Assembly: GCF_900231835.1 (NCBI RefSeq)
Contig: NZ_OCTN01000001.1
Span: forward strand, 372,001-436,000
Direction of reading: 5' to 3'
Origin: Pontivivens marinum
GTDB lineage: Bacteria > Pseudomonadota > Alphaproteobacteria > Rhodobacterales > Rhodobacteraceae
Length of the DNA: 64,000 nucleotides
Shown: positions 1 through 64,000 of the stretch, piece after piece
Position numbering within the stretch: position 1 is the first letter of the stretch
Layout of the letters: every line of letters starts with the position of its first letter
Made by a program: the position numbers and the translations under genes
The notes under the pieces: model-generated
Database searches by the model: none
What the model was told of the DNA's origin: nothing
Seen by the model: the letters and a program-made list of their open reading frames with translations, nothing else

Positions 1-620
1 AGAACATGGGCCACCGCGTGCAGACCCCATGCATCATCGGGACACAGCTCCAATCCCGCACGACCCGCGATTTCAGCAGCGGCGTAATCGCCGGTTTCCT
101 CCAGCGCGAAGGCCTGACAGCCCAATAGATAGCCATGCAACTGATGGTCCGGCGCAAATCCTGTGCGCGCCAAGCGGGTCGAATTCAGCATGCCCTGCGC
201 GTCACCCAGCATAAAGCGCAGCGACTGCACCAGCTTCATTGCCAGTGCATCCCCCGGCCAGTTCTGGATCACGACATCCAGGCGTGCAGCGGCCCAACCC
301 CAATGACCCGCGACCGCCTCGGCCAAGGCGGTCACAAACTCGGCCTCACGCGGGTTCGCTCCACCCTGCGCCGCAGCCGATTTGGCAAGCGCCAGCTCAT
401 CGGTGACCACCCCCATCAGCTCACGTCGTGCGAGCAACAGGTAGAACATTCCCTTAACCGCATGGCCCAACGCAAATCCCGGCTCACGTGTTAGCACCAC
501 ACCCAGATGTTCCGGCGTCGCCGCCGAATGCGCCAGAAACGCGCGTTGCACATTATTCCACGCAGACAATGCCGTCTGATCGGAGAGAGTAACTGCCAAG
601 CCGTTGAGGTCATGCATCAT
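1..620 (-). CDS. TPR repeat protein of the TTC38 family, C-terminus cut by window edge
   Basis: An open frame runs from an ATG at 620 down through base 1 without a stop, so about 206 N-terminal residues are visible. The translation contains features of the TTC38 / StaR-like tetratricopeptide family: a DPxFALGH-like segment (EPGFALGHAVKG), an AEAVAGHWGWAAARLD helix pair, a long central helix ending LRFMLGDAQGM, and HGYLLGCQAFALEETGDYAAAE followed by LCPDDAWGLHAVAHV, the most conserved part of the family. These proteins are all-helical scaffolds of unknown biochemical role; no catalytic function can be assigned. The gene is divergent from the sulfur transporter at 748, with about 127 bases between them. 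The family call is from recognised sequence pattern, not a search. Confidence 0.75.
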   Translation of the reverse strand, partial: MMHDLNGLAVTLSDQTALSAWNNVQRAFLAHSAATPEHLGVVLTREPGFALGHAVKGMFYLLLARRELMGVVTDELALAKSAAAQGGANPREAEFVTALAEAVAGHWGWAAARLDVVIQNWPGDALAMKLVQSLRFMLGDAQGMLNSTRLARTGFAPDHQLHGYLLGCQAFALEETGDYAAAEIAGRAGLELCPDDAWGLHAVAHV

Positions 621-727
621 GTAGGTTGATCCAGATAAGTGCGCTTTTCCAACAGCTAGCGCATCTTTCGCTGAAATACCCATCACGAGGAGTTCATTCA
701 CCTATCTGTTATCACAGCGGAGCAATG

Positions 728-739
728 TTTCGCGTAAAC
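728..739 (+). promoter_or_regulatory. Candidate shared regulatory motif upstream of the YeeE/YedE gene
   Basis: The 12-mer TTTCGCGTAAAC lies 8 bases before the start codon at 748. The same 12-mer occurs on the other strand at 2374-2385, upstream of the glutathionyl-hydroquinone reductase gene, where it overlaps a perfect palindrome. Two exact copies of a 12-mer in two upstream regions 1.6 kb apart is suggestive only; no known regulator is recognised. Confidence 0.3.
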
Positions 740-747
740 ACCGAATA

Positions 748-1887
748 ATGAACCGTATTCCTTTCCTCCTCTCCGTTCTCGCCTCTGTCATCCTTGCTAT
801 TGTTGCATGGCGGGTTGAGGGGCGTGACCATTTATGGGCCGTCGTGATCGGCATTGCGGCGGGGGTTGTACTGTATAATGCCAGCTTTGGCTTCACGGCG
901 GGGTGGCGCAACATTGTGCTGAACCGCAGGGGGCGCGGGCTGCGGGCGCAAATGCTGCTGATCGGGTTAATCGTTGTTGTTGCCTATCCGGTGATCGCGG
1001 AGGGGGGAGCCTTCGGACAAGATGTTCGGGGCTATATCCTGCCACTGGGAGTGGCGTCGGCCCTTGGCGCATTTGTCTTTGGCATCGGGATGCAATTGGG
1101 GTCAGGCTGCGCATCAGGCACTTTGTTTACGGCGGGCGGTGGGTCCAGTCGGATGATGCTGGTGCTGATCTTCTTTATCGCGGGCAGTGTTTGGGCCACG
1201 GCGCATTGGGATTTCTGGACAACATTACCGCGCACCAGATCCGGCATATCCCTGATCCGGCTGCTTGGCTGGCAGGGCGCGGTGGCCGTCATGCTGGCCG
1301 CCGTCAGTGCAATCTGGTGGATTTCTGTGCGGGTCGAGCGCAGCGCCCATGGTAGCTTGCAAACGGATCGCGGGACCTCCGTCTGGTCGATCTGGGCAGG
1401 CGCGGTGGGGTTGGCGGTCGTCGCGCTGGCTTTCCTGCTGGTGCTGGGGCGGCCATGGGGCATCACCTACGGGTTTGCGGTATGGGGCGCGCAGGCGGCG
1501 GATATGGCCGGATTGCAGCCAACCGACTGGACCTATTGGGCGGGATGGCGACGCGGCAATGTAGAGGGTGGCATCCTGTCCAGTGCGACCAATGCTTCGA
1601 ACCTTGGGATTATCGCGGGCGCGATGGTGGCCGCTGCCTTCGCTGGCCGGTGGTCACCTGTCTGGTCCCTGACCAAGCGTGAGGTGCTGACCGCCGTGAT
1701 CGGAGGCCTGATGATGGGATATGGTGCGCGGCTGGCCTATGGCTGCAATATCGGGGCCTATCTGGGCGGGTTGACCAGCGGCAGCCTACATGGGGTCTGG
1801 TGGCTGATCTGGGGGTTCGCCGGATCATTTATCGGGGTGGAGTTGCGGGTGCGGCTCGGCATGGATCCGCGCCCCGCACGGGCCTGA
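748..1887 (+). CDS. YeeE/YedE family sulfur (thiosulfate-type) transporter
   Basis: This 379-residue inner-membrane protein has about nine to ten hydrophobic segments and two family signature loops: GMQLGSGCASGTLF around Cys121 and YGARLAYGCNIGAYLGGL around Cys333. In the family member TsuA such conserved cysteines line the thiosulfate path, so uptake of thiosulfate or a related sulfur species is the likely role. It is the long single-chain form, not the split half-size type. The gene stands alone: the next gene is on the opposite strand and its stop codon directly abuts this one at 1887/1888. No TusA-like partner is beside it, so the substrate is inferred from family only. Start at 748 keeps the first membrane segment intact. 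Confidence 0.85.
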   Translation: MNRIPFLLSVLASVILAIVAWRVEGRDHLWAVVIGIAAGVVLYNASFGFTAGWRNIVLNRRGRGLRAQMLLIGLIVVVAYPVIAEGGAFGQDVRGYILPLGVASALGAFVFGIGMQLGSGCASGTLFTAGGGSSRMMLVLIFFIAGSVWATAHWDFWTTLPRTRSGISLIRLLGWQGAVAVMLAAVSAIWWISVRVERSAHGSLQTDRGTSVWSIWAGAVGLAVVALAFLLVLGRPWGITYGFAVWGAQAADMAGLQPTDWTYWAGWRRGNVEGGILSSATNASNLGIIAGAMVAAAFAGRWSPVWSLTKREVLTAVIGGLMMGYGARLAYGCNIGAYLGGLTSGSLHGVWWLIWGFAGSFIGVELRVRLGMDPRPARA

Positions 1888-2223
1888 TTAGCCCAGCAAT
1901 GCCACAGGTGAGTCGTCCTCACGCACGTAATCAACCGGTGCATTGTCAGTGATTGGGGTGCAGCGCTTGTATTCATAGCGCATGAATCGCCCCTCGCATT
2001 CCGCAGCCACGATCAGGCAGTCGGAAATGTGGCGTGCGCCGTCCAGCACCGCAACGGCACCGCGCAGGCGTGGCGCATCAATTGGCAGGGTGAAGCCGCT
2101 ATCATCCATGCTGAGAACATCAACAATGGTTTCGCCGTCCCGCACGCGCAGCCGCGTTTTGCGGGCCTTTAGCGCGCTCATCTCCAGCTCCGCAACGATG
2201 TAGTCTGGCAGGTGAATATCCAT
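1888..2223 (-). CDS. Small conserved protein of unknown function (111 aa)
   Basis: I chose the ATG at 2223 (MDIHLPDYIVAELEM) because AAAGGACGG sits a suitable distance upstream; the longer frame from 2286 adds a low-complexity N-terminus. The protein is acidic and soluble, with no membrane segment or signal peptide. The pattern of short beta-like stretches (TRLRVRDGETIVDVLSMDDSGFTL, GAVAVLDGARHISDCLIV) suggests a small beta-rich domain, perhaps PilZ-like or SH3-like, but I do not recognise a family with certainty. Its stop codon abuts that of the convergent transporter gene. Single-gene unit as far as the sequence shows. Confidence 0.7.
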   Translation of the reverse strand: MDIHLPDYIVAELEMSALKARKTRLRVRDGETIVDVLSMDDSGFTLPIDAPRLRGAVAVLDGARHISDCLIVAAECEGRFMRYEYKRCTPITDNAPVDYVREDDSPVALLG

Positions 2224-2365
2224 CTGATCCGTCCTTTCGTTCGCGCGCTGGTGATAGGTCCGTTCGGGACCAATGCGCACCCCCAACTAGGATACCAACA
2301 TAACCTCGGATTCGAATCCACCCTTGGTTTATGTAATAAAAGTGACACCCGAACCATTTCCAATC

Positions 2366-2380
2366 CGTAAACAGTTTACG
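2366..2380. promoter_or_regulatory. Perfect palindrome upstream of the GS-hydroquinone reductase gene
   Basis: CGTAAAC-A-GTTTACG is a perfect 7-1-7 inverted repeat, 65 bases before the start at 2446. Its right half is continuous with the 12-mer shared with the region before 748. It has the form of a dimeric repressor or activator site, but I cannot name the regulator. Confidence 0.45.
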
Positions 2381-2445
2381 CGAAAACCTTGGGTTTATTT
2401 CCGGCTAAGTCTTGCCAAACTATGGCTCAAACGGAAGGAAGCGTG

Positions 2446-3423
2446 ATGGGTAAGCTGGTAGACGGAAATTGGGCAAGCAACGATTTCATCGATGTGGAGG
2501 GGGACGGTTCGTTCAGCCGCAAACCAACCGCCTATCACAACTGGATCAACCCTGATGGCAGTGCCGGTCCGACGGGTCAGGGTGGCTTTGCCGCGCAAAG
2601 CGGGCGCTATCACCTATATGTTTCCTATGCCTGCCCATGGGCGCACCGCACGCTGATCTTTCGCGCGTTAAAGGGGCTGACCGATCATATCAGTATCTCG
2701 GTCGTGCATCCTGATATGCTGGACGATGGCTGGACCTTTGATGACAGCTTCGCCGGTGCCACGGGCGATCCGCTGTTCGGAAAATCCTTCGCCCGCGAGA
2801 TTTACTTGCAGGCAGACCCCAACGCATCAGGCCGCGTGACCGTGCCGATCCTGTGGGACAAGCAGCGTAACACCATTGTCAGCAATGAAAGCTCCGAGAT
2901 CATCCGCATGTTTAACAGTGCCTTTGACGGCATTACCGGCAACACCGACGATTACTGGCCCGCCGATCTGCGCGCAGACATTGAGCCGGTGAACGAGCGG
3001 ATCTACAACACGTTGAACAATGGCGTCTACAAATCCGGCTTTGCGACAACACAGGGCGCCTATGATACGGCCGTCGCCGATGTCACGGAGACTATGCAGT
3101 GGCTGGAGGAACGCCTATCCACCAACCGCTACCTTATGGGCGACACAGTGACCGAGGCGGATTGGCGCCTAGCCGTGACTCTGTTCCGGTTTGATCTCGT
3201 CTATCACGGCCATTTCAAATGTAACCGCGCCAAGCTGATCGAATATCCCAACCTGTGGGCCTATACGCGTGAGCTGTACCAATGGTCCGGCGTCGCCGCG
3301 ACGGTGAATTTCGATCATATCGTGCGGCATTACCATTTCAGCCAGCGCGACGTGAACCCCAGACAGATCATCCCGATTGGTCCCGTTATCGACTGGGCAC
3401 AGCCGCATGGGCGCGACAGCTAA
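2446..3423 (+). CDS. yqjG: Glutathionyl-hydroquinone reductase (YqjG/ECM4-type GST)
   Basis: The 325-residue protein matches the Xi-class GST / glutathionyl-hydroquinone reductase family in length (E. coli YqjG is 328 aa). The catalytic cysteine is Cys63 in YACPWAHRTL, the same number as in the E. coli enzyme. Other family landmarks are VPILWDKQRNTIVSNESSEIIRM in the thioredoxin-like domain and the helical domain around YLMGDTVTEADWRLAVTLFRFD. The enzyme reduces glutathionyl-hydroquinones to free hydroquinones in the cytoplasm. Start: ATG 2446 has GGAAGGAAG upstream; an in-frame ATG at 2422 and TTG at 2389 lack such a site. The gene has its own upstream region with a palindrome (2366-2380). 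Confidence 0.92.
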   Translation: MGKLVDGNWASNDFIDVEGDGSFSRKPTAYHNWINPDGSAGPTGQGGFAAQSGRYHLYVSYACPWAHRTLIFRALKGLTDHISISVVHPDMLDDGWTFDDSFAGATGDPLFGKSFAREIYLQADPNASGRVTVPILWDKQRNTIVSNESSEIIRMFNSAFDGITGNTDDYWPADLRADIEPVNERIYNTLNNGVYKSGFATTQGAYDTAVADVTETMQWLEERLSTNRYLMGDTVTEADWRLAVTLFRFDLVYHGHFKCNRAKLIEYPNLWAYTRELYQWSGVAATVNFDHIVRHYHFSQRDVNPRQIIPIGPVIDWAQPHGRDS

Positions 3424-3459
3424 GCCATGCAGTGAGGATGATGAAAAACAGGGCGCACT

Positions 3460-3512
3460 AGCCAGACACATCTGGCTGCCCGAGTTTCGATTGCGCCCCC
3501 CGGCTGCAATCG
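3460..3512. other. Two consecutive hairpins between the GST gene and cobC
   Basis: Hairpin 1 has arms AGCCAGA (3460-3466) and TCTGGCT (3471-3477) with a CACA loop. Hairpin 2 has arms CGATTGC (3488-3494) and GCAATCG (3506-3512). Neither is followed by a T run, so they are not clear intrinsic terminators. They could end the GST transcript or form part of a cobC leader. The remaining bases up to 3659 show no gene and no complete cobalamin riboswitch. Confidence 0.4.
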
Positions 3513-3659
3513 GACCCTGCCCACAATCGGGGCCTGTTATTCACCACCACTCACGCCCCCCAGGGCTGTTACACTTGAACCTGCCTGATCCGCGTGGTCC
3601 TGTCGGACGCAAACGCAGATAGCGCGCTCAAATGCACGCAAGAGGCTAGTTAATATATT

Positions 3660-4616
3660 ATGATTCTACCAGAGCGCGAACATGGCGGAGATATCGATCG
3701 GGCAATCTCTCGCCATGGGGGTAATCGAGCGGGGTGGCTGGACCTGTCCACGGGCATAAATCCAACGCCCTATCCGCTGCCTGCGCTGCCGCAATCCTGC
3801 TGGACCGACCTGCCCGACCGGACTGCGTTTGCCGAACTAGAATCCGCCGCACGCGCATTCTGGGCCGTGCCGGAGGATGCGCAAATTGTCATCGCCGGGG
3901 GCGCATCGGCGCTGATCGCGGCCATGCCTGCGCTGGCACAGGGCGACACGATCCACGTTTCCACGCCGACCTATAACGAACACGCCGCCGCATTTCGTGC
4001 AGCGGGCTTTGACGTGCACGAACAGACCGAACCGCACCACACGGCCCAAACCCGCATTGTCGTTCACCCCAATAATCCCGACGGTCGGCTGCATGACCTG
4101 TCCCCGAACGGCCACCAACTGACCATCGTTGATGAAAGTTTTGCCGATGTCGGTGTGACCAGCCATGTGCATTACACCGCCCGACCGGATTTCGTGGTGC
4201 TGAAAAGCTTTGGCAAATTCTGGGGGTTAGCAGGATTGCGGTTGGGCTTTGCGATTTGTTCCGAGGAGAACGCCCGTAAGTTGCGCAACCATCTGGGACC
4301 GTGGGCCGCATCAGGCCCTGCGCTGGCTATCGGTACGGCCGCCCTGTCGGATCACGTTTGGGCCGATGAAACCCGCGCGCAACTGGCGTCGATGTCCGAA
4401 CATCTGGACCGCGTGCTGAAAATGAGCGGCGCGCAGATCGTCGGCGGCACCACTCTGTTCCGCCTTTACGCGGTGGAGGATGCGTTGCAATTGCAAACCC
4501 GACTCGCACGTCAACATATCTGGAGCCGCGTGTTTGAGGATCATCCCAACTGGATCAGGTTGGGCCTGCCCGCGGATGCATCTGGCCTAGAGCGTATTGC
4601 ACGAGCACTGGCGTGA
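3660..4616 (+). CDS. cobC: L-threonine-O-3-phosphate decarboxylase (cobalamin biosynthesis)
   Basis: CobC is a PLP-dependent class I aminotransferase-fold enzyme that decarboxylates threonine phosphate to (R)-1-aminopropan-2-ol phosphate for the corrin side chain. The opening EHGGDIDRAISRHGGNRAGW followed by LDLSTGINPTPYPLP is diagnostic of CobC/CobD-Salmonella proteins. The PLP lysine lies in VVLKSFGKFWGLAGLRLGF, and the phosphate-binding Arg-type region follows. 318 residues is normal. The stop TGA overlaps the GTG start of the next gene by four bases, so the two are translationally coupled. The next gene catalyses the step that consumes this product. Confidence 0.92.
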   Translation: MILPEREHGGDIDRAISRHGGNRAGWLDLSTGINPTPYPLPALPQSCWTDLPDRTAFAELESAARAFWAVPEDAQIVIAGGASALIAAMPALAQGDTIHVSTPTYNEHAAAFRAAGFDVHEQTEPHHTAQTRIVVHPNNPDGRLHDLSPNGHQLTIVDESFADVGVTSHVHYTARPDFVVLKSFGKFWGLAGLRLGFAICSEENARKLRNHLGPWAASGPALAIGTAALSDHVWADETRAQLASMSEHLDRVLKMSGAQIVGGTTLFRLYAVEDALQLQTRLARQHIWSRVFEDHPNWIRLGLPADASGLERIARALA

Positions 4617-5500
4617 TCCTGACCCTTGCCCTGATACTCGACGCGGTGGTCGGAGAGCCGAACTGGCTGTGGTCGCGGGTGCCCCATCCGGCGGTTCTGC
4701 TGGGCCGTTTTGTCTCCTATCTGGAACGCCGCCTGAACAACCGCACACGGATTACGGGGGTGGCTGCGCTGGCCTGTCTTATCACTGTGGCGGGCGTGGC
4801 TGGCTGGATTCTGGCGCTGCTGCCCACGCCATTTCAGATTGTGATCGTTGCCATATTGCTGGCGCAAAACAGCCTGACCGCCCATGTGCGGGCTGTTGCA
4901 CAGGGCTTGGCCGAGAGCCTGCCCGCTGGACGGCGCGCTGTGTCGATGATCGTTGGGCGCAATACGCAAACCTTGTCGGAACCGGCCATTGCCCGCGCCG
5001 CGATTGAGAGTGGCGCCGAAAACCTGTCCGACGGTGTGATCGCCCCCGCCCTGTGGTTTGCCGTCGCGGGCATACCGGGACTGCTGATTTACAAGGCGGT
5101 GAACACAGCGGACAGCATGATCGGGCACCGGTCAGAGCAGTACGAGGCATTTGGCTGGGCCTCTGCTCGGCTCGACGACCTGCTCAACCTGATTCCCGCC
5201 CGCCTGACCGGCGCATTGATCGCCACGGCCTGCCTAGCGCCCAGAGCATGGGATGTGATGCGACGGGACGCGGGCAAGCACCGCTCCCCCAATGCCGGCT
5301 GGCCAGAGGGCGCGATGGCCGGCGCGCTCAACATTCGCCTGTCCGGCCCCCGCCATTACGCCGAGGGGCCGTCCGCCGATCCGTGGCTCAACGCAACGGG
5401 TCGCGACCCGATGCGCGGCGATATCGCCCGCGCCGTTACCGCGATGTGGAGGGCATGGACCTTGTTTCTGCTGCTCTGCGCGATTGGATGGCTGCTGTAA
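4613..5500 (+). CDS. cobD: Adenosylcobinamide-phosphate synthase (CobD/CbiB)
   Basis: A 295-residue polytopic membrane protein that amidates adenosylcobyric acid with aminopropanol phosphate. Family landmarks: LILDAVVGEPNWLWSRVPHPAVLLGR at the N-terminus, GRNTQTLSEPAIARAAIESGAENLSDGVIAP in the middle, and KAVNTADSMIGHRSEQYEAFGWASARLDDLLNLIPARLT. Start is GTG at 4613, overlapping the cobC stop (GTGA). The gene ends at 5500 and the opposite-strand gene ends at 5501, so there is no room for a terminator. No other cob genes lie in the window. Confidence 0.92.
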   Translation: MILTLALILDAVVGEPNWLWSRVPHPAVLLGRFVSYLERRLNNRTRITGVAALACLITVAGVAGWILALLPTPFQIVIVAILLAQNSLTAHVRAVAQGLAESLPAGRRAVSMIVGRNTQTLSEPAIARAAIESGAENLSDGVIAPALWFAVAGIPGLLIYKAVNTADSMIGHRSEQYEAFGWASARLDDLLNLIPARLTGALIATACLAPRAWDVMRRDAGKHRSPNAGWPEGAMAGALNIRLSGPRHYAEGPSADPWLNATGRDPMRGDIARAVTAMWRAWTLFLLLCAIGWLL

Positions 5501-6568
5501 TCACGGCGCATCCATCACGCCCAAACCGGGCGCGCCCAGCGATGTTACATATAGCAAATCGCCTACTGTGATTGCCCCCGTCACAAGCGAATATTCCCCC
5601 TGTGGCGCCTGCAAAACCTCCAATATCCGACCCCCACCGTCGATCCGCATCAGGATACCTTGGTGAACAGGCTTGGGCCGAACGGCCTCGGGCAAGCGCC
5701 AGATCAGGTTGCGCAATGTCGGATAGGGGGCTAGCCGATCGGCGATTGCACGACGCGGCGAGACGATCCCCACCCAGTATGTGCCGTCGCCCTGCGCCTG
5801 AATATTGTCAGGAAAGCCGGGCAAACCGTCCAAAATGACTTCGCGTGTTCCGCTGGCCAGATCGTGCCGCCAGATACGATATTCACCGGTTTCGGCTATC
5901 AGCAGCGCATCCTGCTCCGGCGTCAGCGCGATACCGTTGGTAAAGCTGAAACCCTCGGCCACTTGGGTCAGGCCCGCATCGGTCCAGCGCAGGATATGCC
6001 CCGTGCGGCGATGCTCCCACAAATCCACTACGGATGCGGCCAAGGTGCCGCCCAGTATTTCAGGGTCATGCCTGCTGGTTGAAACGCTGAAATAGACCGA
6101 GCCATCCCGCGCAGGTGCCACCTGATTGGCATAGTTGATAGGCTGCCCCTGATAGCTATCTGCCAGAACCTGCATGCCGCTATCCTGCGTCCAGCGCAGT
6201 AACCCGCGATAGCTGTCCGCGATATACAGCGCCCCATCCGGCCCGAATTCCAACCCCAAGGGGCGCCCGCCCAGCATATCCACCTGCGACATTTGCCGCC
6301 CGTCAACGCGCCATAGGCCACTTTGCGCGCTGGTCACCCAGCCCACATCCTGTGCATCCACGGCGATATCCTCGGGCCCGTCCTGCTCGCCCATATCCAG
6401 CACGTCGATCACGGCCAAACGTTGATTTGGCGCGAATGTCCCCACCAGCCCCGGATCGGAGGAGGCGGTATAGCTGACCGGCTCAATTCCCGTTGGACGC
6501 AGGCCCAAATACCAAACAGCGACTGCAATAAATGTCGCAAAGGATAGATAACGGATGATCTGGTACAT
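5501..6568 (-). CDS. Strictosidine synthase-like / SMP-30-type beta-propeller protein, membrane-anchored
   Basis: A 355-residue protein with one N-terminal membrane segment (QIIRYLSFATFIAVAVWYLGL) and a periplasmic or extracytoplasmic six-bladed propeller. Blade motifs include GPEDIAVDAQDVGWVTS, RPLGLEFGPDGALYIADSYRGLLRW, SFTNGIALTPEQDALLIAETGEYRIWRHDL and FPDNIQAQGDGTYWVGI. The last one is typical of the strictosidine-synthase/APMAP branch, whose bacterial members are probably lactonases or esterases; true strictosidine synthesis is not expected. Start 6568 was chosen over an upstream in-frame ATG because AAGGG precedes it and the membrane segment then begins at residue 2. Divergent from the nitroreductase. 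Confidence 0.8.
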   Translation of the reverse strand: MYQIIRYLSFATFIAVAVWYLGLRPTGIEPVSYTASSDPGLVGTFAPNQRLAVIDVLDMGEQDGPEDIAVDAQDVGWVTSAQSGLWRVDGRQMSQVDMLGGRPLGLEFGPDGALYIADSYRGLLRWTQDSGMQVLADSYQGQPINYANQVAPARDGSVYFSVSTSRHDPEILGGTLAASVVDLWEHRRTGHILRWTDAGLTQVAEGFSFTNGIALTPEQDALLIAETGEYRIWRHDLASGTREVILDGLPGFPDNIQAQGDGTYWVGIVSPRRAIADRLAPYPTLRNLIWRLPEAVRPKPVHQGILMRIDGGGRILEVLQAPQGEYSLVTGAITVGDLLYVTSLGAPGLGVMDAP

Positions 6569-6682
6569 GGACGCGCCCTTGTTTTTCGAAAATCCTGCGA
6601 TGAAAACGGTGGTCAGGCAAGCTTTCCTCCTTGAAACGCCGCGTCTGTAGGTCGACATGGCTAGGAAAGAAAAGGACATCAC

Positions 6683-7264
6683 ATGCATCTGGAACCCCGA
6701 CCGCAGGTCATGGATTTTCTGCTGACGCGCCGCTCACGCCCGTCCAAGACGCTGACAGCCCCCGCCCCCAGCCATGACGCGCTGCGCCCGATACTTGAGG
6801 CAGCGGCCCGCACACCGGATCACGGAAAGCTGGAACCATGGCGCTTTATCGTGCTGGAGGGGGACGCCCTGACGCGACTGGCCGATCTGACCCGCACTTT
6901 GGGTGCCGCACGGGCCGAGCTGGTGGAGAAGTTGGACAAGGTAGTCCATGCCTTTGCCAGCGCCACGCAAATCGTCGCCGTGGTCGCCAGCCCAACGCCC
7001 AGCGATAAGGTGCCGCAGATTGAACAGCATCTATCCGCAGGGGCCGTTTGTCTGGCCATGGTCAACGCCGCACTGGCATCCGGCTGGGGCGCGAACTGGC
7101 TGACCGGCTGGATGGCGATGGATGCAGAGTGGCTGCAAGCTGGATTGTCTTTGAAGCAAGACGAATTCGTCGCGGGCTTCATCCATTTAGGCACCGAAAC
7201 CAGCGCCCCACCGGACCGGCCCCGCCCTGACCTATCCGCAATCACACAATGGGTCGCAGAATGA
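6683..7264 (+). CDS. Nitroreductase family protein (YdjA-like)
   Basis: A 193-residue FMN-dependent oxidoreductase of the compact nitroreductase type. MDFLLTRRSRPSKTLTAPAPSHDALRPILEAAARTPDHGKLEPWRF is the FMN-binding N-terminal region typical of YdjA; the RRS segment contacts FMN phosphate and the PDHG-KLEPWRF segment resembles PSHGNLQPWRF. The dimer interface helix is AGAVCLAMVNAALASGWGANWLTGW. Physiological substrate is unknown for most members. AAAAGGA precedes the ATG. Its stop overlaps the start of the next gene (ATGA), so the two are cotranscribed. Confidence 0.88.
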   Translation: MHLEPRPQVMDFLLTRRSRPSKTLTAPAPSHDALRPILEAAARTPDHGKLEPWRFIVLEGDALTRLADLTRTLGAARAELVEKLDKVVHAFASATQIVAVVASPTPSDKVPQIEQHLSAGAVCLAMVNAALASGWGANWLTGWMAMDAEWLQAGLSLKQDEFVAGFIHLGTETSAPPDRPRPDLSAITQWVAE

Positions 7265-7956
7265 TTACCCCCATCCTCAAGGCGTTGGACCAACTGCCCG
7301 ACCCGCGATTCCGTTATGTCTTGATCAAGGCGATTGCGATGACGCTGGGCGTATTGCTCGCCCTTTATGCGGTTGTTGGCTATCTGATCTCTGGCATTGA
7401 TCCATTTTCGCTGCCATGGATTGGCACTGTCGATCCGGGCGGGTTGATGACCGGTCTGGCTATTGGCGCGGCGATGATCGCGTCGATTTTCCTGATGATC
7501 CCCGTTGCCTCGCTATGCATCGGTTTTCTGCTGGAGGATATCGCCGACGCGGTGGAGGAGGTCCACTACCCCCACCTGCCCCCCGCCACACCGCCCAGCC
7601 TCGCCGTGACGGTGCTGGATACAGTGCGTTTTTTCGGCATTCTGGTCGCGGCAAATATCTGCGCGCTGGTGATCTATATCCTCGTCGCGCCGCTGGCACC
7701 GATCATCTTCTATCTGGTGAACGGATACCTGCTGGGCCGTGAATATTTTCAGCTAGTCGCCCTGCGCCGGATGTCTGCCGAGGATGCAAAGGCTTTACGC
7801 CGCGCCAATCGGGGGCAGATTTGGGCGATGGGCGTGGCGATGGCGGTTCCGCTGTCGATCCCGTTGCTAAACCTGTTGATCCCGCTGGTCGGCGTTGCGG
7901 CCTATACGCACCTGTTTCACAGCCTGCGCGGGCGGGTCAGCACTCCGGCACGTTAA
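7261..7956 (+). CDS. EI24 domain-containing membrane protein (CysZ-like)
   Basis: A 231-residue polytopic membrane protein. The segments LGVLLALYAVVGYLI, GGLMTGLAIGAAMIASIFLMIPVASLCIGF, VRFFGILVAANICALVIYILVAPLAPIIFYLVNGYLLGREYFQLVALRR and MAVPLSIPLLNLLIPLVGVAAYTHLFHSL follow the EI24/CysZ pattern, and the NGYLLGREYFQLVALRR stretch is the family hallmark. E. coli CysZ is a sulfate channel; function here is not established. The ATG at 7261 overlaps the nitroreductase stop by four bases, which decides this start over one at 7249. The last 20 bases overlap the convergent sdaA gene. Confidence 0.85.
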   Translation: MITPILKALDQLPDPRFRYVLIKAIAMTLGVLLALYAVVGYLISGIDPFSLPWIGTVDPGGLMTGLAIGAAMIASIFLMIPVASLCIGFLLEDIADAVEEVHYPHLPPATPPSLAVTVLDTVRFFGILVAANICALVIYILVAPLAPIIFYLVNGYLLGREYFQLVALRRMSAEDAKALRRANRGQIWAMGVAMAVPLSIPLLNLLIPLVGVAAYTHLFHSLRGRVSTPAR

Positions 7957-9328
7957 CGGCTAGACCACCCTGCGAGGTTTCCTTGTACCGCGCATCCATA
8001 TCGCGACCGGTTTGGCGCATGGTTTCAACGCAAGCATCGAGGCTGACCAGATGCCGCCCGTCGCCGCGCAGGGATAGCGAGGCGGCGGATACCGCCTTGA
8101 TCGCGCCCAGCCCGTTCCGCTCAATACATGGTGCCTGCACCAAGCCATGGATCGGATCGCAGGTCATGCCGAGGTGATGCTCCAACGCGATCTCGGCAGC
8201 ATTCTCGATCTGCTCGGACGTGCCGCCCATTACGGCGCACAGACCGGCGGCGGCCATCGCAGCGGCGGAACCGACCTCACCCTGACAGCCGACCTCTGCC
8301 CCGGAAATGGAGGCATTGGTTTTGATCAGGCCCCCAATCGCCGCAGCGGTCAGCAGGAAATCCGCGATCAGACCGCGATGCGCCCCCGGTACATGGTCCA
8401 GCCAGTAGCGGATCGTGCCGGGCAATACCCCTGCCGCGCCATTGGTCGGGGCGGTTACAACCTGCCCACCGGCGGCGTTTTCCTCGTTCACGGCCATGGC
8501 ATAGACCGATAACCAGTCATTAACGGTATGCGGCGCGGCGAGGTTCAGGCCCCGCTCGTCCAGTAGCTGACGATGGATATTGCCCGCACGGCGACGCAGG
8601 TTCAAACCACCAGGCAGGATGCCATCGGTGGCGATGCCCCGCTCGATACAATCCTCCATCACGTCCCAGATGCGCTCCAAACCGCTATCCAGTTCAGCGG
8701 CAGAGCGGGTGGCCAGCTCGTTCCGGCGGGTCATCTGGGCGATGGAATGGCCGCTTTCACGCGACATGCGCAACATCTCTGCCGCGGTGCGGAACGGGTG
8801 CGGTACGCCAGCGGTGGTGGCGACATCGTCCTTACGCTCCAGTTCACGCGCGGTCATGACAAAGCCGCCGCCGACGGAATAATACGTCTCTGCCATATGC
8901 AGGTTGCCCGCATCATCCCAAGCACGCAAAACCATGCCGTTCGTATGGCCGGGTAGCAATTCGTCATAGTCAAAGATCAGATCGACATCTGGCCTATAGG
9001 CCAGATCGGGCAGCCCCTCATGCCGGATCACGCCGGTTTCGTTTAACTCGGCCAGATCCGCCTCGGCCTTATCCACCTCGAAGGTCGCAGGCGCATGGCC
9101 CAGCAAGCCCAGATGCACGGCGCGGTCGGTCGCGTGCCCCTTGCCCGTAAAGGCGAGCGAGCCGTGCAACCGTGCCTCTAACCGAGCAGGCGCGCCGGAA
9201 CCGGGCACCTTTTCCGTGCCACTGCGTAGCGTTTCCAAAAAGCGGACCGCCGCAACCATTGGCCCCATCGTGTGCGAGGAGGACGGACCGACCCCGATCT
9301 TGAAGATATCAAAAACGCTTAGAAACAT
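7937..9328 (-). CDS. sdaA: L-serine ammonia-lyase, iron-sulfur dependent, single chain
   Basis: A 463-residue type 2 serine dehydratase that converts L-serine to pyruvate and ammonia using a [4Fe-4S] cluster. The opening [21 protein letters not shown] is the universal N-terminal motif. Cluster cysteines lie in [23 protein letters not shown] and [19 protein letters not shown]; the alpha-domain motif SVGGGFV is also present. The length corresponds to fused beta and alpha domains as in E. coli SdaA. GGGGAG precedes the ATG. The 3' end overlaps the EI24 gene by 20 bases. Because this enzyme drains serine, it fits the sarcosine/glycine/serine theme elsewhere in the window, although the genes are far apart. 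Confidence 0.95.
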
Positions 9329-9483
9329 TGGCTACTCCCCTTAACGACTTGTACCGCGTTCCGCCGCCAGCCATCAGCCGAATACGACGCAGGCCGTCCC
9401 TATCGCGCCGCGATTATGCCGAAAAATGCTGGCGGGCGATATCCATGCTCGCCACGCCGGTCACACTCGTTAAGTTGCATGCT

Positions 9484-10992
9484 ATGACACCCTTCGCCAA
9501 CCTTGTTGAACAGCTTTCCTTTATGCCTGACGATCAGGACAGGCAGACCCTGCTGCGCCGGTATTTTGCCAATGCATCAGATCAGGACCGCGGCTGGGCG
9601 CTGGCAGTATTGGCGGGCACGTTGCAATTGCCACGGGTCAAGCCCGCATTGCTGAACGGATTGATCGAGGCGCAGGTTGATCCCGTTCTGCTAGACCTGT
9701 CCCGCGCCCATGTTGGCGATCAGGCGGAGACGATCGCTCTGCTATGGCCCGAACCGCAGGACACGACCCCGCCAGCATTGCATGAGGTAGTCACGGCGCT
9801 GTCACGGTCCAGCCGCTCGGATCAGGCGGCGATTGTGACGCGGCTGTTGAACCGATGCGATGCAACGGCGCGGTTAGTATTCATCCGGCTGTGCCTTGGC
9901 CGATTGGCCGTCAGCGTTTCGCCCGCAACCCTGCGTGCGGCGCTATCCGATGCGGCGCATCCGGTTGAGGGGATTGCCCGGCTTTGGCACCAAATGGCCC
10001 CGCCCTATGCTGCGCTGTTCACATGGCTGGATGGCGGCGCGTGGCCGAAAACCACCCCCTACGCCAGCTACAAACCTGCGATGCGCGTTGAACCGTTGAC
10101 CGACGCCCTATCCCCCACCGATTACGAGGCGGAATGGCAGTGGGACGGCATCCGCGTTCAGGTCACCGTGAACGCGACCAACCGCAGGCTATACACAGCG
10201 GCGGGTGATGACATCTCAAACCAGTTTCCCGAAATCATCGACGCGATGCATTGGCACGGCACGGTCGAAGCGATGCTGCTGGTTCAAACCGGTGACGACA
10301 CCCCCTCGCATGAGGAACTGCGCCGCCGGTTGCGTGCCAAGACCCCGCCGAAAAAGCCCGCAACAACCGCCATTCTGCGCCCCTATGACCTGTTGGAACA
10401 GGACGGCGAGGATTTGCGCGATCTGCCATGGCACGCCCGCCGTGACCGGTTGCTGGCAATCGTTGGGTCGCAGGCGTCTCCGTTGCTGCCCTTCACCACT
10501 TGGGCGCAGTTGGGCACCCTGCGAAACAAACCCGCAAAGGGTGCCTGCGGGGTCATGCTGAAACGTCGTGACGCGCCCTATGGCCCGACCGAAACGTGGC
10601 ATAGCTGGCTGGCCGATCCGAAACTGGCGCACTGCGTCCTGCTCTCCGCGCAACGTGGGCAGGGGCGGCAAGCGGCCTATTACACCGAATTCACCTACGG
10701 CGTGTGGGATGGGGCGCAGCGTCTGATCCCGCTCGGCACGGCACAGTTTGGGGGCAGCCCGTCCGAGGCGCTCGCCCTCGACGCCTATATGCGGGACAAT
10801 GCGGTCGGGCGGTTCGGGCCGGTGCGCACGGTGCAACCCGAACTGGTTTTGCAAATCAGCTACGCATCCGTCCAACACAGCACGCGGCATAAATCGGGTA
10901 TCACCCTACGCCGCGCCAGTATCCAGCGTATCAAATGGCACGAGCCCATGACCGAGGCCGCCAGATTATCAGATCTACGCGCCCAGATCTGA
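9484..10992 (+). CDS. Catalytically degenerate ATP-dependent DNA ligase homologue (probable pseudoenzyme)
   Basis: The 502-residue protein aligns along its length with the bacterial ATP-dependent ligase family often called cisplatin-damage-response ligase: an N-terminal helical domain (DQDRGWALAVLAGTLQL, LIEAQVDPVLLDLSRAHVGDQAETIALLWPEP), an adenylation domain and a C-terminal OB domain (RFGPVRTVQPELVLQISY, RHKSGITLRR). The active site is altered throughout. Motif I KxDG is Gln219-Trp-Asp-Gly (codon CAG at 10138-10140); motif III has Glu-Ala-Met (262-264) where Asp-Gly-Glu is expected; motif IV has Cys355 where Glu is expected; motif V KxK is Ser374-x-Leu376. The frame is intact. Start at ATG 9484 matches the family N-terminus; the longer frame from a TTG at 9328 adds unrelated residues. 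The usual partners of this ligase, an exonuclease and an Lhr-type helicase, are not adjacent. Confidence 0.85.
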   Translation: MTPFANLVEQLSFMPDDQDRQTLLRRYFANASDQDRGWALAVLAGTLQLPRVKPALLNGLIEAQVDPVLLDLSRAHVGDQAETIALLWPEPQDTTPPALHEVVTALSRSSRSDQAAIVTRLLNRCDATARLVFIRLCLGRLAVSVSPATLRAALSDAAHPVEGIARLWHQMAPPYAALFTWLDGGAWPKTTPYASYKPAMRVEPLTDALSPTDYEAEWQWDGIRVQVTVNATNRRLYTAAGDDISNQFPEIIDAMHWHGTVEAMLLVQTGDDTPSHEELRRRLRAKTPPKKPATTAILRPYDLLEQDGEDLRDLPWHARRDRLLAIVGSQASPLLPFTTWAQLGTLRNKPAKGACGVMLKRRDAPYGPTETWHSWLADPKLAHCVLLSAQRGQGRQAAYYTEFTYGVWDGAQRLIPLGTAQFGGSPSEALALDAYMRDNAVGRFGPVRTVQPELVLQISYASVQHSTRHKSGITLRRASIQRIKWHEPMTEAARLSDLRAQI

Positions 10993-11061
10993 CCGCCACG
11001 ACTTGATCGAGGGGGGCACTTGCACGACTGTTACGGCAACATCGTATGAATGGAGCCCCCC

Positions 11062-11568
11062 ATGCACCGTATTGCCCACCTCGCCCTCGCCCTAACCCTG
11101 CCAGTCACGGCGGCCCTCGCGCAGGGCACACCCCCCGTTACCAACGGCACGCAATTTGGCGACTGGATGATCCAGTGTCAGGCAGTCGGCGTACAACAAA
11201 CCCAGTGCAGTTTGGTGCAGGAGCTAACCCTGTCCGAAACAGGCGCGCTGGTCGCCCGTGTTTTGGTGACGGAACTACAGGGCGGTCCCGCCATTGTCGG
11301 CCATGTGCCGATTGGTGCCTACCTGCCCTCGGGCGTTGCGTATCATGTTGTTGGCGACGACACGCCACAGCGCGAGATGATCTGGCAGCGGTGCCTCGGT
11401 TCGATCTGCGAGGGCGCATTGGCGCTGGATGATGCAGAGATTGAGCGTCTAAGCGAGGGGACCATGCGCTTTGGCTATCGCCCTGCACCGGGCGCCGATC
11501 CTGTTGTGGTCAACATTCAGCTGGACGGCTTTGCCGAAGGGGTCGCCGCGATGTTCGGCGGGAACTGA
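11062..11568 (+). CDS. Invasion-associated locus B (IalB) family periplasmic protein
   Basis: A 168-residue exported protein. Residues 1-22 form a Sec signal peptide (MHRIAHLALALTLPVTAALA then Q-G). The mature part has the IalB pattern: FGDWMIQCQAVGVQQTQCSLVQEL with a cysteine pair, then LPSGVAYHVVGDD, a WQRCLGSICEGALAL cysteine pair and a C-terminal GFAEGVAAM helix. Despite the name, the family is common in free-living alphaproteobacteria and its molecular role is unclear. Start 11062 is preceded by TGGAG; upstream ATGs at 11046 and 11050 are less well placed. A terminator follows 13 bases after the stop. Confidence 0.85.
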   Translation: MHRIAHLALALTLPVTAALAQGTPPVTNGTQFGDWMIQCQAVGVQQTQCSLVQELTLSETGALVARVLVTELQGGPAIVGHVPIGAYLPSGVAYHVVGDDTPQREMIWQRCLGSICEGALALDDAEIERLSEGTMRFGYRPAPGADPVVVNIQLDGFAEGVAAMFGGN

Positions 11569-11580
11569 TACCCTCAACAA

Positions 11581-11617
11581 AAAGCCCCGCGCTGGCATGA
11601 CACCGGCGCGGGGCTTT
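11581..11617. terminator. Bidirectional intrinsic terminator between ialB-like gene and coxM
   Basis: Perfect 12-base arms AAAGCCCCGCGC (11581-11592) and GCGCGGGGCTTT (11606-11617). The A/T ends allow it to work for the plus-strand gene ending at 11568 and the minus-strand operon ending at 11630. Confidence 0.85.
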
Positions 11618-11629
11618 GGCCTAGGTCGA

Positions 11630-12418
11630 TCAGACCATCTGTGCGACAGCGCGCCGTGTCATCACACCGATCAGATGAGCGCGATAGGCCGCGGTGCCGT
11701 GCAGATCGGCAATCATGTCATCGTCGGAATGCTTCAGCTCCTGAACCGCCGCGACCGAGAAATCAGCGGATAGCGCCTTCTCCGCCTCGGCCCAGCGGAA
11801 CACGCCGTCATTGCTGGCACCGGTCACGGCAACCCGTACACCATCCGCGAATTTCGCAACGAACACCGCAACCAGCGGGAAGCGGGACGCAGGTTGCGCC
11901 ATCTTCTCGTAATGGGATTTTTCGGGGATCGGGAACTTCACTGCGGTGACGATCTCGCCCTCCTCCAACGAGGTGGCGAACATGCCCTCGAAGAAGTCAT
12001 CGGCCGCAATCTCACGACTATTCGTCACGATGGTCGCGCCTGATCCCAGCGCCGCCGCCGGATAGCACGCGGACGGGTCGTTATTGGCCAGACTGCCGCC
12101 AATAGTGCCACGGTTGCGCACGGATGGATCACCGATACGCCCCGCCAAATCGGCAAGGCCGGGATAGGTTTGCGCAGTCTCGGCCGCGACGGTTGCGTGT
12201 GTTGTACCGCCGCCGATCTCAACCATGCCATCGCCTGCGCGGACGAATTTCAGGCTGTCGATATGGGCCAGACTGATCAGCGTGCCCGGATCGGCCAGAC
12301 GTGCCTTTAGCGTCGGAATCAGGGTTTGCCCGCCGCCCAGCGCCTGTGCCTCGCCGCTGGCCAATGCGGACACGGCCTCCTCAACGCTGGCCGCCTTTAC
12401 GAAGTCAAATGCGTACAT
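11630..12418 (-). CDS. coxM: FAD-binding medium subunit, CO-dehydrogenase/xanthine-dehydrogenase family
   Basis: A 262-residue flavoprotein subunit. MYAFDFVKAASVEEAVSAL and the FAD motif ALGGGQTLIPTLKARLADPGTLISL are typical, as is the second FAD motif IGGGTTHATVAA and the pyrophosphate-contact segment RNRGTIGGSLANNDPSACYPAAAL. It passes electrons from the iron-sulfur subunit to an acceptor. Third and last gene of the operon coxS-coxL-coxM read leftwards; a 101-base gap separates it from coxL. Ends just before a bidirectional terminator. The true substrate of the complex is uncertain (see the large subunit). Confidence 0.9.
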   Translation of the reverse strand: MYAFDFVKAASVEEAVSALASGEAQALGGGQTLIPTLKARLADPGTLISLAHIDSLKFVRAGDGMVEIGGGTTHATVAAETAQTYPGLADLAGRIGDPSVRNRGTIGGSLANNDPSACYPAAALGSGATIVTNSREIAADDFFEGMFATSLEEGEIVTAVKFPIPEKSHYEKMAQPASRFPLVAVFVAKFADGVRVAVTGASNDGVFRWAEAEKALSADFSVAAVQELKHSDDDMIADLHGTAAYRAHLIGVMTRRAVAQMV

Positions 12419-12519
12419 GTTTTATCTCCTGTCGGGTGAGCCCTAGGGGCCCTCTCAGAATAACGCCCCTCAACCGCAACATGGCCGAGGGGATGATGGG
12501 GGCCACACCCCCACCCAAT

Positions 12520-14898
12520 TTACGCGCCGGATTTTGCATCCTGCATCGCGGCCCACACACGCTGCGGCGACAACGGCATATCGATATGATCAATGCCGAA
12601 ATCGTTCAGCGCATCCAGAACCGCATTGACGATCGCAGGGGGCGAACCGATTGCCCCTGCCTCACCACAACCCTTAACGCCTAGCGGGTTATGGGTGCAC
12701 GGCGTCTGGCAGGAATGGTCCACCGTAAACATCGGCACATCATAGGCCCGAGGCATCGCGTAATCCATGTAGGAGCCGGTCAGCAATTGGCCGTTCTCAT
12801 CATAGACGCAGTTTTCCAAAACCGCCTGCCCGATACCCTGCGCAACACCGCCATGGACCTGTCCCTCAACAATCATCGGGTTGATGACGTTGCCGAAATC
12901 ATCCGCCGCGCTGAACGCAACCACGTCCACCTTGCCGGTATCCGGGTCCACCTCAACCTCGCAGCAATAGCCGCCCGATGGATAGGTAAAGTTGGCCGGA
13001 TCGTAGAACGAGGTTTCCTCCAGGCCCGGCTCGATATCCTCCAGCGGGTAGTTATGCGGCACATAGGCGGCAAGGCAGACATCGCCCCACGCGACCGATT
13101 TATCAGTACCCGCCACGGTGAACTGACCATTGGCGAATTCCACATCGGACTCGCTGGCCTCCATCAGGTGGCTGGCGATCTTCTTGGCCTTGGCGATGAT
13201 TTTCTCGGTCGCACGCACCATGGCCGAGCCGCCCACCGCGATGGAGCGGGAGCCATAGGTGCCCATGCCCATCGGTGTGCGTGCCGTATCGCCGTGGATG
13301 ATGTCGATCTGCTCCTCGGGAATGCCCAGCATATCGGCGACCACTTGGGCGAAGGACGTTTCATGCCCCTGCCCGTGGCTGTGGCTGCCGGTCATCACGC
13401 TGATCGAGCCGGTGGCGTTGACCCGCACGGTGGCGCTCTCATACAGACCAGCCCGCGCGCCAAGCTGCCCGACGAGGTTTGACGGAGCGATGCCGCAAGC
13501 CTCGATGTAATGAGCGACTCCGTAACCACGCAGCTTGCCCCGCGCGGCGCTCTCTGCCTTGCGCGCAGCGAACCCGTCGCGGTCCGAGATTTCCAGCAGC
13601 TTGTCCATCGTCGCGTGATAATCGCCGGTATCATAAGTAACAGCGACGGGCGTGTCGTAGGGGAACTGGTCCTTGTTGATGAAGTTGCGACGGCGCAGCT
13701 CCACCGGATCAATGCCCATTTCACGTGCGGCCTTATCCACCACCCGCTCCAGCTGATATGTCGCCTCTGGCCGACCGGCACCGCGATAGGCATCGACAGG
13801 CACAGTGTTGGTGAACACCGCCTTTACGTTCACATAGATCAGCGGCGTGATGTAGTTCCCCGCCATCAACGTGCCATGCAGCCATGTAGGCACTGACGGT
13901 GCGAATGTGGACAGATAGGCGCCCATATTTGCGTAGGTATCGGTGCGCAGGGCGAGGAACTTGCCGCTCTCATCCATGGCCAGCTCAATCTTGCTGACAT
14001 GATCGCGGCCATGCGCGTCGGACATGAATGCCTCGGACCGGGTGCATGTCCACTTGACCGGACGCTTCAGCGCCTTGGCCGCGAAGGTACAGAACGCCTC
14101 CTCAGCGTAGTGGAAGATTTTAGTACCGAAACCGCCGCCAACATCCGGGGCAATCACGCGCAGTTTATGCTCGGGAATGCCCAGAACGAATGCACCCATC
14201 AGCAGACGGATGACATGGGGATTCTGGGACGTGGTCCACAGGGTGTGCTCGTCCTTCCACGGATCGTATTCACCAACGGCCACGCGGGGCTCCATCGGGT
14301 TGGCGATCAGGCGGTTATTGACCAGCTCCAGCGTGGTGACGTGGTGGGCATTGCGGATCGCCTCGTCCACGGCGCCCTTGTTCTCCTCAACAAAACCCCA
14401 ATCGTAGCAAAGGTTCGAGGTCAGATCGTCATGCACCTTGGTCGCGCCATCCTTTAGCGCGTCCTTCATATTCACAACGGCGGGAAGTTCGGTGATGTCC
14501 GCGTCGATCAACTCCGCCGCATTTCGCGCCTGATCCAGCGTTTCAGCGACAACCACCGCGTAGGGATCGCCAACATGGCGGACCTTGCCCTCAGCCAAGA
14601 CAGGGTGCTTTGGCTCCTGCATCGGTTCGCCATGCTTATCCGTGACACACCAGCCGCAGGGAACGCCGCCGACGCCCTCGAAATCCTTGGCCGTGAAAAC
14701 CTTGAGCACTCCGGGCGCTGCCTCGGCCTCGGTCACGTCGATACTCTCAATCCGGCCATGCGCCAGATCGGAACGTACAAACACCGCATGGCTCTGGCCC
14801 GCGACGTTCACATCATCAGTGTATTTGCCGTTTCCTGTCAGGAACCGAAGGTCTTCGCGCCGCTTCGAGCTGGCACCGATACCGGAATCTTTAGGCAT
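12520..14898 (-). CDS. coxL: Molybdopterin large subunit, form II CO-dehydrogenase-like (xanthine dehydrogenase family)
   Basis: A 792-residue molybdenum hydroxylase subunit. The N-terminal [17 protein letters not shown] and central DVGGGFGTK are family motifs. The active-site loop reads AYRGAGR at residues 370-376, which defines form II; true aerobic CO dehydrogenases (form I) carry AYXCSFR. The C-terminus has the conserved [19 protein letters not shown], with the catalytic Glu in GEAG. Form II enzymes have not been shown to support growth on CO and may oxidise other carbonyl or heterocyclic compounds. The start at 14898 is preceded by CTGGGAGGAT, far better than the frame's first ATG at 14970. 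No coxD/E/F/G maturation genes are nearby. Confidence 0.92.
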
Positions 14899-14994
14899 GT
14901 CATCCTCCCAGATGGTTTGCTGGGGGCGGGCCGTCTGTCGCGGCGCTCTGCCCCTGCTGGCTATCATCACGCCGGGGATGTCCCGGCGGTCATT

Positions 14995-15480
14995 TTATTC
15001 CGCAGCGACGGCCGAAACGTCCTGACCCGAGGCCGCCTGAATGGCCTTCACAATGTTATGGTATCCCGTGCACCGGCAGATATTGCCCTCCAGATGATCC
15101 CGGATTTCCTGCTCGGACGGGGTCGGGTTGCTGCGCAGCAGATCAGCCGCGATCATCACCATGCCCGGCGTACAGAACCCGCACTGCAATCCGTGATAGT
15201 CCTGAAATGCCTGCTGGATCGTGCCCAGCGAACCATCTGCGTTCGCCATCCCCTCGATCGTCGAAACCTCCGCACCGGCGGCATCCTCGGCAAACATGGT
15301 GCAGGATTTCACTGCAACGCCGTTTACATGCACAACGCAGGCGCCGCATTGCGAGGTATCGCAGCCGACATGGGTACCGGTCAGTTTCAGATCTTCGCGC
15401 AGGAAATTCACCAGCAATGTATTGCCCTCTGCCGGGGCGCTTACATCCTTGCCGTTTACCCGCATGGTAATGGTGGTCAT
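14995..15480 (-). CDS. coxS: [2Fe-2S] small subunit, CO-dehydrogenase/xanthine-dehydrogenase family
   Basis: A 161-residue protein with two [2Fe-2S] clusters. The plant-type ferredoxin domain has [16 protein letters not shown] and a downstream Cys in VKSC; the all-helical domain has [10 protein letters not shown] and [13 protein letters not shown]. Together these are the eight cluster cysteines of the family. First gene of the coxSLM operon. A 7-base inverted repeat lies in its leader at 15503-15525. Confidence 0.95.
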
Positions 15481-15502
15481 TGTCTTCTCCCTGTATTGGC
15501 TA

Positions 15503-15525
15503 CCTGTTCATCGAATCCGAACAGG
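15503..15525 (-). promoter_or_regulatory. Inverted repeat in the coxS leader
   Basis: Arms CCTGTTC (15503-15509) and GAACAGG (15519-15525) are perfectly complementary around a 9-base spacer, 22 bases upstream of the coxS start. It may be an operator or a leader hairpin. No regulator gene is adjacent. Confidence 0.35.
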
Positions 15526-15673
15526 CTTGCTTCTTGAATACAGTGTCGGGCGGAAAACCGTTTCTGCCAAGCCCCTGCGTCACGCAATCGCATTCCAGCC
15601 GCTTTGTTTCCATTTCGCGGACAGTTTTCTGCAAAATGCCGATCTACTCTCAATTCTGAAACCAAGTATCTGT

Positions 15674-15708
15674 GGGTCAACACGTCACACCCCAGAAAGA
15701 GTTGACCC
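15674..15708 (+). promoter_or_regulatory. Leader hairpin abutting the azoR start codon
   Basis: Arms GGGTCAAC (15674-15681) and GTTGACCC (15701-15708) are a perfect 8-base match. The right arm ends one base before the ATG at 15710 and the purine-rich AGAAAGA ribosome-binding region lies in the loop just before it. In RNA this would hold the start region close to a stable stem, and as DNA it could be an operator. Which applies is not decidable from sequence. Confidence 0.45.
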
Positions 15709-15709
15709 T

Positions 15710-16297
15710 ATGACCGCCCCAAAAATTCTGCTGGTTCAATCCAGCGCCCGTACAGATGCCTCCACCTCACGCCGCCTAAGCCGCGAGCTTGCCGAAACCT
15801 TTGGCGGCGATGTCACGCTGCGCGATGTTGCCCAATCGGGTGAGTTTATTGACGGAAACTGGGTCGCTGCAAACTTTACCCCAGCCGAAAATCGCAACGC
15901 CGATCAGCAGGGCCGTATGGCCAGCTCGGATACATTGGTGGCCGAATTACAGGACGCAGATATCATCGTCATCGGTATGCCGGTCTATAACTTCGGAATG
16001 CCTGCCAGCCTGAAAGCATGGATCGATCAGATCGCCCGCGCTCGCGTAACCTTTGAGTACACGGATAAAGGCCCCGTTGGCCTGTTGCAGGGTAAGCGGG
16101 CCTATGTGGTTGTCGCCTCGGGCGGCACACCTGTGCTGGGCGAAATCGACTTCGCCACGCCGCACCTGCGCTTCGTTCTGGGCTTCCTCGGGATCACAGA
16201 TGTAACGATCATCAATGCGGATCAGCAGGCCGCACGCGGTGAGCAAGCCGTAACCGATGCCGAGGCACAGATCGCCGCCATCGCAGCAGCAGCCTGA
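15710..16297 (+). CDS. azoR: FMN-dependent NADH:quinone reductase / azoreductase
   Basis: A 195-residue flavodoxin-fold enzyme. KILLVQSSARTDASTSRRLSRELAETF is the FMN phosphate-binding loop region, IIVIGMPVYNFGMPASLKAWIDQIARARVTFEYT is the family core motif, and VVASGGTPV the second FMN contact. It reduces quinones and, incidentally, azo dyes by a two-electron mechanism. The start at 15710 gives the canonical N-terminus; the much longer frame upstream runs antisense through coxS. A convergent terminator separates it from phaC. Confidence 0.93.
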   Translation: MTAPKILLVQSSARTDASTSRRLSRELAETFGGDVTLRDVAQSGEFIDGNWVAANFTPAENRNADQQGRMASSDTLVAELQDADIIVIGMPVYNFGMPASLKAWIDQIARARVTFEYTDKGPVGLLQGKRAYVVVASGGTPVLGEIDFATPHLRFVLGFLGITDVTIINADQQAARGEQAVTDAEAQIAAIAAAA

Positions 16298-16303
16298 ACC
16301 CTA

Positions 16304-16335
16304 TCGCCACGCTGCTGATATCGGCAGCGTGGCGA
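16304..16335. terminator. Hairpin between convergent azoR and phaC
   Basis: Perfect 12-base arms TCGCCACGCTGC (16304-16315) and GCAGCGTGGCGA (16324-16335) with an 8-base loop, 6 bases after the azoR stop and 8 before the phaC stop. It lacks a long T run, so efficiency is uncertain, but position suggests a shared terminator. Confidence 0.7.
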
Positions 16336-16343
16336 AATCCTGT

Positions 16344-18143
16344 TCAGCGTTGGTCAAAGCGGATTCGCACAAAACTGCCCGGTGCGGGTTCAATCACGCC
16401 CAGCTTCTGCCCCGGCTCCCGCGCCTTGACCATACGGCCCGAATGGCTGGCCAACCACGGTGCCCAATCCTGCCACCACGATCCGGGATGCTCCTGCGTT
16501 TTCAGCATCCATTCATCCAGCGTCGCGGGCTCCAGATCCTCATTCACCCAGTACTGGTACTTTTCAGCGGCGGGCGGATTGACCACGCCCGCAATATGGC
16601 CCGATCCGGCCAGTACAAACCGCACATCCGCCTTCGTCATCATGCCCGCACCGCGATAGACGGAATGGGCGGGCGCGATGTGATCCTCACGAGTGGCAAC
16701 ATGATATACGGGGCCGGTAATATCGGCGAGGCTGACGACCTCACCCTTGACCGGCAATTCCCCCTTAACGAAGGCATTGTTGCGGTAGAATGTCTCCAGA
16801 TAGAAATGGTGCACCCGTGCAGGCATCGCGGTGCTGTCCGCGTTCCAGTACAGCAGGTCGAACGGGAACGGGTCCTTGCCCAGCATGTAGTTATTGACCA
16901 CATAGCCCCAGATCAGATCGGCAGAGCGCAGCATGTTAAAGGCTGATGCCATCTTCTCCGCTGGCAGGTACCCCTTCTCCATCTCCGCATCTACGGCGTC
17001 GATTGTCTTGTCATCGACAAAGACCTGCAACTCACCCGCATCTGCGAAATCCAGTTGCGCCGTGAACAAGGTGGCAGAGGCGATGCGCGTGTCCTTCTTC
17101 TTACCCGCATGGGCCAGAATGCTGCCAACCATGGTGCCGCCAATGCAATAGGACGCCAAGTTCAGCTTTTTCTGACCGGTTTCCTTTAGCGCGGCATCCA
17201 TCGCGTCGCTCAACGCATCCATATAGCTGTCCCAAGTCTCCGCCGCCTGACGTTCATCGGGATTAACCCAGGACACCATAAAGACGGTGAAACCCTGCGC
17301 CACCAGCCACTTCATCATGCTCTTCTTCTCGTTCAGATCGAGCACATAATATTTGTTGATCCATGGCGGAATGAACATCAGCGGCTTTGCGTGCACCTGT
17401 TCCGTCGTCGGGGCGTATTGGATCAGTTGCAGCACGTTGTTCTGATACACAACCGATCCGGGGGAAATCGCCATATCGCGACCAACCTCGAATGCATCCA
17501 TATCGGTCTGGCGGATGATCAGCTCACCCTTGCCGCGCTCCATGTCCTGCAACATCATTTTCAGACCACGGACAAGGTTTTGACCCTTTTGCGCGGCTGT
17601 CGCCTCCAACACCTCGGGGTTCAGGGCAAAGAAGTTCGAAGGGCTCATCGCCTCGACAAAGGTGCGGGTATAGAACTCGATCTTCTTGCGTTCCTGCGGC
17701 GGCAGATCGCCAACGGAATGCGCCGTGCCCTGTAGATAGCTGGAGGTCAGCAGGTAGGATTGCTTGAGGTAATCGAACAGGACGTTTTCCGACCACTGCT
17801 CATGCTTGAATCGCTTGTCGCTGCGGGCGGGTTCCACCATCGGCTCGGTAGCATCACCCAGCCAGCGCGACCATGCGCCCTGCCACAGATCGGCCTGTGC
17901 CTGCCACCACGCCATTGTGGCGGCGGTCAGTTCCTGCGGGTTATCGGCCAGAACCTTGGCGAAATTCGTAAAAGAGGGCAGCGTGTTGAGTGGATCAATC
18001 CGCGTCGGGTGTTCGGACTTTGCCGCCTGCGCCCCCAGAAAGGTTGACCAGATCTCTGCGCTGGTCTCAGAAACTTGTGCCATATTCTGGGTAAATTCGG
18101 CGCTTTCAGCCATCCATGCTTCCATGGCGTCCCGATCACTCAT
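16344..18143 (-). CDS. phaC: Class I poly(3-hydroxyalkanoate) synthase
   Basis: A 599-residue polymerase that joins (R)-3-hydroxyacyl-CoA into polyhydroxyalkanoate at the granule surface. The N-terminal domain carries WQAQADLWQGAW; the alpha/beta-hydrolase domain has PPWINKYYVLDLNEKKSM and VFMVSWVNPDERQ. The catalytic cysteine is Cys333 in ASYCIGGT, a lipase-like box with Ser in place of the usual first Gly. The Asp is near DHIAPAHSVYRGA and the His in AGSGHIAGVVNPP. CGGAGGAAGC precedes the ATG. No phasin, depolymerase or phaR is adjacent, unlike many alphaproteobacterial pha loci. Confidence 0.93.
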   Translation of the reverse strand: MSDRDAMEAWMAESAEFTQNMAQVSETSAEIWSTFLGAQAAKSEHPTRIDPLNTLPSFTNFAKVLADNPQELTAATMAWWQAQADLWQGAWSRWLGDATEPMVEPARSDKRFKHEQWSENVLFDYLKQSYLLTSSYLQGTAHSVGDLPPQERKKIEFYTRTFVEAMSPSNFFALNPEVLEATAAQKGQNLVRGLKMMLQDMERGKGELIIRQTDMDAFEVGRDMAISPGSVVYQNNVLQLIQYAPTTEQVHAKPLMFIPPWINKYYVLDLNEKKSMMKWLVAQGFTVFMVSWVNPDERQAAETWDSYMDALSDAMDAALKETGQKKLNLASYCIGGTMVGSILAHAGKKKDTRIASATLFTAQLDFADAGELQVFVDDKTIDAVDAEMEKGYLPAEKMASAFNMLRSADLIWGYVVNNYMLGKDPFPFDLLYWNADSTAMPARVHHFYLETFYRNNAFVKGELPVKGEVVSLADITGPVYHVATREDHIAPAHSVYRGAGMMTKADVRFVLAGSGHIAGVVNPPAAEKYQYWVNEDLEPATLDEWMLKTQEHPGSWWQDWAPWLASHSGRMVKAREPGQKLGVIEPAPGSFVRIRFDQR

Positions 18144-18241
18144 CAGCTTCCTCCGTTATGCATCGCCTTGCGCCACTATACGGGGCTAGCCAGATGCTTT
18201 AGCTGTTAGACTAGACTGAAACAAAGCTGCGGCAACACCCC

Positions 18242-18622
18242 ATGCGTATACTTTCCATAATGCCTCTAATTGCCCTGTGTGGCTGCACTTTTGGTGAGGC
18301 CGCAGGCATGTATGACGTTCCCGACGACATACCGGTTGCGCTGGCCGATGCGCCTGCACCACAGCTGTTAACGCAGGAACAGATCGCCGCGCGTAACCGT
18401 GCGCCGCTCAGCGATGGGGATGTGGCCAATGAACAGGATGCCGCCACCGCGTTGCGCGCGCGGGCCGATGCCATCACGCAGGAACAGGCCGCATTGCTAG
18501 AGGTACGCGCCGGAAACCTGCGCAACGCCGCTGGTGCCTTGGCCGCAAACGAACCCGGCCTGTCCGCCAATGCCCGCGCCCTACTGGCACGCGCGGCACG
18601 ATTGCGCGCGCGCGCGTCCTGA
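18242..18622 (+). CDS. Small predicted lipoprotein, helical, unknown function
   Basis: A 126-residue protein with a short signal peptide ending in a lipobox-like PLIALCGC, so Cys15 is the likely lipid-modified residue. The mature part is Ala/Arg-rich and predicted to be helical (NEQDAATALRARADAITQEQAALLEVRAG, LSANARALLARAARLRARAS), perhaps a short coiled coil on the envelope. I do not recognise a family. The ribosome-binding site is weak. Divergent from phaC, with about 98 bases between the starts. Confidence 0.6.
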   Translation: MRILSIMPLIALCGCTFGEAAGMYDVPDDIPVALADAPAPQLLTQEQIAARNRAPLSDGDVANEQDAATALRARADAITQEQAALLEVRAGNLRNAAGALAANEPGLSANARALLARAARLRARAS

Positions 18623-18712
18623 TACCGGCTGATACTGGGCGCCAAACTGGACGATTGGCCCCCACCACCCTACTTGCGCCTGATAGTTGAGCCATAGCAG
18701 CGGAGCCCTTGG

Positions 18713-19450
18713 ATGGACACGATGGTACTATTGATGAGCGACCCAGCCAACTGGGCGGCTTTACTGACCTTGATCGTAATGGAGGTCGTGCTGGGCATCG
18801 ACAACCTGCTGTTCATCTCGATCATCACAAACAAATTGCCCGAGGCGCAGCGACGCCGCGCGCGCAACCTGGGCATCGGGCTGGCCCTGTTCATGCGGCT
18901 GTTCCTGCTGGCCGGGATTGCATGGATCGTCGGCTTGGTTGAGCCCGTCTTTGCGCTGTTCGACCACAGCTTTTCATGGAAGGACATCATCCTGATCGCA
19001 GGCGGCACCTTCCTCGTATGGAAGGCGACAAAGGAAATCCATCACCACGTTGACCCCGATCCAGAGGGCGACATGATGGTGGGTAAGGCTGTGACCATGA
19101 CGCTGGGTGCGGCAATCGTGCAAATCCTCGTGCTGGATCTGGTCTTTTCCATCGACTCGATCATCACGGCGGTTGGGATGACGCCCCATGTGCCGATCAT
19201 GGTTGTCGCTGTGATCTTTGCTGTGACCTGCATGCTGTTGCTGGCCTCGCCGCTATCCGCCTTTATCAACAAGAACCCGACCGTGGTGATGTTGGCGCTC
19301 GGCTTTTTGCTGATGATCGGAACAACCTTGGTGGCCGAGGGCTTCCACGTGAAAATCCCCAAGGGCTATATCTACGCCGCAATGGCCTTTGCCGGCCTGA
19401 TTGAGGGGCTGAACCTGCTGGCGCGCCGACGCAAGACAAAGGGCACCTGA
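18713..19450 (+). CDS. TerC family integral membrane protein (first of two in window)
   Basis: A 245-residue membrane protein with about seven hydrophobic segments. The TerC signatures [13 protein letters not shown] and [16 protein letters not shown] each contain the conserved membrane-embedded Asp that probably binds a metal. Family members include manganese exporters (Alx/YkoY/MntP-like behaviour) and tellurite-resistance TerC. The short histidine-rich loop [11 protein letters not shown] follows the third segment. The selD fusion begins 75 bases downstream on the same strand, with no terminator seen, so cotranscription is possible. Confidence 0.9.
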
Positions 19451-19525
19451 TCAGGTTCACGCAACAGTAACTGGTGGGTCGGCGGCGGTCACGTTATCCT
19501 GACGCCGCCCCTATCGGAGAGTTCC

Positions 19526-21691
19526 ATGCAGCCCAGCCATCCAGTGACCCGCGACCTCGTACTGATTGGCGGCGGGCACTCACACGCGCTGGTTCTACGC
19601 AAATGGGGCATGGCGCCCCTACCCGGTGTGCGCGTCACCCTGATTTCCCCGCAACCAACCGCGCCCTATACCGGCATGCTGCCCGGCCATGTCGCGGGCC
19701 ATTACAGCCGTCAGGCGCTGGATATCGACCTGATGCGCCTTGCCCGCTTTGCCGGTGCGCGTGTGGTCTTGCAGCCTGCTATCGGTCTGGACCGTGATGC
19801 GCGGCGGGTGATTGTGCCGGAGCGCGCACCCATCGCCTATGACGCGCTGTCCATCAATGTAGGGATCAGCGCAACCCTGCCCACCCTCGCCGGATTTTCC
19901 GATTACGCGGTACCGGCCAAGCCATTGGGCCAATTTGCCGACCGCTGGGCGCAATTCGTGGCCGATGTTGAATCCGGCAAAATGCTGCCGAAAATCGCAA
20001 TTATCGGCGCAGGCGTTGCGGGAGCGGAACTGGCCCTGTCCATGCATCACCGTCTGCGCGCCCACAAACCCCAGATCACGATACTTGAGGCGCAGGACGC
20101 CCTGAAAAGCACTGGCGCCCGTGCGCGTGCCGCGATCAAAAAACATCTGGACCGTGCAGGCATCGTGATCCAAGAGGGCGCGCAAGTTCAGCAAATCACC
20201 GCCGACAGCGTTCTGACCAGCACGGGGGCGGTACACTCAAACTTCACCGTCGGGGCCGCCGGTGCGACACCGCAGGACTGGATCGCGCAAACCGACCTGC
20301 CGCTGACGGACGGATTTATCAATGTCGGCCCGCACCTGAACAGCCCAGCCGACCCGACCATCTTTGCCGGTGGCGATTGTGCGCATATGCTGCACGCCCC
20401 CCGTGAAAAAGCCGGCGTTTTCGCCGTGCGTCAGGCACCGTATCTCTACGACAACCTGCGTGCCACGCTTAGCGGCGGGCGCTTGCGGAGCTATAAACCG
20501 CAGGCGGATTACCTAAAGCTCATCAGCCTTGGCACGAAACAGGCGGTGGTGGATTGGCACGGACTGGCCCCGACGGGCGCACTGGCATGGCGGTGGAAGG
20601 ATCACATCGACACCACCTTCATGCGTAAATTTGACGACCTGCCCCCGATGAACACCCCCGCACAGCCGCCAAAGCTGGCAGCGCAGGGCGTGGCGGAACT
20701 GATCGCCGCGCAACCCATGTGCGGTGGCTGCGGGGCCAAGGTCGGAGCCGCCACCCTGCGCAACCAGATCAGCGCCCTGCCCGCCCCGCATCGCAGCGAC
20801 GTGGCTGAGGGCGCAGGTGACGACGCGGCATTACTACATCACGGCACAGGATTTCAGACCTTCACCACCGACCATTTTCGCGCCTTTATCGATGACCCAT
20901 GGCTGCTGACGCGGATTGCGGCGCTGCATGCGCTAGGCGATGTATGGGCGATGGGCGGGCAACCACAGGCCGCGTTGAGCCAGATCATCCTGCCCCGCAT
21001 GGCAGAAACCGTGCAGGCCGATACGCTGCGCGAAATCATGGACGCCGCCACGATGACATTGCGAGAGGCAGGGGCCGACCTTGTCGGTGGCCATACCTCG
21101 CTAGGTGCGGAAATGACGGTAGGGTTCAGCATTACCGGTTTAGTCGACCACCCCATTCGCCTCAGCGGTGCGCAGGCAGGGGATGCGCTGATCCTGACCA
21201 AGCCATTGGGCACCGGAACCATCCTTGCCGCTGATATGCAGGCACAGGCCCCCGGCCACGCGGTTGCGGCGGCGCTGGCCTCCATGTCGCACAGCTCCGC
21301 ACAGGCGGCGGCGATTCTAGCGCCCGTTGCCCATGCGATGACGGATGTGACGGGATTTGGGCTGGCCGGACACCTGTTTGGCATCCTCGACCTGTGCAAT
21401 CTATCGGCAGATATCAGCGACATCCCGCTGCTGCGCGGCGCGCAGGAACTGGCCGCCGCCGGTCACCGCTCCTCACTCTTTCCGCAAAACACGATGCGCA
21501 TAGCCGAGGTGACAGGCCCCGCCGGTCCGATAAAGGATCTGTTGTTCGACCCCCAAACCTCGGGCGGGATGCTGGCAGCAGTACCTGCGGATAGGGCTAG
21601 CGATATTCTGCGCGCCCTACAGGATGCCGGTTACCCTGCGCGCCAAATCGGCACGCTGTCCAACGGTCCCAGCCAAATCAGGTTGCAGTAA
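19526..21691 (+). CDS. selD: Selenide, water dikinase fused to an NADH-dehydrogenase-like FAD domain
   Basis: A 721-residue two-domain protein. Residues 1 to about 385 are a pyridine-nucleotide disulfide oxidoreductase-type flavoprotein: DLVLIGGGHSHALVL, IGAGVAGAELALSMHHRL and TIFAGGDCAHM for FAD/NAD binding. Residues about 390-721 are SelD, with MCGGCGAKV placing the catalytic Cys402 and Lys405, then GAGDDAALL, DVWAMGGQP, GGHTSLG and DVTGFGLAGH for ATP and metal binding. SelD makes selenophosphate from selenide and ATP; the flavin half may deliver reduced selenium, which is an inference. The nucleophile is Cys, not selenocysteine. The gene overlaps selU tail to tail by 14 bases. Confidence 0.93.
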   Translation: MQPSHPVTRDLVLIGGGHSHALVLRKWGMAPLPGVRVTLISPQPTAPYTGMLPGHVAGHYSRQALDIDLMRLARFAGARVVLQPAIGLDRDARRVIVPERAPIAYDALSINVGISATLPTLAGFSDYAVPAKPLGQFADRWAQFVADVESGKMLPKIAIIGAGVAGAELALSMHHRLRAHKPQITILEAQDALKSTGARARAAIKKHLDRAGIVIQEGAQVQQITADSVLTSTGAVHSNFTVGAAGATPQDWIAQTDLPLTDGFINVGPHLNSPADPTIFAGGDCAHMLHAPREKAGVFAVRQAPYLYDNLRATLSGGRLRSYKPQADYLKLISLGTKQAVVDWHGLAPTGALAWRWKDHIDTTFMRKFDDLPPMNTPAQPPKLAAQGVAELIAAQPMCGGCGAKVGAATLRNQISALPAPHRSDVAEGAGDDAALLHHGTGFQTFTTDHFRAFIDDPWLLTRIAALHALGDVWAMGGQPQAALSQIILPRMAETVQADTLREIMDAATMTLREAGADLVGGHTSLGAEMTVGFSITGLVDHPIRLSGAQAGDALILTKPLGTGTILAADMQAQAPGHAVAAALASMSHSSAQAAAILAPVAHAMTDVTGFGLAGHLFGILDLCNLSADISDIPLLRGAQELAAAGHRSSLFPQNTMRIAEVTGPAGPIKDLLFDPQTSGGMLAAVPADRASDILRALQDAGYPARQIGTLSNGPSQIRLQ

Positions 21692-22739
21692 TCCGCGTGG
21701 CGATTGCGGCGACGTCACGCACCGTTTCCGCGATTCCCGCATCATCCAACCGCTCAACAGACAGCTCATGCACCTGCACGTCACTGCGCGCACGCTGTCT
21801 GCTATAGGCCGCATCATAGTGATCCTGCATCAACGCCGCCGCCAACCCGCGCAGCGCACCGGATGCTGCCAGCTGTCGCCAATTCTGCAACACCTCATAG
21901 CTGTGCAACCCCTGCAAGCGGTCAATGATGCCGTCCAGACGCGTGGGGTCTGCAACGATATCGCTATAGGCACGGGTCAGGTAATCGGCGCGTTCATCCA
22001 ACGGCGCGGAGAGCTGAATACGCGGCGCGCCCTGCATAGCCTTCCACAGGGTTGGCGGCACCAGCAATTGCCCGATCTTGCTCGATTCAGCCTCAACCAT
22101 TACGGGGCGGCTTGGGTCCAGCGCGGAAAAAGCGTCCATCAGGGCCGTCTCAAACGCCTTCTGGCTGGGCTGGGGTGCATCGACAAACCCGCCAAAGACC
22201 GAGCCGCGATGCCGCGCCAGCCCCTCCAGATCGACAACCTGCACATGCGGATCGTCCATTGATTTGAGGATATCCGTCTTGGCACAGCCCGTATTTCCGT
22301 CCAGCAACACCAATTTCCACGGAAACGTGTCCTCATATAACGTCTTGCTAACCAGCCGCCGATAGGTGCGATAACCACCCTCCAGCACCTCAGCCCGCCA
22401 GCCGATTTGCTTGAGGATCAGTCCCATCGAGCCGGACCGCTGCCCACCACGCCAGCAATAAACCAGCGGTCGATAGCTGCCCGGTTTATCCGCGAAATAG
22501 GCGTCGATATGGTCGGCAACATTGCGCGAAACCAGCGCCGCACCCAGCTTTCGTGCCTCTAACCGACTGGTTTGCACGTAAATCGTGCCCACCACGGCCC
22601 GTTGCTCATCAGATAGAACCGGCAGGTTGATGGCACCGGGCAGATGATCCTCCGCAAACTCGGATGGGGACCGCACGTCGATGATATCATCGAAACCGGC
22701 AGCCTTAAGATCAGCGATGGAGGTGATTGGAAATGTCAT
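21678..22739 (-). CDS. selU: tRNA 2-selenouridine synthase
   Basis: A 353-residue enzyme, also called MnmH, that swaps sulfur for selenium at the wobble uridine of some tRNAs using selenophosphate from SelD. The N-terminal rhodanese domain has the active Cys95 in VYCWRGGQRSGSM. The P-loop is GNTGCAKT (148-155), with Ala in the place of the usual Gly of GKT. DVRSPSEFAEDHLPGAINLP near the N-terminus is also typical. The gene stops inside the 3' end of selD. The pair alone supports selenouridine, but no selA/selB/selC are in the window, so selenoprotein synthesis is not indicated here. Confidence 0.93.
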   Translation of the reverse strand: MTFPITSIADLKAAGFDDIIDVRSPSEFAEDHLPGAINLPVLSDEQRAVVGTIYVQTSRLEARKLGAALVSRNVADHIDAYFADKPGSYRPLVYCWRGGQRSGSMGLILKQIGWRAEVLEGGYRTYRRLVSKTLYEDTFPWKLVLLDGNTGCAKTDILKSMDDPHVQVVDLEGLARHRGSVFGGFVDAPQPSQKAFETALMDAFSALDPSRPVMVEAESSKIGQLLVPPTLWKAMQGAPRIQLSAPLDERADYLTRAYSDIVADPTRLDGIIDRLQGLHSYEVLQNWRQLAASGALRGLAAALMQDHYDAAYSRQRARSDVQVHELSVERLDDAGIAETVRDVAAIATRITAT

Positions 22740-22795
22740 GCCCTGACATAGCTGACCCCTTGACCGGTGTGAAGCAAATGCGAACCAACTAATTT

Positions 22796-22827
22796 AGTCA
22801 GAAATGACTCTTGACTATTTTTGTCGG
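22796..22827 (+). promoter_or_regulatory. Candidate iron-responsive operators upstream of the iron-binding protein gene
   Basis: AGTCAGAAATGACT (22796-22809) is a perfect 5-4-5 palindrome and TTGACTATTTTTGTCGG (22811-22827) an imperfect one sharing the GACT/GTC half-sites. The second starts with a -35-like TTGACT. Such A/T-centred GACT...AGTC repeats resemble the iron-regulated 'Iron-Rhodo' type sites reported in Rhodobacterales; I cannot confirm the consensus from memory. Confidence 0.4.
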
Positions 22828-22882
22828 AATGTGGTGAACATGCCAACGCAATTTACGCCAGATAAATAATGAGGAATTCCCC

Positions 22883-23890
22883 ATGCTGCGTACACTCTTG
22901 CTTACCACTGCAACGCTTGCTGTTGCTGCACCTGCCTTCGCACAGGAGCTGAACCTGTATTCTTCGCGTCACTACGACACGGATGAGCGTCTGTACTCCG
23001 AATTCGAGGAAGCAACCGGCATCACCATCAACCGCATCGATGGTAACGCGGACGAGCTGATCGAGCGTATGGCAGCCGAGGGCGCAAACTCCCCCGCTGA
23101 TGTTCTGCTGACCGTTGACGCATCCCGCATCACCCGCGCCGAGAGCGCAGGCGTCCTGCAAGCGGTTGAGAGCGAGGCGCTGGAGGCAGCAATCCCCGCC
23201 AACCTGCGCGATGATGACAACCACTGGTTCGGCTTTTCGCAGCGCGCCCGCATGATCTTCTTCGCCAAGGATCGCGTTGAGAACCCACCTGCGACCTATG
23301 CCGATCTGGCCGATCCAGCCTATGCTGACATGGTCTGCATCCGCTCCTCGACCAACACCTATAACCAGACCCTGCTGGCATCCATCATCACGCATGAGGG
23401 TGTTGAGGCCGGAACCGAATGGGCACAGGGCATCGTGTCCAACATGGCGCGCGACCCACAGGGCGGGGACACTGATCAGCTGCGCGGTCTGGTTTCGGGC
23501 GAGTGCGATATCGCTGTCACCAACTCCTACTACTTCGCCCGCGCCCTGCGTCAGGACGTTGATGGCCTCAGCGGTGACACCGATAATATCGGCTGGGTCT
23601 TCCCCGATCAGGACGGCAACGGCACGCATGTTAACATCTCCGCCGGTGGCGTAGCTGCACATGCACCGAACCGCGACAACGCGATTGCGTTCCTTGAATA
23701 TCTGGCCAGCCCCTCGGCACAGGAATACTTCGCCAACGGCAACGATGAATTCCCCGTCGTGGCCGGTGTTGAGGTCGGCGAATACGCCGCATCGCTGGGC
23801 GAGTTCAAATCCGACGAAGTTGGTCTGGCTGACGTTGCTGCAAACATCCCTGCTGCACAGCAGGTGTTCAACACGGTTGGTTGGGAGTAA
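22883..23890 (+). CDS. Iron(III) ABC transporter substrate-binding protein (FutA/FbpA-like)
   Basis: A 335-residue periplasmic protein. The signal peptide is residues 1-20 (MLRTLLLTTATLAVAAPAFA). The mature part begins QELNLYSSRHYDTDERLYSEFEEATGI, the hallmark of the FutA/AfuA ferric-binding family, with the iron-ligand Tyr pair in TNSYYFARAL and the segment AGGVAAHAPNRDNAIAFLEYLASPSAQEYFA. It captures Fe3+ for an inner-membrane permease, but no permease or ATPase gene is adjacent: the gene is monocistronic with its own terminator. Upstream palindromes suggest iron regulation. Confidence 0.92.
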   Translation: MLRTLLLTTATLAVAAPAFAQELNLYSSRHYDTDERLYSEFEEATGITINRIDGNADELIERMAAEGANSPADVLLTVDASRITRAESAGVLQAVESEALEAAIPANLRDDDNHWFGFSQRARMIFFAKDRVENPPATYADLADPAYADMVCIRSSTNTYNQTLLASIITHEGVEAGTEWAQGIVSNMARDPQGGDTDQLRGLVSGECDIAVTNSYYFARALRQDVDGLSGDTDNIGWVFPDQDGNGTHVNISAGGVAAHAPNRDNAIAFLEYLASPSAQEYFANGNDEFPVVAGVEVGEYAASLGEFKSDEVGLADVAANIPAAQQVFNTVGWE

Positions 23891-23910
23891 TTCCAACCCT
23901 CTGAAACGCG

Positions 23911-23939
23911 AAAGGGCGCCCCACGGGGCGCCCTTTTTT
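23911..23939 (+). terminator. Strong intrinsic terminator after the iron-binding protein gene
   Basis: Arms AAAGGGCGCCCC (23911-23922) and GGGGCGCCCTTT (23925-23936) with a two-base loop, continuing into a TTTTTT run. A-rich left end could also serve gatA on the opposite strand. Confidence 0.9.
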
Positions 23940-23958
23940 GTGTCCGCTTAGGTGGCAG

Positions 23959-25449
23959 TTACCACCAGCGCGCAGCCTTGGCCGTGAAACCGGCTGCCTT
24001 CTCCAATGCGGCCGCAGTGTTGAGCAGGTCGCCCTCCTCCCACGGCTTACCGATCAGTTGCAGGCCCAACGGCAATCCATCCGCCGACAGTCCCGACGGC
24101 ACCGAAATGCCCGGCAGCCCGGCAAGGTTAAGCGTGACCGTGAACACGTCGTTCAGATACATCTCGACCGGATTCATCTCCGCCGCAGCCCCCAGCGCGA
24201 ATGCGGGGGACGGGGTTGCCGGCGTCAGGATCGCGTCGATCCCATCGGCAAAGACCTTCTCGAAATCGCCCTTGATCAACGTGCGAACGCGCTGCGCCTT
24301 GCGGTAATAGGCGTCATAGAAACCCGCGCTGAGGACATAAGCGCCCAGCATCACGCGGCGCTGCACCTCGGTGCCGAAACCTTCCGCACGGGTTTTCTCA
24401 TACATGTCGTCAATGCCATCACCCGCGCCCAGCTTTGCACGGTGGCCGTATTTCACGCCGTCATAACGCGACAGGTTCGACGACGCCTCCGCCGGAGCGA
24501 TGACGTAATAGGTCGGCAGCGCATATTTCGTGTGCGGCAGCGAGATATCGACAACCTCCGCCCCTGCATCACGCAGCATCGCGGCGCCGTCGTCCCACTG
24601 CTTTGCAATCGCATCGGATAGACCGTCGAGGCGGTATTCACGCGGAATGCCGATCTTCTTGCCGCGAATGTCACCGGTGATTGCGGCCTCGAAATCAGGC
24701 ACGGCAATATCGGCGGAGGTGCTGTCCTTTGCATCATGACCGGCCATTGCGCCCAGCATGATCGCGGCGTCGCGCACCGTTTTGGTCATCGGTCCCGCCT
24801 GATCCAGCGAGGACGCATAGGCGATAATGCCCCAACGCGAACAGCGACCATAGGTCGGGCGCAGGCCCACAGTTCCGGTAAACGCGGCCGGCTGGCGGAT
24901 CGAGCCGCCCGTATCCGTACCCGTTGCACCCAGACACAAATCAGCCGCAACCGCCGCAGCCGACCCGCCGGACGATCCGCCCGCCGTCAGCTTTGTCTCG
25001 GACCCTGTTGCGCGCCAAGGCGACACGGTGGAACCATAGACGGAATATTCGGTGGCGGAGCCCATGCCGAACTCATCCATGTTCAGCTTGCCCAGCATAA
25101 CCGCGCCGGATGCCCACAGTTTCGACGTGACGGTCGATTCGTACCGGGGGGTAAATCCGTCGAGAATCTTGGACGCCGCCTGCGAGCGGACGCCCTCGAC
25201 GCAGAACAGATCCTTAACGCCCAGCGGAATGCCGGTCATCGCGGTTGCATCGCCTGCCTTGATCCGCGCATCGGCGCTATCGGCCATTTCCAGCGCCATA
25301 TCGGCGGTGGTGGTGACAACAGCGTTTAGCGCAGAGGCATCGGAAATCGCGTCCAGACAGCTTTGCGTCAGGTCGCGACTGGTTACGTCGCCCTTGGCCA
25401 GCAGATCACGCGCATCGGCAATAGTCAGTGCATTTAGGGTCATGGTCAT
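23959..25449 (-). CDS. gatA: Asp-tRNA(Asn)/Glu-tRNA(Gln) amidotransferase subunit A
   Basis: A 496-residue amidase-signature enzyme that releases ammonia from glutamine for tRNA-bound Glu/Asp amidation. The catalytic Ser-cisSer-Lys triad is visible: Lys in [13 protein letters not shown], cis-Ser in [15 protein letters not shown] and the nucleophile region in [15 protein letters not shown]. The C-terminus [34 protein letters not shown] is characteristic of GatA and separates it from the amidase at 58382. Its ATG overlaps the gatC stop by four bases. gatB is not in the window. Confidence 0.97.
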
Positions 25450-25733
25450 TCCACCACCTTTGGAACTGCAAAGAAGCCCTCACGCGCGTCGGGCGCGTTG
25501 GCCAGAATGTCGTCCTGACGATTACCATCGGTAATCACGTCTTCACGGCGCTTTAGCTGCATTGGCGTGACCGAGGTCATCGGCTCCACACCATCCGTGT
25601 CCACTTCGGACAACTGTTCCATAAAGGCGAGCACAGCGCTCAGCTCCTGCGCGAGAGCGGGCAAACGCTCCTGCTCAACACGGATGCGGGCGAGATGCGC
25701 AACGCGGCGCGCGGTATCGGTATCGATGGCCAT
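25446..25733 (-). CDS. gatC: Asp-tRNA(Asn)/Glu-tRNA(Gln) amidotransferase subunit C
   Basis: A 95-residue linker subunit that clamps GatA and GatB together. [19 protein letters not shown], the helical pair [29 protein letters not shown] and the C-terminal tail ending FFAVPKVVE are standard. First gene of the gatCA unit. GAGGGAAC precedes the ATG. Confidence 0.95.
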
Positions 25734-25787
25734 TGGCGGGTTCCCTCTCAGGCGTCGGTCAGGGTGTAGCGGCGGTGGCGGCTGGGT

Positions 25788-27107
25788 TCAAGCATCAGGC
25801 AACATCTGGTGCCCCTTCGCAGGCATCATCGGGCGACCGGCGACGTAAACCTGACGCACGGCGCGATCATCGCCCAGCATGATTGTGGGGAACAACGCCC
25901 CCCAAATGTCATCGGCTCGCGCGGCGCGTTGTGCAATCACGGGGGTTGAGCTGAGGTCCAGAACCGTGATGTCCGCCTCGCGCCCCGCAACCAGATTGCC
26001 GACCTTATCCCCGATGCGCAACGTATCGGCGGCACCCTGCGTGGCCAGCCACAGCAGTTCGGCAGCATGCAGGCTGTCACCACGCAATTGCCCAACCTCA
26101 TAGGCCGCAGCCATGGTCCGCAACATCGAGAAGCTGGACCCGCCGCCAACATCCGTGGCCAAGCCGATGGGAATGCCCCGCTGCATCAATCCGCGCACAT
26201 CGCATAGGCCCGATCCGATAAAGGTGTTCGAGGTCGGGCAATGCGCCACCCCCGATCCTGTCGCGGCCAGTGCTGTGATCTCACGCTCGGTCAGATAGAT
26301 AGAATGTCCCATGATCGCGCCCGCACCGGTCAAACCGTATTGCTCATAGACGGACAGGTAGTCGGGATGATCGGGGTAAAGTTCCTTCATCCACTGGATT
26401 TCCTCACGCTGCTCGCTCAGATGCGTTTGCATGGCACAGGTCGGGCTTTCGGCCCATAGCGCCCCCGCCGCCTGCAATTGCGCGGGGGTTGAGGTCGGGG
26501 CAAAACGCGGCGTGATCGCATAACCCAACCGGTCTACACCGTGCCATTTTTCCAGCAGCGCCTTGGACTGGTCATATCCCGTTTGCGCCGTATCGCGCAG
26601 CCCCTCGGGCGCGTTGCGATCCATCATCACCTTGCCGCCGATCATCCGCATCCCGCGCGCCTGCGCAGCGGTAAAGTAAGCGTCCACGCTCTCAGGATGG
26701 ATGGTGCAGAAACTCGCCGCACTGGTGATGCCATTGGCCAGCGAGAAATCGAAATACATCCCCGCGATCAGTTGCGCATGATCCGCATCGCCGAACCGCA
26801 TTTCCTCGGGGAAGGTATATGTCTCCAGCCAATCGATCAGGCGTTTGCCCCAACTGGCGATGATTCCCGTCTGTGGATAGTGCACGTGCGAATCGACGAA
26901 TCCGGCAATCAACAACGCATCGCCATGATCCACGACCGTGCAATCCACATGCCGCGCGCGCAGATCGGATGCATCACCAACCTCCACGATCATCCCGTCG
27001 CGCAGCAGGATCGCACCGGTGGAATGGTGACGCACAGCGCCCAATCCAGCGGTAAACGGGTTGTCGTCAAAGCTCAGGGTCTGGCCCAGGAGGAGCGTGG
27101 TGGCCAT
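25788..27107 (-). CDS. guaD: Guanine deaminase
   Basis: A 439-residue zinc amidohydrolase that converts guanine to xanthine. Metal ligands lie in FVDSHVHYPQTG, and the motif WLETYTFPEEMRF is diagnostic of guanine deaminase. HLSEQREEIQWMKELYP carries the second histidine and the substrate-side residues; MGHSIYLTEREI and CPTSNTFIGSGLCDV follow, then GLATDVGGGSSFSML with the catalytic Asp. No other purine-catabolism gene is beside it. It lies between gatC and a cold-shock gene on the same strand and is separated from the latter by a terminator. Confidence 0.95.
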   Translation of the reverse strand: MATTLLLGQTLSFDDNPFTAGLGAVRHHSTGAILLRDGMIVEVGDASDLRARHVDCTVVDHGDALLIAGFVDSHVHYPQTGIIASWGKRLIDWLETYTFPEEMRFGDADHAQLIAGMYFDFSLANGITSAASFCTIHPESVDAYFTAAQARGMRMIGGKVMMDRNAPEGLRDTAQTGYDQSKALLEKWHGVDRLGYAITPRFAPTSTPAQLQAAGALWAESPTCAMQTHLSEQREEIQWMKELYPDHPDYLSVYEQYGLTGAGAIMGHSIYLTEREITALAATGSGVAHCPTSNTFIGSGLCDVRGLMQRGIPIGLATDVGGGSSFSMLRTMAAAYEVGQLRGDSLHAAELLWLATQGAADTLRIGDKVGNLVAGREADITVLDLSSTPVIAQRAARADDIWGALFPTIMLGDDRAVRQVYVAGRPMMPAKGHQMLPDA

Positions 27108-27200
27108 CGTCAGGTATCCATTCGTAAATTACACCCATCCAGATAGGACAGTTTCGGGGTGAAGTCCCGCTCCGATCTGCGGTCCGATACCAGCCATAAA

Positions 27201-27226
27201 AAAGGGGCACCCGCAGGCACCCCTTT
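27201..27226 (-). terminator. Intrinsic terminator of the cold-shock gene
   Basis: Arms AAAGGGG (27201-27207) and CCCCTTT (27220-27226). Read on the minus strand, the stem is followed by a run of six T. It separates the cold-shock gene from guaD. Confidence 0.75.
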
Positions 27227-27249
27227 GAATTTCGGTAATGTGGAGTGCG

Positions 27250-27453
27250 TTAAACGACCAGGTCGCCCGCGCTCTTGCGGCCATCACGACCGTCGATCAA
27301 TTCATACTCGATCGGTTGATTGTCCTGCAGAGACTGTAGTCCAGCTTGTTGAACAGCGGAGATGTGGACGAAAATGTCCTTTCCGCCGTCATCCGGTTGA
27401 ATGAATCCATAACCCTTTTCAGAGTTGAACCACTTGACGATACCTTTGGCCAT
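27250..27453 (-). CDS. Cold-shock family protein (CspA-type)
   Basis: A 67-residue single OB-fold nucleic-acid-binding protein. RNP1 is KGYGFIQP and RNP2 is DIFVHISAV; MAKGIVKWFNSEKGYGFI is the universal opening. Aromatic residues of the RNA-binding face are present. AAGGA lies before the ATG. The upstream region to 27700 (247 bases) is shared with the divergent TerC gene and contains no other gene; a long leader is usual for this family, but I cannot define its structure. Confidence 0.95.
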   Translation of the reverse strand: MAKGIVKWFNSEKGYGFIQPDDGGKDIFVHISAVQQAGLQSLQDNQPIEYELIDGRDGRKSAGDLVV

Positions 27454-27700
27454 TACTGACGGTCCTTAGAGTAGTGTGGTAGGGCAACGTGCCCTGCCTT
27501 CGCTTTCCCCTCAACCGCCCCGGCACGCCAATGACGCGCTGAATAGTCTTCAGGGTACTGGGAATGTAGCTGAAAACAGGCCTTCGTTCAACGCAAGCAT
27601 AATTTTTCCAAAGCAAAACTTTGACTACCCTGTGCTAAATTGTAGAACCCAACCCAATTGCAAAGCGAAGCCGGTGAGGCTTACGAAATAAGGTAGCGTC

Positions 27701-28525
27701 ATGGAATTGCTCACACTCGAAAACCTCGGCACCCTGGTGATGCTGATCTTCCTTCAGGCCGTATTGGGCTTTGATAACCTGCTCTATATCTCCATCGAAT
27801 CGCAGCGTGCGCCGATCGCGGATCAGGCCCGCGTGCGCCGCTGGGGTATTCTGATCGCCATTGCACTGCGCATCATCCTGCTCTTCGTGATGATCCAATT
27901 GCTGCAAACCCTGTCCCAAACATTGTTCAGCCTGAATTTTGAGGGGATCATCACCGGCGAGTTCACCTTTGCCACTCTGGTCTTCCTGTTTGGTGGCGGC
28001 TTCATCATGTACACAGCGGTCAAGGAAATCGCGCACCTGCTGGCGATGGACCACCTTGGCCACGGGGTGGAGAGCAAGCAGCGCCGCTCCGCGGCCTCTG
28101 TCATTGCGATGATCGTGTTCATGAACCTGATCTTCAGCTTTGATTCGATCCTGTCCGCCATTGCGATCACAACCGTCTTCCCGATCCTCGCCATTGCGAT
28201 CCTGCTCTCGGGTCTGGCCATGCTGCTGCTGGCCGACACCGTGTCCGAATTCATCGAGAAGAACCGCATGTACGAGGTTCTGGGCCTGATGGTCCTGCTG
28301 ATCGTCGGTGTGGTTCTGTTGGGTGAGGGCGGACATCAGGCGCATATGAAACTGTTCGGCTACGAGGTTCTGGCCATGTCCAAATCCACCTTCTACTTCT
28401 CGATCGTGGTGCTGTTCGTCGTACAGGTCCTGCAAACCGGCTATCGGCGCAAACTGGAGGCCGTACGTGCGCATCGCCGCACACAAACTTCGCCAGAACA
28501 TGTTAGTAATGGCCCTGCGCAGTAG
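27701..28525 (+). CDS. TerC family integral membrane protein, first gene of the XpaC-TelA cluster
   Basis: A 274-residue membrane protein with about seven to eight hydrophobic segments and the two TerC motifs LQAVLGFDNLLYISIESQ and NLIFSFDSILSAIAI, each with a buried Asp. It is clearly divergent from the TerC at 18713 (shorter His-poor loop, extended C-terminus). It is followed on the same strand by the 30-residue peptide gene 56 bases later and then by tightly spaced XpaC, TelA, SPFH and zinc-ribbon genes up to a terminator at 33077. In established work TerC links to TelA and XpaC families in metal- and envelope-stress systems; a role in that complex is inferred from position. Confidence 0.9.
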   Translation: MELLTLENLGTLVMLIFLQAVLGFDNLLYISIESQRAPIADQARVRRWGILIAIALRIILLFVMIQLLQTLSQTLFSLNFEGIITGEFTFATLVFLFGGGFIMYTAVKEIAHLLAMDHLGHGVESKQRRSAASVIAMIVFMNLIFSFDSILSAIAITTVFPILAIAILLSGLAMLLLADTVSEFIEKNRMYEVLGLMVLLIVGVVLLGEGGHQAHMKLFGYEVLAMSKSTFYFSIVVLFVVQVLQTGYRRKLEAVRAHRRTQTSPEHVSNGPAQ

Positions 28526-28581
28526 CGATCAGACCTCTGAGTGCCTATAATAATGCGAACGGATTAAATCAGGAGCATCAT

Positions 28582-28674
28582 ATGGGACGAGGCAACATTG
28601 GACGCGTGGCCACCGCAATACTGGTGGTCGTCGTCGCCGTCGTCGCGTTCAAGGCATTCGGAGGGCCAATCTGA
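28582..28674 (+). CDS. 30-residue single-span membrane peptide, translationally coupled to xpaC
   Basis: ATG at 28582 with AGGAG 6 bases upstream opens a 30-codon frame ending TGA at 28672-28674. The sequence is MGRGNIGRVATAILVV followed by VVAVVAFKAFGGPI: a short basic N-terminus, then about 17 strongly hydrophobic residues, then a basic/Gly-Pro tail. The stop TGA shares its last base with the ATG of the next gene, and a second ribosome-binding stretch (GGAGGG) sits inside the peptide's last codons, so translation should be coupled. It is not a member of a family known to me. The clean ribosome site and overlap argue that it is real. Confidence 0.75.
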   Translation: MGRGNIGRVATAILVVVVAVVAFKAFGGPI

Positions 28675-29615
28675 TGGCCCGTCGTTTTGGCGGGCAGTTC
28701 AGCAATGGCGGCGCGACCGACGCGCCCCAATCTCCGCAAAATCGGGCCTCACAAAATCAGGCCCCGCAAAAATCAGCATGGTCCGGCCGGACCGTGCAAC
28801 GCTGGACCGGACGCCTGACACTGGTTTCGGTCGCGGCATTCCCGATGTTGGCCGCAGGCTTGCTTGAGCTTGGCTCGGGCGATGCATTGCAAGCGGTGGG
28901 CGAACTGGCCGCCTTTGCCGCAATGGCTGGCGGCGTCTGGCTAACCCGTGAGGGGCTAAAGGCCGAGGACGCCTATGCCGCCCGCACCGTCGCCCATGCC
29001 CCCCGTGCCCCGCGCAAAATTGCAGGTGCTGTTGCCATGGGCATCGGCGTCGCATTGGGTGCGGCTGTGGGATGGGAACTCGGTGTAGTGCAGGGCGCCG
29101 TCTATGGCGTTGTCGCGGCCACCGCACATGTCGCCGCATTTGGTCTGGACCCGATGCGGGCCAAGGGCAGCTCGGACATTTCCGATTTCGACCGCGACCG
29201 CGTTGCCGGTGCCGTGGACAAGGCGGAAGCCCTGCTCGCCGACCTAATCGCACAGGCCAGCCGCATCCGTGACCGCAACGTCGCCGCGCGTGTCGACAGC
29301 TTTGCCGCCGCCGCCCGCGATATGTTCCGCCGGATTGAGGAAGACCCCCGTGATCTGGCCGGTGCCCGCCGCTACCTTGGAGTGTACCTGTCAGGCGCAC
29401 GGGATGCGACAGCGCAATTCGCAGACCTGTGGGCACGCGCCCCTGAAACAGCGGCGCGTCAGGATTACCTCGCCCTGCTTGATGATCTCGAGATGCGCTT
29501 TAACGCAAAAAGTGCCACCTTGATTGAAAATGACCGCTCTGCCCTCGACATCGAAATCGAGGTGCTGCGCGACCGACTGCAACAAGAGGGCGTCCGCCCT
29601 AGAAAGATGGAGTGA
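28674..29615 (+). CDS. XpaC-like membrane protein (5-bromo-4-chloroindolyl phosphate hydrolysis family)
   Basis: A 313-residue protein. Residues 1-40 are polar and Gln-rich (SQNQAPQKSAWSG); two hydrophobic pairs follow (LTLVSVAAFPMLAAGLLEL with AFAAMAGGVWLT, and IAGAVAMGIGVALGAAVGWELG with GAVYGVVAATAHVAAFGL). The cytoplasmic C-terminal half is helical (VDKAEALLADLIAQASRIRDRNVAARVDSFAAAARDMFRRIEEDPRDLAGARRYLGVYL), matching the XpaC domain. The name reflects a phenotype in Bacillus, not a known reaction. XpaC genes are commonly beside TelA, as here: telA starts 4 bases after this stop. Confidence 0.85.
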   Translation: MARRFGGQFSNGGATDAPQSPQNRASQNQAPQKSAWSGRTVQRWTGRLTLVSVAAFPMLAAGLLELGSGDALQAVGELAAFAAMAGGVWLTREGLKAEDAYAARTVAHAPRAPRKIAGAVAMGIGVALGAAVGWELGVVQGAVYGVVAATAHVAAFGLDPMRAKGSSDISDFDRDRVAGAVDKAEALLADLIAQASRIRDRNVAARVDSFAAAARDMFRRIEEDPRDLAGARRYLGVYLSGARDATAQFADLWARAPETAARQDYLALLDDLEMRFNAKSATLIENDRSALDIEIEVLRDRLQQEGVRPRKME

Positions 29616-29618
29616 ACC

Positions 29619-30797
29619 ATGCCTTCCGAGACCATCCGCACCAAAGCCGAGACCGCATTGCGCGAGGCAGAGATCGTCACCTCTACCCTGCTGCCCGAGC
29701 CCACGGACGCCAATCTGCCCGTCGTTGCCGGTTCCGTGCCACAGGATCAGATCGACACCCGCGTGGCGGAGCTGGACATGGAGGACACACAGTCCATCAT
29801 CCGCTTCGGTTCAGGCGCGCAATCCGAATTGCAGGTCATCTCGCAGCAAATGCTGGCAGGCGTGCGCAACAAGGATATCGGCCCCGCCGGCAATTCCCTG
29901 CGCGACATGGTATCCTCGCTGCGCGGGTTTTCCGCCGCAGAACTGGACCCGAACGCGGAGCGTAGCTGGTGGCAAAAACTGCTGGGCCGCGCCGCGCCAC
30001 TCGCCAACTTCACCGCGAAGTTCGAGGAAGTGCAGGGCCAGATCGACCGCATCACCGATGAGCTGCTGGAGCATGAGCATACCCTGCTCAAGGACATCAA
30101 ATCGCTCGACCTGCTCTATGAAAAGACCCTCGATTTCTATGACGAGCTTGCGCTGTACATCGCGGCTGGTGAGGCAAAGCTGGCCGATCTGGACGCCAAC
30201 GACATCCCCGCCAAGGTTGCCGCCGTTGAGGCAGCACCCGAGGATCAGGGCGTGATGAAGGCGCAGGAGCTGCGCGACCTACGCGCCGCCCGTGATGATC
30301 TGGAACGCCGCGTCCACGACCTGAAACTGACCCGTCAGGTGACGATGCAATCGCTGCCCTCGATCCGCCTGGTTCAGGAAAACGACAAGAGCTTGGTGAC
30401 AAAAATCAACTCAACCCTCGTGAACACCGTGCCCCTGTGGGAAAACCAGTTGGCACAGGGCATCGCCATCCATCGCAGCCGCGAGGCCGCAACCGTTGTG
30501 CGCGATGCAAACGATCTGACCAACGATCTGCTGCGCCAGAACGCCGAAAACCTGCAAACCGCCAACCGCGAAATCCGCACGGAAATGGAACGCGGCGTCT
30601 TCGACATCGACGCGGTCAAGGATGCAAACCAGCGCCTGATCGACACAATTCAGGAGAGCCTGCAAATCGCGGATGAGGGTAAGGCAAAACGCGCCGCCGC
30701 CGAGGTAGAGCTGCAATCCATGGAGCAAAAGCTCAAGGAAACGCTGGCCAGCGCCAAGGCAGCAAACGTAGCACAACCGGTTACCGATCAGGTTTAA
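29619..30797 (+). CDS. TelA/KlaA family toxic anion resistance protein
   Basis: A 392-residue, almost wholly helical cytoplasmic protein with no membrane segment. Family landmarks: QSIIRFGSGAQSELQVISQQMLAGVRNKDIGPAGNSLRDMVSSLRGF near the N-terminus, then KLLGRAAPLANFTAKFEEVQGQIDRITDELLEHEHTLLKDIKSLDLLYEKTLDFYDELALYIAAGE, and the C-terminal LTRQVTMQSLPSIRLVQENDKSLVTKINSTLVNTVPLWENQLA. These long heptad-bearing helices suggest coiled-coil assembly. TelA proteins are linked to tellurite and envelope-stress resistance, mechanism unsettled. GGAG before the ATG; a GC-rich hairpin follows the gene at 30810-30835. Confidence 0.92.
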   Translation: MPSETIRTKAETALREAEIVTSTLLPEPTDANLPVVAGSVPQDQIDTRVAELDMEDTQSIIRFGSGAQSELQVISQQMLAGVRNKDIGPAGNSLRDMVSSLRGFSAAELDPNAERSWWQKLLGRAAPLANFTAKFEEVQGQIDRITDELLEHEHTLLKDIKSLDLLYEKTLDFYDELALYIAAGEAKLADLDANDIPAKVAAVEAAPEDQGVMKAQELRDLRAARDDLERRVHDLKLTRQVTMQSLPSIRLVQENDKSLVTKINSTLVNTVPLWENQLAQGIAIHRSREAATVVRDANDLTNDLLRQNAENLQTANREIRTEMERGVFDIDAVKDANQRLIDTIQESLQIADEGKAKRAAAEVELQSMEQKLKETLASAKAANVAQPVTDQV

Positions 30798-30809
30798 CCC
30801 ACGCACGTC

Positions 30810-30835
30810 CCCTCCCTCGCACCAACGGGGGAGGG
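30810..30835 (+). other. Intercistronic hairpin between telA and the SPFH gene
   Basis: Arms CCCTCCCTCG (30810-30819) and CGGGGGAGGG (30826-30835) pair with one G-U and a six-base loop. There is no T run, so it may stabilise or process the mRNA or attenuate it rather than terminate it fully. A fresh AAGGAG then serves the next gene. Confidence 0.55.
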
Positions 30836-30872
30836 TTAGGAAGGGGGCCCCGCGCCCCACAAGGAGAACCCA

Positions 30873-31985
30873 ATGCCCATTTTCGACTTCCTGCGCGGCG
30901 AATTTATCGACGTCATTCACTGGACCGAGGATAACCGCGACAAAATGGTCCACCGCTTCGAGCGTGAAGGCCATGCCATCAAATACGGCGCGAAACTGAC
31001 CGTGCGTGAGGGGCAAGCCGCCGTTTTCGTGCACGAAGGCCAGATCGCAGACGTGTTCGCACCGGGCCTGTATATGCTCGAAACGAACAACATGCCGATC
31101 ATGACGACGTTGCAGCACTGGGACCACGCCTTCCAGTCGCCGTTCAAGTCCGAGATCTACTTCGTTTCCACCACACGGTTCACCGACCTGAAATGGGGTA
31201 CAAAAAACCCGATCATGTGTCGTGACCCCGAATTCGGCCCCGTTCGCCTGCGCGCATTCGGCACCTATACTGTCCGCATCACGGATCCTGCGAAATTCAT
31301 GCAGGAAATCGTGGGCACCGACGGTGAATTCACCACGGCTGAGATCACATATCAGTTGCGAAATATCATCGTGTCCCGCTTCTCGACCGCGATTGCGGGT
31401 TCGGGAATTCCCGTGCTGGATATGGCGGCGAATACCGATGATCTGGCGAAATTCGTGGCCGCGAAAATCGCGCCTGAAATCGCAGAATACGGCATCGAAT
31501 TGCCGATGCTGATGATCGAGAACATCTCGCTGCCCGCCGCAGTGGAGCAAGCAATGGACCGCCGCACCTCCATGGGCGTTGTCGGCGATCTGGGCCGCTA
31601 CACGCAGTTTCAGGCAGCCGAGGCAATGGCAGAGGCCGCGAAAAACCCCGGTGGCGGTATGGGCGCAGGGCTCGGCATGGGAATGGGCATGGCGATGGCG
31701 CAAAACGGCCCATGGGGCAGCGCACCAGCCGCAGCCGCTCCTGCCGCAGCCGCACCACCCCCACCACCACCGGTCGAGCACGTTTGGCACATCGCCGAAA
31801 ACGGCGCGACCCACGGCCCCTACTCCAAGGCACGCCTTGGCCGCATGGTACAGGAGGGCGGACTGACCCGCGACACCCTCGTCTGGACTGCTGGCGCTGC
31901 GGGCTGGACCAAGGCAGGCGACATTCAGGAGCTGGCGCAACTCTTTACCGTCATGCCACCGCCGCCCCCACCGCCGGGCGTTTAA
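30873..31985 (+). CDS. SPFH-domain protein (YdjI-like) with C-terminal GYF_2 domain and poly-Pro tracts
   Basis: A 370-residue cytoplasmic protein. Residues 1 to about 245 are an SPFH/virion-core-like domain: FLRGEFIDVIHWTEDNRDKMVHRF, LTVREGQAAVFVHEGQIADVFAPGLYML, and FGTYTVRITDPAKFMQEIVGTDGEFTTAEIT. A Gly/Met-rich linker (GGGMGAGLGMGMGMAMAQNG) and an Ala/Pro stretch ending in six prolines lead to a GYF_2 (DUF4339) domain, VWHIAENGATHGPYSKARLGRMVQEGGLTRDTLVW, and a terminal tract of seven prolines. In Bacillus the SPFH protein YdjI recruits the stress protein PspA to the membrane; here no PspA is present. Next gene starts 4 bases later. Confidence 0.88.
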   Translation: MPIFDFLRGEFIDVIHWTEDNRDKMVHRFEREGHAIKYGAKLTVREGQAAVFVHEGQIADVFAPGLYMLETNNMPIMTTLQHWDHAFQSPFKSEIYFVSTTRFTDLKWGTKNPIMCRDPEFGPVRLRAFGTYTVRITDPAKFMQEIVGTDGEFTTAEITYQLRNIIVSRFSTAIAGSGIPVLDMAANTDDLAKFVAAKIAPEIAEYGIELPMLMIENISLPAAVEQAMDRRTSMGVVGDLGRYTQFQAAEAMAEAAKNPGGGMGAGLGMGMGMAMAQNGPWGSAPAAAAPAAAAPPPPPPVEHVWHIAENGATHGPYSKARLGRMVQEGGLTRDTLVWTAGAAGWTKAGDIQELAQLFTVMPPPPPPPGV

Positions 31986-31988
31986 TCC

Positions 31989-33056
31989 ATGGGTGAGCTT
32001 GAGACCCACCGCTTCCCCTGCGGGACGTGCGGTTCCGACCTGCGTTTCGCACCGGGCGAGCGGTTATTGCGCTGCGATCATTGCGGCGCGACCGAGGGGA
32101 TGCCCGCCGCATCGCCATGGGATCGATCAGCCGTCGCGGAAAACGATATCCGCGGCGCGCTAGCCACCACGGCAGAGCCGGAGATGGAGGAAACCCGCGT
32201 TGTCCAGTGCACCTCCTGCGGCGCGCAGGTTGAGTTTGATCCGAATGAACACGCGGCGGAGTGCCCCTTCTGCGCCTCGCCCATGGTCACCGGAACCGGC
32301 ATAAACCGCCACATCAAACCACGCGGCATCCTGCCCTTTGATATCGATCAGGGTGGCGGGCAGAATGCGATGCAGAAATGGCTGCGCGGGCTATGGTTTG
32401 CCCCGAATGCGCTGAAAAAATATGCGCGCTCGGATCACAAATTACAGGGCATCTACCTGCCCTACTGGACCTTCGACGCGCAGACGGAAACCGATTATCG
32501 CGGTCAGCGCGGAACCAAGCACAAACGCACCGTTAGTGATGGGAAGAAGCAAACCACGATCCGCTGGCGACCGGTCAGCGGGCATGTCTCACACTTCTTT
32601 GACGATGTGCTGGTGACAGGCTCCCGTACCTTGCCCGAGAATCAGATCCGCAAAATCTCGCATTTCGATCTGTCCGCCCTGGAACCCTATCGCCCGCAAT
32701 TCCTCGCCGGTTTTAGGGCCGAGGCCTATTCCATCGATGTGGTTGAGGCGAAAACCCTCGCCGAGCAAATGATCGACGGTGAGGTCCAAACCCTTATCAA
32801 ACGCGATATCGGCGGTGACCGGCAGCGGATCGACGATATGCAGGTCACGCTATCGGATGTGACCTATAAGCATATCCTCGTGCCCGTCTGGATCGCCGCC
32901 TATCGGTTCCGCGGTAAAAGTTATCGTTTTGTCGTCAATGCACGTACCGGCGCCGTCACCGGTGAGCGTCCATGGTCGCCGGTCAAGATCGCTATCGCGG
33001 TTGTGCTGGGTGCCATTGCTGCCGGTATTGTCGCCTTTATCAGCGCCAACAGCTAA
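31989..33056 (+). CDS. Double zinc-ribbon membrane-anchored protein (YdjG/TFIIB-type zinc finger)
   Basis: A 355-residue protein with two N-terminal zinc ribbons: CGTCGSDLRF...RCDHCGATEG (about residues 10-36) and CTSCGAQVEF...CPFCASPMV (about 74-100). A central domain follows (KWLRGLWFAPNALKKYARSDHKLQGIYLPYWTFDAQTETDYRGQRGTKH, ALEPYRPQFLAGFRAEAYSIDVVEAKTLAE), and a C-terminal membrane segment (IAIAVVLGAIAAGIVAFISA) anchors it tail-first. It resembles Bacillus YdjG-type proteins found with SPFH proteins. Last gene of the cluster, 3 bases after the SPFH stop, and closed by a strong terminator. Confidence 0.85.
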   Translation: MGELETHRFPCGTCGSDLRFAPGERLLRCDHCGATEGMPAASPWDRSAVAENDIRGALATTAEPEMEETRVVQCTSCGAQVEFDPNEHAAECPFCASPMVTGTGINRHIKPRGILPFDIDQGGGQNAMQKWLRGLWFAPNALKKYARSDHKLQGIYLPYWTFDAQTETDYRGQRGTKHKRTVSDGKKQTTIRWRPVSGHVSHFFDDVLVTGSRTLPENQIRKISHFDLSALEPYRPQFLAGFRAEAYSIDVVEAKTLAEQMIDGEVQTLIKRDIGGDRQRIDDMQVTLSDVTYKHILVPVWIAAYRFRGKSYRFVVNARTGAVTGERPWSPVKIAIAVVLGAIAAGIVAFISANS

Positions 33057-33076
33057 AAACCTAAATCACGAAACGA

Positions 33077-33112
33077 AAAAGGGGGCGCAACCGACAGGTT
33101 GCGCCCCCTTTT
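33077..33112. terminator. Strong bidirectional intrinsic terminator
   Basis: AAAA then arms GGGGGCGCAACC (33081-33092) and GGTTGCGCCCCC (33097-33108) with a GACA loop, then TTTT. It ends the zinc-ribbon gene (plus) and the giant adhesin gene (minus). Confidence 0.93.
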
Positions 33113-33130
33113 ATTTGGCTCAAAACCCTA

Positions 33131-36100
33131 TCAGGTGATGAAGAACAGTTCGTCAACCAGCGCCAGCTCAGCGTCCAGAACTTCCTGCGGGATATCGTCA
33201 CAATCGTCGATGGTTGGCGTATCGCCGTCCAGACCGACCACATCCAGCAGATCATCCAACAGACCGCCCAGACCACTTTCCGCACCAATTGCATAGGTGG
33301 AGATGGTGGCGTTGTAGTCATCGACCAATGCCTCAACCGCATCCTCGGCACCTGTGCTGGACGAACCACCACCGGTGAAGATGAACACGCGGTTATCCGC
33401 ATTTTCATCCATCTCGCTCTGCAACGATGTCAGTGCACCGCTGAGGTTCGAGGAGGAAGCAAGGCTGCCATCGATGTCATATGGGCTGCCGATCTCCGTC
33501 GCGGTGGAACCGTATGTGAAGTAGCTGCTCGATGTGCTGAGGTCGGAGAAGTTATCCCAAACCGTTGGCAGCACTTCACCCAACTGACCTGCCATCTCGA
33601 TCGAAAGGTCGATCCAGCTGGTGCTGCCGTCGCCGTTGAAATCGCAATCGAGCGACGCAACATTGACGAACATCGAGGCCGAAGCATCGATCAGGAAGTA
33701 GTAGTTCACATCTGCCGAAACGCCGGCATCCGAACCCTCACCATTCACAACGATCTCGATCGTAGCGGAATCACCCTCACCAGCCGCGTCAGATGCGGAG
33801 TAGTTGAAGGAGACGATCTCGCTCTGACCATCGTTCAGTGCAAGGAACTGATCGCTAGGATCGAAGGCAAACGTACCGTCTGCCTCAACCGTCAGCGTAC
33901 CGGTCCAGCCCTTGCCAGCCGAGGTCAGCTCAATCGCCGCACCCGGAACAAGCGTCTGACCCGCAACTGTTTCGATCGTGATCGTGTCACCGATGTCATT
34001 ATCGGTCACCAGAGCCGACAGATCGCCAGTGGCGACTTCCGTCTCAAGGATCTCGATGATCTGGCCAGTCGCAACCGGTGGCGTGTTTGGTGCTGCATCA
34101 TCAGCGCCAGTGATCGTAACCGTTACGGACTTCGTATCGGTCTGGACCACACCACCATCGCTGGATTCAACAGTGTACTGGAAGGTGAACGTATCGATAT
34201 CACCGGCATTCATGATCTCAGCGGCTTGTGCGCTAGGCTGATAGCGCATCGAACCATCAACGAAGACCGTCAACGTACCGGTCAGGCCGTTATCGGTGAT
34301 GATGTTGTTCGCAACAACATTACCGAAGCGACCGGAGGTCGAAAGGCTCATCCCGTCGCTGATACCAGCCAACGTAACCGCATCACCATCTGGATCGCTT
34401 GCGCCATCCATAATGTTGACGTTCAGCAGCTCGGTGTCCTCATCCGTGGTGTATGCCTGATCGATAGCAATCGGCGGAGAGTTGATGCCGTTGATATCAA
34501 TCGTTGCAGTCGCGGTGGAGGACTGAACCGTGGTTCCGCCAGTCGATTCTACGGTGAACTCGAAGGTGATGAAATCAGGCTGATCCTGATCCAGATCGGT
34601 CGAGGTGGACACATAGGTGAATGTGCCATCCGCGTTGATCGTCAGCAGGCCAGTGCCACCCTCGGTGGTTGTGACTGCAACAGCCTCACCGATTGCGCCC
34701 AACGATGTGGAGACCAGCGAAATCGCATCGCCATCCGCATCCGTGGAGTTTGCAAGCAGATCGCCCGAAACCGTGGAGATTTCGCCAATGTTGTTCTGCT
34801 CGAACACCACCACACCAACATCGCCAGCAATCGGCGCAACGTTCACGCCGTTGATGTTGATCGTTGCCTGCGAGGAGGAGAACTGCTGCGTCACACCGCC
34901 CGAGGAAACTGCGGTGAATTCAATCACCACCATGTCGCTCTCGTTCAGGTCCATGGAGCTGTCCAGAGCGGTCAATGTGAACGAACCGTCCGCACCAATC
35001 GTCAGTTCAGCGTCATGACCGCTGGTGGTTGTGACAATAACCGTCTCCCCCACGGCACCGACCGAGGTCGAGAACACAGTGATCGCATCGCCATCAGCAT
35101 CCGTAGCACCGTCCAGCAGGTTGCCAGTGACAACGTTGCTCAGGCCCTGATCGTTCGCCTCGGATATCTGGAAGGTCGAGTTGACCGTCACAGGCGCCAC
35201 GTTCACGCCGTTGATGTTGATCGTCGCCGTTGCCGTGTCGGATTGCGTAACCACGCCACCGGTGGATTCAACCGTGAAGTCGAAGGTGATGCTGTCTGCC
35301 TCACCCAGGTCCAGGCTGTCATCGGTGGATACGAACGAGAATGTACCATCGGTGTTGATCGTCAACTCACCGGTACGACCGCCATCGGTGGTGACGGAAA
35401 CCGTATCACCAATTGTGCCAACCGTGGTGGATGCCAGAACCAGCGTGTCACCGTCGATATCCGTTGCATCGAACAACAGGTTGCCAGCAGCGGTGCTGGT
35501 CAGACCCTGATCGTTCATCTCGTTCAGCGTGATGCTCTGCGAGATAGCAACCGGCGCATCGTTCAGGCCGTTGATGGTGATCGTCACCGTCTTTGTGTCG
35601 GTCTGAACCGTGGTGCCGCCCGACGATGCGATTGTGTAATCGAAGGTCAGGGTATCGGTTTCGGTCAGGTCCAGCGCATCGCTGGTCGATGTGAAGGTGA
35701 ACGTACCGTCATCATTGATCTGAAGAAGACCGCTTTGGCCGCCTTCAGTCGTGACCAGACGTGTACCGCCAATCGCACCCAGTGTGGTGGATTGCAGGGA
35801 CATCGCATCGCCATCCGCATCAACCGCACCGGCCAGCAGATCGCCGTCGATTGCGTTTGGTGTGGTTGGGGCGGTGGATGCCTCATCCATGCTCAGATCG
35901 ATGTTCTGCGCCGCAGGACCAACATTCACACCAGCGATGGTAACAGTCGCGGTCTGCGTGTCGAACTGATCCGTTACACCACCCGACGACACAACAGTGA
36001 AGTCGAAGGTGTAGCTGTCAGTCTCGCCCAGATCCATGCTGTCATCAGCCGAGGACAGTGTGAACGAACCATCAGCAGCCACTGTCAGCAGCGCCGCAAC

Positions 36101-39100
36101 GCCCGCTGCGGTGGTTACTGCCAGCGTCTCACCCAGTGCACCGGCGGAGATACCGGAGACTGTGATCGTGTCGCCATCCGCATCAGTCGCGCCGTTCAGC
36201 AGGTTGCCCGCTGCGGTGCTGTTCTGACCCTCAGCGTTCTGCTCGCTGATTGCGAAGCTCTGCGCCGTGGCAACAGGACCTTCGTTCAGGCCAGTGATGG
36301 TGATCGTCGCAGTGGACGATGCCGTCGCCTGACCGTCAGTGGCGGTATAGCCGAAGGTGATTGTGTCTGTCTGACCCATATCCAGATCAACACCATCCGG
36401 CGTGAAGGTGAACGAACCGTCTGCGTTAACGATCAGCGTACCGGTGTTGCCGCCATCGGTGGTGACGCTAACGCCCTCACCCAATGCGCCAGCGGTGATG
36501 CTCTCAACAGTGATGACATCGCCATCCGCGTCGGTCGCATCGTCCAGCAGGTTGCCGGAAACAGGTGTCGCCTCATCGGTCAGCGCGGCAACAACCTCAA
36601 CAACTGGTGCAACATTGTCTGTTACGCCGGTCACTGTGATGGTCAGCGTGCCGTCAGCCGAGGCCGTTTCACCAGCAGTCTCACCCGAGGTGCGGGTCAT
36701 CACGACGTTATCGATACGGCCGCCATAGCTGTCGCTGACTGGCAGACCCTCGAATGCGATGCGGTGATCGCCCTCAGTCAGGTCGAAATTGACCGTCAGG
36801 GACTTCTTCTCCAGATCGTCGGAGTTCAGCGTTGCAACAACAACCCCGTCAACCAGAACCGAAACACCCGAAGTGTCGTCGATTTCGCCGTTCAGGGCGC
36901 GTGCATAGAAGTCGAGGCTCAGCTCGAAGGAACCGTCGGAACCAGCGTAGACATCCTGATACAGCGTGCTGTTAAAGCGCGCGTCCAGCTCAGCCACGGT
37001 GTTGTTGGTGTCGATGTTTTCCGAACCGCCAACGTTACCGCTTTGCAGTTCGATATCGCCTTCCAGAACCGACCAGCCCTCAACCAGATCCTGATCGAGA
37101 TAGTTCCACTGACCGTCTGTGCCGCTGGTGTTGAACAGCAGCTCGGAACCGCCACCCTCGAAGTCGCCGTTGACGATCAGGCGATCATCAGGAGTCGCAA
37201 CAGTCGTGGTCGCAGTTGCAGTGTAGTTCAGGCTGATTGTGTCAACGTCGCCGTCGTTCAGCTCCTCGAAGCCTTCGTTAGGCTCGAAGGTGTAGGAACC
37301 GTCTGCGTTCACTGTCAGCAGACCGGTCAGACCACCCTCGGAGGTCACTTCAAAGCTCTCGCCAACAACGCCGCCCTCGATCGCGGAAACGGCCAGCGTC
37401 CCCTCGGTCGTTGCGTCGTTCTCCAGGATGTTGCCCGAAACAGCGGTATCTTCGTCAGTGGTGTTTGTGTCGTTCTCGACCGAGATAACCGGCCCGTCCG
37501 ACGCGCCGTCGATGGTCACAGTGACCGTCGCGGTGTCGTAAACATAGGCAGGGACTTCCTCAGTCGAACCCAGCACCAGATCGTCGATGCCGCCGGACCC
37601 CTTGAGCACAACAACCATGTACGAAACGTCTACACCGTTCAGCGCAACTTCGTTGATGGAGTTGTTGGAGCCGCCGCTGACCCACTGCTCGCCAGTCTTG
37701 CACCAGTTCTCATCAAAGAAACCGATCCAGACACCTTCTTCGTTGTCTACGATGGTCAGCGAGCTGACATCAGTAGGCTCATCGAAGGAGAAGCGGATTT
37801 CGCCGCCAGCAGCGTTATCATCAGGATCCCACTCGTGGCCGTCCTCGGAGATGATCAGCAGGTTGCCCTGCGTATCAGTCGCCAGATCCCAGTCGCCGCC
37901 GGTCGGGTTGTTGGAGTCGAAGATCATCGCCTCGTCAATGCACTTGTTATAGGCATGAACGTTGATGGTAACACCGTCGATCTGGTTGGTGATCGTCTCA
38001 CCGGTGTTGAACTCTTCGAAGTCGATTGTGCGTGTGCTGTCGATGGTTGTGAAACCATCCTGCGACTTAACAGTGAAGTCGAAGCTGAACGTGTCCGTCT
38101 CACCCTCGGCCATGTCGTTCGCATCAGCACCCGGAGTATAGGTGTATGTGCCGTCTGCGTTCACAACAACCGTACCGGTATAGCCGTTCGCAGTGGTAAC
38201 CTCGATTGCCTCACCGATCGCGCCCAGCGATGTGCCGTCCAACGTGACAACGTCGCCGTCTACGTCGAATGCGCCGTCCATAACGTTGCCAGTAACGGCC
38301 TCGTCCTCGGAGGTGCGAACCGCCTGATCAACAGCAACAGGCGCATCGTTTACGCCGGTAACTTCGATGGTCAGTGTCGCGGTATCTGTCAGGCCGTCGG
38401 AATTCAGAACCGTGTAGTCGAGGGAGACAGTTGCCGTCTCGCCTGCACCCAGTGCATCGAAGTCGCCAGCAGCATCGAAATCAACGGAACCGTCAGCAGC
38501 AACCAGAACGCGGCCGCCATCTTCCAGATCGATCCAAACGCCGACCAGCGATGCGGAGCCGTCGATTTCCTTGACGACCAGCGCCTCGGATGTGTTGGAC
38601 GCATCGTTCAGCAGAACGTTGATGTCGTTATCGCCAAAGCCTTCGCCCTGCATAACAGCAAGGAAGTCGTCATCCGCATCAGGCGCCGAAGCATGCGAAC
38701 CGATCTCACCGCCGTCTAGGCAGGCATAGCTCAGCGAGCCACAATCGCCGTAGTAGCATGCAGCGGTCAGCTCAACGCCCTGCGCAGGAACTGCACCGTA
38801 GAACGCGAAGTGATCGTTGCCGCCGTCAGGCAGGTTCGTGCCCTCGATCTCGATCATGTAGTAGGTGTTGCCATCATCGCCGTGCACGACGAAGTAGCCT
38901 TCCCAGTAGACGTTACCGGCATCGGTCCAGTTTCCGTCCTCGTTCAGCCAACCGGACTGATTGTCCGAACCCTGCTCGTTCGCATTACGACCACTGTCGC
39001 CAGCCAGACCGGAATCATTGTCGCTGACATACATCGTCGCATCAGCACCCGAATAGGTGAAGCTGTCGCCGGTGCTGAAGTTGCTGTCAGTACGGATCGA

Positions 39101-39154
39101 GTTCTCATCGATAACCGTGAAACTGTTCCAGGAATAATTGCTACTGCGGCCCAT
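33131..39154 (-). CDS. Giant secreted repeat protein with cadherin-like/VCBS repeats and C-terminal vWA domain
   Basis: A 2007-residue acidic protein without an N-terminal signal peptide, consistent with type I secretion. Order: an N-terminal module (about 1-150, ending FAFYGAVPAQGVEL) resembling those before Hint domains in rhodobacterial secreted proteins; about eleven Ig-like repeats of roughly 115-120 residues with DADGD and NADGTFTF-type motifs; two non-repeat modules inserted among them (about 395-550, with three cysteines; and about 655-830, LIVNGDFEGGG...GRIDNVVMTR, a carbohydrate-binding-like jelly-roll); then a vWA domain from about 1815 with a MIDAS DASAS. I see no RTX nonapeptides. 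The start at 39154 has AGAGGA upstream. No type I secretion genes are in the window. Likely surface adhesin or matrix protein. Confidence 0.88.
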   Translation of the reverse strand: MGRSSNYSWNSFTVIDENSIRTDSNFSTGDSFTYSGADATMYVSDNDSGLAGDSGRNANEQGSDNQSGWLNEDGNWTDAGNVYWEGYFVVHGDDGNTYYMIEIEGTNLPDGGNDHFAFYGAVPAQGVELTAACYYGDCGSLSYACLDGGEIGSHASAPDADDDFLAVMQGEGFGDNDINVLLNDASNTSEALVVKEIDGSASLVGVWIDLEDGGRVLVAADGSVDFDAAGDFDALGAGETATVSLDYTVLNSDGLTDTATLTIEVTGVNDAPVAVDQAVRTSEDEAVTGNVMDGAFDVDGDVVTLDGTSLGAIGEAIEVTTANGYTGTVVVNADGTYTYTPGADANDMAEGETDTFSFDFTVKSQDGFTTIDSTRTIDFEEFNTGETITNQIDGVTINVHAYNKCIDEAMIFDSNNPTGGDWDLATDTQGNLLIISEDGHEWDPDDNAAGGEIRFSFDEPTDVSSLTIVDNEEGVWIGFFDENWCKTGEQWVSGGSNNSINEVALNGVDVSYMVVVLKGSGGIDDLVLGSTEEVPAYVYDTATVTVTIDGASDGPVISVENDTNTTDEDTAVSGNILENDATTEGTLAVSAIEGGVVGESFEVTSEGGLTGLLTVNADGSYTFEPNEGFEELNDGDVDTISLNYTATATTTVATPDDRLIVNGDFEGGGSELLFNTSGTDGQWNYLDQDLVEGWSVLEGDIELQSGNVGGSENIDTNNTVAELDARFNSTLYQDVYAGSDGSFELSLDFYARALNGEIDDTSGVSVLVDGVVVATLNSDDLEKKSLTVNFDLTEGDHRIAFEGLPVSDSYGGRIDNVVMTRTSGETAGETASADGTLTITVTGVTDNVAPVVEVVAALTDEATPVSGNLLDDATDADGDVITVESITAGALGEGVSVTTDGGNTGTLIVNADGSFTFTPDGVDLDMGQTDTITFGYTATDGQATASSTATITITGLNEGPVATAQSFAISEQNAEGQNSTAAGNLLNGATDADGDTITVSGISAGALGETLAVTTAAGVAALLTVAADGSFTLSSADDSMDLGETDSYTFDFTVVSSGGVTDQFDTQTATVTIAGVNVGPAAQNIDLSMDEASTAPTTPNAIDGDLLAGAVDADGDAMSLQSTTLGAIGGTRLVTTEGGQSGLLQINDDGTFTFTSTSDALDLTETDTLTFDYTIASSGGTTVQTDTKTVTITINGLNDAPVAISQSITLNEMNDQGLTSTAAGNLLFDATDIDGDTLVLASTTVGTIGDTVSVTTDGGRTGELTINTDGTFSFVSTDDSLDLGEADSITFDFTVESTGGVVTQSDTATATININGVNVAPVTVNSTFQISEANDQGLSNVVTGNLLDGATDADGDAITVFSTSVGAVGETVIVTTTSGHDAELTIGADGSFTLTALDSSMDLNESDMVVIEFTAVSSGGVTQQFSSSQATININGVNVAPIAGDVGVVVFEQNNIGEISTVSGDLLANSTDADGDAISLVSTSLGAIGEAVAVTTTEGGTGLLTINADGTFTYVSTSTDLDQDQPDFITFEFTVESTGGTTVQSSTATATIDINGINSPPIAIDQAYTTDEDTELLNVNIMDGASDPDGDAVTLAGISDGMSLSTSGRFGNVVANNIITDNGLTGTLTVFVDGSMRYQPSAQAAEIMNAGDIDTFTFQYTVESSDGGVVQTDTKSVTVTITGADDAAPNTPPVATGQIIEILETEVATGDLSALVTDNDIGDTITIETVAGQTLVPGAAIELTSAGKGWTGTLTVEADGTFAFDPSDQFLALNDGQSEIVSFNYSASDAAGEGDSATIEIVVNGEGSDAGVSADVNYYFLIDASASMFVNVASLDCDFNGDGSTSWIDLSIEMAGQLGEVLPTVWDNFSDLSTSSSYFTYGSTATEIGSPYDIDGSLASSSNLSGALTSLQSEMDENADNRVFIFTGGGSSSTGAEDAVEALVDDYNATISTYAIGAESGLGGLLDDLLDVVGLDGDTPTIDDCDDIPQEVLDAELALVDELFFIT
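34060..36620 (-). repeat. Tandem ~360-bp repeat units inside the adhesin gene
   Basis: Unit boundaries (the [AGP]PV/I linker after TI-x-G-x-N) recur near 36600, 36270, 35920, 35560, 35205, 34840, 34475 and 34060, a spacing of about 330-415 and mostly 360 bases. Units are diverged at the DNA level but retain DATDADGD, SVTTDGG and NADGTF-type cores. The region is prone to recombination and assembly collapse. Confidence 0.8.
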
Positions 39155-39199
39155 ACATTCGATCCTCTTTTGCAGCACTTGCTGCGTGTCCCTTGAAGC

Positions 39200-39220
39200 G
39201 ACTCCATCGCATGGAGTCGG
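39200..39220 (-). promoter_or_regulatory. Perfect hairpin with two GANTC sites in the adhesin upstream region
   Basis: Arms CGACTCCAT (39200-39208) and ATGGAGTCG (39212-39220) are perfectly complementary around CGC. Each arm contains one GANTC site (GACTC at 39201-39205, GAGTC at 39215-39219), the target of the alphaproteobacterial cell-cycle methylase CcrM. It lies 46 bases upstream of the start codon. Confidence 0.55.
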
Positions 39221-39253
39221 GAGAGATCGCCCCCACGACGCTCTCTGATGGTG

Positions 39254-39269
39254 GTTAACTATCGGTTAA
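39254..39269 (-). promoter_or_regulatory. Consensus CtrA-binding site upstream of the adhesin gene
   Basis: Read on the minus strand the bases are TTAACCGATAGTTAAC, an exact match to the established CtrA consensus TTAA-N7-TTAAC, in the orientation of the adhesin gene and about 100 bases before its start codon. I saw no other exact match upstream of a gene in this window. Regulation by CtrA is inferred. Confidence 0.65.
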
Positions 39270-39379
39270 ATGTGACCGCAATTAGGCCCACCCAGCCCTA
39301 TTCACTCTCAATCCGAGTAGGCCCGCACCCCCGTCACGTCCAGTAAAAACACGTAGAACAGTGCATTTTGCAACGAAGA

Positions 39380-39407
39380 GGGCGCGCCACTTTTCAGTGA
39401 CACGCCC
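39380..39407 (-). terminator. Possible weak terminator after the 5'-nucleotidase gene
   Basis: GGGCG (39380-39384) pairs with CGCCC (39403-39407) and CACT with AGTG inside, around a TTTC loop with a small internal mismatch. It lies 38 bases beyond the gene's stop on the minus strand. There is no clear T run. The rest of 39155-39444 holds only the adhesin's upstream sites. Confidence 0.4.
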
Positions 39408-39444
39408 CATGGTTGTATTGTGACGCTAGGTCTTACTGTGCGCC

Positions 39445-41028
39445 TTACTCGACAGAAGTGATCCGACCACCGATTCCCGGAACATAATCACCCGCTGCGG
39501 CCAGATAATCTGCAAGAACAACTTCCAGACCGGGGCCGTAATCGTAAGTATTCGTGCCCTCATCAGCGAAGACGGCGTAACCATCGCCGCCACCACGCAT
39601 GAAGTTGTTGGAGGCAACGCCGTAGATCGCGCTTGGGTCCAGTGCGGTGAACGAACCGTCCTCGCCCTCGATCTCAACCGAAACGATACGTGCGCCAACT
39701 TCGGCTGCCGGATCCCATGTGAAGCGCATGCCGCCAACCTGTGGGAAGCGACCGCCGCCATCCTCAACCTGACTAACACCGTTTTCCAGCGCGGTCAGAA
39801 TACCGGCACCGGTCAGGTTGAACGTGGCCAAAGTGTTCTGGAACGGCAGAACCGTCAGCACCTCACCCATGGTGACCTCACCCGCGTCAATGGACGAACG
39901 CAGGCCGCCACCGTTAACGATTGCGACGTCGATGCCCTGCCCCTCAAGACGCTCCAGCATTGCGGTGGTGACCAACGCACCCATCTCGCACTCAACGGCA
40001 CGACAGGACGAACGGTCGCCATCAATGGACGCAGAGGTGGAGCCGATCACACGGTTGCGGATTTCATCCAGCGGGCCTGCCAGCTCCTCAACACGCGCAA
40101 CAGTTGCGACATCCTCGGTCACGCTGGCATCCAGTAGGCGAGGCTCACCGGTTGCGGAGATCAGGTTGCCATCATCATCGAATGTGATCTGCAACTCGCC
40201 CAGATATTTGGTGTAGGCATAGGCCTGAACAACCGCCGTATTTCCAACCATAGTTGGGTATGGGCCATCTGCATCCTCGTCCAGATTGGACAGGAACGTG
40301 TTTGAGTGACCGCCAACGATCACGTCCACACCCTCAACCGCGGCAGCGACTTCCAGATCGACATTGTAACCGGAATGGCTGAGCACAACGATCTTGTTGA
40401 TGCCCTGCGCCTCAAACCGCTCAACCTCGGCGCGCACGGCGTCGATCGGGTTCGAGAAGGTCACATTGTTACCCGGCGAGGACAGAACCGAGGTTTCCTC
40501 AGGCGTCAGACCGATCAGGCCGATCACCTCACCACCGATGGTCACGATGGAGGATTTGTTCAGCACGCCGTCCAGCAGCGGCTCCGCCGAAACATCCGCG
40601 TTGGACATCAGGACGGGGAAGTTAACCGTATCCATAAATCCACGCAGAACCTCAGGACCGTCGTCGAATTCGTGGTTGCCCACGGTCATCGCGTCGTACT
40701 CCATCAGGTTCATGAACTCAGCGGCTGCCTGACCCTTATAGTAGGTGTAGAACAACGTGCCCTGGAACTGATCGCCACCATCGACCAGCAGGACGTTTTC
40801 ATTGGCTGCGCGTGCCTCGGCGATTGCGCTAACCAAACGGGCCATGCCGCCAAAGCATTCGCCAGCGGTGTTGTCCTCGGCGTTGCACGATGAATCGTAT
40901 TTGCTGATCGGCTCAATGCGGCTGTGCACATCATTGGTGTGAACGACGGTCATGCTGAAATCGGCATGCGCGGTCGTCGCCAGTGCGCTCAGCGCGACGG
41001 TGGCGGCTAGAATCGGCTTCAGGGACAT
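39445..41028 (-). CDS. Periplasmic 5'-nucleotidase / bifunctional metallophosphatase (UshA-like)
   Basis: A 527-residue exported enzyme with signal peptide MSLKPILAATVALSALATTAHA. The two-metal phosphoesterase domain has VVHTNDVHSR, LLVDGGDQFQGT, AMTVGNHEFDDG, VVLSHSG and VDVIVGGHSN, and the C-terminal substrate domain has IAIVNGGGLRSSIDAG-type sequence (VAIVNGGGLRSSIDAGEVTMGEVLTVLPF) and YGVASNNFMRGGGDGY. It hydrolyses extracellular nucleotides for phosphate and nucleoside uptake. GAGG precedes the ATG. Divergent from the aminotransferase gene with a shared region carrying a palindrome at 41127-41145. Confidence 0.93.
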   Translation of the reverse strand: MSLKPILAATVALSALATTAHADFSMTVVHTNDVHSRIEPISKYDSSCNAEDNTAGECFGGMARLVSAIAEARAANENVLLVDGGDQFQGTLFYTYYKGQAAAEFMNLMEYDAMTVGNHEFDDGPEVLRGFMDTVNFPVLMSNADVSAEPLLDGVLNKSSIVTIGGEVIGLIGLTPEETSVLSSPGNNVTFSNPIDAVRAEVERFEAQGINKIVVLSHSGYNVDLEVAAAVEGVDVIVGGHSNTFLSNLDEDADGPYPTMVGNTAVVQAYAYTKYLGELQITFDDDGNLISATGEPRLLDASVTEDVATVARVEELAGPLDEIRNRVIGSTSASIDGDRSSCRAVECEMGALVTTAMLERLEGQGIDVAIVNGGGLRSSIDAGEVTMGEVLTVLPFQNTLATFNLTGAGILTALENGVSQVEDGGGRFPQVGGMRFTWDPAAEVGARIVSVEIEGEDGSFTALDPSAIYGVASNNFMRGGGDGYAVFADEGTNTYDYGPGLEVVLADYLAAAGDYVPGIGGRITSVE

Positions 41029-41126
41029 TTATGACCTCATTTGGCTGTTGGATAACGGCATCGTGGTAAGAGTTGACCAAAAGATCAACGGTGCAGATCA
41101 CCCTTCGCATGAATGTCACGCTAGGT

Positions 41127-41145
41127 CGTGATGTGATTCATCACG
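41127..41145. promoter_or_regulatory. Palindromic operator candidate between 5'-nucleotidase and aminotransferase genes
   Basis: CGTGATGTGATTCATCACG is a perfect 7-5-7 inverted repeat. A GATTCA element is repeated directly 10 bases apart at 41135 and 41145. The site is 58 bases from the aminotransferase start and about 100 from the nucleotidase start. Shape suits a GntR- or LacI-type dimer; none is encoded next door. Confidence 0.45.
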
Positions 41146-41203
41146 ATTCAACGCATTGCTATGGCGACAACACTCCCCCACGCTCCGCGTAGGAGGACAT
41201 GTC

Positions 41204-42580
41204 ATGACCGTTCAATTAACCAATACCCAAACCCGCGATGTAGAGGCCCTGCTGCACCCCTACACCAACGCCGTGACCCATCGCGCGACCGGCGCGCATG
41301 TGATTGAGCGGGGCGAGGGCGTCTATGTTTACGACGATCAGGGCAACCGGTTTCTAGAGGGGATGGCCGGCCTGTGGTGCTGCGGCCTCGGTTTTGGCGA
41401 CGAGGAGTTGATCGAGGTGGCGCAGGCCCAAATGGCCAAGCTGCCCTATTACCACCTGTTCGGCGGGCGCAGCCATGAACCCGCGATTGAGCTGGCCGAG
41501 AAGATCAAGGACCTCGCCCCCGGCATGTCCCGCGTGTTTTACCAATCCAGCGGCTCCGAGGCGAACGAGACCCAGATCAAGCTGGCATGGTATTACAACA
41601 ACGCCATGGGCCGCCCTGATAAGAAAAAGATCATTAGCCGCGTAAAGGGCTATCACGGCGTGTCCATCGTCTCTGCCTCACTGACCGGATTGCCCTATAA
41701 TCACAAGGGGTTCGACCTGCCGGTGGATCGCATCCACCACACCTCGACCCCGCACTATTTCCGTGGCGCGCATGAGGGCGAGACCGAGCTGGAATTTTCC
41801 ACCCGCCTCGCCCACGAGCTGGAGCAGATGATTCTGGCTGAGGGGCCAGACACCGTCGCTGCCTTCATCGCTGAACCCGTCATGGGCGCAGGCGGGGTGA
41901 TTGTGCCCCCCAGTGGCTATTTCGAAGCGATCGGACCGGTTTTGGCCAAATACGATATCCTGTGCATCGCGGATGAGGTCATCTGCGGCTTTGGTCGCAC
42001 CGGCGAATGGTTCGGCTCGCAACGGCTGGGCATGCAACCCACCTCGATGAGCATGGCAAAGCAGCTGACCGGCGGCTACGTCCCCCTCTCCGCCGTCGCC
42101 ATCAACGCCGATATGGCATCCGTGATTGAGGGATATTCCGGCGAGATTGGCACGCTGGGCCACGGCTTTACCTATGGCGGCCACCCGCTGGGCTGCGCCG
42201 TGGGTTCCGCTGCCATCGACATCATGCGCCGCCGCGATATTCCGGCCCATGTCAGATCGCTTGAGGGTGAATTTCAGCGCCGCCTGCGCACCTATTCCGA
42301 CAACCCGCTGGTGGGTGAGGCCAGAGGCGTCGGCCTGCTGGGCGCGCTGGAACTAACCCCGGGAGGGCGCGGCACCTTTGATCCGGTGGGCAAGGTTGGC
42401 GCGTTCATGGCCGCCGAGCTATTGAAAAACGGCGTGATTCTGCGCGCGGCAGGCGATTCCATCGTGTTCTGCCCCCCAATGACCATCACTGCCGATGAGG
42501 TGGAGGAGCTGTTCGCCCCAATCGAAAACTGCCTGAACGCAACCCTGCACTGGGCAAAATCCGAAGGCCTGATGTCCTGA
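41204..42580 (+). CDS. Class III (omega) aminotransferase
   Basis: A 458-residue PLP enzyme. NRFLEGMAGLWCCGLGFGDEELIEVAQAQM and YYHLFGGRSHEPAIELAEKI are typical of omega-amino acid:pyruvate transaminases; YQSSGSEANETQIKLAWYY binds PLP phosphate, IADEVICGFGRTGEWFGSQ holds the Asp that contacts the pyridine nitrogen, and the PLP lysine is in SMAKQLTGGYVPLSA. Substrate cannot be fixed; beta-alanine, putrescine-type or taurine amines are all possible. The ATG at 41204 has AGGAGG 7 bases upstream, which settles the start against one at 41156. Confidence 0.9.
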   Translation: MTVQLTNTQTRDVEALLHPYTNAVTHRATGAHVIERGEGVYVYDDQGNRFLEGMAGLWCCGLGFGDEELIEVAQAQMAKLPYYHLFGGRSHEPAIELAEKIKDLAPGMSRVFYQSSGSEANETQIKLAWYYNNAMGRPDKKKIISRVKGYHGVSIVSASLTGLPYNHKGFDLPVDRIHHTSTPHYFRGAHEGETELEFSTRLAHELEQMILAEGPDTVAAFIAEPVMGAGGVIVPPSGYFEAIGPVLAKYDILCIADEVICGFGRTGEWFGSQRLGMQPTSMSMAKQLTGGYVPLSAVAINADMASVIEGYSGEIGTLGHGFTYGGHPLGCAVGSAAIDIMRRRDIPAHVRSLEGEFQRRLRTYSDNPLVGEARGVGLLGALELTPGGRGTFDPVGKVGAFMAAELLKNGVILRAAGDSIVFCPPMTITADEVEELFAPIENCLNATLHWAKSEGLMS

Positions 42581-42587
42581 AACGCAG

Positions 42588-42616
42588 ACGGCCCCCGAGC
42601 TTGCTCAGGGGCCGTT
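42588..42616. terminator. Hairpin terminator between aminotransferase and DUF3072 genes
   Basis: Outer arms ACGGCCCC (42588-42595) and GGGGCCGT (42608-42615), inner arms GAGC and GCTC around TT. It lies between two converging genes, 8 bases after one stop and 7 before the other. There is only a short T stretch. Confidence 0.75.
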
Positions 42617-42621
42617 AACTC

Positions 42622-42840
42622 TCAGCCATTCATCTCACGCTGTAACTGCGCAATCCGAATCGCAGCATCTGCCTGACTCAGCGATCCATCAAACGACTCA
42701 CCTGCCATCTCGCATAAATTTTGCAGCGTATCGGCCTGTGCAGCGGTCATTGCCTGCCCGCCAGCCGCATAAATTCCCGGCGTTTTCGCGTTGATCTGCG
42801 CCTGACGGCGTGCGGTTTCGGTCCTTGTATCATCGGTCAT
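42622..42840 (-). CDS. DUF3072 domain-containing small protein
   Basis: A 72-residue soluble protein. MTAAQADTLQNLCEMAGESFDGSLSQADAAIRIAQLQREMN is the DUF3072 core, a two-helix motif in which a tryptic-like QxxxLxxLCExAGExFD is conserved. Function is unknown. Single gene; GAGG precedes the ATG on the minus strand. Confidence 0.8.
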   Translation of the reverse strand: MTDDTRTETARRQAQINAKTPGIYAAGGQAMTAAQADTLQNLCEMAGESFDGSLSQADAAIRIAQLQREMNG

Positions 42841-42908
42841 GTGAACCTCCTATGTTCACATAACGCGCACCCACCCCGATCCGCGCCGAGAAAATTCCGA
42901 TCAGCAGA

Positions 42909-43118
42909 TCAGCGCTTTTTCTTGGCAATCCGCTCAGCCACAACACGGGCTTGTGCCGCTGCTGCGCGCAGTTCTTCTGCAATTTCCTCGGCTTCGTCCG
43001 CATCGAAGTCCAGTGGCAGGTCAATGCCTGCTGCCTCAACATATAACCGAACCATGCCCAAATCGGTTGGTCCGATCTGGATGTTGGCCGCGATCTCGCT
43101 CTCGCTATTAATGCCCAT
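42909..43118 (-). CDS. Small conserved protein, probably DUF6324 family
   Basis: A 69-residue acidic protein: MGINSESEIAANIQIGPTD followed by LGMVRLYVEAAGIDLPLDFDADEAEEIAEELRAAAAQARVVAERIAKKKR. A short beta section with an acidic EEIAEELRAAAAQA helix and a basic tail. The pattern matches small rhodobacterial proteins annotated as DUF6324 as I remember them; that assignment needs a search. AAAAGGAG lies upstream of the ATG. Confidence 0.65.
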   Translation of the reverse strand: MGINSESEIAANIQIGPTDLGMVRLYVEAAGIDLPLDFDADEAEEIAEELRAAAAQARVVAERIAKKKR

Positions 43119-43214
43119 TTTCGTTCTCCTTTTGCGTTGCCCTACCCCGCAAGTTCGCTTCTGTCCAGATCACCCCTTGCATTCGCCGGAAACGGGCGGT
43201 ATTCCCCCCGCAGT

Positions 43215-43291
43215 GCCGTCATAGCTCAGTAGGTTAGAGCGCTTGATTGTGGATCAAGAGGTCCCCCGTTCGAGCCGGGGTGTCGGTACCA
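43215..43291 (+). tRNA. tRNA-His (anticodon GUG)
   Basis: A complete 77-nt cloverleaf: D arm TAGCTCAGTAGGTTAGAGC, anticodon arm CTTGA-TTGTGGA-TCAAG with GTG at 43249-43251, T arm CCCCG-TTCGAGC-CGGGG, and encoded CCA at 43289-43291. The discriminator is A73 and no G-1 paired to C73 is encoded. This is the exceptional tRNA-His form known from a large alphaproteobacterial clade. The acceptor stem has a G1-U72 pair and one U-U opposition (43219/43283). Confidence 0.95.
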
Positions 43292-43298
43292 TTATTCC

Positions 43299-44522
43299 TC
43301 ATTCGATATATATCGCGCGGAAATCGTTCACATTCGTCAATGTGGGTCCGGTGATAACCTGCGCGTTTAGCCGCGCAAACAGGCCGTGGCCGTCGTAATT
43401 CGCCATGGCGCCATTCAGACCGGATCGATCCGTTTGCGGCCCGATCAATGCGCCCGCAACCTCCGCCGCGCCATCAACGCCATCCGTATCGCATGCAATC
43501 GCATGAATACCCGATGCACCATCCAGCCCGTCCAGCAGTCCCATCAGGAATTCCACGTTACGCCCCCCGCGCCCCGTGGCATCGGCGGGCAGGGTCACGG
43601 TGGTTTCGCCGCCTGACAACAGAATGCAGGGCGGCGCAATTGGCAGGCCGTGCTGCCGAACGCTCAACGCCATACCGGCCATTGCGCGACCAACCTCGCG
43701 GGCCTCCCCCTCAATCGCATCACCCAGAACCAAGCACGGCACCGGGCAAATCGCCTGCGCCGCACGCAGGGACGCCATCGGTGCGGCAATCATCCGCAGC
43801 TCCGCCCGATCGAGGGTCTTTGGCGTCTCATTCGCCGGATCAGCCAGCGCAGCAACAACAGAATCGGGTAGATCCATGCCGTAACGCGCCACAATTTCAC
43901 GCGCATCTTGCAGGGTCGTTGCATCCGCCACCGTCGGGCCGGATGCGATATGCGAGGGGTCATCCCCCGGCACATCCGAAATCACCAGACTCAGAACCCG
44001 CGCAGGCCACGCCGCCGCTGCCAAGCGCCCGCCCTTTACCGCCGAAACATGCTTGCGCACGCAATTCATCTCATCAATCGACGCACCGGAGGCCAGCAGC
44101 ACACGGTTCAACGCCTGCTTGTCCCGCAACGAAACCCCATCAGCGCCCAGTGACAGCAGCGACGATCCACCGCCCGAAATCAGCGCGACCAACAAATCGC
44201 CCTCGCCCAAACCCTCGGCCAAGCTCAGGATACGCCGCGCCGCGTCCTCACCCGCCGCATCGGGAACGGGGTGAGATGCCTCGACAATCTCGATCCCTTC
44301 GCAGGGCACGGCATGGTCGTAACGGGTGACGATCAGCCCCTCGCACGGGCCCCAAGCGGCCTCCAACGCGGCCCCCATCGCGGCGGAGGCTTTGCCCGCC
44401 CCGACCACAACCACACGGCCCGCAGGCTTGGCCGGTAGATGCCCCGCCAAAACCTGCGAGGGCAATGCCGCAGCAACCGCCGCATCAAACATCTGGCGCA
44501 GCAGGGTTGGCGCGTCTGTCAT
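43299..44522 (-). CDS. Glycerate 2-kinase (GckA/TtuD type, MOFRL)
   Basis: A 407-residue enzyme of the DUF4147-MOFRL type that phosphorylates glycerate to 2-phosphoglycerate. Visible are VVVVGAGKASAAMGAALEAAW, LVALISGGGSSLLSLGADGVSL, GGRLAAAAWPARVLSLVISDVPGDDPSHIASGPTVAD, and the C-terminal LLSGGETTVTLPADATGRGGRNVEFLM with IACDTDGVDG. Older annotation calls these hydroxypyruvate reductases. It begins 4 bases after soxG ends, so it is part of the sarcosine oxidase transcript; 2-phosphoglycerate would carry glycine/serine-derived carbon to central metabolism. Confidence 0.9.
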   Translation of the reverse strand: MTDAPTLLRQMFDAAVAAALPSQVLAGHLPAKPAGRVVVVGAGKASAAMGAALEAAWGPCEGLIVTRYDHAVPCEGIEIVEASHPVPDAAGEDAARRILSLAEGLGEGDLLVALISGGGSSLLSLGADGVSLRDKQALNRVLLASGASIDEMNCVRKHVSAVKGGRLAAAAWPARVLSLVISDVPGDDPSHIASGPTVADATTLQDAREIVARYGMDLPDSVVAALADPANETPKTLDRAELRMIAAPMASLRAAQAICPVPCLVLGDAIEGEAREVGRAMAGMALSVRQHGLPIAPPCILLSGGETTVTLPADATGRGGRNVEFLMGLLDGLDGASGIHAIACDTDGVDGAAEVAGALIGPQTDRSGLNGAMANYDGHGLFARLNAQVITGPTLTNVNDFRAIYIE

Positions 44523-44526
44523 AATC

Positions 44527-45021
44527 TCACATCCTTTGTCGTGCGGCCTGAGACTGCATCGCCTCAACCAGTTCGTGGTGCAGGCTGTGCGCGAAGGAGC
44601 GCATGCCCATAATGCGCACGCCCCGTCCCAGCCCGATAATCAGCGCAAACATATGCCCCAGATCGGTGCGCACACAAACACCTTGCGAGATCAGCATCGG
44701 ATCAACGGGGCAAATGCGGGCCAGAACATGGCCCCAACCATCACCTGTCAGGTCCAGCGCGACCCATCCATCGCCCTGCTCCGTCACCGCAGCAATCCCT
44801 GTCAGGTCCGGCGGGGCCTGCGTGGTGAACCACATATCCGCCCCCGCCCAGATCGTGTTCTGCCCGCAACGTCCGACCTGTAAATCCAGCGGCACCTGCG
44901 CACCGGCATAGGGGCTGACGGACCACAATGCGTCGATCGGGGCCTCGTCCAACGTCAGCCCCCCCGCGACAAACGGCAGTTCTGCGCCGGAAAAAGCCGA
45001 CTTCTCGATCAGATCAACCAC
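44527..45021 (-). CDS. soxG: Sarcosine oxidase gamma subunit
   Basis: A 164-residue small subunit of heterotetrameric sarcosine oxidase; it resembles a stripped GcvT-like domain. SAFSGAELPFVAGGLTLDEAPI at the start and VALDLTGDGWGHVLARICPVD, then MFALIIGLGRGVRIMGMRSFAHSLHHELVEAM, are the family pattern. The ATG lies inside the last codons of soxA (8-base overlap), placing it fourth in the soxBDAG operon. Confidence 0.93.
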   Translation of the reverse strand: MVDLIEKSAFSGAELPFVAGGLTLDEAPIDALWSVSPYAGAQVPLDLQVGRCGQNTIWAGADMWFTTQAPPDLTGIAAVTEQGDGWVALDLTGDGWGHVLARICPVDPMLISQGVCVRTDLGHMFALIIGLGRGVRIMGMRSFAHSLHHELVEAMQSQAARQRM

Positions 45022-47914
45022 GCATCCGCCCTCCCTCAGGGTCCATAAAGACGGGATCGCAAATCTCGCAGATCACATCATTGCCGCGCAGCAGGTCCAG
45101 CGCCCGTATCTGTTCCCCATGCCGCGCGCGCCCGTTCACCACAAAGCCCAGCGCAATCGCGCCCAAGCTTGGCGAAACACAGGCCGAGGAAACATGCCCC
45201 CAATCCGCATCCGGCGCAGGCTCCACCCCCACATCAAACAGATGCGCACCGGACAGCAAGCGTCCCTCACCCACGGCGCGCAATCCGACCAACTGCTTAC
45301 GCTGCGGCCCGTGCAAACCGTCGCGTTGGCTCATCACCTTACCTATGCAATCCTTGCTAGGGCTGACCATCCGGCCCATGCCCAGATCATCTGCGCTGAT
45401 GCGACCGTCAATTTCGGCATGGGTGATGAACCCCTTTTCAACCCGCAGGATGTTCAACGCCTCCATCCCGTACAGCCCGCCGCCCAACGCCTGCGCCCGC
45501 GCCGTCAGCTCACGCGCCAAGGCATCGCCATAACGCGCCGGAACCGCGATTTCATAGGCCATCTCGCCGGAAAACGAGATACGGAACAACCGCCCTGCAA
45601 CTCCCCCGATTTGCACCGGACCACAGCCCATAAAGGGCCACTCGGCGTCGGTCAGTTCATGCCCCAGCAATCCCTGTAACAAGGCACTCGATTGCGGCCC
45701 CGCCACGGCGAATTGCGCCCATTGGTCGGTGACGCTCACCGCGCTGACCTGCCATTCGGGGTGCAGAGCCTGTGTGCAGAACTCAACATGGGCCATCACC
45801 TCACCCGCCGCAGCGGTGGTGGTTGTGATGACATAGCGATCATCGCCCAGCCGCGCGCAGGTGCCGTCATCCATGACCAAACCATCCTCGCGCAGCATCA
45901 GCCCATACCGCACCTTGCCCGGCTTTAGCGTGGACATCTTACCAGCATAGATCAGGTCCAGCAGCCTGACCGCATCCGGTCCCTGCACGTCGATCTTACC
46001 CAAAGTTGTCACGTCACACACGCCAACCGCGTTGCGGACCCAGCCAACCTCACGATCCGCGCTTTGCTTCCACGTGGTTTCCTCTCCCTCAGGGAACCAT
46101 GCGGCACGGTGCCATTGGCCCGCTTCAACAAACGAGGCGTTCCGCTCACGGCTCAACCCGTCCGAGGGCGTCAGGCGATGCGGCTGGAACTGCCCCCGCG
46201 CCGTGCGCCCCGCCAATGCCGCCACCGGAACCGGAGTATAGGGCGGACGGAACGTGGTGGTTCCAACATCAGGGATTTCACGCCCCGCCAGCTCGGCCAA
46301 GACCGCCAGCCCGCCAACATTGCTCAGCTTACCCTGATCCGTCGCCATGCCCAGCGTGGTGTAGCGTTTCATATGCTCGACAGATCGGAAGTTCTCGCGA
46401 TGGGCCAGCGTCACATCCTTGACCGTCACGTCGTTCTGGAAATCCAGCCACTGACGCCCCTTAACGCCGGTTACATGCCAGAACGGGGTGATGTTCACCG
46501 GACCATCCTCGGCCTTCGGAACCTCACCACCGCCACCTGCCTCAACCCCTGCACGCAACGCCGCCGCCGTGCTGAAATCACCGTTCGCCGCACCAATCGC
46601 CTGCAAGTTCGGAACCGATCCCGCCACCGACACAAATGCCGCAATATCATCGCGCCAGATCGGCCGCCCGTTCATGTGGCAGGTTAGGTGCACCGAGGGG
46701 TTCCAGCCGCCGGACACGGCCAGACATTCCGCCTCAACCCGATGCACGCCGTTTGCATCGCGCACATCCAGATTGCGCAAGCCCAGCCGCCCGCGTGTTT
46801 CCACAACCTGCGCGCCCGTATAAACGGGGCAATCCACCGTCGGCGTCACGCCATCGCGTGTGTCGATCAGGGCCGTAACCTCAACCCCGGCCGCCTGCAA
46901 ATCCGTGACCGTGCGCCAAGCGTTGTCATTATTGCCAAAGACAGCAATTCGCCGCGCCGGCGCCACACCATAGCGATGCAAATAGGCCCGCACCGCGCTG
47001 GCCTGCATGATCCCCGGGCGATCATTATTGGGGAAACCTATCATCCGCTCATGCGCGCCACCTGCCAAAATGGCCCGCCCCGCGACAATGCGCCAGAAAC
47101 AACCGCGTGGCGCACCGTCGGGGATCGTGCCCAGATGCTCACCCACCCGCTCATACGCGCCATAGGTGCCACCATCATAGGCACCCGTCACCGTGGTTCG
47201 CGTCATGACGCGCACATTGGGCAGGCTTGCCAGCTCCGCCGCGATGCCAGCCGCCCAAACGGCACCGGTATCATCACCAATGGCAAAACTCTCCGCGTCC
47301 AGGCGTCCGCCCAGCCGCATATCCTCCTCAACCAACAGCACACGCTCGCCGCGTCGCCCTGCGGTTAGGGCCGCCATCAATCCGGCAGGACCACTGCCGA
47401 TGATCAGCAGATCGCAATGCGCCCATGCCCGATCATACCGCTCAACGCTATCCTCACCGGACAATGCGCCCAGACCGGCAGCGGCGCGAATAATCGGCTC
47501 GTAAACCCGCTCCCAAAACGCGCGCGGCCACATGAAGGTTTTGTAGTAAAATCCCGCACTCAAGAACCGGCTGAACAGATCGTTGACCGCCATCGCATCA
47601 TGCCGCAACGACCCCACATGGTTTTGCGTGGCCGCCTGCAAGCCGTCGAAAATCTCCTGCGTTGTGCCGCGCATATTGGGCATCTGCGCCCCGCCCTGCC
47701 CCAGTGTGAACAGCGCATTCGGCTCCTCGGAGCCAGCGGTAACAGGGCCACGCGGGCGGTGATATTTGAACGAGCGCCCCTGCAAGACCTGACCATCGGC
47801 CAGCAATGCTGCGCTCAACGTATCGCCAGCCAGACCAGCACGCGAAACCCCGTTCAGCGTGAACCGCACGGCCCGATCACGGTTCAGGCGATTGCCCCCA
47901 GTTTCGACCCTCAT
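45014..47914 (-). CDS. soxA: Sarcosine oxidase alpha subunit
   Basis: A 966-residue multidomain subunit. N-terminal 2Fe-2S-like (Fer2_4) fold without cluster: VRFTLNGVSRAGLAGDTLSAALLADG and GRSFKYHRPRGPVTAGSEEPNALF. Then NAD-binding IIGSGPAGLMAALTAGRRGERVLLVEE. The C-terminal GcvT-like domain (from about residue 590) binds tetrahydrofolate and captures the methyl group as methylene-THF: WYRAAWFPE-like RAAWFPEGEETTW, VGVCDVTTLGKIDVQGPDAVRLLDLIYAGKMSTLKPGKVRYGLML, and GLYGMEALNILRVEKGFI. The start at 47914 overlaps the soxD stop by four bases. Confidence 0.96.
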   Translation of the reverse strand: MRVETGGNRLNRDRAVRFTLNGVSRAGLAGDTLSAALLADGQVLQGRSFKYHRPRGPVTAGSEEPNALFTLGQGGAQMPNMRGTTQEIFDGLQAATQNHVGSLRHDAMAVNDLFSRFLSAGFYYKTFMWPRAFWERVYEPIIRAAAGLGALSGEDSVERYDRAWAHCDLLIIGSGPAGLMAALTAGRRGERVLLVEEDMRLGGRLDAESFAIGDDTGAVWAAGIAAELASLPNVRVMTRTTVTGAYDGGTYGAYERVGEHLGTIPDGAPRGCFWRIVAGRAILAGGAHERMIGFPNNDRPGIMQASAVRAYLHRYGVAPARRIAVFGNNDNAWRTVTDLQAAGVEVTALIDTRDGVTPTVDCPVYTGAQVVETRGRLGLRNLDVRDANGVHRVEAECLAVSGGWNPSVHLTCHMNGRPIWRDDIAAFVSVAGSVPNLQAIGAANGDFSTAAALRAGVEAGGGGEVPKAEDGPVNITPFWHVTGVKGRQWLDFQNDVTVKDVTLAHRENFRSVEHMKRYTTLGMATDQGKLSNVGGLAVLAELAGREIPDVGTTTFRPPYTPVPVAALAGRTARGQFQPHRLTPSDGLSRERNASFVEAGQWHRAAWFPEGEETTWKQSADREVGWVRNAVGVCDVTTLGKIDVQGPDAVRLLDLIYAGKMSTLKPGKVRYGLMLREDGLVMDDGTCARLGDDRYVITTTTAAAGEVMAHVEFCTQALHPEWQVSAVSVTDQWAQFAVAGPQSSALLQGLLGHELTDAEWPFMGCGPVQIGGVAGRLFRISFSGEMAYEIAVPARYGDALARELTARAQALGGGLYGMEALNILRVEKGFITHAEIDGRISADDLGMGRMVSPSKDCIGKVMSQRDGLHGPQRKQLVGLRAVGEGRLLSGAHLFDVGVEPAPDADWGHVSSACVSPSLGAIALGFVVNGRARHGEQIRALDLLRGNDVICEICDPVFMDPEGGRMRG

Positions 47915-48162
47915 CGTGTGCGCTCCACCGATAGAATTTCGTGGGTAACCGTATTGCGCCGGACACGTAACCACGCACGGCATCCCTGCGCGTGCTGCCA
48001 TAGCTCCGCATGGGGTCCGGCGGGATTGTCGCGCAGGTAAACATAGTCCTGCCAGTCCTGCGCCGAGGCATCAGCCGCCGGCCGATCAGCCAGACGCGCA
48101 TCGCCCAGATAGCTGAATTCACGCAAATCACGCGCGCCACATAGGGGACAATTGATCCTCAT
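47911..48162 (-). CDS. soxD: Sarcosine oxidase delta subunit
   Basis: An 83-residue zinc-binding subunit. MRINCPLCGARDLREFSYLGDA supplies a CxxC pair, and WQDYVYLRDNPAGPHAELWQHAQGCRAWLRVRRNTVTHEILSVE completes the family pattern, including the histidine and cysteine that finish the zinc site. Second gene of the operon. Confidence 0.96.
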   Translation of the reverse strand: MRINCPLCGARDLREFSYLGDARLADRPAADASAQDWQDYVYLRDNPAGPHAELWQHAQGCRAWLRVRRNTVTHEILSVERTR

Positions 48163-48199
48163 GCGTCCGCTCCCTCAATCCAATACATTGCCACCTGTC

Positions 48200-49450
48200 T
48201 CAATGCCGGTTCGGACGCGGGCCCGTCCCTTCTTCGTCCAGCAACTGCCCCGTCTCGAACCGGTTCAGCGTGAACCGCGATGCAACCGGATGTGGCTGAT
48301 CCGTGGCCAGCAGATGCGCATAGCACCAACCAGAGGCAGGCGTTGCCTTGAACCCGCCATAGCACCACCCCCCGTTCAGATAGAGGTTTTGCACCGGCGT
48401 GCGGTCAATGATGGGCGAACCATCCATGCTCATATCCATGATACCACCCCACCCGCGCAGCAGCTTTGCGTTGCCCAGCATTGGCATCATAGCCATGCCA
48501 GCCTCCATCACATGCTCCATCGCGGGCATATTTCCGCGCGCGGCATAGGAGTTATAAAAATCCAGATCGCCGCCGAAAACCAAGCCGCCCTTATCCGACT
48601 GGCTGACATAGAAATGCCCCATGCCAAAGGTCACGACACCGGGCACCACCGGCTTCAGCCCCTCGGAAACAAAGGCCTGCAAGGCGTGGCTTTCCACCGG
48701 CAGGCGCAACCCCGCCATCGCCGCCACTTGCGAGGTGCGACCGGCCACAGCCATGCCCACCTTGCCCGCGCTGATAGACCCGCGCGTCGTCTCAACACCC
48801 TTGACCACGCCCGCCTCAATCTTGAACCCCGTGACCTCGCAGTTCTGGATCAGATCAACGCCGAACTGGTCAGCACCGCGCGCATATCCCCACGCAACCG
48901 CATCGTGCCGCGCCGTACCACCGCGCCCATGCAGCAGCCCACCGCGAATTGGGAACCGCTGGCTGTCGAAATTCAGGAAACTTGCATGATCGCGCACACC
49001 CTGCGCATCCAGCAGCACCGCATCATCGCCCTGCAATCGCATCTGATTGCCGCGCCGCGCAAAGGCATCCATCTGCCCGTCAGAATGCGCAAGGTTCAGG
49101 ATACCCCGCTGCGACATCATCGTGTTGTAGTTCAGCTCCTGCTCCATCCCCTCCCACAATTTCAGCGAGTGGGAATAGAACTCGGAATTTCCGGGCAGCA
49201 GATAGTTCGCCCGCACAATGGTTGTGTTGCGGCCCACATTGCCACCGCCCAGATATCCACGCTCCAACACCGCGACATTGGTGATGCCGTGGTTTTTGGC
49301 CAGATAATAGGCCGTGGTCAGGCCGTGCCCGCCGCCGCCGATAATAATAACATCGTAATGTGCCTTTGGCGCGGGATCGCGCCAGACTGGTTTCCATCCG
49401 GTATTACCGCGCAACCCCTCCAGAAACACCTTAAAGCCTGAATAACCCAT
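48200..49450 (-). CDS. soxB: Sarcosine oxidase beta subunit
   Basis: A 416-residue flavoprotein that oxidises sarcosine. The N-terminus YSGFKVFLEGLRGNTGWKPVWRDPAPKAHYDVIIIGGGGHGLTTAYYLAKNHGI leads straight into the dinucleotide-binding GGGGHG motif; GGGNVGRNTTIVRANYL is the FAD/FMN contact and GRGGTARHDAVAWGYARGAD the family marker. LLRGWGGIMDMSMDGSPIIDRTP is the C-terminal flavin contact. AAGGGGAC precedes the ATG at 49450. First gene of soxBDAG; no transcription regulator is adjacent. Confidence 0.96.
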   Translation of the reverse strand: MGYSGFKVFLEGLRGNTGWKPVWRDPAPKAHYDVIIIGGGGHGLTTAYYLAKNHGITNVAVLERGYLGGGNVGRNTTIVRANYLLPGNSEFYSHSLKLWEGMEQELNYNTMMSQRGILNLAHSDGQMDAFARRGNQMRLQGDDAVLLDAQGVRDHASFLNFDSQRFPIRGGLLHGRGGTARHDAVAWGYARGADQFGVDLIQNCEVTGFKIEAGVVKGVETTRGSISAGKVGMAVAGRTSQVAAMAGLRLPVESHALQAFVSEGLKPVVPGVVTFGMGHFYVSQSDKGGLVFGGDLDFYNSYAARGNMPAMEHVMEAGMAMMPMLGNAKLLRGWGGIMDMSMDGSPIIDRTPVQNLYLNGGWCYGGFKATPASGWCYAHLLATDQPHPVASRFTLNRFETGQLLDEEGTGPRPNRH

Positions 49451-49565
49451 GCTCGTCCCCTTACCTAGGGTGAGAAGACCCCGACACGCGACCATCAGCA
49501 AGGGCAGTTGCGACCCCAGACGTCGTTTTCACGGCGTTAAATTGTGTCCATACGATTACTTGGAT

Positions 49566-50333
49566 TCAGGGCCGTAAATAACGGAACAACGCCGCCGCCG
49601 CCCATCCCAGCGCCAGCGCCAGCGCGACGGACAGCAGACCGTAAATCAGCGCCTGATCCTGCGCCAACCGGTAGATCCAATCCTCCAGCCCACTGCGCCG
49701 CACGGCAATTGTCGTCTCGAAACTATCCACAACCTGCCGGTCACGGGTCAGAAAAACGCGCGCGGTATAATCCCCCTCGACCAAGTTCGCGGGCAACGGC
49801 ACCGACACATCAAACAGCGTCTCGTCAACCAGTCGAACCGCACCGGGCAGCTCACTGTACAACCCCTCGGAACTGCGCAACCGCACGACCGCATCCCGAA
49901 AATCAAACGGATCGGCGATTTCCTCGGGCGCGCCGCGCAGATCAACCAACCATGGCAGGCCGATCTGATTGCGCATCTGATCCGTGTGGGACAGCATTTC
50001 ACGCACCGGCACGGTCGAGGCATTGGCATAGAAATAGGGCGCGCGATCCACGATCACTTCGTCAGTGTTGATCCAGATACCGGCCACACGCTCCTTACGC
50101 CGCACCGTCACCGGCCCGATCGGCCCAACGATCGAGACCAGAACCTGCAACGGCCCCGCATCCGCAGGCGGCGGCGAATATCGCTTTACCGCGCCAAAAA
50201 CGAAAATCTCTGATCCGTCGAAAAACGCGGTGATCGAAACCTGATTCTGGCTCAGCGAGGCAACGACCTCCTCCGCCCGCGCCGCGCCCAGCGATGCCAG
50301 CAATAGCAAAGCACCAACCCACGCGCGCATCAC
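49566..50333 (-). CDS. TIGR02186 family membrane protein
   Basis: A 255-residue protein with a signal peptide (MMRAWVGALLLLASLGAARA), a beta-rich extracytoplasmic domain and a C-terminal membrane segment (ALIYGLLSVALALALGWAAAALFRYL). VVASLSQNQVSITAFFDGSEIFVFGAVKR is the family's most conserved stretch. TIGR02186 proteins are found in alphaproteobacteria beside TauE-type transporters, as here, where the ATG overlaps the TauE stop by four bases. Likely a partner of the transporter; no activity known. Confidence 0.9.
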   Translation of the reverse strand: MMRAWVGALLLLASLGAARAEEVVASLSQNQVSITAFFDGSEIFVFGAVKRYSPPPADAGPLQVLVSIVGPIGPVTVRRKERVAGIWINTDEVIVDRAPYFYANASTVPVREMLSHTDQMRNQIGLPWLVDLRGAPEEIADPFDFRDAVVRLRSSEGLYSELPGAVRLVDETLFDVSVPLPANLVEGDYTARVFLTRDRQVVDSFETTIAVRRSGLEDWIYRLAQDQALIYGLLSVALALALGWAAAALFRYLRP

Positions 50334-51241
50334 GTTCCCACCGTCAGCGAGTACAGATCATCCGGCGTGACGATCAGGTCAAAGGCCAACTTTAGACACA
50401 CCGCGAGCACCATCAGCGCCAGCGCGATCCGCAACTGCTCCGCCTTCATCTTAACAGCGATAATCGCGCCGAATTGTGCGCCAACCACACCACCGACCAA
50501 GAGCAGCAGCGCCAGCATCGTATCGACTGTGTAGTTCTGCGTAGCATGCAAAATCGTGGTGAAGGCCGTAACAAACATGATCTGGAACAGCGATGTTCCC
50601 ACCACAACCGCCGTGGGCATGCCGATAATATAGATCATCGCCGGCACCATGATGAAGCCACCACCAACGCCCATAATCGCGGACAGAATACCCACGAAAA
50701 ACCCGATCGCAAATGGTGGAATGGCCGAGATATAGAGGTGAGAGGTCCGAAACCGCATCTTGAACGGCAGGCGGTGCACCCAAACATGCCGCTGCCGCCG
50801 TTTTACCGTGCCCGGCTTGCGCGATTTGCGCAGCGTGTTCAGGCTCTCGATGAACATCAGCCCGCCGATCACGCCCAGAAACACAACATAGCAGAGCGAA
50901 ACCAGCAGCTCGACCTGCCCCATTTCGCTCAACCATTTAAAGATTCGAACGCCGATCAGTGAGCCGAGCAAGCCGCCCGCCAGCAGCACCAACCCCATCT
51001 TGATATCCACAGTACGTCGTCGCAAATGCGCCAGAGTTCCCGAAAAGCTCAGACCGGTGATTTGCGGGGCCTGCGTGGCCACAGCAACCGCAGGCGGAAT
51101 GCCGATAAAAATCAACAGGGGGGTCAGCAGAAACCCACCGCCAACGCCAAACATACCCGATAAAACACCCACAATCGTGCCCAGCCCTAAAAGCAGGAAC
51201 AAATTGACCGATACCTCGGCGATAGGCAGATACAGCTGCAT
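50330..51241 (-). CDS. TauE/SafE family sulfite/sulfoacetate-type exporter
   Basis: A 303-residue membrane protein with about eight segments in two halves. The repeated TauE motif is VGVLSGMFGVGGGFLLTPLLIF in the first half and VGILSAIMGVGGGFIMVPAMIYIIGMP in the second. A basic cytoplasmic loop (RKSRKPGTVKRRQRHVWVHRLPFKMRF) links them. Family members export sulfite or sulfoacetate; substrate here is unproven. Start 51241 (MQLYLPIAEVSVN) was preferred to the upstream 51343, which adds a polar tail. Translationally coupled to the TIGR02186 gene. Confidence 0.9.
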   Translation of the reverse strand: MQLYLPIAEVSVNLFLLLGLGTIVGVLSGMFGVGGGFLLTPLLIFIGIPPAVAVATQAPQITGLSFSGTLAHLRRRTVDIKMGLVLLAGGLLGSLIGVRIFKWLSEMGQVELLVSLCYVVFLGVIGGLMFIESLNTLRKSRKPGTVKRRQRHVWVHRLPFKMRFRTSHLYISAIPPFAIGFFVGILSAIMGVGGGFIMVPAMIYIIGMPTAVVVGTSLFQIMFVTAFTTILHATQNYTVDTMLALLLLVGGVVGAQFGAIIAVKMKAEQLRIALALMVLAVCLKLAFDLIVTPDDLYSLTVGT

Positions 51242-51343
51242 AGAGGCCCTTTCCGGGCACTGGCGAGTGCGTTGTCGCCATATTGGCGGGTTGCAATGCA
51301 GCGCACAACCCGCCAGTGGGAATTTCCCGTCAGTCCAGATCAA

Positions 51344-51952
51344 TCAGCGCAAACGCGCCGCCGCCTGAATCGAGAACATCCGGCGGGGCAGCTCAACGTT
51401 CTGCTCCATCGATGTCAGTTCAATGGTCGTGCGCTGCCCCTGCGGGTTGATCGTCACCCATTGGCGCAGGGCGATGGGGTTGTCGTCGAACACCATCTCC
51501 AGCGAGCCATCTTCCTCATCATCCGATGCCATAATCGTCGTGCGCCCATCACTGCGCGTAATCCGGCGCACCACGCCCGAGGCAAGCAGATCCGTCTCAT
51601 CACGCAAAATCAGATTCAACGGCGTGCTTCTGATCGGGTATTGCTGCGGCGCATCGTTCGAGGACCGGTCAATCACCGCCACCCAAACACCATCTGCGAC
51701 GATGATATGTGGATGTGGCTGCGCATATTCAAACTTCATCAGGCCCGGTTTTTTGATCCAGTACTCGCCCTCCGACGTGGACCCGTCGCTGTTATATTGC
51801 ACGAACGTCCCCTGTGCAGACCGCATCGCATTCAGATATGCGTCGATCCGCGCAAGTTCCTCCGCTCCCTGCGCATGGCCTGCCGTCGCGAGGCCACTTG
51901 CACCAAGGGCCGTCAGCCCCGCTATGAAGATACGTCTTTCCATAGGGTACAT
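51344..51952 (-). CDS. lolA: Outer-membrane lipoprotein carrier protein LolA
   Basis: A 202-residue periplasmic chaperone that ferries lipoproteins to the outer membrane. MRSAQGTFVQYNSDGSTSEGEYWIKKPGLMKFEYAQPHPHIIVADGVWVAVIDR is the LolA core. The N-terminus ERRIFIAGLTALGASGLATAGHA carries a twin-arginine-like RRxF pattern. Start 51952 is preferred because GGGGGG precedes it; the ATG at 51943 is possible. In many related genomes lolA lies directly beside ftsK; here phnA and a DUF1294 gene intervene. Confidence 0.88.
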   Translation of the reverse strand: MYPMERRIFIAGLTALGASGLATAGHAQGAEELARIDAYLNAMRSAQGTFVQYNSDGSTSEGEYWIKKPGLMKFEYAQPHPHIIVADGVWVAVIDRSSNDAPQQYPIRSTPLNLILRDETDLLASGVVRRITRSDGRTTIMASDDEEDGSLEMVFDDNPIALRQWVTINPQGQRTTIELTSMEQNVELPRRMFSIQAAARLR

Positions 51953-52065
51953 ATGCGCTGCCCCCCCCTTCGGTTCCATGCCCCCGACATAACTTTCATG
52001 CGAGTCCCGACTGGAGCGCCCGCCGCGCAGGTGCTACAGCGCCCCCAACCCCGAAAGGAATGCTC

Positions 52066-52641
52066 ATGGCCCTCATCGACGATCTGCTCGCCCGCGCTGA
52101 CGGCGCATGCGAGCTTTGCCGCAGCACCACCGACCTGACCCCCTTCGCCCTGACCCCGCCTGATGGCTACGCAGATAGCGCCGAGGTGCTGACCTGCGCC
52201 GAATGCAATCGTCGCCTGACCGACCGCGACCTGTCCGATCCGGATCACTGGCGCGCGCTGGAAAACACCATGTGGACCCCGATCCCACCGGTGCAGGTCG
52301 TGGCGTGGCGTATCCTCAGCGGGCTTTCCCGCCTCGACTGGGCCGCCGACCTGAAATCCCAGCTCTGGCTGGACGAGGAAACCCAGGCATGGGCCCAGAT
52401 GCGCGCCCCTGCCGCCGTACAGGAACCAACCCACCGCGACAGCAACGGCGCTGCCCTGGCCGATGGTGACACGGTGACGCTGATCAAGGACCTAAACGTT
52501 AAGGGCTCCAGCCAAACCGCGAAGCGTGGCACAGCCGTGCGCGGCATTTCCCTCGTCGCCGATAATGGCGATCAGATCGAGGGCCGCGTGAACGGAGAGC
52601 GGATCGTCATCCTAACCCAGTTCGTCAAGAAACAAGCCTGA
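52066..52641 (+). CDS. PhnA/YjdM family zinc-ribbon protein
   Basis: A 191-residue cytoplasmic protein. N-terminal zinc ribbon: ACELCRSTTDLTPFAL and VLTCAECNRRLTD (two CxxC pairs). C-terminal PhnA domain: DSNGAALADGDTVTLIKDLNVKGSSQTAKRGTAVRGISLVADNGDQIEGRVNGERIVILTQFVKK. The name comes from E. coli phnA (yjdM), which is not required for phosphonate use; the biochemical role is unclear. AAAGGA precedes ATG 52066 by 6 bases, favouring it over ATG 52060. Confidence 0.93.
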   Translation: MALIDDLLARADGACELCRSTTDLTPFALTPPDGYADSAEVLTCAECNRRLTDRDLSDPDHWRALENTMWTPIPPVQVVAWRILSGLSRLDWAADLKSQLWLDEETQAWAQMRAPAAVQEPTHRDSNGAALADGDTVTLIKDLNVKGSSQTAKRGTAVRGISLVADNGDQIEGRVNGERIVILTQFVKKQA

Positions 52642-52650
52642 TCGCGCAGC

Positions 52651-52681
52651 ACTCCCTATTCAATTCCGATGGATAGGGAGT
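52651..52681. terminator. Hairpin between convergent phnA and DUF1294 genes
   Basis: Perfect 9-base arms ACTCCCTAT (52651-52659) and ATAGGGAGT (52673-52681), 9 bases after the phnA-like stop. No T run follows, so it may act as an mRNA 3'-end stabiliser as much as a terminator. Confidence 0.6.
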
Positions 52682-52780
52682 ACCTCGAATTTCCTGACAG
52701 TTCGTTAACGCACAAATTCCCGAGTGTTTTACTGCGCAGCCAGAAAGCAGCCGCATAGCAGCCATAGCGCAGCCAACGAT

Positions 52781-53209
52781 TTATTCACTACGGCGTAGCA
52801 CCATAACCGGCACAGGGCGTTCAACTTGCTCCACCTCGGACGGCGATGCGGCAAAGGTTTCCAGCCCCATCGCGAACAGGTTCGACTGCCGAACGAGACC
52901 CACAGGGTTCACCCAAAAGATAAACGCCAGCAGACAGGGCACCCAGATAGCCTGCCAAACGGCTATCTTCCTCAGATCACTGGAAAACGGCTCCTTGCGG
53001 GTCTTATGGCGCAACCGTTTGCGCGCATAGAACGCGGCAGGCGCGCCACCATAGGCCGCCCACCACAACAACACATGTTCAGGAATGCGCCATTCACCAT
53101 TCAAGGATCGCGCCTTATCCTGCGCAAACCCTTGATATGTCCAGTAATTCATCCACGCAAAATAGGCGACAAGCAGCCCTGCAGTGATGGCAAAATCAAC
53201 CGCGTCCAT
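52781..53209 (-). CDS. DUF1294 membrane protein
   Basis: A 142-residue protein with three or four hydrophobic segments. YQGFAQDKARSLNGEWRIPEHVLLWWAAYGGAPAAFYARKRLRHKTRKEPF is the DUF1294 core. In many bacteria this domain is fused to a cold-shock domain; here it stands alone, with an unusual C-terminal extension (VEQVERPVPVMVLRRSE). Function unknown. The start lies 14 bases inside the end of ftsK, so the two are cotranscribed and likely coupled. Confidence 0.88.
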   Translation of the reverse strand: MDAVDFAITAGLLVAYFAWMNYWTYQGFAQDKARSLNGEWRIPEHVLLWWAAYGGAPAAFYARKRLRHKTRKEPFSSDLRKIAVWQAIWVPCLLAFIFWVNPVGLVRQSNLFAMGLETFAASPSEVEQVERPVPVMVLRRSE

Positions 53210-55727
53210 CGCCCATTTCCGGCACTAGAATGTCGCGCTTTCCGACCTTGTTAGCGGCGGAAACCACGCCGTTATCCTCCATCTGCTCAACCAAGCGAGC
53301 GGCCTTGTTATAGCCGATCGCCAGCTTGCGTTGGATATAGCTGGTGGAGCATTTCCGGTCCCGTGCAACAATGGCAACTGCTTGATCGTAAAGGGCATCT
53401 TCCGATCCGGTATTGCCGCCCAGCCCCAGAACAAGGTCGATATCGCTCTCCGTGCCATCATCCGGCCCCTCGACCACGCCGGAAATATATTCCGGTGCGC
53501 CCAACGCCTTGAGATGATTGACAACATCCTCGACTTCCTCGTCCGAAACGAACGGGCCGTGGACACGGGTAACGCGCCCGCCGCCGGCCATATACAGCAT
53601 GTCACCCATGCCCAGCAGTTGCTCCGCACCCATTTCGCCCAAGATGGTCCGCGAGTCGATTTTCGACGTCACCTGGAACGAGATTCGCGTGGGGAAGTTC
53701 GCCTTGATCGTACCCGTAATCACGTCAACCGACGGACGCTGCGTCGCCATGATCAAGTGGATACCAGACGCCCGCGCCATCTGCGCAAGCCGCTGAATAC
53801 ACGCCTCAATCTCCTTACCCGCGACCATCATCAAGTCGGCCATTTCATCGACGATAACGACGATATAGGGCATCTTCTCGGGCGCGAATTCTTCCGTCTC
53901 GAAAATCGGTTCGCCAGTATCCTCGTCAAAGCCGGTTTGAACCGTCCGTGAGAAATTTTCGCCCTGCGTTAACGCATCAGCAACCCGACTATTATATCCA
54001 TCAATGTTACGGACGCCCATCTTGGACATCTTGCGGTAACGTTCCTCCATCTCCGCAACGGTCCATTTCAGGGCAACAACTGCCTTTTTAGGATCGGTGA
54101 CGACCGGGCTAAGCAGGTGGGGAATACCGTCATAGACGCTGAGTTCCAGCATCTTTGGATCGATCATAATCATCCGGCAATCGTCCGGACCCAACCGGTA
54201 TAACAGGCTCAAAATCATGGTGTTGATAGCAACCGACTTACCCGAACCCGTCGTACCCGCGATCAACAGGTGTGGCATTCGGGCCAAATTGGTCACAATC
54301 GGCTCACCACCAATATCCTTACCTAGGGCAAGGGGCAGCTTATGCTTACTATCACCATAGGGGCCGGAGGATAGAATTTCGCGCAGCAGAACCTTCTCAC
54401 GATTTTCATTGGGCAATTCGATACCAATGATGGACCGACCGGGCACAGTTGAAACCCGCGCAGCCAGTGCAGACATTGAACGCGCAATATCATCGGCCAG
54501 GCCAATAACACGGCTGGCCTTCAGGCCCGGCGCTGGCTCCAGCTCATACATGGTGACAACCGGACCGGGCTTGACCGAAACGATTTCACCGCGAATGCCG
54601 TAATCATCCAGAACGCTCTCCAGCAGGCGCGCATTCTGCTCCAGTGCATCATCGCTGAGCTGTTGCCGAACCATACCAGTGGTGCTCTCCAGCAGGGAAA
54701 GCGGGGGCCGGTCATAGACCTCCTCCTCCCCAGCAACCGGAGCCAGATTTGACTTTTCCTCCGGCTCAACCGCACGGCTTTCCACCTTAACCGGCGCTGT
54801 CTTATGCTCAACCACAGGGCGGAAGGTCGGATCAGCGCGGCGCGCAACGGGGGCCGTAACAGGAATCGGCGCATCCAGCGGGTCGTCATCTTCCTCGTCA
54901 TCATCATCAACCACCACATCCTGCGAGGCGCGCAAACGCTCCATCAGGCTGGCAGTATCGGCGAGCGGCAATTCATCCTGTTCATCATCATCAAAGCTAG
55001 GCTCGGCGCGGGCAACTCTGGTCGGTGTGGCAACTGGCGCGGCCTCAGCCCGTGCAAAACGGCCCCGCTGCGACCACAGCAGCCCTGCAATAACAGTCAT
55101 AAGGCCCAGCATCGCAACAATACCGGTGCGCAAGAACCGCATTAAAACACGCCATTCCGCACGGGTCACACCCAGTGCGATAGACCCCAGCACGATCAGC
55201 CCCAGCCCCAACACCAACGCAACCACCGGCACCGCCAGCGATGTGGCCAGCGGCAAAATCCCCAGAACCAGCCCCCCGACACCGTCACCAAATTGCCCGC
55301 CCAGCCCGTAATCAGGCAGCCAGCGTACCGGCGGCAAGTGCATCGCGGCAAAGACCGAGGTCAGCGCGATCATTGGCAGCAGCAGCACGATACCGGGCAC
55401 GAACCGCCCCTCACCACGGCGCAACGCCAAACGGTAACCCCACACGCCCAAACTGACAGGCAGCGCCCATGCGGCCCAACCGATTGCACGCATCAGCACC
55501 TCGGCCAAGCTGGCACCGACATGGCCCAGCGCGTTTTGCGGCACGCGCTCTACAGCATTGAAAAAGCTGGGATCATCGGGGCTCCATGTCCACAGCATCG
55601 CGCTGATCAACAGGGCCAAAACAATCAGCAACAGGCCCAGCGCACGGCCTGCCCCCTTGCCCAAGGTAGCCTGCAACCCCGACGGAATGAACGGATCACG
55701 CGCTCGGTTCGAGCTGAGATGGGTCAT
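53196..55727 (-). CDS. ftsK: DNA translocase FtsK
   Basis: An 843-residue septal DNA pump. Four membrane segments occupy about residues 25-190; a short Asp/Glu-rich linker (VVDDDDEEDDDPLDAPIP) follows. The motor has Walker A GTTGSGKS near residue 490, Walker B PYIVVIVDEMADLM and the FtsK signature FPTRISFQVTSKIDSRTILGEMGAEQLLGMGDMLY. The C-terminal winged-helix gamma domain for KOPS recognition is DALYDQAVAIVARDRKCSTSYIQRKLAIGYNKAARLVEQMEDNGVVS. The ATG at 55727 overlaps the aminotransferase stop (ATGA), which decides the start. The linker is short, as usual in alphaproteobacteria. Confidence 0.96.
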   Translation of the reverse strand: MTHLSSNRARDPFIPSGLQATLGKGAGRALGLLLIVLALLISAMLWTWSPDDPSFFNAVERVPQNALGHVGASLAEVLMRAIGWAAWALPVSLGVWGYRLALRRGEGRFVPGIVLLLPMIALTSVFAAMHLPPVRWLPDYGLGGQFGDGVGGLVLGILPLATSLAVPVVALVLGLGLIVLGSIALGVTRAEWRVLMRFLRTGIVAMLGLMTVIAGLLWSQRGRFARAEAAPVATPTRVARAEPSFDDDEQDELPLADTASLMERLRASQDVVVDDDDEEDDDPLDAPIPVTAPVARRADPTFRPVVEHKTAPVKVESRAVEPEEKSNLAPVAGEEEVYDRPPLSLLESTTGMVRQQLSDDALEQNARLLESVLDDYGIRGEIVSVKPGPVVTMYELEPAPGLKASRVIGLADDIARSMSALAARVSTVPGRSIIGIELPNENREKVLLREILSSGPYGDSKHKLPLALGKDIGGEPIVTNLARMPHLLIAGTTGSGKSVAINTMILSLLYRLGPDDCRMIMIDPKMLELSVYDGIPHLLSPVVTDPKKAVVALKWTVAEMEERYRKMSKMGVRNIDGYNSRVADALTQGENFSRTVQTGFDEDTGEPIFETEEFAPEKMPYIVVIVDEMADLMMVAGKEIEACIQRLAQMARASGIHLIMATQRPSVDVITGTIKANFPTRISFQVTSKIDSRTILGEMGAEQLLGMGDMLYMAGGGRVTRVHGPFVSDEEVEDVVNHLKALGAPEYISGVVEGPDDGTESDIDLVLGLGGNTGSEDALYDQAVAIVARDRKCSTSYIQRKLAIGYNKAARLVEQMEDNGVVSAANKVGKRDILVPEMGDGRG

Positions 55728-56935
55728 GCCCCGCTCTCCCGCTCTTTTTCGACCTGTGCGCGGATCGCATGCAAACCACGCGAGACCTCCGCCGCCGGCG
55801 CGACCAGCGCGACGCGGATATAACCCGCCCCCGGGTTTCCTCCACCAAGGCGCGGATCGGTATCGCGGCTTAGATACGAGCCGGGCAGCACCTTGACACC
55901 GTCCTCTGACCACAAACGCTTCGTCATATCCTCATCATCGTTCACCGCGACCCACAGGAAAAATCCAGCTTGGGGCGAAGTATATCCGGGCATATTCCCG
56001 AGGATGTCATCCGCCAGCGCGAATTTCTCGGCATATAGTGCGCGGTTGGCGATGACGTGCTCCTCATCCGCCCAAACCGCCGCAGCTGCCATTTGCGCAG
56101 GCAGCGGCAGTGGCGCACCGGCATAGGACCGCAACTGCTTCATCGCGGCGATACTGCGCGGCCCACCAACGCAAAAGCCGGACCGCAATCCGGGCAAGTT
56201 CGAGCGCTTGGACAAGCTGTGGAAAATCATCACCCGCTCTGGATCAGCACCGATCGCATGCACAGTTTCCAGCGCACCAACCGGCGGCGTGTCGCGGTAA
56301 ATCTCGGCATAGCATTCATCCGCTAAAATGCGGAAATCGTGCTGTTCGGCCAGCGCCAACAACTGCGTCCAATATGCAGCATCGGCAACAGCGCCCTGCG
56401 GATTGGCTGGTGAGCACATATAAACAGCAGCCGTGCGCGCCAATAGGTCAGCAGGTACAGCGGCAAAATCGGGCAGGAACCCGTTCTCGGTCAAGGCAGG
56501 CACGTAAACCGGCTCCGCCCCCGCAGTCAGCGCAGCAACGGCGTAGCATTGATAGAACGGGTTGGGCAGCAGAACCACCGGACGCTCACCATTCTTACGT
56601 TCCGCGATCAGAGCGATACAGGCGGAAAACAGCCCCTCTCGCGTGCCGTTTAACGGCAAAACCTCGGTCTGCGGATCAGGCGTCACGCCATATCGGCGCG
56701 CAACCCATGCGCTGATCGATTCACGCAAGGCAGGCGCCCCGTCATTTGGCGGATATTTGGCATAGCCCGCAGCATGGCGCGCCAGTTCCTCTCCCAACAT
56801 TGGCGGCAAGGGGTGCATCGGCTCACCAATCGACATCGGTAAGGGATCCCCCCCCGGCGTCAATGGGTCGAGTAGCGCGCGCAGGCGTGGAAAGGCATAT
56901 TCCGGTAGATTGGAAAACCGCTGGGGATACTGCAT
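55724..56935 (-). CDS. Class I aminotransferase, probable succinyl-diaminopimelate aminotransferase (DapC-like)
   Basis: A 403-residue PLP enzyme. RLRALLDPLTPGGDPLPMSIGEPMHPLPPML and LPLNGTREGLFSACIAL are typical of DapC-like members, with the PLP lysine in FHSLSKRSNLPGLRSGFCVGG and ILADECYAEIYRD binding PLP. DapC acts in lysine and peptidoglycan precursor synthesis; a general alanine/aspartate aminotransferase remains possible. The start at 56935 (MQYPQRFSNLPEYAFPRL) has GAGG upstream and is the family N-terminus. Followed directly by ftsK in the same operon. Confidence 0.85.
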   Translation of the reverse strand: MQYPQRFSNLPEYAFPRLRALLDPLTPGGDPLPMSIGEPMHPLPPMLGEELARHAAGYAKYPPNDGAPALRESISAWVARRYGVTPDPQTEVLPLNGTREGLFSACIALIAERKNGERPVVLLPNPFYQCYAVAALTAGAEPVYVPALTENGFLPDFAAVPADLLARTAAVYMCSPANPQGAVADAAYWTQLLALAEQHDFRILADECYAEIYRDTPPVGALETVHAIGADPERVMIFHSLSKRSNLPGLRSGFCVGGPRSIAAMKQLRSYAGAPLPLPAQMAAAAVWADEEHVIANRALYAEKFALADDILGNMPGYTSPQAGFFLWVAVNDDEDMTKRLWSEDGVKVLPGSYLSRDTDPRLGGGNPGAGYIRVALVAPAAEVSRGLHAIRAQVEKERESGA

Positions 56936-57067
56936 ATGGGCCTCGTGATCGGGATCATTGCGCCCCGTTTCACCCGCCATTATAGCCGCGAAACTGCCCG
57001 CCGGTCCAGTCCGCCACGCATCCCCGCCCTATCGCATTCGCAAAATATCCCCGCCGGAGGCATAGCC

Positions 57068-58294
57068 CTATAACGGACGCCCCCGCATCAGGCGTGGCAA
57101 ATCACCGCCCAGCCCGGCTGCCTCACGCATAAAGGTCCGCCGAACCGGCCCTGCCGCATTCACCGCACCCAGCCCCAGATCGCGCAATCCACGCAATAGC
57201 GGGTTGTCGTTCGAGAATAGGCGGTTCAACCCATCCGTGGCCAGCGCCAGCCCCGCCGTGTCAAACCGCCGCCATTGGGCATAGCGTTGCAGAACCGGCC
57301 CACGGGTCCAATCCTCGCCCCGCCGCTTTGAGTCGGCCAGAACTTCGGCCAGCGCGGCAACATCGCGTAGGCCGAGATTCAGCCCCTGCCCCGCCAGCGG
57401 GTGAATGCCATGTGCGGCGTCCCCGACCAGCACCACGCGCCGCGCGGTCCAATGCTCGGCCAAGCTTAGCCCCAGCGGATAGGCATAACGCGCACCGGTC
57501 AGACGAATCTCTCCTAGAAAATCGCCAAAACGGGGGGCAAGGGCGGCAAGGTATTCCGCGTCACCCATGGCCTGAATCGCCTCGGCGCGATCGCGGCTTT
57601 CGGTCCAGACGATGGACACGCGATTGCCCCGCAGCGGCAAAATCGCCAGCGGCCCCTCGGCAAAGAACATTTGATGCGCGATGCCGTCATGGGGCAAATC
57701 ATGCTCTAGCGCGCAAACCAGACTGGTTTGTCCGTAATCGGTTTCCATCCGGCGAATGCCTGCACGCTGCGCGGTGCCAGAGCGCCGCCCATCGCAGCCG
57801 ACGATCAGCTTGCAGCGCAGTTCCTCACCATCCTGCAAGGTCAGAACAGCACCCTGCGCCCCGGTTTCCTGCGCAACCACGCGAGCCGGTGCGCGCATCG
57901 TGATCCTGGGATTATCGGCAACCGCCGCGATTAAGGCCGCGCGCAGGTGGCGATCCTCAATCATCGCGCCAAAGGGGCCTTCCTCCATCTCACGGTGATC
58001 GAAATGCACATGGTGGGGGCTGGCGCCCAAACCGGCGCGCCCATCGGCAACCACGATATCGTTGATCGGCTGGGCATCCGCCGCCAAGCCGTCCCACAGC
58101 TCTACCGCACGCAACAGGTTTTGCGAGCCCAGCGCGATGGCGTAGGAGCGTCCGTCGAAATCCGGCTGTGCCTGTGCCTCAACCGGCAGCGCGTCCAGAA
58201 TCGTGACGCTAAATCCAGCGGAGGCCAGTGCGAGGCCAAGGATCGGGCCGTTCAGGCCGCCCCCGACGATGGCGATATCGGTGTGATTTTCCAT
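57068..58294 (-). CDS. UbiH/Coq6 family FAD-dependent hydroxylase (ubiquinone synthesis)
   Basis: A 408-residue flavin monooxygenase. ENHTDIAIVGGGLNGPILGLALASAGFSVTILDA is the FAD-binding start, VGCDGRRSGTAQRAGI the DG motif and VVLVGDAAHGIHPLAGQGLNLGLRDVAALAEVL the GD motif with the ubiquinone-hydroxylase consensus HPxAGQGxNLG. It likely adds a ring hydroxyl during ubiquinone synthesis; which position cannot be told. The 5' end is divergent from the amidase, 87 bases apart. The start at 58294 gives the canonical N-terminus; the longer frame adds an implausible tail. Confidence 0.9.
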   Translation of the reverse strand: MENHTDIAIVGGGLNGPILGLALASAGFSVTILDALPVEAQAQPDFDGRSYAIALGSQNLLRAVELWDGLAADAQPINDIVVADGRAGLGASPHHVHFDHREMEEGPFGAMIEDRHLRAALIAAVADNPRITMRAPARVVAQETGAQGAVLTLQDGEELRCKLIVGCDGRRSGTAQRAGIRRMETDYGQTSLVCALEHDLPHDGIAHQMFFAEGPLAILPLRGNRVSIVWTESRDRAEAIQAMGDAEYLAALAPRFGDFLGEIRLTGARYAYPLGLSLAEHWTARRVVLVGDAAHGIHPLAGQGLNLGLRDVAALAEVLADSKRRGEDWTRGPVLQRYAQWRRFDTAGLALATDGLNRLFSNDNPLLRGLRDLGLGAVNAAGPVRRTFMREAAGLGGDLPRLMRGRPL

Positions 58295-58381
58295 ATTCAA
58301 ATATGTAGTGCCGCTCGGCAGCAATTGTCCATCACGTCCACCTTGGTTAGCCTGCGGCAAAGCGTATCCGGAGAGCATTTC

Positions 58382-59719
58382 ATGACCAACGAACTAACCC
58401 ACCGCACCGCCTGTGATTTGGGCCGCGCCATTGGCGATGGCACTGTGGACGCGCGTGAGGTCACGGATGCGTTTCTGGATGCGATGGACACCCATGCCGA
58501 CACACCCCGCATCTATGTCCGCGCCACCCGCGATCGCGCTATGGCCGAGGCTGACGCCGCCCGCCATCGCGCCCGAACCAATACGCGCAAGGGTATTTTG
58601 GACGGCGTTCCCCTATCGTGGAAGGATCTGTTCAACACGGCAGGCACCGAAACAGAGGCCGGGACAGACCTGCTAAAGGGCAATATCCCAACAACCGACG
58701 CACAGGTTTTGCGCAATGCCACGCTAGGCGGATCGATTTGTTTGGGCAAAACCCATATGACAGAACTCGCCTTTGCGGGGCTTGGCTATAACCCGATCAC
58801 GGCAACCCCGCCCAATGTGAATGATCCGAAACTGGCGCCGGGTGGATCATCCTCGGGGGCGGCGACATCCGTTGCCTTTGGTCTGGCAGCCGCGGGAATC
58901 GGATCTGATACGGGCGGATCGGTTCGTGTTCCATCGGCGTGGAACAATCTGGTTGGCCTGAAAACTACGGCGCCGCGTCTGTCGCTGAAGGGAGCCGTTC
59001 CGCTATGCAGGTTTTTCGACACGGTCGGCCCGCTCTGCCGCACGGTTGAGGATGCCGCAGCCCTGCTCGCCCTGCTGGATGGCACCACCGCACCTGATTT
59101 GACGGGGGCGGATGTGCGCGGGCAGCGGTTCCTCGTGCTGGAAAATGTCGCGTTAGAGGATATCCGCGACGCGCCACGCGACGCGTTCGAGGATGCAATC
59201 AACCGCATCGCCGCCGCCGGGGGTCAGATTGTCCGCGGCAGTGTTGAGGCGGTTTCACACGCAATGCTCCTATCCGCCTTGCTCTTTTCACCCGATGCCT
59301 ATGCCACACAGGGTGAGTTGATCGAGAGCGCGCCCCACCTGATGTTCCCCGAAATTCTGGACCGTTTCCGCGCGGGGGCCGAGGTTAGCGCGGTCCAATA
59401 TCTGCGGGCGCGGGCAAGTTTGGCCGAGCTGCGCGCAGAATATATGGCGGCGACAGCGGCCTATGATGCGGTTCTGATCCCCACGGCCCCGATCACAGCG
59501 CCCGAGGTCGCAAAACTGGCCGCTGATAACGACTATTACCGTGCGGAAAACCTGATGGCGCTGCGCAATACGCGCATTGGCAACCTGATGGGAACATGCG
59601 CGTTACAATTGCCCACAGGCACGCCGATGTGCGGCATTACCGCCATGCGCGGCCCGATGCAGGAGGAAGCTCTGCTGCGTGTCGGAGCCGGGTTGGAGCG
59701 CGCACTGGCCGTGCGATGA
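58382..59719 (+). CDS. Amidase (amidase signature family)
   Basis: A 445-residue hydrolase. The triad segments are LSWKDLFNTAG (Lys), APGGSSSGAATSVAFGLAAAGIGSDTGGSVRVPSAWNNLVGLKTT (cis-Ser and nucleophile Ser). It lacks the GatA-specific C-terminus, so it is not a second gatA. Substrate unknown. GGAGAG precedes the ATG at 58382; the long upstream extension of the frame is antisense to the hydroxylase gene. Its stop overlaps the ATG of the next gene by four bases. Confidence 0.9.
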   Translation: MTNELTHRTACDLGRAIGDGTVDAREVTDAFLDAMDTHADTPRIYVRATRDRAMAEADAARHRARTNTRKGILDGVPLSWKDLFNTAGTETEAGTDLLKGNIPTTDAQVLRNATLGGSICLGKTHMTELAFAGLGYNPITATPPNVNDPKLAPGGSSSGAATSVAFGLAAAGIGSDTGGSVRVPSAWNNLVGLKTTAPRLSLKGAVPLCRFFDTVGPLCRTVEDAAALLALLDGTTAPDLTGADVRGQRFLVLENVALEDIRDAPRDAFEDAINRIAAAGGQIVRGSVEAVSHAMLLSALLFSPDAYATQGELIESAPHLMFPEILDRFRAGAEVSAVQYLRARASLAELRAEYMAATAAYDAVLIPTAPITAPEVAKLAADNDYYRAENLMALRNTRIGNLMGTCALQLPTGTPMCGITAMRGPMQEEALLRVGAGLERALAVR

Positions 59720-60150
59720 CCACCCTGCGCTATCGGCTGGCAACACAGGCGGATGCAGGACCGCTGGCCGATCTGCGGGTTGCCGCCATGCGCGACAGCC
59801 TGATCGCTGCGGGGCGATTTGATGAGGACCGCGCCCGCGCACGATTGCTGGATGGGTTTGACCCTACGCTAACGACCTGCGTCCTACGCGGGGGCGACCT
59901 GATCGGGTTCTATGTGCTGCGGCCGGTGCCAGACGGCAGCCACTTGGATCATTTCTACCTGCATCCGGACCATAGCGGCCACGGCTGCGGGGCGCAGGTG
60001 ATGGCGCGGATCATCGCGCAGGCAGGCGGGGACATCACGTTGGGCGCGCTAAAGGCCAGCCCAGTGAACCGGTTTTATCTGCGCCATGGTTTCGTACCGA
60101 CCTATCAGGATCAGCACGACATCTACTATCACCGCCCGGGTAAAGCTTAG
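59716..60150 (+). CDS. GNAT family acetyltransferase
   Basis: A 144-residue GCN5-like N-acetyltransferase. Motif A for acetyl-CoA is LDHFYLHPDHSGHGCGAQVMARII, followed by motif B with NRFYLRHGFVP. Substrate unknown. Start ATG overlaps the amidase TGA, so it is coupled to the amidase. The gene converges on, and overlaps by four bases, a second GNAT gene of a different subfamily. Confidence 0.88.
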   Translation: MTTLRYRLATQADAGPLADLRVAAMRDSLIAAGRFDEDRARARLLDGFDPTLTTCVLRGGDLIGFYVLRPVPDGSHLDHFYLHPDHSGHGCGAQVMARIIAQAGGDITLGALKASPVNRFYLRHGFVPTYQDQHDIYYHRPGKA

Positions 60151-60584
60151 CTGTGGAGTGAGTGCACCATGTCCTGATGCGGCAATCCCGCCTCCATGTA
60201 ACGCTCACCCACCGGCGTGAAACCGGCCCGCGCATATAGGGTGATCGCCGCCACCTGCGAGCCGAGCTTCGCGCTGCGCACCTCAGGCATTTCGCGCAAA
60301 TGGGTCAGCATCGCATCCACCATGCGCCCGCCCAAACCGGTGCCGCGCATTGAGGGCAAAACACAAACGCGGCCGATTTTTGCCACGCCATCGCGGATCA
60401 GGATACGCGCCGTGCCGACCGGTTGCGCGTCCACTGTGGCCAGCAAATGCAGGCATTCTGGGTCGAGGCCGTCCACCTCATCCGCAACACTGACGCCTTG
60501 CTCAACCACGAACACCTGATGGCGCAGCGCGCAGCAAGCGGTCAAATCGGCATCGCCGTTCAGAAATTGGATGGTCTCGCTCAT
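60147..60584 (-). CDS. GNAT family acetyltransferase (ElaA/YjcF-like)
   Basis: A 145-residue acetyltransferase. ALRHQVFVVEQGVSVADEVDGLDPECLHLLA is the N-terminal signature of the ElaA/YjcF branch, and IGRVCVLPSMRGTGLGGRMVDAMLTHLREM is the acetyl-CoA loop. Substrate unknown. It lies 9 bases after the TIGR01620 gene on the same strand and is probably in the same operon. Confidence 0.9.
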   Translation of the reverse strand: MSETIQFLNGDADLTACCALRHQVFVVEQGVSVADEVDGLDPECLHLLATVDAQPVGTARILIRDGVAKIGRVCVLPSMRGTGLGGRMVDAMLTHLREMPEVRSAKLGSQVAAITLYARAGFTPVGERYMEAGLPHQDMVHSLHS

Positions 60585-60593
60585 ATTCGCCCC

Positions 60594-61604
60594 TCAGCTC
60601 TTGTCACGCGACGGGATCAGCCCCGTCAGCGAGCGCTGCAATATGTTCGTCACTGATGGCTTGCGCAAGGCGGTGAAGGGCAATGGGCGGCAAACATCCA
60701 TCGCTGCAACACCAACACGGGCGGTCAGCGCGCCGTTTACCACCCCCTCGCCAAAGCGCCGGGACAGTTTGGACAGCAATCCACCGCCTGCAACGGCTCC
60801 GATCAGGTCATCCCCCACCGCAACCGCGCCGGTGGCGATCAGATGCGCGGCAACCGTTTTGAACAACCGCCACGAGCCCAGGAACCCCGCCCGACCGCCA
60901 TAAATCTCGGCAATCCGCCGGATCATGCGCAGGTTCGAGGTCAACGCCGTCGCCACATCGGCCAAGGCCAAGGGCAGCAAAGCCGTTACACCAGCAACCG
61001 TGCGGCTGGCGGCCTCAATCTCCAACCGTGCGGCGGCGTCTAGCGGGGTCAGATATGTACGCTCTGCCAGCTCCAGCAATGCATCCGCGTCCAGCACGTC
61101 CTGCGCGCTGCGCTTTAGGGTGGCGCGGGCCTCGGCCAATTCATCGCGGTTGGAATACAGGGTGGAGATGCTGTCCACCACCTTAACCGCTTGCGCCCGA
61201 TCAGCAGTGGTTTTCGCCTGCTCGGCCTGCATCCGCAATGCATCAACACGGCCAAGGCGGGCCAGCGCGGTCAGTTCACGCACCAGCGCCACAACAACCC
61301 CGACCCCGACAATAGCGATCAGGCCGATCACGATACGGCCCAACCACAGGTTGCGCGCGATCAGGTCCATAGCAAAGGTCCACGCCGCCTCACCAATTAT
61401 AATCACCAGCAGAGAACTGATCGCCCCCCAGAAGATGCGCGAAAACCATGATGGCCGCCGTGCTGCAACCTTGGTCGCGCGCACCATCGCCACGCCTGTC
61501 GCATCGGGCACTGGGGGTGCGCTGGTCGGGGTCAGGTCCAGTTTCGGCAGGTCATCCTCGATCAGGATCGGGCGGCGGGGTTGGTTTTCTGTCTCATCGC
61601 TCAT
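60594..61604 (-). CDS. TIGR01620 family membrane protein (YcjF-like, DUF697)
   Basis: A 336-residue inner-membrane protein. Two membrane segments follow a polar N-terminus (FWGAISSLLVIIIGEAAWTFAM and LGRIVIGLIAIVGVGVVVALV); the DUF697 domain begins around LAERTYLTPLDAAARLEIEAASRTVAGVTALLPLALADVATALTSNLRMIRRIAEIYGGRAG. It is the standard partner of YcjX; its ATG overlaps the ycjX-like stop by four bases. Both are linked to stress responses, without a known reaction. Confidence 0.92.
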   Translation of the reverse strand: MSDETENQPRRPILIEDDLPKLDLTPTSAPPVPDATGVAMVRATKVAARRPSWFSRIFWGAISSLLVIIIGEAAWTFAMDLIARNLWLGRIVIGLIAIVGVGVVVALVRELTALARLGRVDALRMQAEQAKTTADRAQAVKVVDSISTLYSNRDELAEARATLKRSAQDVLDADALLELAERTYLTPLDAAARLEIEAASRTVAGVTALLPLALADVATALTSNLRMIRRIAEIYGGRAGFLGSWRLFKTVAAHLIATGAVAVGDDLIGAVAGGGLLSKLSRRFGEGVVNGALTARVGVAAMDVCRPLPFTALRKPSVTNILQRSLTGLIPSRDKS

Positions 61605-63034
61605 CGCAGGCGATCTCCGATCAGGAATTCAGCGGCGCGGTCCAGCCGGATATGGGGCGGCCCCTCACCGGGCAATAGGTCCAATACAGGTGGCGCAAAT
61701 TGCATCACCGAATAGCTGTCATCCAACCAGCGTTCCGCACCGGTCCGCGCAGGGGCAAGCAAGCGCCCCGGATCACGCGGCAGATCGCCCGCATGCATTG
61801 CCGCCTCACGCCCCGTTTCCAGCAAGCGACCGCGCACTAGATCCACCGGCGCGCCCTCATGCTGTACCTGTTGTTCCACCGTGGCGCGCAGCGATGCAAT
61901 GGCCAGTGCCGCCGTTTTGGCCCCACGAAAATCGGCACGGGTTTGGGCGTCAGATACCAGCGCAGACATGATCGCCGCCAGCCGGTCATGTTGCGTGTGG
62001 TGCAGGTGATCCGCCTTGGTCGCGGCAAATAAAATCCGCTCTACCCGTCGGCCCAACAGTGCGGTTAGCCATGAATTGGGACCCGGGCGGAAGGCCTGCA
62101 AAATATCGGCCATGGACTGACGCAAATCCTCGACAGCTTGCGGGCCGGAATGAATGGCGCCCAAGGCGTCCACCAATACCACTTGGCGATCAATACGAGA
62201 GAAATGATCGCGGAAAAACGGCTTCACAACCAGGCGTTTATAGGCCTCGAACCTGCGCTCGAACTCCCGCCCCAGCGATCCCGAGCGATATTTCCCAACG
62301 GGCAGCGGGGCAAAGGTCAGCGCGGGTGAGCCCTCCAGCTCACCGGGCATCAGAAACCTGCCGGGGGCAAAACCCGACAGGCCGGCACTCCGCACCGCCG
62401 CTAGATACTCGGTAAAGGCCCGCGCCTGTTGCTGGGCTGCCCCCTCATCCAGCGGCGCATCGGGCACCACGGTTTCCAGCGCGCCCAACCACGGCGCGGC
62501 CAGTGCCATACGGGCGGGCTGCTTTGCCCCGTCCAGCACCGATTGCGACCATTGCGCATAGGTCATCCCCATCAGCGGCAGGTCCAGCAACCATTCGCCA
62601 GGGTAATCCACGATATCCAGATGCACCGTGCGCGGCCCGCTAAGCCCGCTGATCCAACTGCCGCGCCGTACCTTGAACGACAGGCGCAGCTGGCTGATCG
62701 CGCGGGTGCTGTCGGGCCAATGCGGCTGCGGTCCGCTGAGCGCGGCGAGGTGACGCTCAAATTCAAATCGTGGCATGGTGTCGTCGGGCTGTGGTTGCAG
62801 GAACGCGACCTCGATCCGGCCATCGGCCTGCGCCTGCAATTGCGGCATCCGGCCCCTGTTCAGCAGGTTCGCCACCAGCGACGTGATAAACACGGTTTTG
62901 CCAGAGCGGCTCAACCCCGTCACGCCCAGTCGGATCACCGGATCAATCAGCGCCTCGCGGGCATTGCTTTGCGCATCCTCGACACCGCGCAGCAATCCGC
63001 CGGTGATATCTGCGGCAATATCGGTCAGTCCCAA
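61601..63034 (-). CDS. YcjX family GTPase-like protein (DUF463)
   Basis: A 477-residue P-loop protein. VTGLSRSGKTVFITSLVANLLNRGRMPQL is the Walker A region; VHLDIVDYPGEWLLDLPLM is the Walker B/DxxG-like motif; LFAATKADHLHHTQHDRL resembles the G4 NKxD region (TKAD). The start is TTG at 63034, supported by GGAGG five bases upstream. YcjX and TIGR01620/YcjF normally occur together. Divergent from truA. Confidence 0.92.
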   Translation of the reverse strand: MGLTDIAADITGGLLRGVEDAQSNAREALIDPVIRLGVTGLSRSGKTVFITSLVANLLNRGRMPQLQAQADGRIEVAFLQPQPDDTMPRFEFERHLAALSGPQPHWPDSTRAISQLRLSFKVRRGSWISGLSGPRTVHLDIVDYPGEWLLDLPLMGMTYAQWSQSVLDGAKQPARMALAAPWLGALETVVPDAPLDEGAAQQQARAFTEYLAAVRSAGLSGFAPGRFLMPGELEGSPALTFAPLPVGKYRSGSLGREFERRFEAYKRLVVKPFFRDHFSRIDRQVVLVDALGAIHSGPQAVEDLRQSMADILQAFRPGPNSWLTALLGRRVERILFAATKADHLHHTQHDRLAAIMSALVSDAQTRADFRGAKTAALAIASLRATVEQQVQHEGAPVDLVRGRLLETGREAAMHAGDLPRDPGRLLAPARTGAERWLDDSYSVMQFAPPVLDLLPGEGPPHIRLDRAAEFLIGDRLR

Positions 63035-63129
63035 AATGTCCTCCGAAAGCGTTCGTGTTCAATATGGAGTGTCGCGCACGTAGTTGCGAGGGTCTTGGCA
63101 AAAGGCGGCGCGCAGGGTAGGGCCAGCAC

Positions 63130-63927
63130 ATGCCCAGATACGCCCTACGCATCGAATATCACGGCCAACCGTTCAGCGGATGGCAACGTCAGGAAAACGC
63201 ACCGTCGGTTCAGGCCACGATCGAGGCGGCGCTGGCCAAATTCGTGCGCGATGCGCCCTTGGTTACAGGGGCCGGTCGTACCGATTCCGGTGTGCATGCC
63301 CGTGGACAGGTCGCGCATGTCGATCTGGATCGGGAATGGGATACCTATCGCCTTAGCCAAGCCATCAACCAGCATCTGCGCCCGCATCCCATCGCGATTA
63401 CCGCTGTGGCACGTGTGGATGATGAATGGCACGCGCGGTTTTCGGCGCTGAACCGAACCTATCTGTACCGCATCCTGTCACGCCGTTCACCCGCCGCAAT
63501 TGATGCGGGTCTTGTCTGGCAGGTTCGTCAGCGCATGGATGAGGGCGCGATGCAGCTAGGCGCGAACCGGATGTTGGGAAAGCACGACTTCACGACGTTC
63601 AGGTCCACCGCCTGTCAGGCCGCCAGCCCCGTTAAAACGCTGGACCGGTTAGACGTGGAGCGCGTGGGTGAGGAAATTCACCTGCATGTTTCCGCCAGAT
63701 CATTCCTGCACAATCAGGTCCGCAGCTTTGCCGGTACGTTAGAGCGTGTGGGCGCAGGTGCGTGGAGCGTGGATGACGTCACCCGCGCATTGGAAGCACG
63801 GGATCGCAAGGAATGCGGCACCGTCGCACCCGCCTGCGGTTTGTATATGATGAGCGTCGGTTACGAGCAGGACCCCTTTGCAAATCTGACCGAGGGGCCC
63901 CGCCCGACTTACACTAAAAGAGGCTGA
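63130..63927 (+). CDS. truA: tRNA pseudouridine(38-40) synthase TruA
   Basis: A 265-residue enzyme that isomerises uridines 38-40 of many tRNAs. The catalytic Asp is in [39 protein letters not shown] and [12 protein letters not shown] are further family motifs, and [20 protein letters not shown] is the conserved C-terminal motif. No strong ribosome site is seen before the ATG. The last 19 bases overlap the end of an opposite-strand frame. Confidence 0.95.
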
Positions 63928-64000
63928 AGCAACGGCCACGCACCCGCATCGGCCACGCTCTTGTCACGACAGAACGTGTTGCAGAACCCGATGATGCGCC
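63909..64000 (-). CDS. C-terminal end of an unidentified gene running off the window
   Basis: A minus-strand frame enters at base 64000 and stops with TAA at 63909-63911. The 30 visible residues include [20 protein letters not shown] and a PLLQPLLV tail. Codon use looks coding, but the fragment is too short to name. It would overlap the truA 3' end by 19 bases, like other convergent pairs here. Confidence 0.4.

Follow-up and report, generated by a model that had tools for sequence, protein, structure and literature searches.

A LigB-type DNA ligase homologue of Pontivivens marinum that has lost its catalytic residues and remains under selective constraint

The role of the cluster formed by LigB, an exonuclease, and Lhr-Core is not known (PMC10140301). 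Proteins in which the exonuclease and LigB are fused occur naturally in Opitutus and in Dry Valley metagenomes (PMC10140301), and these fusions support a physical partnership of the two enzymes. Catalytically dead ligases have been studied in eukaryotes. In cells, dead human ligase IV (K273A, 5XK) still promotes joining, and it stimulates another ligase (PMC9638927). Catalytic mutants of yeast Dnl4 are reported to support imprecise joining (PMC3694833). Here we analysed a window of 64,000 nucleotides from Pontivivens marinum (NZ_OCTN01000001.1, positions 372,001 to 436,000), which encodes a LigB-type homologue with its catalytic residues lost (hereafter the pseudo-ligase). An earlier sequence-only reading had described this protein as kept as a fold and not as a ligase.

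The open reading frame starts with an ATG at 9484, which lines up with the start (MTPFA) of the congener proteins, and runs without interruption to a stop codon at 10990-10992 (Table 1). The protein scored 469.3 bits against TIGR04120 ("cisplatin damage response"), above the curated cut-off of 400. Pfam placed the DNA-binding, adenylation, and OB domains in the correct order, with the N- and C-terminal matches below cut-off, and these domains keep 19 of 26, 34 of 51, and 26 of 45 conserved columns, respectively. The AlphaFold2 model has the three ligase domains with a mean pLDDT of 89, and the solved folds nearest to it are archaeal ligases and human Lig1 (ligase 1). Thus, the uninterrupted 502-residue frame with three domains in the sequence-only reading was borne out. 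The Pfam and TIGR04120 profile searches revealed neither a new domain nor a fusion, and PADLOC gave no match that would place the protein in anti-phage defence.

Table 1. Features of the pseudo-ligase gene in the window and degenerate ligases in four other genera
Genome, locus	Feature	Position	Strand	Basis
P. marinum	Pseudo-ligase ORF, LigB-type (TIGR04120) ATP-dependent DNA ligase homologue, 502 aa	9484..10992	+	Profile, AlphaFold2 model, congener-aligned start
P. marinum	Helical N-terminal DNA-binding domain, aa 1-195	9484..10068	+	PF04675 24.5 bits (cut-off 24.6); helices in model
P. marinum	Adenylation (nucleotidyltransferase) domain, aa 196-385, catalytic residues lost	10069..10638	+	PF01068 42 bits
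P. marinum	Motif I E-W-Q-W-D-G-I-R, Gln219 (10138-10140) for AMP-accepting Lys, remainder intact	10132..10155	+	Alignment
P. marinum	Motif Ia Arg239 to Ala	10198..10200	+	Alignment
P. marinum	Motif III D-G-E to E-A-M, aa 262-264	10267..10275	+	Alignment
P. marinum	Motif IV without Glu; Cys355 or deletion, alignment-dependent	10546..10548	+	Alignment
P. marinum	Motif V K-W-K to S-W-L, aa 374-376	10603..10611	+	Alignment
P. marinum	OB domain, motif VI degenerate, aa 386-502	10639..10989	+	PF04679 19.1 bits (cut-off 27.5)
P. marinum	Motif VI R-W-D-K to K-W-H-E, aa 484-487	10933..10944	+	Alignment
G067, L175	Full length; motif I AERAWDGLR, Lys to Ala; without motif IV Glu/Lys and motif V Lys	C25
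G296, L205/L209	Full length; motif I AEHRWDGVR, Lys to Arg; motif III Glu to Thr, motif IV Glu to Asp, first motif V Lys lost	C1
G260, L173	Lys to Arg; motif I region FPRMDQPR; motif III region deleted; without motif V Lys	C20
G104, L174	About 263 aa; adenylation domain deleted in frame; DNA-binding part and OB-like end remain	C17

The losses at Q219, M264, S374, and L376 given in the sequence-only reading are correct in the alignment. It had also given Cys355 in place of the motif IV Glu. The Glu is absent in either case, but the substitution depends on the alignment, and in one alignment the Glu is deleted and Cys355 falls opposite the preceding Leu. Further losses had been missed, namely R239A, D262E/G263A, F477R/P478A/R479S, R484K, D486H, and K487E, the last six of them in the motif VI region. 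Lys219 is present in all 128 aligned relatives (80 of them from named alphaproteobacterial and other contigs), including three congeners, and so are the motif Ia Arg, the motif III Glu, and both motif V lysines. Of the 104 positions that at least 95% of the relatives conserve, the pseudo-ligase is changed at 36, while every other member loses 0 to 9. The loss rate is 7/7 at catalytic positions versus 36/115 at other conserved positions (Fisher p 5e-4). Since all relatives keep Lys219 and the catalytic positions are preferentially lost, the losses are beyond chance. The motif I neighbours E217, W220, D221, G222, and R224 are kept, together with Y301 and K360 of the pocket. DNA-contact-type residues are also lost (K135R, R142A, G144S, and R285A), and therefore DNA binding may be weakened. 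By profile the protein belongs to TIGR04120, but it is without the catalytic features of TIGR04120, and the name "ligase" should not be applied to it.

Most of the lost catalytic codons differ from those of the congener at two to three bases, which rules out a sequencing artefact, including the base errors at several motifs that the sequence-only reading had considered. The pseudo-ligase gene is the only gene with an ATP-ligase domain found in the genome (3.73 Mb, 99.8% complete), and a second intact LigB copy, which might have lain beside the exonuclease and helicase genes, was not found there. The gene shares its slot, between L-serine deaminase and a conserved small protein, with the intact ligase of congener G002. 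Most neighbours in this syntenic stretch are about 70-90% identical to those of G002 and the ligase only about 51%, while the congener ligases are 84-86% identical among themselves. The maximum-likelihood tree groups the pseudo-ligase with its three congeners at 100%. A recent import or a paralogue was ruled out by this placement and the synteny with the intact copy, and the gene can be regarded as a vertical orthologue of the congener ligases on a fast branch. Closer orthologues with the same losses were found neither in four genomes of the genus, 395 genomes of the same bacterial family (one per genus), and a first contig scan, nor in plasmids (best match 42% identical). A DNA pattern for a non-Lys motif I matched only this copy in the 395 genomes; the pattern was too narrow and missed the degenerate ligase of G067 (Table 1), so its single match is no evidence of uniqueness. 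Elsewhere in the window, a VCBS/Bap-type repeat adhesin of 2015 aa (33131-39178, minus strand) overlaps a long open frame on the opposite strand (1497 aa; 34226-38719, plus strand), and a pyridine-nucleotide oxidoreductase is fused to a SelD (selenide, water dikinase) domain (19526-21691, plus strand).

Because of saturation, branch lengths were unstable in models of single genes, and the helicase, exonuclease, and ligase genes of five genomes were therefore fitted jointly, with shared branch lengths, in a purpose-written codon model. Synonymous divergence was near saturation, so the omega values are approximate: on the P. marinum branch omega was 0.29 for the ligase versus 0.047 in the background, and 0.14 for the exonuclease versus 0.063 (2dlnL 17), while the helicase showed no rise. 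For the ligase, both omega = 1 (2dlnL 65) and omega equal to the background (2dlnL 70) were rejected, and the dN/dS test proposed in the sequence-only reading thus indicated a constrained protein. When full neutrality was simulated for long enough to give the observed divergence, the mean number of stop codons was 4.6 to 8.6 and the probability of no stop was at most 0.014. The pseudo-ligase has no stop or frameshift despite about 48% amino-acid change, and each of the roughly seven indels that distinguish it from the nearest congener, G002, has a length divisible by three. The rejection of omega = 1, the stop simulation, and the in-frame indels make a simple decaying pseudogene unlikely. The sequence-only reading had reasoned that relatives with Lys219 could reveal a recent decaying allele. 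Relatives do have this residue, but the divergence of the copy is old and its frame has stayed open. A pseudoenzyme combines lost catalytic residues with a protein constrained by selection, and the gene appears to fit this description; the frame disruption or neutral evolution of a pseudogene does not seem to apply to it.

Following the exceptions to ligase-exonuclease co-occurrence and the low scorers among the 395 genomes, we identified four further degenerate LigB-type ligases in other genera (Table 1). The residue-by-residue reading stopped short of some 150 mid-scoring ligases in the family, which makes five pseudo-ligases a lower bound. Homologues without the motif I Lys, which the sequence-only reading had proposed to collect, are present in four other genera, and there are none among the 128 aligned relatives. 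Pfam recognised no domain in the mini-protein of G104, and in its structural model the DNA-binding part is good and the OB part is of low confidence. The exonuclease gene is directly upstream of the dead ligase gene in G067, G260, and G104, while in G296 it is elsewhere in the genome. The ligase tree requires at least three independent inactivations, with long branches that leave the exact number unsure. The ligases of G260, G104, and G296 join in this tree, possibly by long-branch attraction, and the exonuclease tree separates G104 from G260. Omega = 1 was also rejected for the ligases of G067 (2dlnL 42) and G296 (2dlnL 60). The view that the protein was kept as a fold and not as a ligase is thus supported by the open frame, the confident fold, the rejection of omega = 1, and parallels in at least two other lineages. 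One ligase looks different. In G272 (L194/L210, C7:7830-9410) the gene has two in-frame TAG codons and its catalytic motifs are intact. It reads as ordinary decay or sequencing error and the mirror image of the pseudo-ligases, since stops with intact motifs are the usual signature of decay and the opposite of theirs.

The P. marinum genome encodes on other contigs a TIGR04122 ligase-associated exonuclease (417 bits) and a TIGR04121 ligase-associated helicase (1010 bits), both above cut-off. The sequence-only reading was right that these partners are not adjacent, and it had taken this to fit a change of job. The two genes are equally dispersed in the three congeners with intact ligases, and therefore the layout is no sign of a changed job. 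Of the 395 genomes, with the ligase defined by E < 1e-30 with the window protein as query, 209 have the ligase, 214 the exonuclease, 208 both, and 7 only one of them, and about 180 genomes are without both; the two presence lists were matched by eye and verified against the totals. By this co-occurrence, a genome with the LigB-type ligase gene almost always has the exonuclease gene as well. All five pseudo-ligase genomes keep the exonuclease. Four of these exonucleases were read (P. marinum, G067, G260, and G104), and they keep the HxHxDH, SGD, and SDH motifs and the late THG motif, which in G104 alone reads MHG. Among full-length exonucleases of the family, those of the five genomes score near the bottom, a pattern that is descriptive only, as the genomes to inspect were picked partly by exonuclease score.

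Two other observations concern the exonuclease. Position 201 (numbering of the P. marinum exonuclease, L074) is Gly in 128 of 139 exonucleases. It is changed in the four read from pseudo-ligase genomes (H, P, P, and P), and also in G033 and in some genomes with intact ligases. The position might mark a loop for ligase contact or for substrate. Furthermore, many Phaeobacter strains carry the ligase-exonuclease pair on plasmids (e.g., NC_018291.1:57078-58625), a possible transfer route for the module.

We favour, with reserve, the explanation that the protein is a natural pseudo-ligase, a vertically inherited LigB that lost its chemistry and is still selected, most likely as a non-catalytic partner of the TIGR04122 exonuclease. 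It no longer has the residues needed to adenylate itself, to adenylate nicks, and to seal, while selection still acts on it as a protein. The remaining DNA-binding and OB domains would hold a break or nick, and the pseudo-ligase would place or regulate the exonuclease. The final seal would be made by another ligase, presumably the NAD-dependent LigA. We infer the contact with the exonuclease, the DNA binding, and the identity of the sealing ligase. The separate location of the exonuclease gene in P. marinum counts against a partnership, and the faster exonuclease also fits a fading of the whole module.

Such fading is the strongest competing explanation, though an unlikely one: the LigB-exonuclease module would be under relaxed selection and the gene a slowly decaying remnant, open by chance. 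The joint acceleration of ligase and exonuclease with a steady helicase is as expected from it, as are the low exonuclease scores in genomes with dead ligases and the loss of so many conserved positions, fold-type residues included; the many genomes without both genes show that the module is dispensable. Against this, omega = 1 was rejected, and the open frame has a probability of about 0.014 or less from stops alone and a lower one with the in-frame indels. Moreover, the catalytic motifs of the exonuclease are intact, open-frame dead ligases recur in at least three lineages, and the broken G272 allele has the opposite signature. It is improbable that the protein is a non-catalytic nucleotide-binding sensor, as the sequence-only reading had suggested, or an unrelated DNA-binding regulator. 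The motif I neighbours and pocket residues kept in the window copy would suit a sensor, but nucleotide binding is not common to the parallel cases, as in G067, G260, and G104 the ligase is missing additional residues of the pocket or the entire adenylation domain, and neither role gains from a new domain or fusion. The deletion of the adenylation domain in G104 makes a sensor less likely as a general answer, and makes it likelier that the DNA-binding and OB parts are what matters. Finally, migrated catalytic lysines occur in other enzyme families and motif IV Lys360 is kept, but residual ligation chemistry by displaced residues is very improbable because, besides the nucleophile, the acids of motifs III and IV, the two lysines of motif V, and motif VI are affected by the loss.

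If the pseudo-ligase is indeed a partner of the exonuclease, the same may hold more widely. Tentatively, and with less confidence than for P. marinum itself, we suggest that across the family the ligase-nuclease pair could repeatedly have evolved into a complex of nuclease and dead ligase, with the adenylation domain discarded once, the dead ligase as a DNA-positioning subunit, and sealing handed over. Where a lineage retains the nuclease and the ligase protein without ligation, the structural role of the ligase is separated from its chemical role. Such lineages lead to a testable claim, that the essential contribution of LigB may be to hold DNA for the exonuclease and not to seal it.

Compared with active TIGR04120 ligases, the pseudo-ligase has the same sequence family (469 bits) and three-domain architecture, is syntenic with the congener's intact copy, and has exonuclease and helicase genes elsewhere in the genome, but it is without the motif I Lys, the motif III and IV Glu, and the motif V and VI Lys, and self-adenylation would not be expected. 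The exonuclease-LigB fusions (PMC10140301) physically link a nuclease and a ligase of the same families. Their ligase part is treated as active, whereas here the ligase is a separate gene with catalytic residues lost. Structural roles of dead ligases are already known from engineered ligase IV, and no report of natural pseudo-DNA-ligases was found in the open-access subset of the literature. Engineered dead ligase IV (PMC9638927) and, reportedly, the Dnl4 mutants (PMC3694833) have in common with the pseudo-ligase a ligase fold without adenylation, and they are a precedent for helping another ligase to join. They were made in the laboratory from a eukaryotic NHEJ ligase that has partners of its own, while the pseudo-ligase is natural, bacterial, and repeatedly evolved, with a putative function.

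Follow-up and report, generated by a model that had tools for sequence, protein, structure and literature searches.

The window analysed here, a 64,000-nucleotide stretch of Pontivivens marinum DNA, contains six open reading frames on one strand, encoding a TerC-family protein, a transmembrane (TM) microprotein, XpaC, TelA, an SPFH protein with a GYF domain and a zinc-ribbon protein termed ZnR below (Table 1). Gene calling recovered all six at the positions given in the original prediction, with gaps of 56, −1, 3, 75 and 3 bases. The strong terminator that had been proposed to close the operon was also recovered: its stem folded at −35.2 kcal/mol (z −7.5), and none of 200 shuffled sequences equalled it. 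With the A-run on its 5' side, this terminator could also serve a convergent gene; a gene for a 2,015-aa repeat protein lies downstream and faces the ZnR gene, and a divergent cold-shock gene lies upstream of TerC. The three other genomes of the genus all keep the six genes in identical order. A hairpin similar to that in the TelA–SPFH gap was present at the equivalent site in 4/4 genomes of the genus, and no chance copies of it are expected in the window; the fold of the gap as a whole was not better than that of shuffled sequences (z −0.69). Sigma-70-like promoter sites were not more frequent than expected by chance, and an Rfam search of the operon region for riboswitches, the Mn riboswitch included, gave nothing above the gathering threshold.

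Table 1. Genes and sequence elements of the operon, numbered from the first base of the window.
Feature	Position	Strand	Remarks
TerC-family membrane protein, optional member	27701..28525	+	274 aa, seven TM-like windows
TM microprotein	28582..28674	+	30 aa; stop overlaps XpaC start (TGATGG)
XpaC-type membrane protein (PF10112)	28674..29615	+	313 aa
TelA (YaaN-type)	29619..30797	+	392 aa, soluble, helical, net charge −22
Hairpin, G+C-rich, within the 75 bp separating TelA and SPFH	30810..30835	+	possible processing or stabilising element
Predicted YdjI-type SPFH protein with C-terminal GYF_2 flanked by polyproline	30873..31985	+	370 aa, no TM
Predicted YdjG-type ZnR: two zinc ribbons, long-stranded beta domain, C-terminal TM anchor 329–355	31989..33056	+	355 aa
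Strong intrinsic terminator	33081..33112	+	stem 33081–33108, then TTTT; A-run on 5' side

The TerC product matched PF03741 (E 9.5e-36, 123.6 bits). It missed the subfamily cut-offs (53.8 vs 138.5 bits and 36 vs 134.8 bits; YkoY/YjbE, TIGR03716/03717), YkoY being the nearest NCBIfam model. XpaC, which adjoins TelA, matched PF10112 (Halogen_Hydrol) with an E value of 3.9e-23 and 82.9 bits vs a gathering threshold of 29.8.

The micropeptide gene postulated upstream of XpaC proved to be real, and its signal was stronger than the original prediction had recognised. When half of the loci were used for training, the resulting profile detected a TM peptide at 63/74 XpaC genes in the held-out test vs none in the reverse-strand, shifted (−1500, +2000 and +3000) and shuffled controls, which rules out a chance open reading frame. 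Five matches in a control shifted by +1000 are probably due to duplication of XpaC. Homologues were found at 134 of 145 XpaC genes; they range from 27 to 30 residues across relatives and typically read MSxxGLQKxAYxLLxxLLFGVxTGWLGGL, and in three congeners both the length and the one-base stop/start overlap with XpaC are the same. Over 94 pairs pN/pS was 0.23, with pN below pS in every pair, a pattern that marks the microprotein as coding and under purifying selection. Several loci hold a second XpaC gene, and since these copies carry their own upstream TM peptide (with the different ending …AFxALWLLIFALSYL), peptide and XpaC appear to have been duplicated as a pair. Because of gene order and co-duplication XpaC is the likely partner of the microprotein, which may be its small subunit. 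Pfam and NCBIfam contain no model for the short form, and a microprotein directly upstream of xpaC was not found in three Bacillota loci.

TelA matched PF05816 over the full-length domain (E 8.9e-106; 354 bits vs a cut-off of 30). Its sequence is 38% identical to B. subtilis YaaN and 28–30% identical to the plasmid proteins KlaA/KlaB. The AF2 model showed three long helices at low confidence (pLDDT 68, pTM 0.48). With this low-confidence model Foldseek returned no match at E ≤ 0.001, while the matches listed by VIA-align included long-helix proteins, ClyA-like ones among them, with Z up to 11.8, a value within expectation for any long-helix model; no PspA, Vipp1 or ESCRT-III structure was among the matches listed.

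The SPFH protein matched Band_7_1 (PF13421, E 2e-100, 335 bits), showed no TM window and ends in a GYF_2 domain (PF14237, E 5e-19). Polyproline stretches precede the GYF domain in 44/54 relatives and follow it in 49/54. Because GYF domains bind proline-rich peptides and such stretches flank the domain here, SPFH subunits may be cross-linked to one another through GYF–polyproline binding. In ZnR the Pfam zinc-ribbon matches were weak, while inspection by eye revealed the pattern CxxC…CxxC twice, and the cysteines were invariant in 40 relatives. The AF2 model of ZnR (pLDDT 90) contained two zinc ribbons, a C-terminal TM helix and a beta domain in which very long strands (153–181, 187–210 and 278–307) surround a helix. 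This beta domain had no match in the PDB at E ≤ 0.001; 4exr, the best VIA row, reached Z 4.7 over 63 residues and was rejected as too weak to define the fold. In a comparison made by description only, the architecture agrees with that published for YdjG, in which a TM segment and one more domain accompany the two zinc ribbons (PMC11237479). In Enterococcus gallinarum an SPFH–ZnR–TPM operon corresponds to the YdjI–YdjG–YdjH partner set; its ZnR is 25% identical to that of the window over nearly the full length (E 2e-35), and its SPFH protein matched with E 1e-13. We assign the SPFH and ZnR proteins by sequence to the YdjI/YdjG kind because of this homologous operon.

Conservation was surveyed in 61 genomes of the family, namely the window genome plus a single representative of each of 60 other genera. 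TelA was detected in 54 of them, ZnR in 54 and SPFH-GYF in 55, one of the latter as a fragment at a contig end, and 54 genomes held all three. Six genomes (G014, G029, G030, G033, G045 and G059) had none of the three. This common presence and absence gave a Fisher p of 1e-7 over the 61 genomes, where losses within one family amount to few independent events, about six at most. All three genes were retained even where the locus has been broken up: XpaC–TelA and SPFH–ZnR are separated by 38 kb in G018 and lie on different contigs in G004, and ZnR has moved away from the locus in G025. A further set of 70 named loci from roseobacters and relatives (e.g. Rubricella, Sulfitobacter, Ruegeria and Roseovarius) contained SPFH and ZnR in 70/70, XpaC and TelA in 67/70, DUF2927 in 62/70 and TerC in 19/70. 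In nearly all relatives XpaC lies immediately 5' of TelA; rluB and dtd border the locus in relatives, so that the operon is a core-genome feature.

These gene counts over the family and the named loci define an invariant core of TM microprotein–XpaC–TelA–SPFH–ZnR, with TerC as an accessory gene. Of the six genes grouped as one machine in the original prediction, these five form the conserved unit; TerC is optional, being adjacent in only 10/53 family loci, and about 70–80% of loci overall lack it, and almost all relatives possess a DUF2927 gene that is missing here. The proposal that two gene sets have been merged was upheld within the family by both the presence/absence data and the loci survey. 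Because TelA, SPFH and ZnR are inherited together, the SPFH and ZnR genes do not vary independently of TelA and XpaC in this family. The same did not hold outside the Alphaproteobacteria, where the modules occur separately; the merger is therefore lineage-specific. SPFH–ZnR without TelA was found on Vibrio and Comamonas plasmids and in Enterococcus, and XpaC–TelA without SPFH in Bacillus, where YaaN is encoded beside xpaC. A clostridial XpaC–TelA–TPM operon represents an independent joining of the same two modules. Among 190 Alphaproteobacteria TelA was rare (17 over the cut-off), and all eight genomes with a full-length ZnR also carried TelA (p 7e-10). The compact XpaC–TelA–SPFH–ZnR arrangement was found in four further alphaproteobacterial families, and several Alphaproteobacteria had TelA, some of them with XpaC, while SPFH and ZnR were missing.

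In 48/51 family loci a called gene of about 300–330 aa occupies the TelA–SPFH interval. It encodes a DUF2927 protein (PF11150, E 3e-59), and most of these proteins have a lipoprotein-like signal and share a conserved HEE motif. A PF11150 search found none in the window genome or three congeners, whereas the identical search was positive in 15/15 other family genomes. Rubricella is the genus with the most similar SPFH protein (85% identity); its only PF11150 matches were weak and away from the operon, and a GSCFA-family gene sits in the interval. DUF2927 is separable from the operon, since in G014 it is kept beside rluB and the remainder of the operon is gone. Its absence from the genus of the window may be either a secondary loss or the older state, because the four other alphaproteobacterial families also have no DUF2927 in the TelA–SPFH gap.

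The B. subtilis σW regulon includes xpaC–yaaN, yceC–H (with TerC and TelA) and pspA–ydjGHI (PMC3498285), and YdjI recruits PspA while itself requiring the membrane proteins YdjG and YdjH (PMC8581546). The operon described here resembles pspA–ydjGHI in combining, as predicted, an anchorless YdjI-type SPFH protein and a YdjG-type double zinc-ribbon TM protein in a single operon. It differs in that PspA and the TPM protein YdjH are missing, XpaC–TelA is added, and a GYF domain stands in place of the C-terminal zinc ribbon in which the published Bacillus band-7 partner ends (PMC11237479). With xpaC–yaaN of B. subtilis and lmo1966–1967 of Listeria it shares an XpaC gene directly 5' of a YaaN-type TelA gene, but here a TM microprotein lies upstream and SPFH–ZnR downstream. 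A Listeria TelA mutant was 4-fold more sensitive to nisin and 2-fold more sensitive to tellurite (Collins 2010, as cited in PMC12791056). The B. subtilis yceCDEFGH operon and the plasmid ter/kla clusters likewise combine TerC (yceF) and a TelA-family gene (yceH) within a single envelope-stress-controlled operon; in the operon described here, however, no TerD/TerB-type gene was found among its genes, and TerC is optional. Operons of Psp systems with band-7 partners also encode band-7 proteins together with zinc ribbons and membrane partners, while the present operon is free of PspA (Ravi et al. 2024, PMC11237479). The main text of that study makes no mention of TelA, XpaC or TerC. The literature searched contained nothing on TelA together with SPFH, although an earlier in-silico mention of parts of the neighbourhood is possible.

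Neither a PspA nor a TPM gene is part of the operon. The original prediction had described the system as being without PspA, which is true of the operon and not of the genome: one weak PspA_IM30 homologue (G000:C11, 50 bits) is encoded on another contig beside a helix-turn-helix regulator gene. TPM was absent from the window genome. PspA_IM30 exceeded the cut-off in 12/61 family genomes, unrelated to the presence of the operon (Fisher p 1.0), and TPM was found in 15/61. The operon cannot generally depend on PspA or TPM, because both are rare in the family.

The marine Rhodobacteraceae cluster thus combines two membrane-stress modules that had each been known on their own from Bacillus. We think it fairly probable that it encodes a conserved, PspA-independent inner-membrane envelope-stress assembly in which two ancient modules were fused into one operon. 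In module A, the polytopic XpaC, with its helical part in the cytosol, would form together with the translationally coupled microprotein a membrane receptor on which TelA, as a soluble coiled-coil protein, could dock. In module B, the anchorless YdjI-type SPFH protein would be tethered by the tail-anchored YdjG-type ZnR and build an oligomeric platform, its probable cross-links being GYF domains bound to the polyproline of neighbouring subunits. Two anchors (ZnR; XpaC with the microprotein) would accordingly be combined in the assembly with a pair of soluble scaffolds (SPFH-GYF; TelA). Membrane damage would be the trigger upon which the SPFH platform and TelA, the putative effector, would come together in one complex and stabilise the bilayer, with neither PspA nor the TPM partner YdjH involved. 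Where TerC is present it may add Mn2+ export or the metal loading of exported proteins.

The genetic coupling of the two modules is well supported, whereas their physical coupling is inferred, and it is here that the main rival differs: two separate stress modules may have been placed in one operon so that a single stress regulates both, while they act in different complexes. Each module does occur alone elsewhere, the B. subtilis counterparts are co-regulated by σW yet unlinked (PMC3498285), and G018 and G004 hold both apart in one genome. Their common loss and retention and the 3-base gaps in several families favour a tighter coupling, and we regard fully separate modules as rather unlikely. 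Two observations run against reading the locus as one assembly, namely the G+C-rich hairpin between TelA and SPFH and the separation of the modules in other phyla. The model of the original prediction, a special case of the reading favoured here, makes TelA a PspA substitute, which SPFH would recruit as a membrane scaffold resembling ESCRT-III. It would fit an operon and most family genomes devoid of PspA, a TelA that is soluble, acidic and almost entirely helical, and SPFH/ZnR proteins of a kind by which B. subtilis recruits PspA. We consider it unlikely. A PspA homologue is already encoded in the window genome; the best structural matches, generic long-helix proteins with no PspA or ESCRT-III among those listed, come from a low-confidence model and speak neither for nor against it.

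A role mainly in metal handling, with TerC-centred Mn2+ export and metal loading of exoenzymes, zinc ribbons as sensors and DUF2927 as client, could draw on the HEE motif of the DUF2927 lipoproteins, the presence of zinc ribbons and TerC biology: TerC proteins act at the secretion machinery, where they supply exported enzymes with Mn, and FloT was co-purified with them (PMC10550928). Such a role is improbable for an operon that lacks TerC in most loci, DUF2927 in the genus of the window and a Mn riboswitch in the region searched. The family names would suggest a tellurite resistance cassette in the narrow sense. However, the nearest TelA is the chromosomal-type YaaN rather than plasmid KlaA/KlaB, and in relatives the locus sits between rluB and dtd; we therefore reject a plasmid-borne cassette and hold the narrow reading very improbable.

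To our knowledge TelA and XpaC have had stress phenotypes for decades and no mechanism. Their hard-wiring to SPFH and zinc-ribbon proteins of the sort that organises PspA in Bacillus supplies a concrete, testable set of partners, to which an overlooked microprotein is added. If the proposed assembly is real, it shows how bacteria lacking PspA may protect their membranes, in a family of large size and abundant in the sea. It is conceivable, if doubtful, that in the Rhodobacteraceae a PspA-free SPFH/ZnR/XpaC/TelA complex has replaced Psp as the main membrane-surveillance machine, with the 27–30-residue TM microprotein as an obligate component.

An anti-phage system was also considered and rejected, PADLOC giving no match for five of the proteins. 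SPFH matches in a phage collection proved to be short unannotated faecal contigs.

The gap between TelA and SPFH is occupied in nearly all relatives (L012-L064), where a DUF2927 lipoprotein gene is an operon member. The window's genus does not carry DUF2927 in the operon, the corresponding site being positions 30798-30872 of the window, and in Rubricella (loci L025/L094) a GSCFA-family gene occupies this site. TerC was found in all five TelA-bearing named loci without DUF2927, vs 19 of the 67 TelA-bearing named loci overall, the five being too few and too closely related for interpretation. In the family genome G014 (locus L186), DUF2927 was retained beside rluB while the remaining operon genes were lost.

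The TelA-SPFH gap of the window holds a CCCTCCC…GGGAGGG hairpin, and a similar one was present at this site in all four genomes of the genus. The CCCTCCC…GGGAGGG hairpin occurred at 2 places in the window's genome compared to 34 matches in the congener G061, where it resembles an interspersed repeat.

Features of the operon's surroundings and of the same genome
Feature	Position	Strand	Remark
Cold-shock protein gene	window 27197-27623	-	sub-threshold cspA thermoregulator match
CCCTCCC…GGGAGGG hairpin	window 30810-30835		TelA-SPFH gap
Repeat protein, 2,015 aa	window 33131-39178	-	many similar 'NDAPVA…' repeats, VWA-like end
PspA_IM30 homologue	G000:C11:176102-176857 (= L069:8102-8857)		50 bits

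An extra XpaC gene was identified at L013, L030, L034, L052, L058, L098, L101, L105 and further loci. Upstream of this second XpaC lies a separate, longer TM peptide with the C-terminal sequence …ALWLLIFALSYL, and gene and peptide were apparently duplicated together.

In Vescimonas (L194:3107-5513) the gene order was XpaC-TelA-TPM, with TelA linked to the YdjH-type partner in place of SPFH-ZnR. The PspA_IM30 homologue of the window's genome (G000) lies outside the window and adjoins a helix-turn-helix regulator gene.

The cspA thermoregulator match spans the cold-shock gene and its leader (25.8 vs 78 bits, below threshold). The repeat protein gene is convergent to the operon and shares its terminator.

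Follow-up and report, generated by a model that had tools for sequence, protein, structure and literature searches.

A putative microgene for a membrane protein of 30 residues was found directly in front of the XpaC gene of Pontivivens marinum, and a frame of the same kind stood at the XpaC start in nearly all of the loci examined in its family. The frame is conserved, is under selection as a protein and is tied to XpaC. We put at roughly 60% the reading in which the microgene is real and its product is an accessory subunit of XpaC, similar in kind to KdpF and CydX, in an XpaC-TelA membrane-stress module.

The microgene and its surroundings

The window, i.e. the whole stretch of 64,000 nucleotides analysed, carries the features collected in Table 1. 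In the window frame list, the microprotein was translated as MGRGNIGRVATAILVVVVAVVAFKAFGGPI with the stop TGA at nt 28672-28674, the A of which was shared with the XpaC ATG (TGATG, a one-base overlap). The elements described in the first-pass annotation, namely AGGAG, the ATG, a basic N-terminal segment, a single membrane helix and the base shared by stop and ATG, were all confirmed in the sequence, and the likely next ribosome site was indeed located inside the peptide codons, as GGAGGG in those for Gly-Gly.

Table 1. Features of the microgene region in the window
Feature	Position	Strand	Basis
TerC-family membrane protein, optional neighbour	27701..28525	+	Pfam PF03741, E 9.5e-36
TATAAT, possible -10 of a promoter for the peptide-XpaC-TelA unit, weak	28546..28551	+	sequence; putative
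AGGAG, ribosome site of the microprotein	28571..28575	+	sequence; six bases 5' of the ATG at 28582
Membrane microprotein, 30 aa, single helix	28582..28674	+	window sequence; like frame in 142/143 loci
GGAGGG, likely XpaC ribosome site within the microprotein Gly-Gly codons	28660..28665	+	sequence
XpaC (PF10112), predicted membrane protein with long helical domain	28674..29615	+	Pfam, E 3.9e-23
TelA (PF05816)	29619..30797	+	Pfam, E 8.9e-106

With a membrane-grade stretch defined as 15 residues of mean hydropathy at least 1.9, the microprotein was the sole frame of 20-70 aa in the 64 kb to combine a ribosome-site motif with such a stretch. Hydrophobic microframes were present at the start of two of the 64 window frames of at least 200 aa (both strands, spurious frames included), the second being at 57947.

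A two-hexamer scan predicted no promoter at the TATAAT of Table 1. Upstream of the microgene, a block, TTCCCCCTAGC, was observed in 22 of 119 family loci, frequently at a distance of about 65 bases from the start of the microgene, and TTCCCCC in 36 of the 119; in several loci the block was followed by a -10-like CCTAGATT. This block may represent a shared promoter or operator; its counterpart in the window, about nt 28510-28560, held TATAAT alone. Directly 3' of TelA and on the same strand, nt 30873-33056 encoded an SPFH/Band 7 and GYF protein followed by a protein with a weak zinc-ribbon match (Pfam), both possibly part of the XpaC-TelA module. On the minus strand, convergent with the operon, nt 33131-39178 contained a 2015-residue frame of repeated units, which we take to be adhesin-like. 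A role in a defence system was rejected, since none of six proteins encoded in the region matched in PADLOC.

Conservation and selection within the family

Searches with XpaC yielded 122 loci, in batches of 30, 2, 30, and 60, the batch of two being all that a contig scan with a single protein query gave. One locus beginning inside XpaC (L041) and two that were the same as others (L035 as L024, L031 as L002) were dropped, leaving 119, in seven of which the automatic rule failed and the XpaC start was placed manually. The nearest named relative was Pontibrevibacter nitratireducens (L031), with an XpaC 77% identical. All 119 loci possessed a membrane-grade frame whose end fell between -5 and +8 relative to the start of XpaC; the one-base overlap was seen in 66, and 110 had a start codon giving a product of 26-34 aa (96 ATG, 8 GTG, and 6 TTG). 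Sequences similar to a Shine-Dalgarno (SD) 4-mer were located 5' of the microgene start in 96 of these 110, a raw count with no chance control.

PF10112 was present in 345 of 394 family genomes in the Pfam ranking, and since most of the 119 loci came from its top, 27 genomes with 29 places were sampled from the weak end with the intention of breaking the observation. Five places were set aside, namely L176, L198, L200, and L204, none of which scored above 54 bits with the window XpaC, and L202, with no match; the 24 retained scored 150-239 bits, the split being drawn post hoc at a clear gap in score. The microframe was found in 23 of the 24, 17 by the automatic rule and six by eye (L177, L180, L182, L183, L196, and L201; hydropathy 2.29-3.19), and none was found by eye in L192, which had a good XpaC (206 bits). 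Altogether, 142 of the 143 loci examined carried a membrane microframe at the start of XpaC; these loci share history and are not independent counts, with about 200 further XpaC genomes lying outside the sample.

The microproteins shared a consensus of approximately M-S/T-x-x-G-L-Q-K-[LIV]-A-[FY]-x-x-L-L-x-A-L-x-x-[GY]-V-[AST]-x-G-(W-L)-G-G-[LVA], in which a single Leu column was conserved in 117 of the 119 loci. With 30 aa in the window and a hydropathy of at least 1.9 at every one of the 119 loci, they belong with proteins shorter than about 50 residues having one membrane helix. Basic residues mark the cytosolic side according to the positive-inside rule, and 105 of the 119 microproteins had K or R among their first 11 residues, compared with one that had either among its last six, a pattern that points to an N-in topology.

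Other forms were also observed. In 18 of the 119 loci, the open frame extended to 64-106 aa with an extra helix in front, the usual helix being kept as the second, and L012 and L014, among others, had no internal start that would yield the 26-34 aa form; a two-helix frame of 68 aa was likewise found in Pseudorhodobacter turbinis (L207). In L026, L033, and L203, a Cys at the helix end, in what is presumably a lipobox-like motif, gave a lipoprotein-like microprotein in place of the usual form. The microprotein of the window contains no Cys and hence does not qualify as a bacterial lipoprotein.

Selection was assessed on pairs that were picked by XpaC identity and whose microgenes had the same length, the start and the last five codons being excluded; the pairs share history and are not independent. 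Among 289 pairs (XpaC identity 0.62-0.95), pN/pS was 0.39 in the microprotein frame, and the two shifted frames gave 1.10 and 2.19, with 2221, 1093, and 3521 substitutions at codon positions 1, 2, and 3, respectively; the first 180 codons of XpaC in these pairs gave 0.389, matching the microprotein. In 585 more distant pairs (XpaC identity 0.55-0.62), the values were 0.465 in frame, 1.03 and 1.88 in the shifted frames, and 0.456 for XpaC. Purifying selection therefore acts, among the three frames, on that of the microprotein only. The short coding frame claimed at first pass has thus held up both in related genomes and at the codon level.

Partner genes, the overlap with XpaC and alternative readings

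A structural subunit of a TerC-XpaC complex had been suggested in the first-pass annotation. By tblastn, 40 of the 119 loci and 41 of the 143 overall had TerC upstream of the microgene, 56 of the 143 had a gene like that upstream in L014, which we take to resemble a pseudouridine synthase, and 48 had neither. Because the peptide is present with or without TerC, a TerC-linked subunit is unsupported and was rejected, whereas the part of the suggestion that concerned XpaC was retained in view of the conservation of the protein and its tie to XpaC.

This tie was followed with a profile (A2) built from 45 relatives and run on 36 genomes. Matches lay beside XpaC in eight of nine genomes known to carry the microframe, G004 being missed despite having one; four of these eight genomes were outside A2 (G006, 4.7e-10; G016, 1.1e-8; G009, 1.3e-4; G002, 1.4e-4). 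Twenty of the 49 family genomes without XpaC were profiled; nine gave E ≤1 and only two, G146 and G184, gave E <0.01. In G146 (E 2.9e-14), the contig ends inside XpaC immediately behind the microgene. In G184 (L206, E 0.0027), a microprotein-like frame had no XpaC behind it and is perhaps a remnant of a lost operon. Present at 142 of 143 XpaC loci and, among the 20 XpaC-less genomes profiled, in these two cases only, the microprotein goes with a single large membrane partner and is confined to it. L192 (XpaC and no microprotein) and G184 (the converse) indicate that neither strictly requires the other.

Outside the family, most PF10112 loci examined had no like frame. In other Alphaproteobacteria, one-helix frames of unrelated appearance were seen by eye at or just before the XpaC start in L123 (G451), L127 (G525), and L138 (G430), and weaker candidates lay farther away in L133 and L135. 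Since A2 found no match in G451, G525, and G430, these frames are positional analogues at best, and homology outside the family was rejected. No like frame was seen by eye in L124, L140, and four loci of another alphaproteobacterial family (f160; L165, L172, L173, and L175); in these four, a short PF10112 protein was encoded directly 3' of another frame, presumably one resembling a von Willebrand A protein.

The AlphaFold model of XpaC (mean pLDDT 85.3) had helices at residues 44-54, 56-68, 71-103, 114-133, and 138-156, followed by residues 171-304 as four helices; helices 44-68 (broken at 55), 71-103, 114-133, and 138-156 are predicted from this model to form the membrane part. No solved relative of XpaC was detected by sequence, and a fold search gave none at E ≤0.001, the best being designed helical repeats.

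Among the 83 loci of more than 2,800 bases, tblastn found TelA in 82, the exception being L027. This near constancy would also suit a microprotein that works on another partner, such as TelA, the translocon or a sensor of membrane stress, and shares with XpaC its regulation only, for coupling alone could produce the co-occurrence with XpaC and binding would be unnecessary. We regard such a partner as unlikely, since TerC is excluded as a common partner by its low frequency and the presence of the microprotein tracks the XpaC subtype, no like frame being seen by eye in the four divergent PF10112 proteins set aside above.

The 3'-end of the microgene appears to serve XpaC as well. Of the 224 Gly codons in the last five residues, 151 ended in a purine, a larger share than among the other Gly codons of the peptide (97 of 255, Fisher p 1e-10) or those of XpaC (886 of 2923, p 9e-28; kinship uncorrected in both). 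SD-like 4-mers preceded XpaC in 109 of 119 loci, whereas shuffling produced them in 1222 of 5950 cases and an internal control place had them in 3 of 119. The codon bias and the SD-like excess together indicate that the Gly-Gly end is at least partly the ribosome site of XpaC showing through, and this site accounts for the Gly-Gly conservation in part or in full. Coupling through overlap is common in operons, and, because the XpaC ribosome site is written in the Gly codons of the peptide, the translation of XpaC is likely coupled to that of the microprotein; such coupling does not exclude a working protein.

The same arrangement is what the other suggestion of the first-pass annotation would draw on, a leader whose translation sets XpaC expression while the peptide itself is idle: the one-base overlap is frequent, all stops lie close to the XpaC start, the XpaC ribosome site falls in the last microgene codons, and this site had a slightly lower accessibility than its shuffled counterpart (0.303 versus 0.38, one shuffle per locus). 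As an account of the microprotein, it is nevertheless improbable in our judgement. Conserved RNA structure was not found in the 119 loci (mean folding z -0.09 around the XpaC start; 0.04 for the microgene as a whole), which makes an RNA-type leader unlikely; an attenuator or sequestering hairpin was thereby rejected as a family trait. Moreover, the selection at the protein level, seen even without the start and the last five codons, and the nearly invariant Leu column are left unexplained by an idle peptide, and the two-helix versions are hard to account for. In the window, one terminator-like hairpin spanned the XpaC start (nt 28663-28680), with 0.3 expected by chance. A riboswitch was rejected, no Rfam family scoring above cut-off in nt 27400-28760. 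Lastly, a chance frame without function is scarcely credible, for although short hydrophobic frames satisfying the same test arose in 34 of 2380 dinucleotide-shuffled gaps from the 119 loci, neither presence at all loci but one nor selection confined to a single frame would be expected of it.

Comparison with known systems and proposed role

The window microprotein matched no Pfam or NCBIfam family above curated cut-off, and the 45 relatives gave weak and scattered matches only, the best being PetL, matched by four of them in Pfam (best 0.0054) and by six in NCBIfam (best 0.015). None of the open-literature matches listed described it in title or abstract, and the available portion of a small-membrane-protein survey named neither XpaC nor TerC; small-protein catalogues may hold it unnamed.

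Two known proteins offer parallels. KdpF, of the KdpFABC potassium pump, is a membrane peptide of about 30 residues whose gene comes first in an operon that otherwise encodes larger membrane proteins; it is reported to be stabilising in vitro and not essential for its transporter (PMC3618439). The microprotein resembles it in size, membrane character and leading position in the operon, but the partner of KdpF is a P-type ATPase as opposed to the proposed XpaC-TelA, and the microprotein lacks a match in either family database. The presence of CydX, of cytochrome bd oxidase, tracks the long Q-loop subtype of CydA (PMC4325964), so that both are small membrane proteins following one subtype of a large partner; unlike CydX, the microprotein is encoded by a gene preceding that of its proposed partner, and no CydX match was obtained in Pfam or NCBIfam.

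As in the window, genes for XpaC-like and TelA-like proteins are adjacent in Listeria, where disruption of the TelA-like gene increased sensitivity to nisin and tellurite (PMC12791056), and xpaC is raised in envelope-stress regulons of Firmicutes (PMC10269926, PMC7864038). The portions of these three papers that were available mention no microprotein for the XpaC-TelA genes. In a related organism, Rhodobacter sphaeroides, a gene of the same name, telA, is a named tellurite-resistance locus (PMC6955997). Since the TelA-like and xpaC genes of Firmicutes are tied in these sources to nisin, tellurite and envelope stress, analogy suggests a role in membrane stress for the XpaC-TelA module here.

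Our preferred reading, the accessory subunit, can be outlined as follows. The microgene would encode a single-pass inner-membrane protein at the head of an xpaC-telA unit, with a cytosolic N-terminus and a C-terminal end that reaches only very briefly into the periplasm. Ribosomes ending the microgene would reinitiate at the overlapping XpaC start, with the result that both proteins would be made together. The helix of the microprotein may then pack on the predicted membrane helices of XpaC and aid its folding, assembly or work in the XpaC-TelA membrane-stress module. Its one helix, apparent co-production with XpaC, conservation as a protein and tracking of the XpaC subtype make the microprotein best read as an accessory subunit.

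In a broader formulation, for which we see the balance as about even, the microprotein is an unrecognised third component of the XpaC-TelA module, near-universal in those family members that have this type of XpaC, which shifts in form (one-helix, two-helix or lipoprotein-like) and whose last codons double as the XpaC ribosome site. XpaC and TelA have been linked to the survival of tellurite and of attack on the cell envelope, and for XpaC no solved relative was found. A partner of 27-31 residues in almost every XpaC locus examined in this family provides a simple experimental handle, and a component may have been omitted or disturbed in the xpaC or telA mutants and constructs already made in such bacteria.
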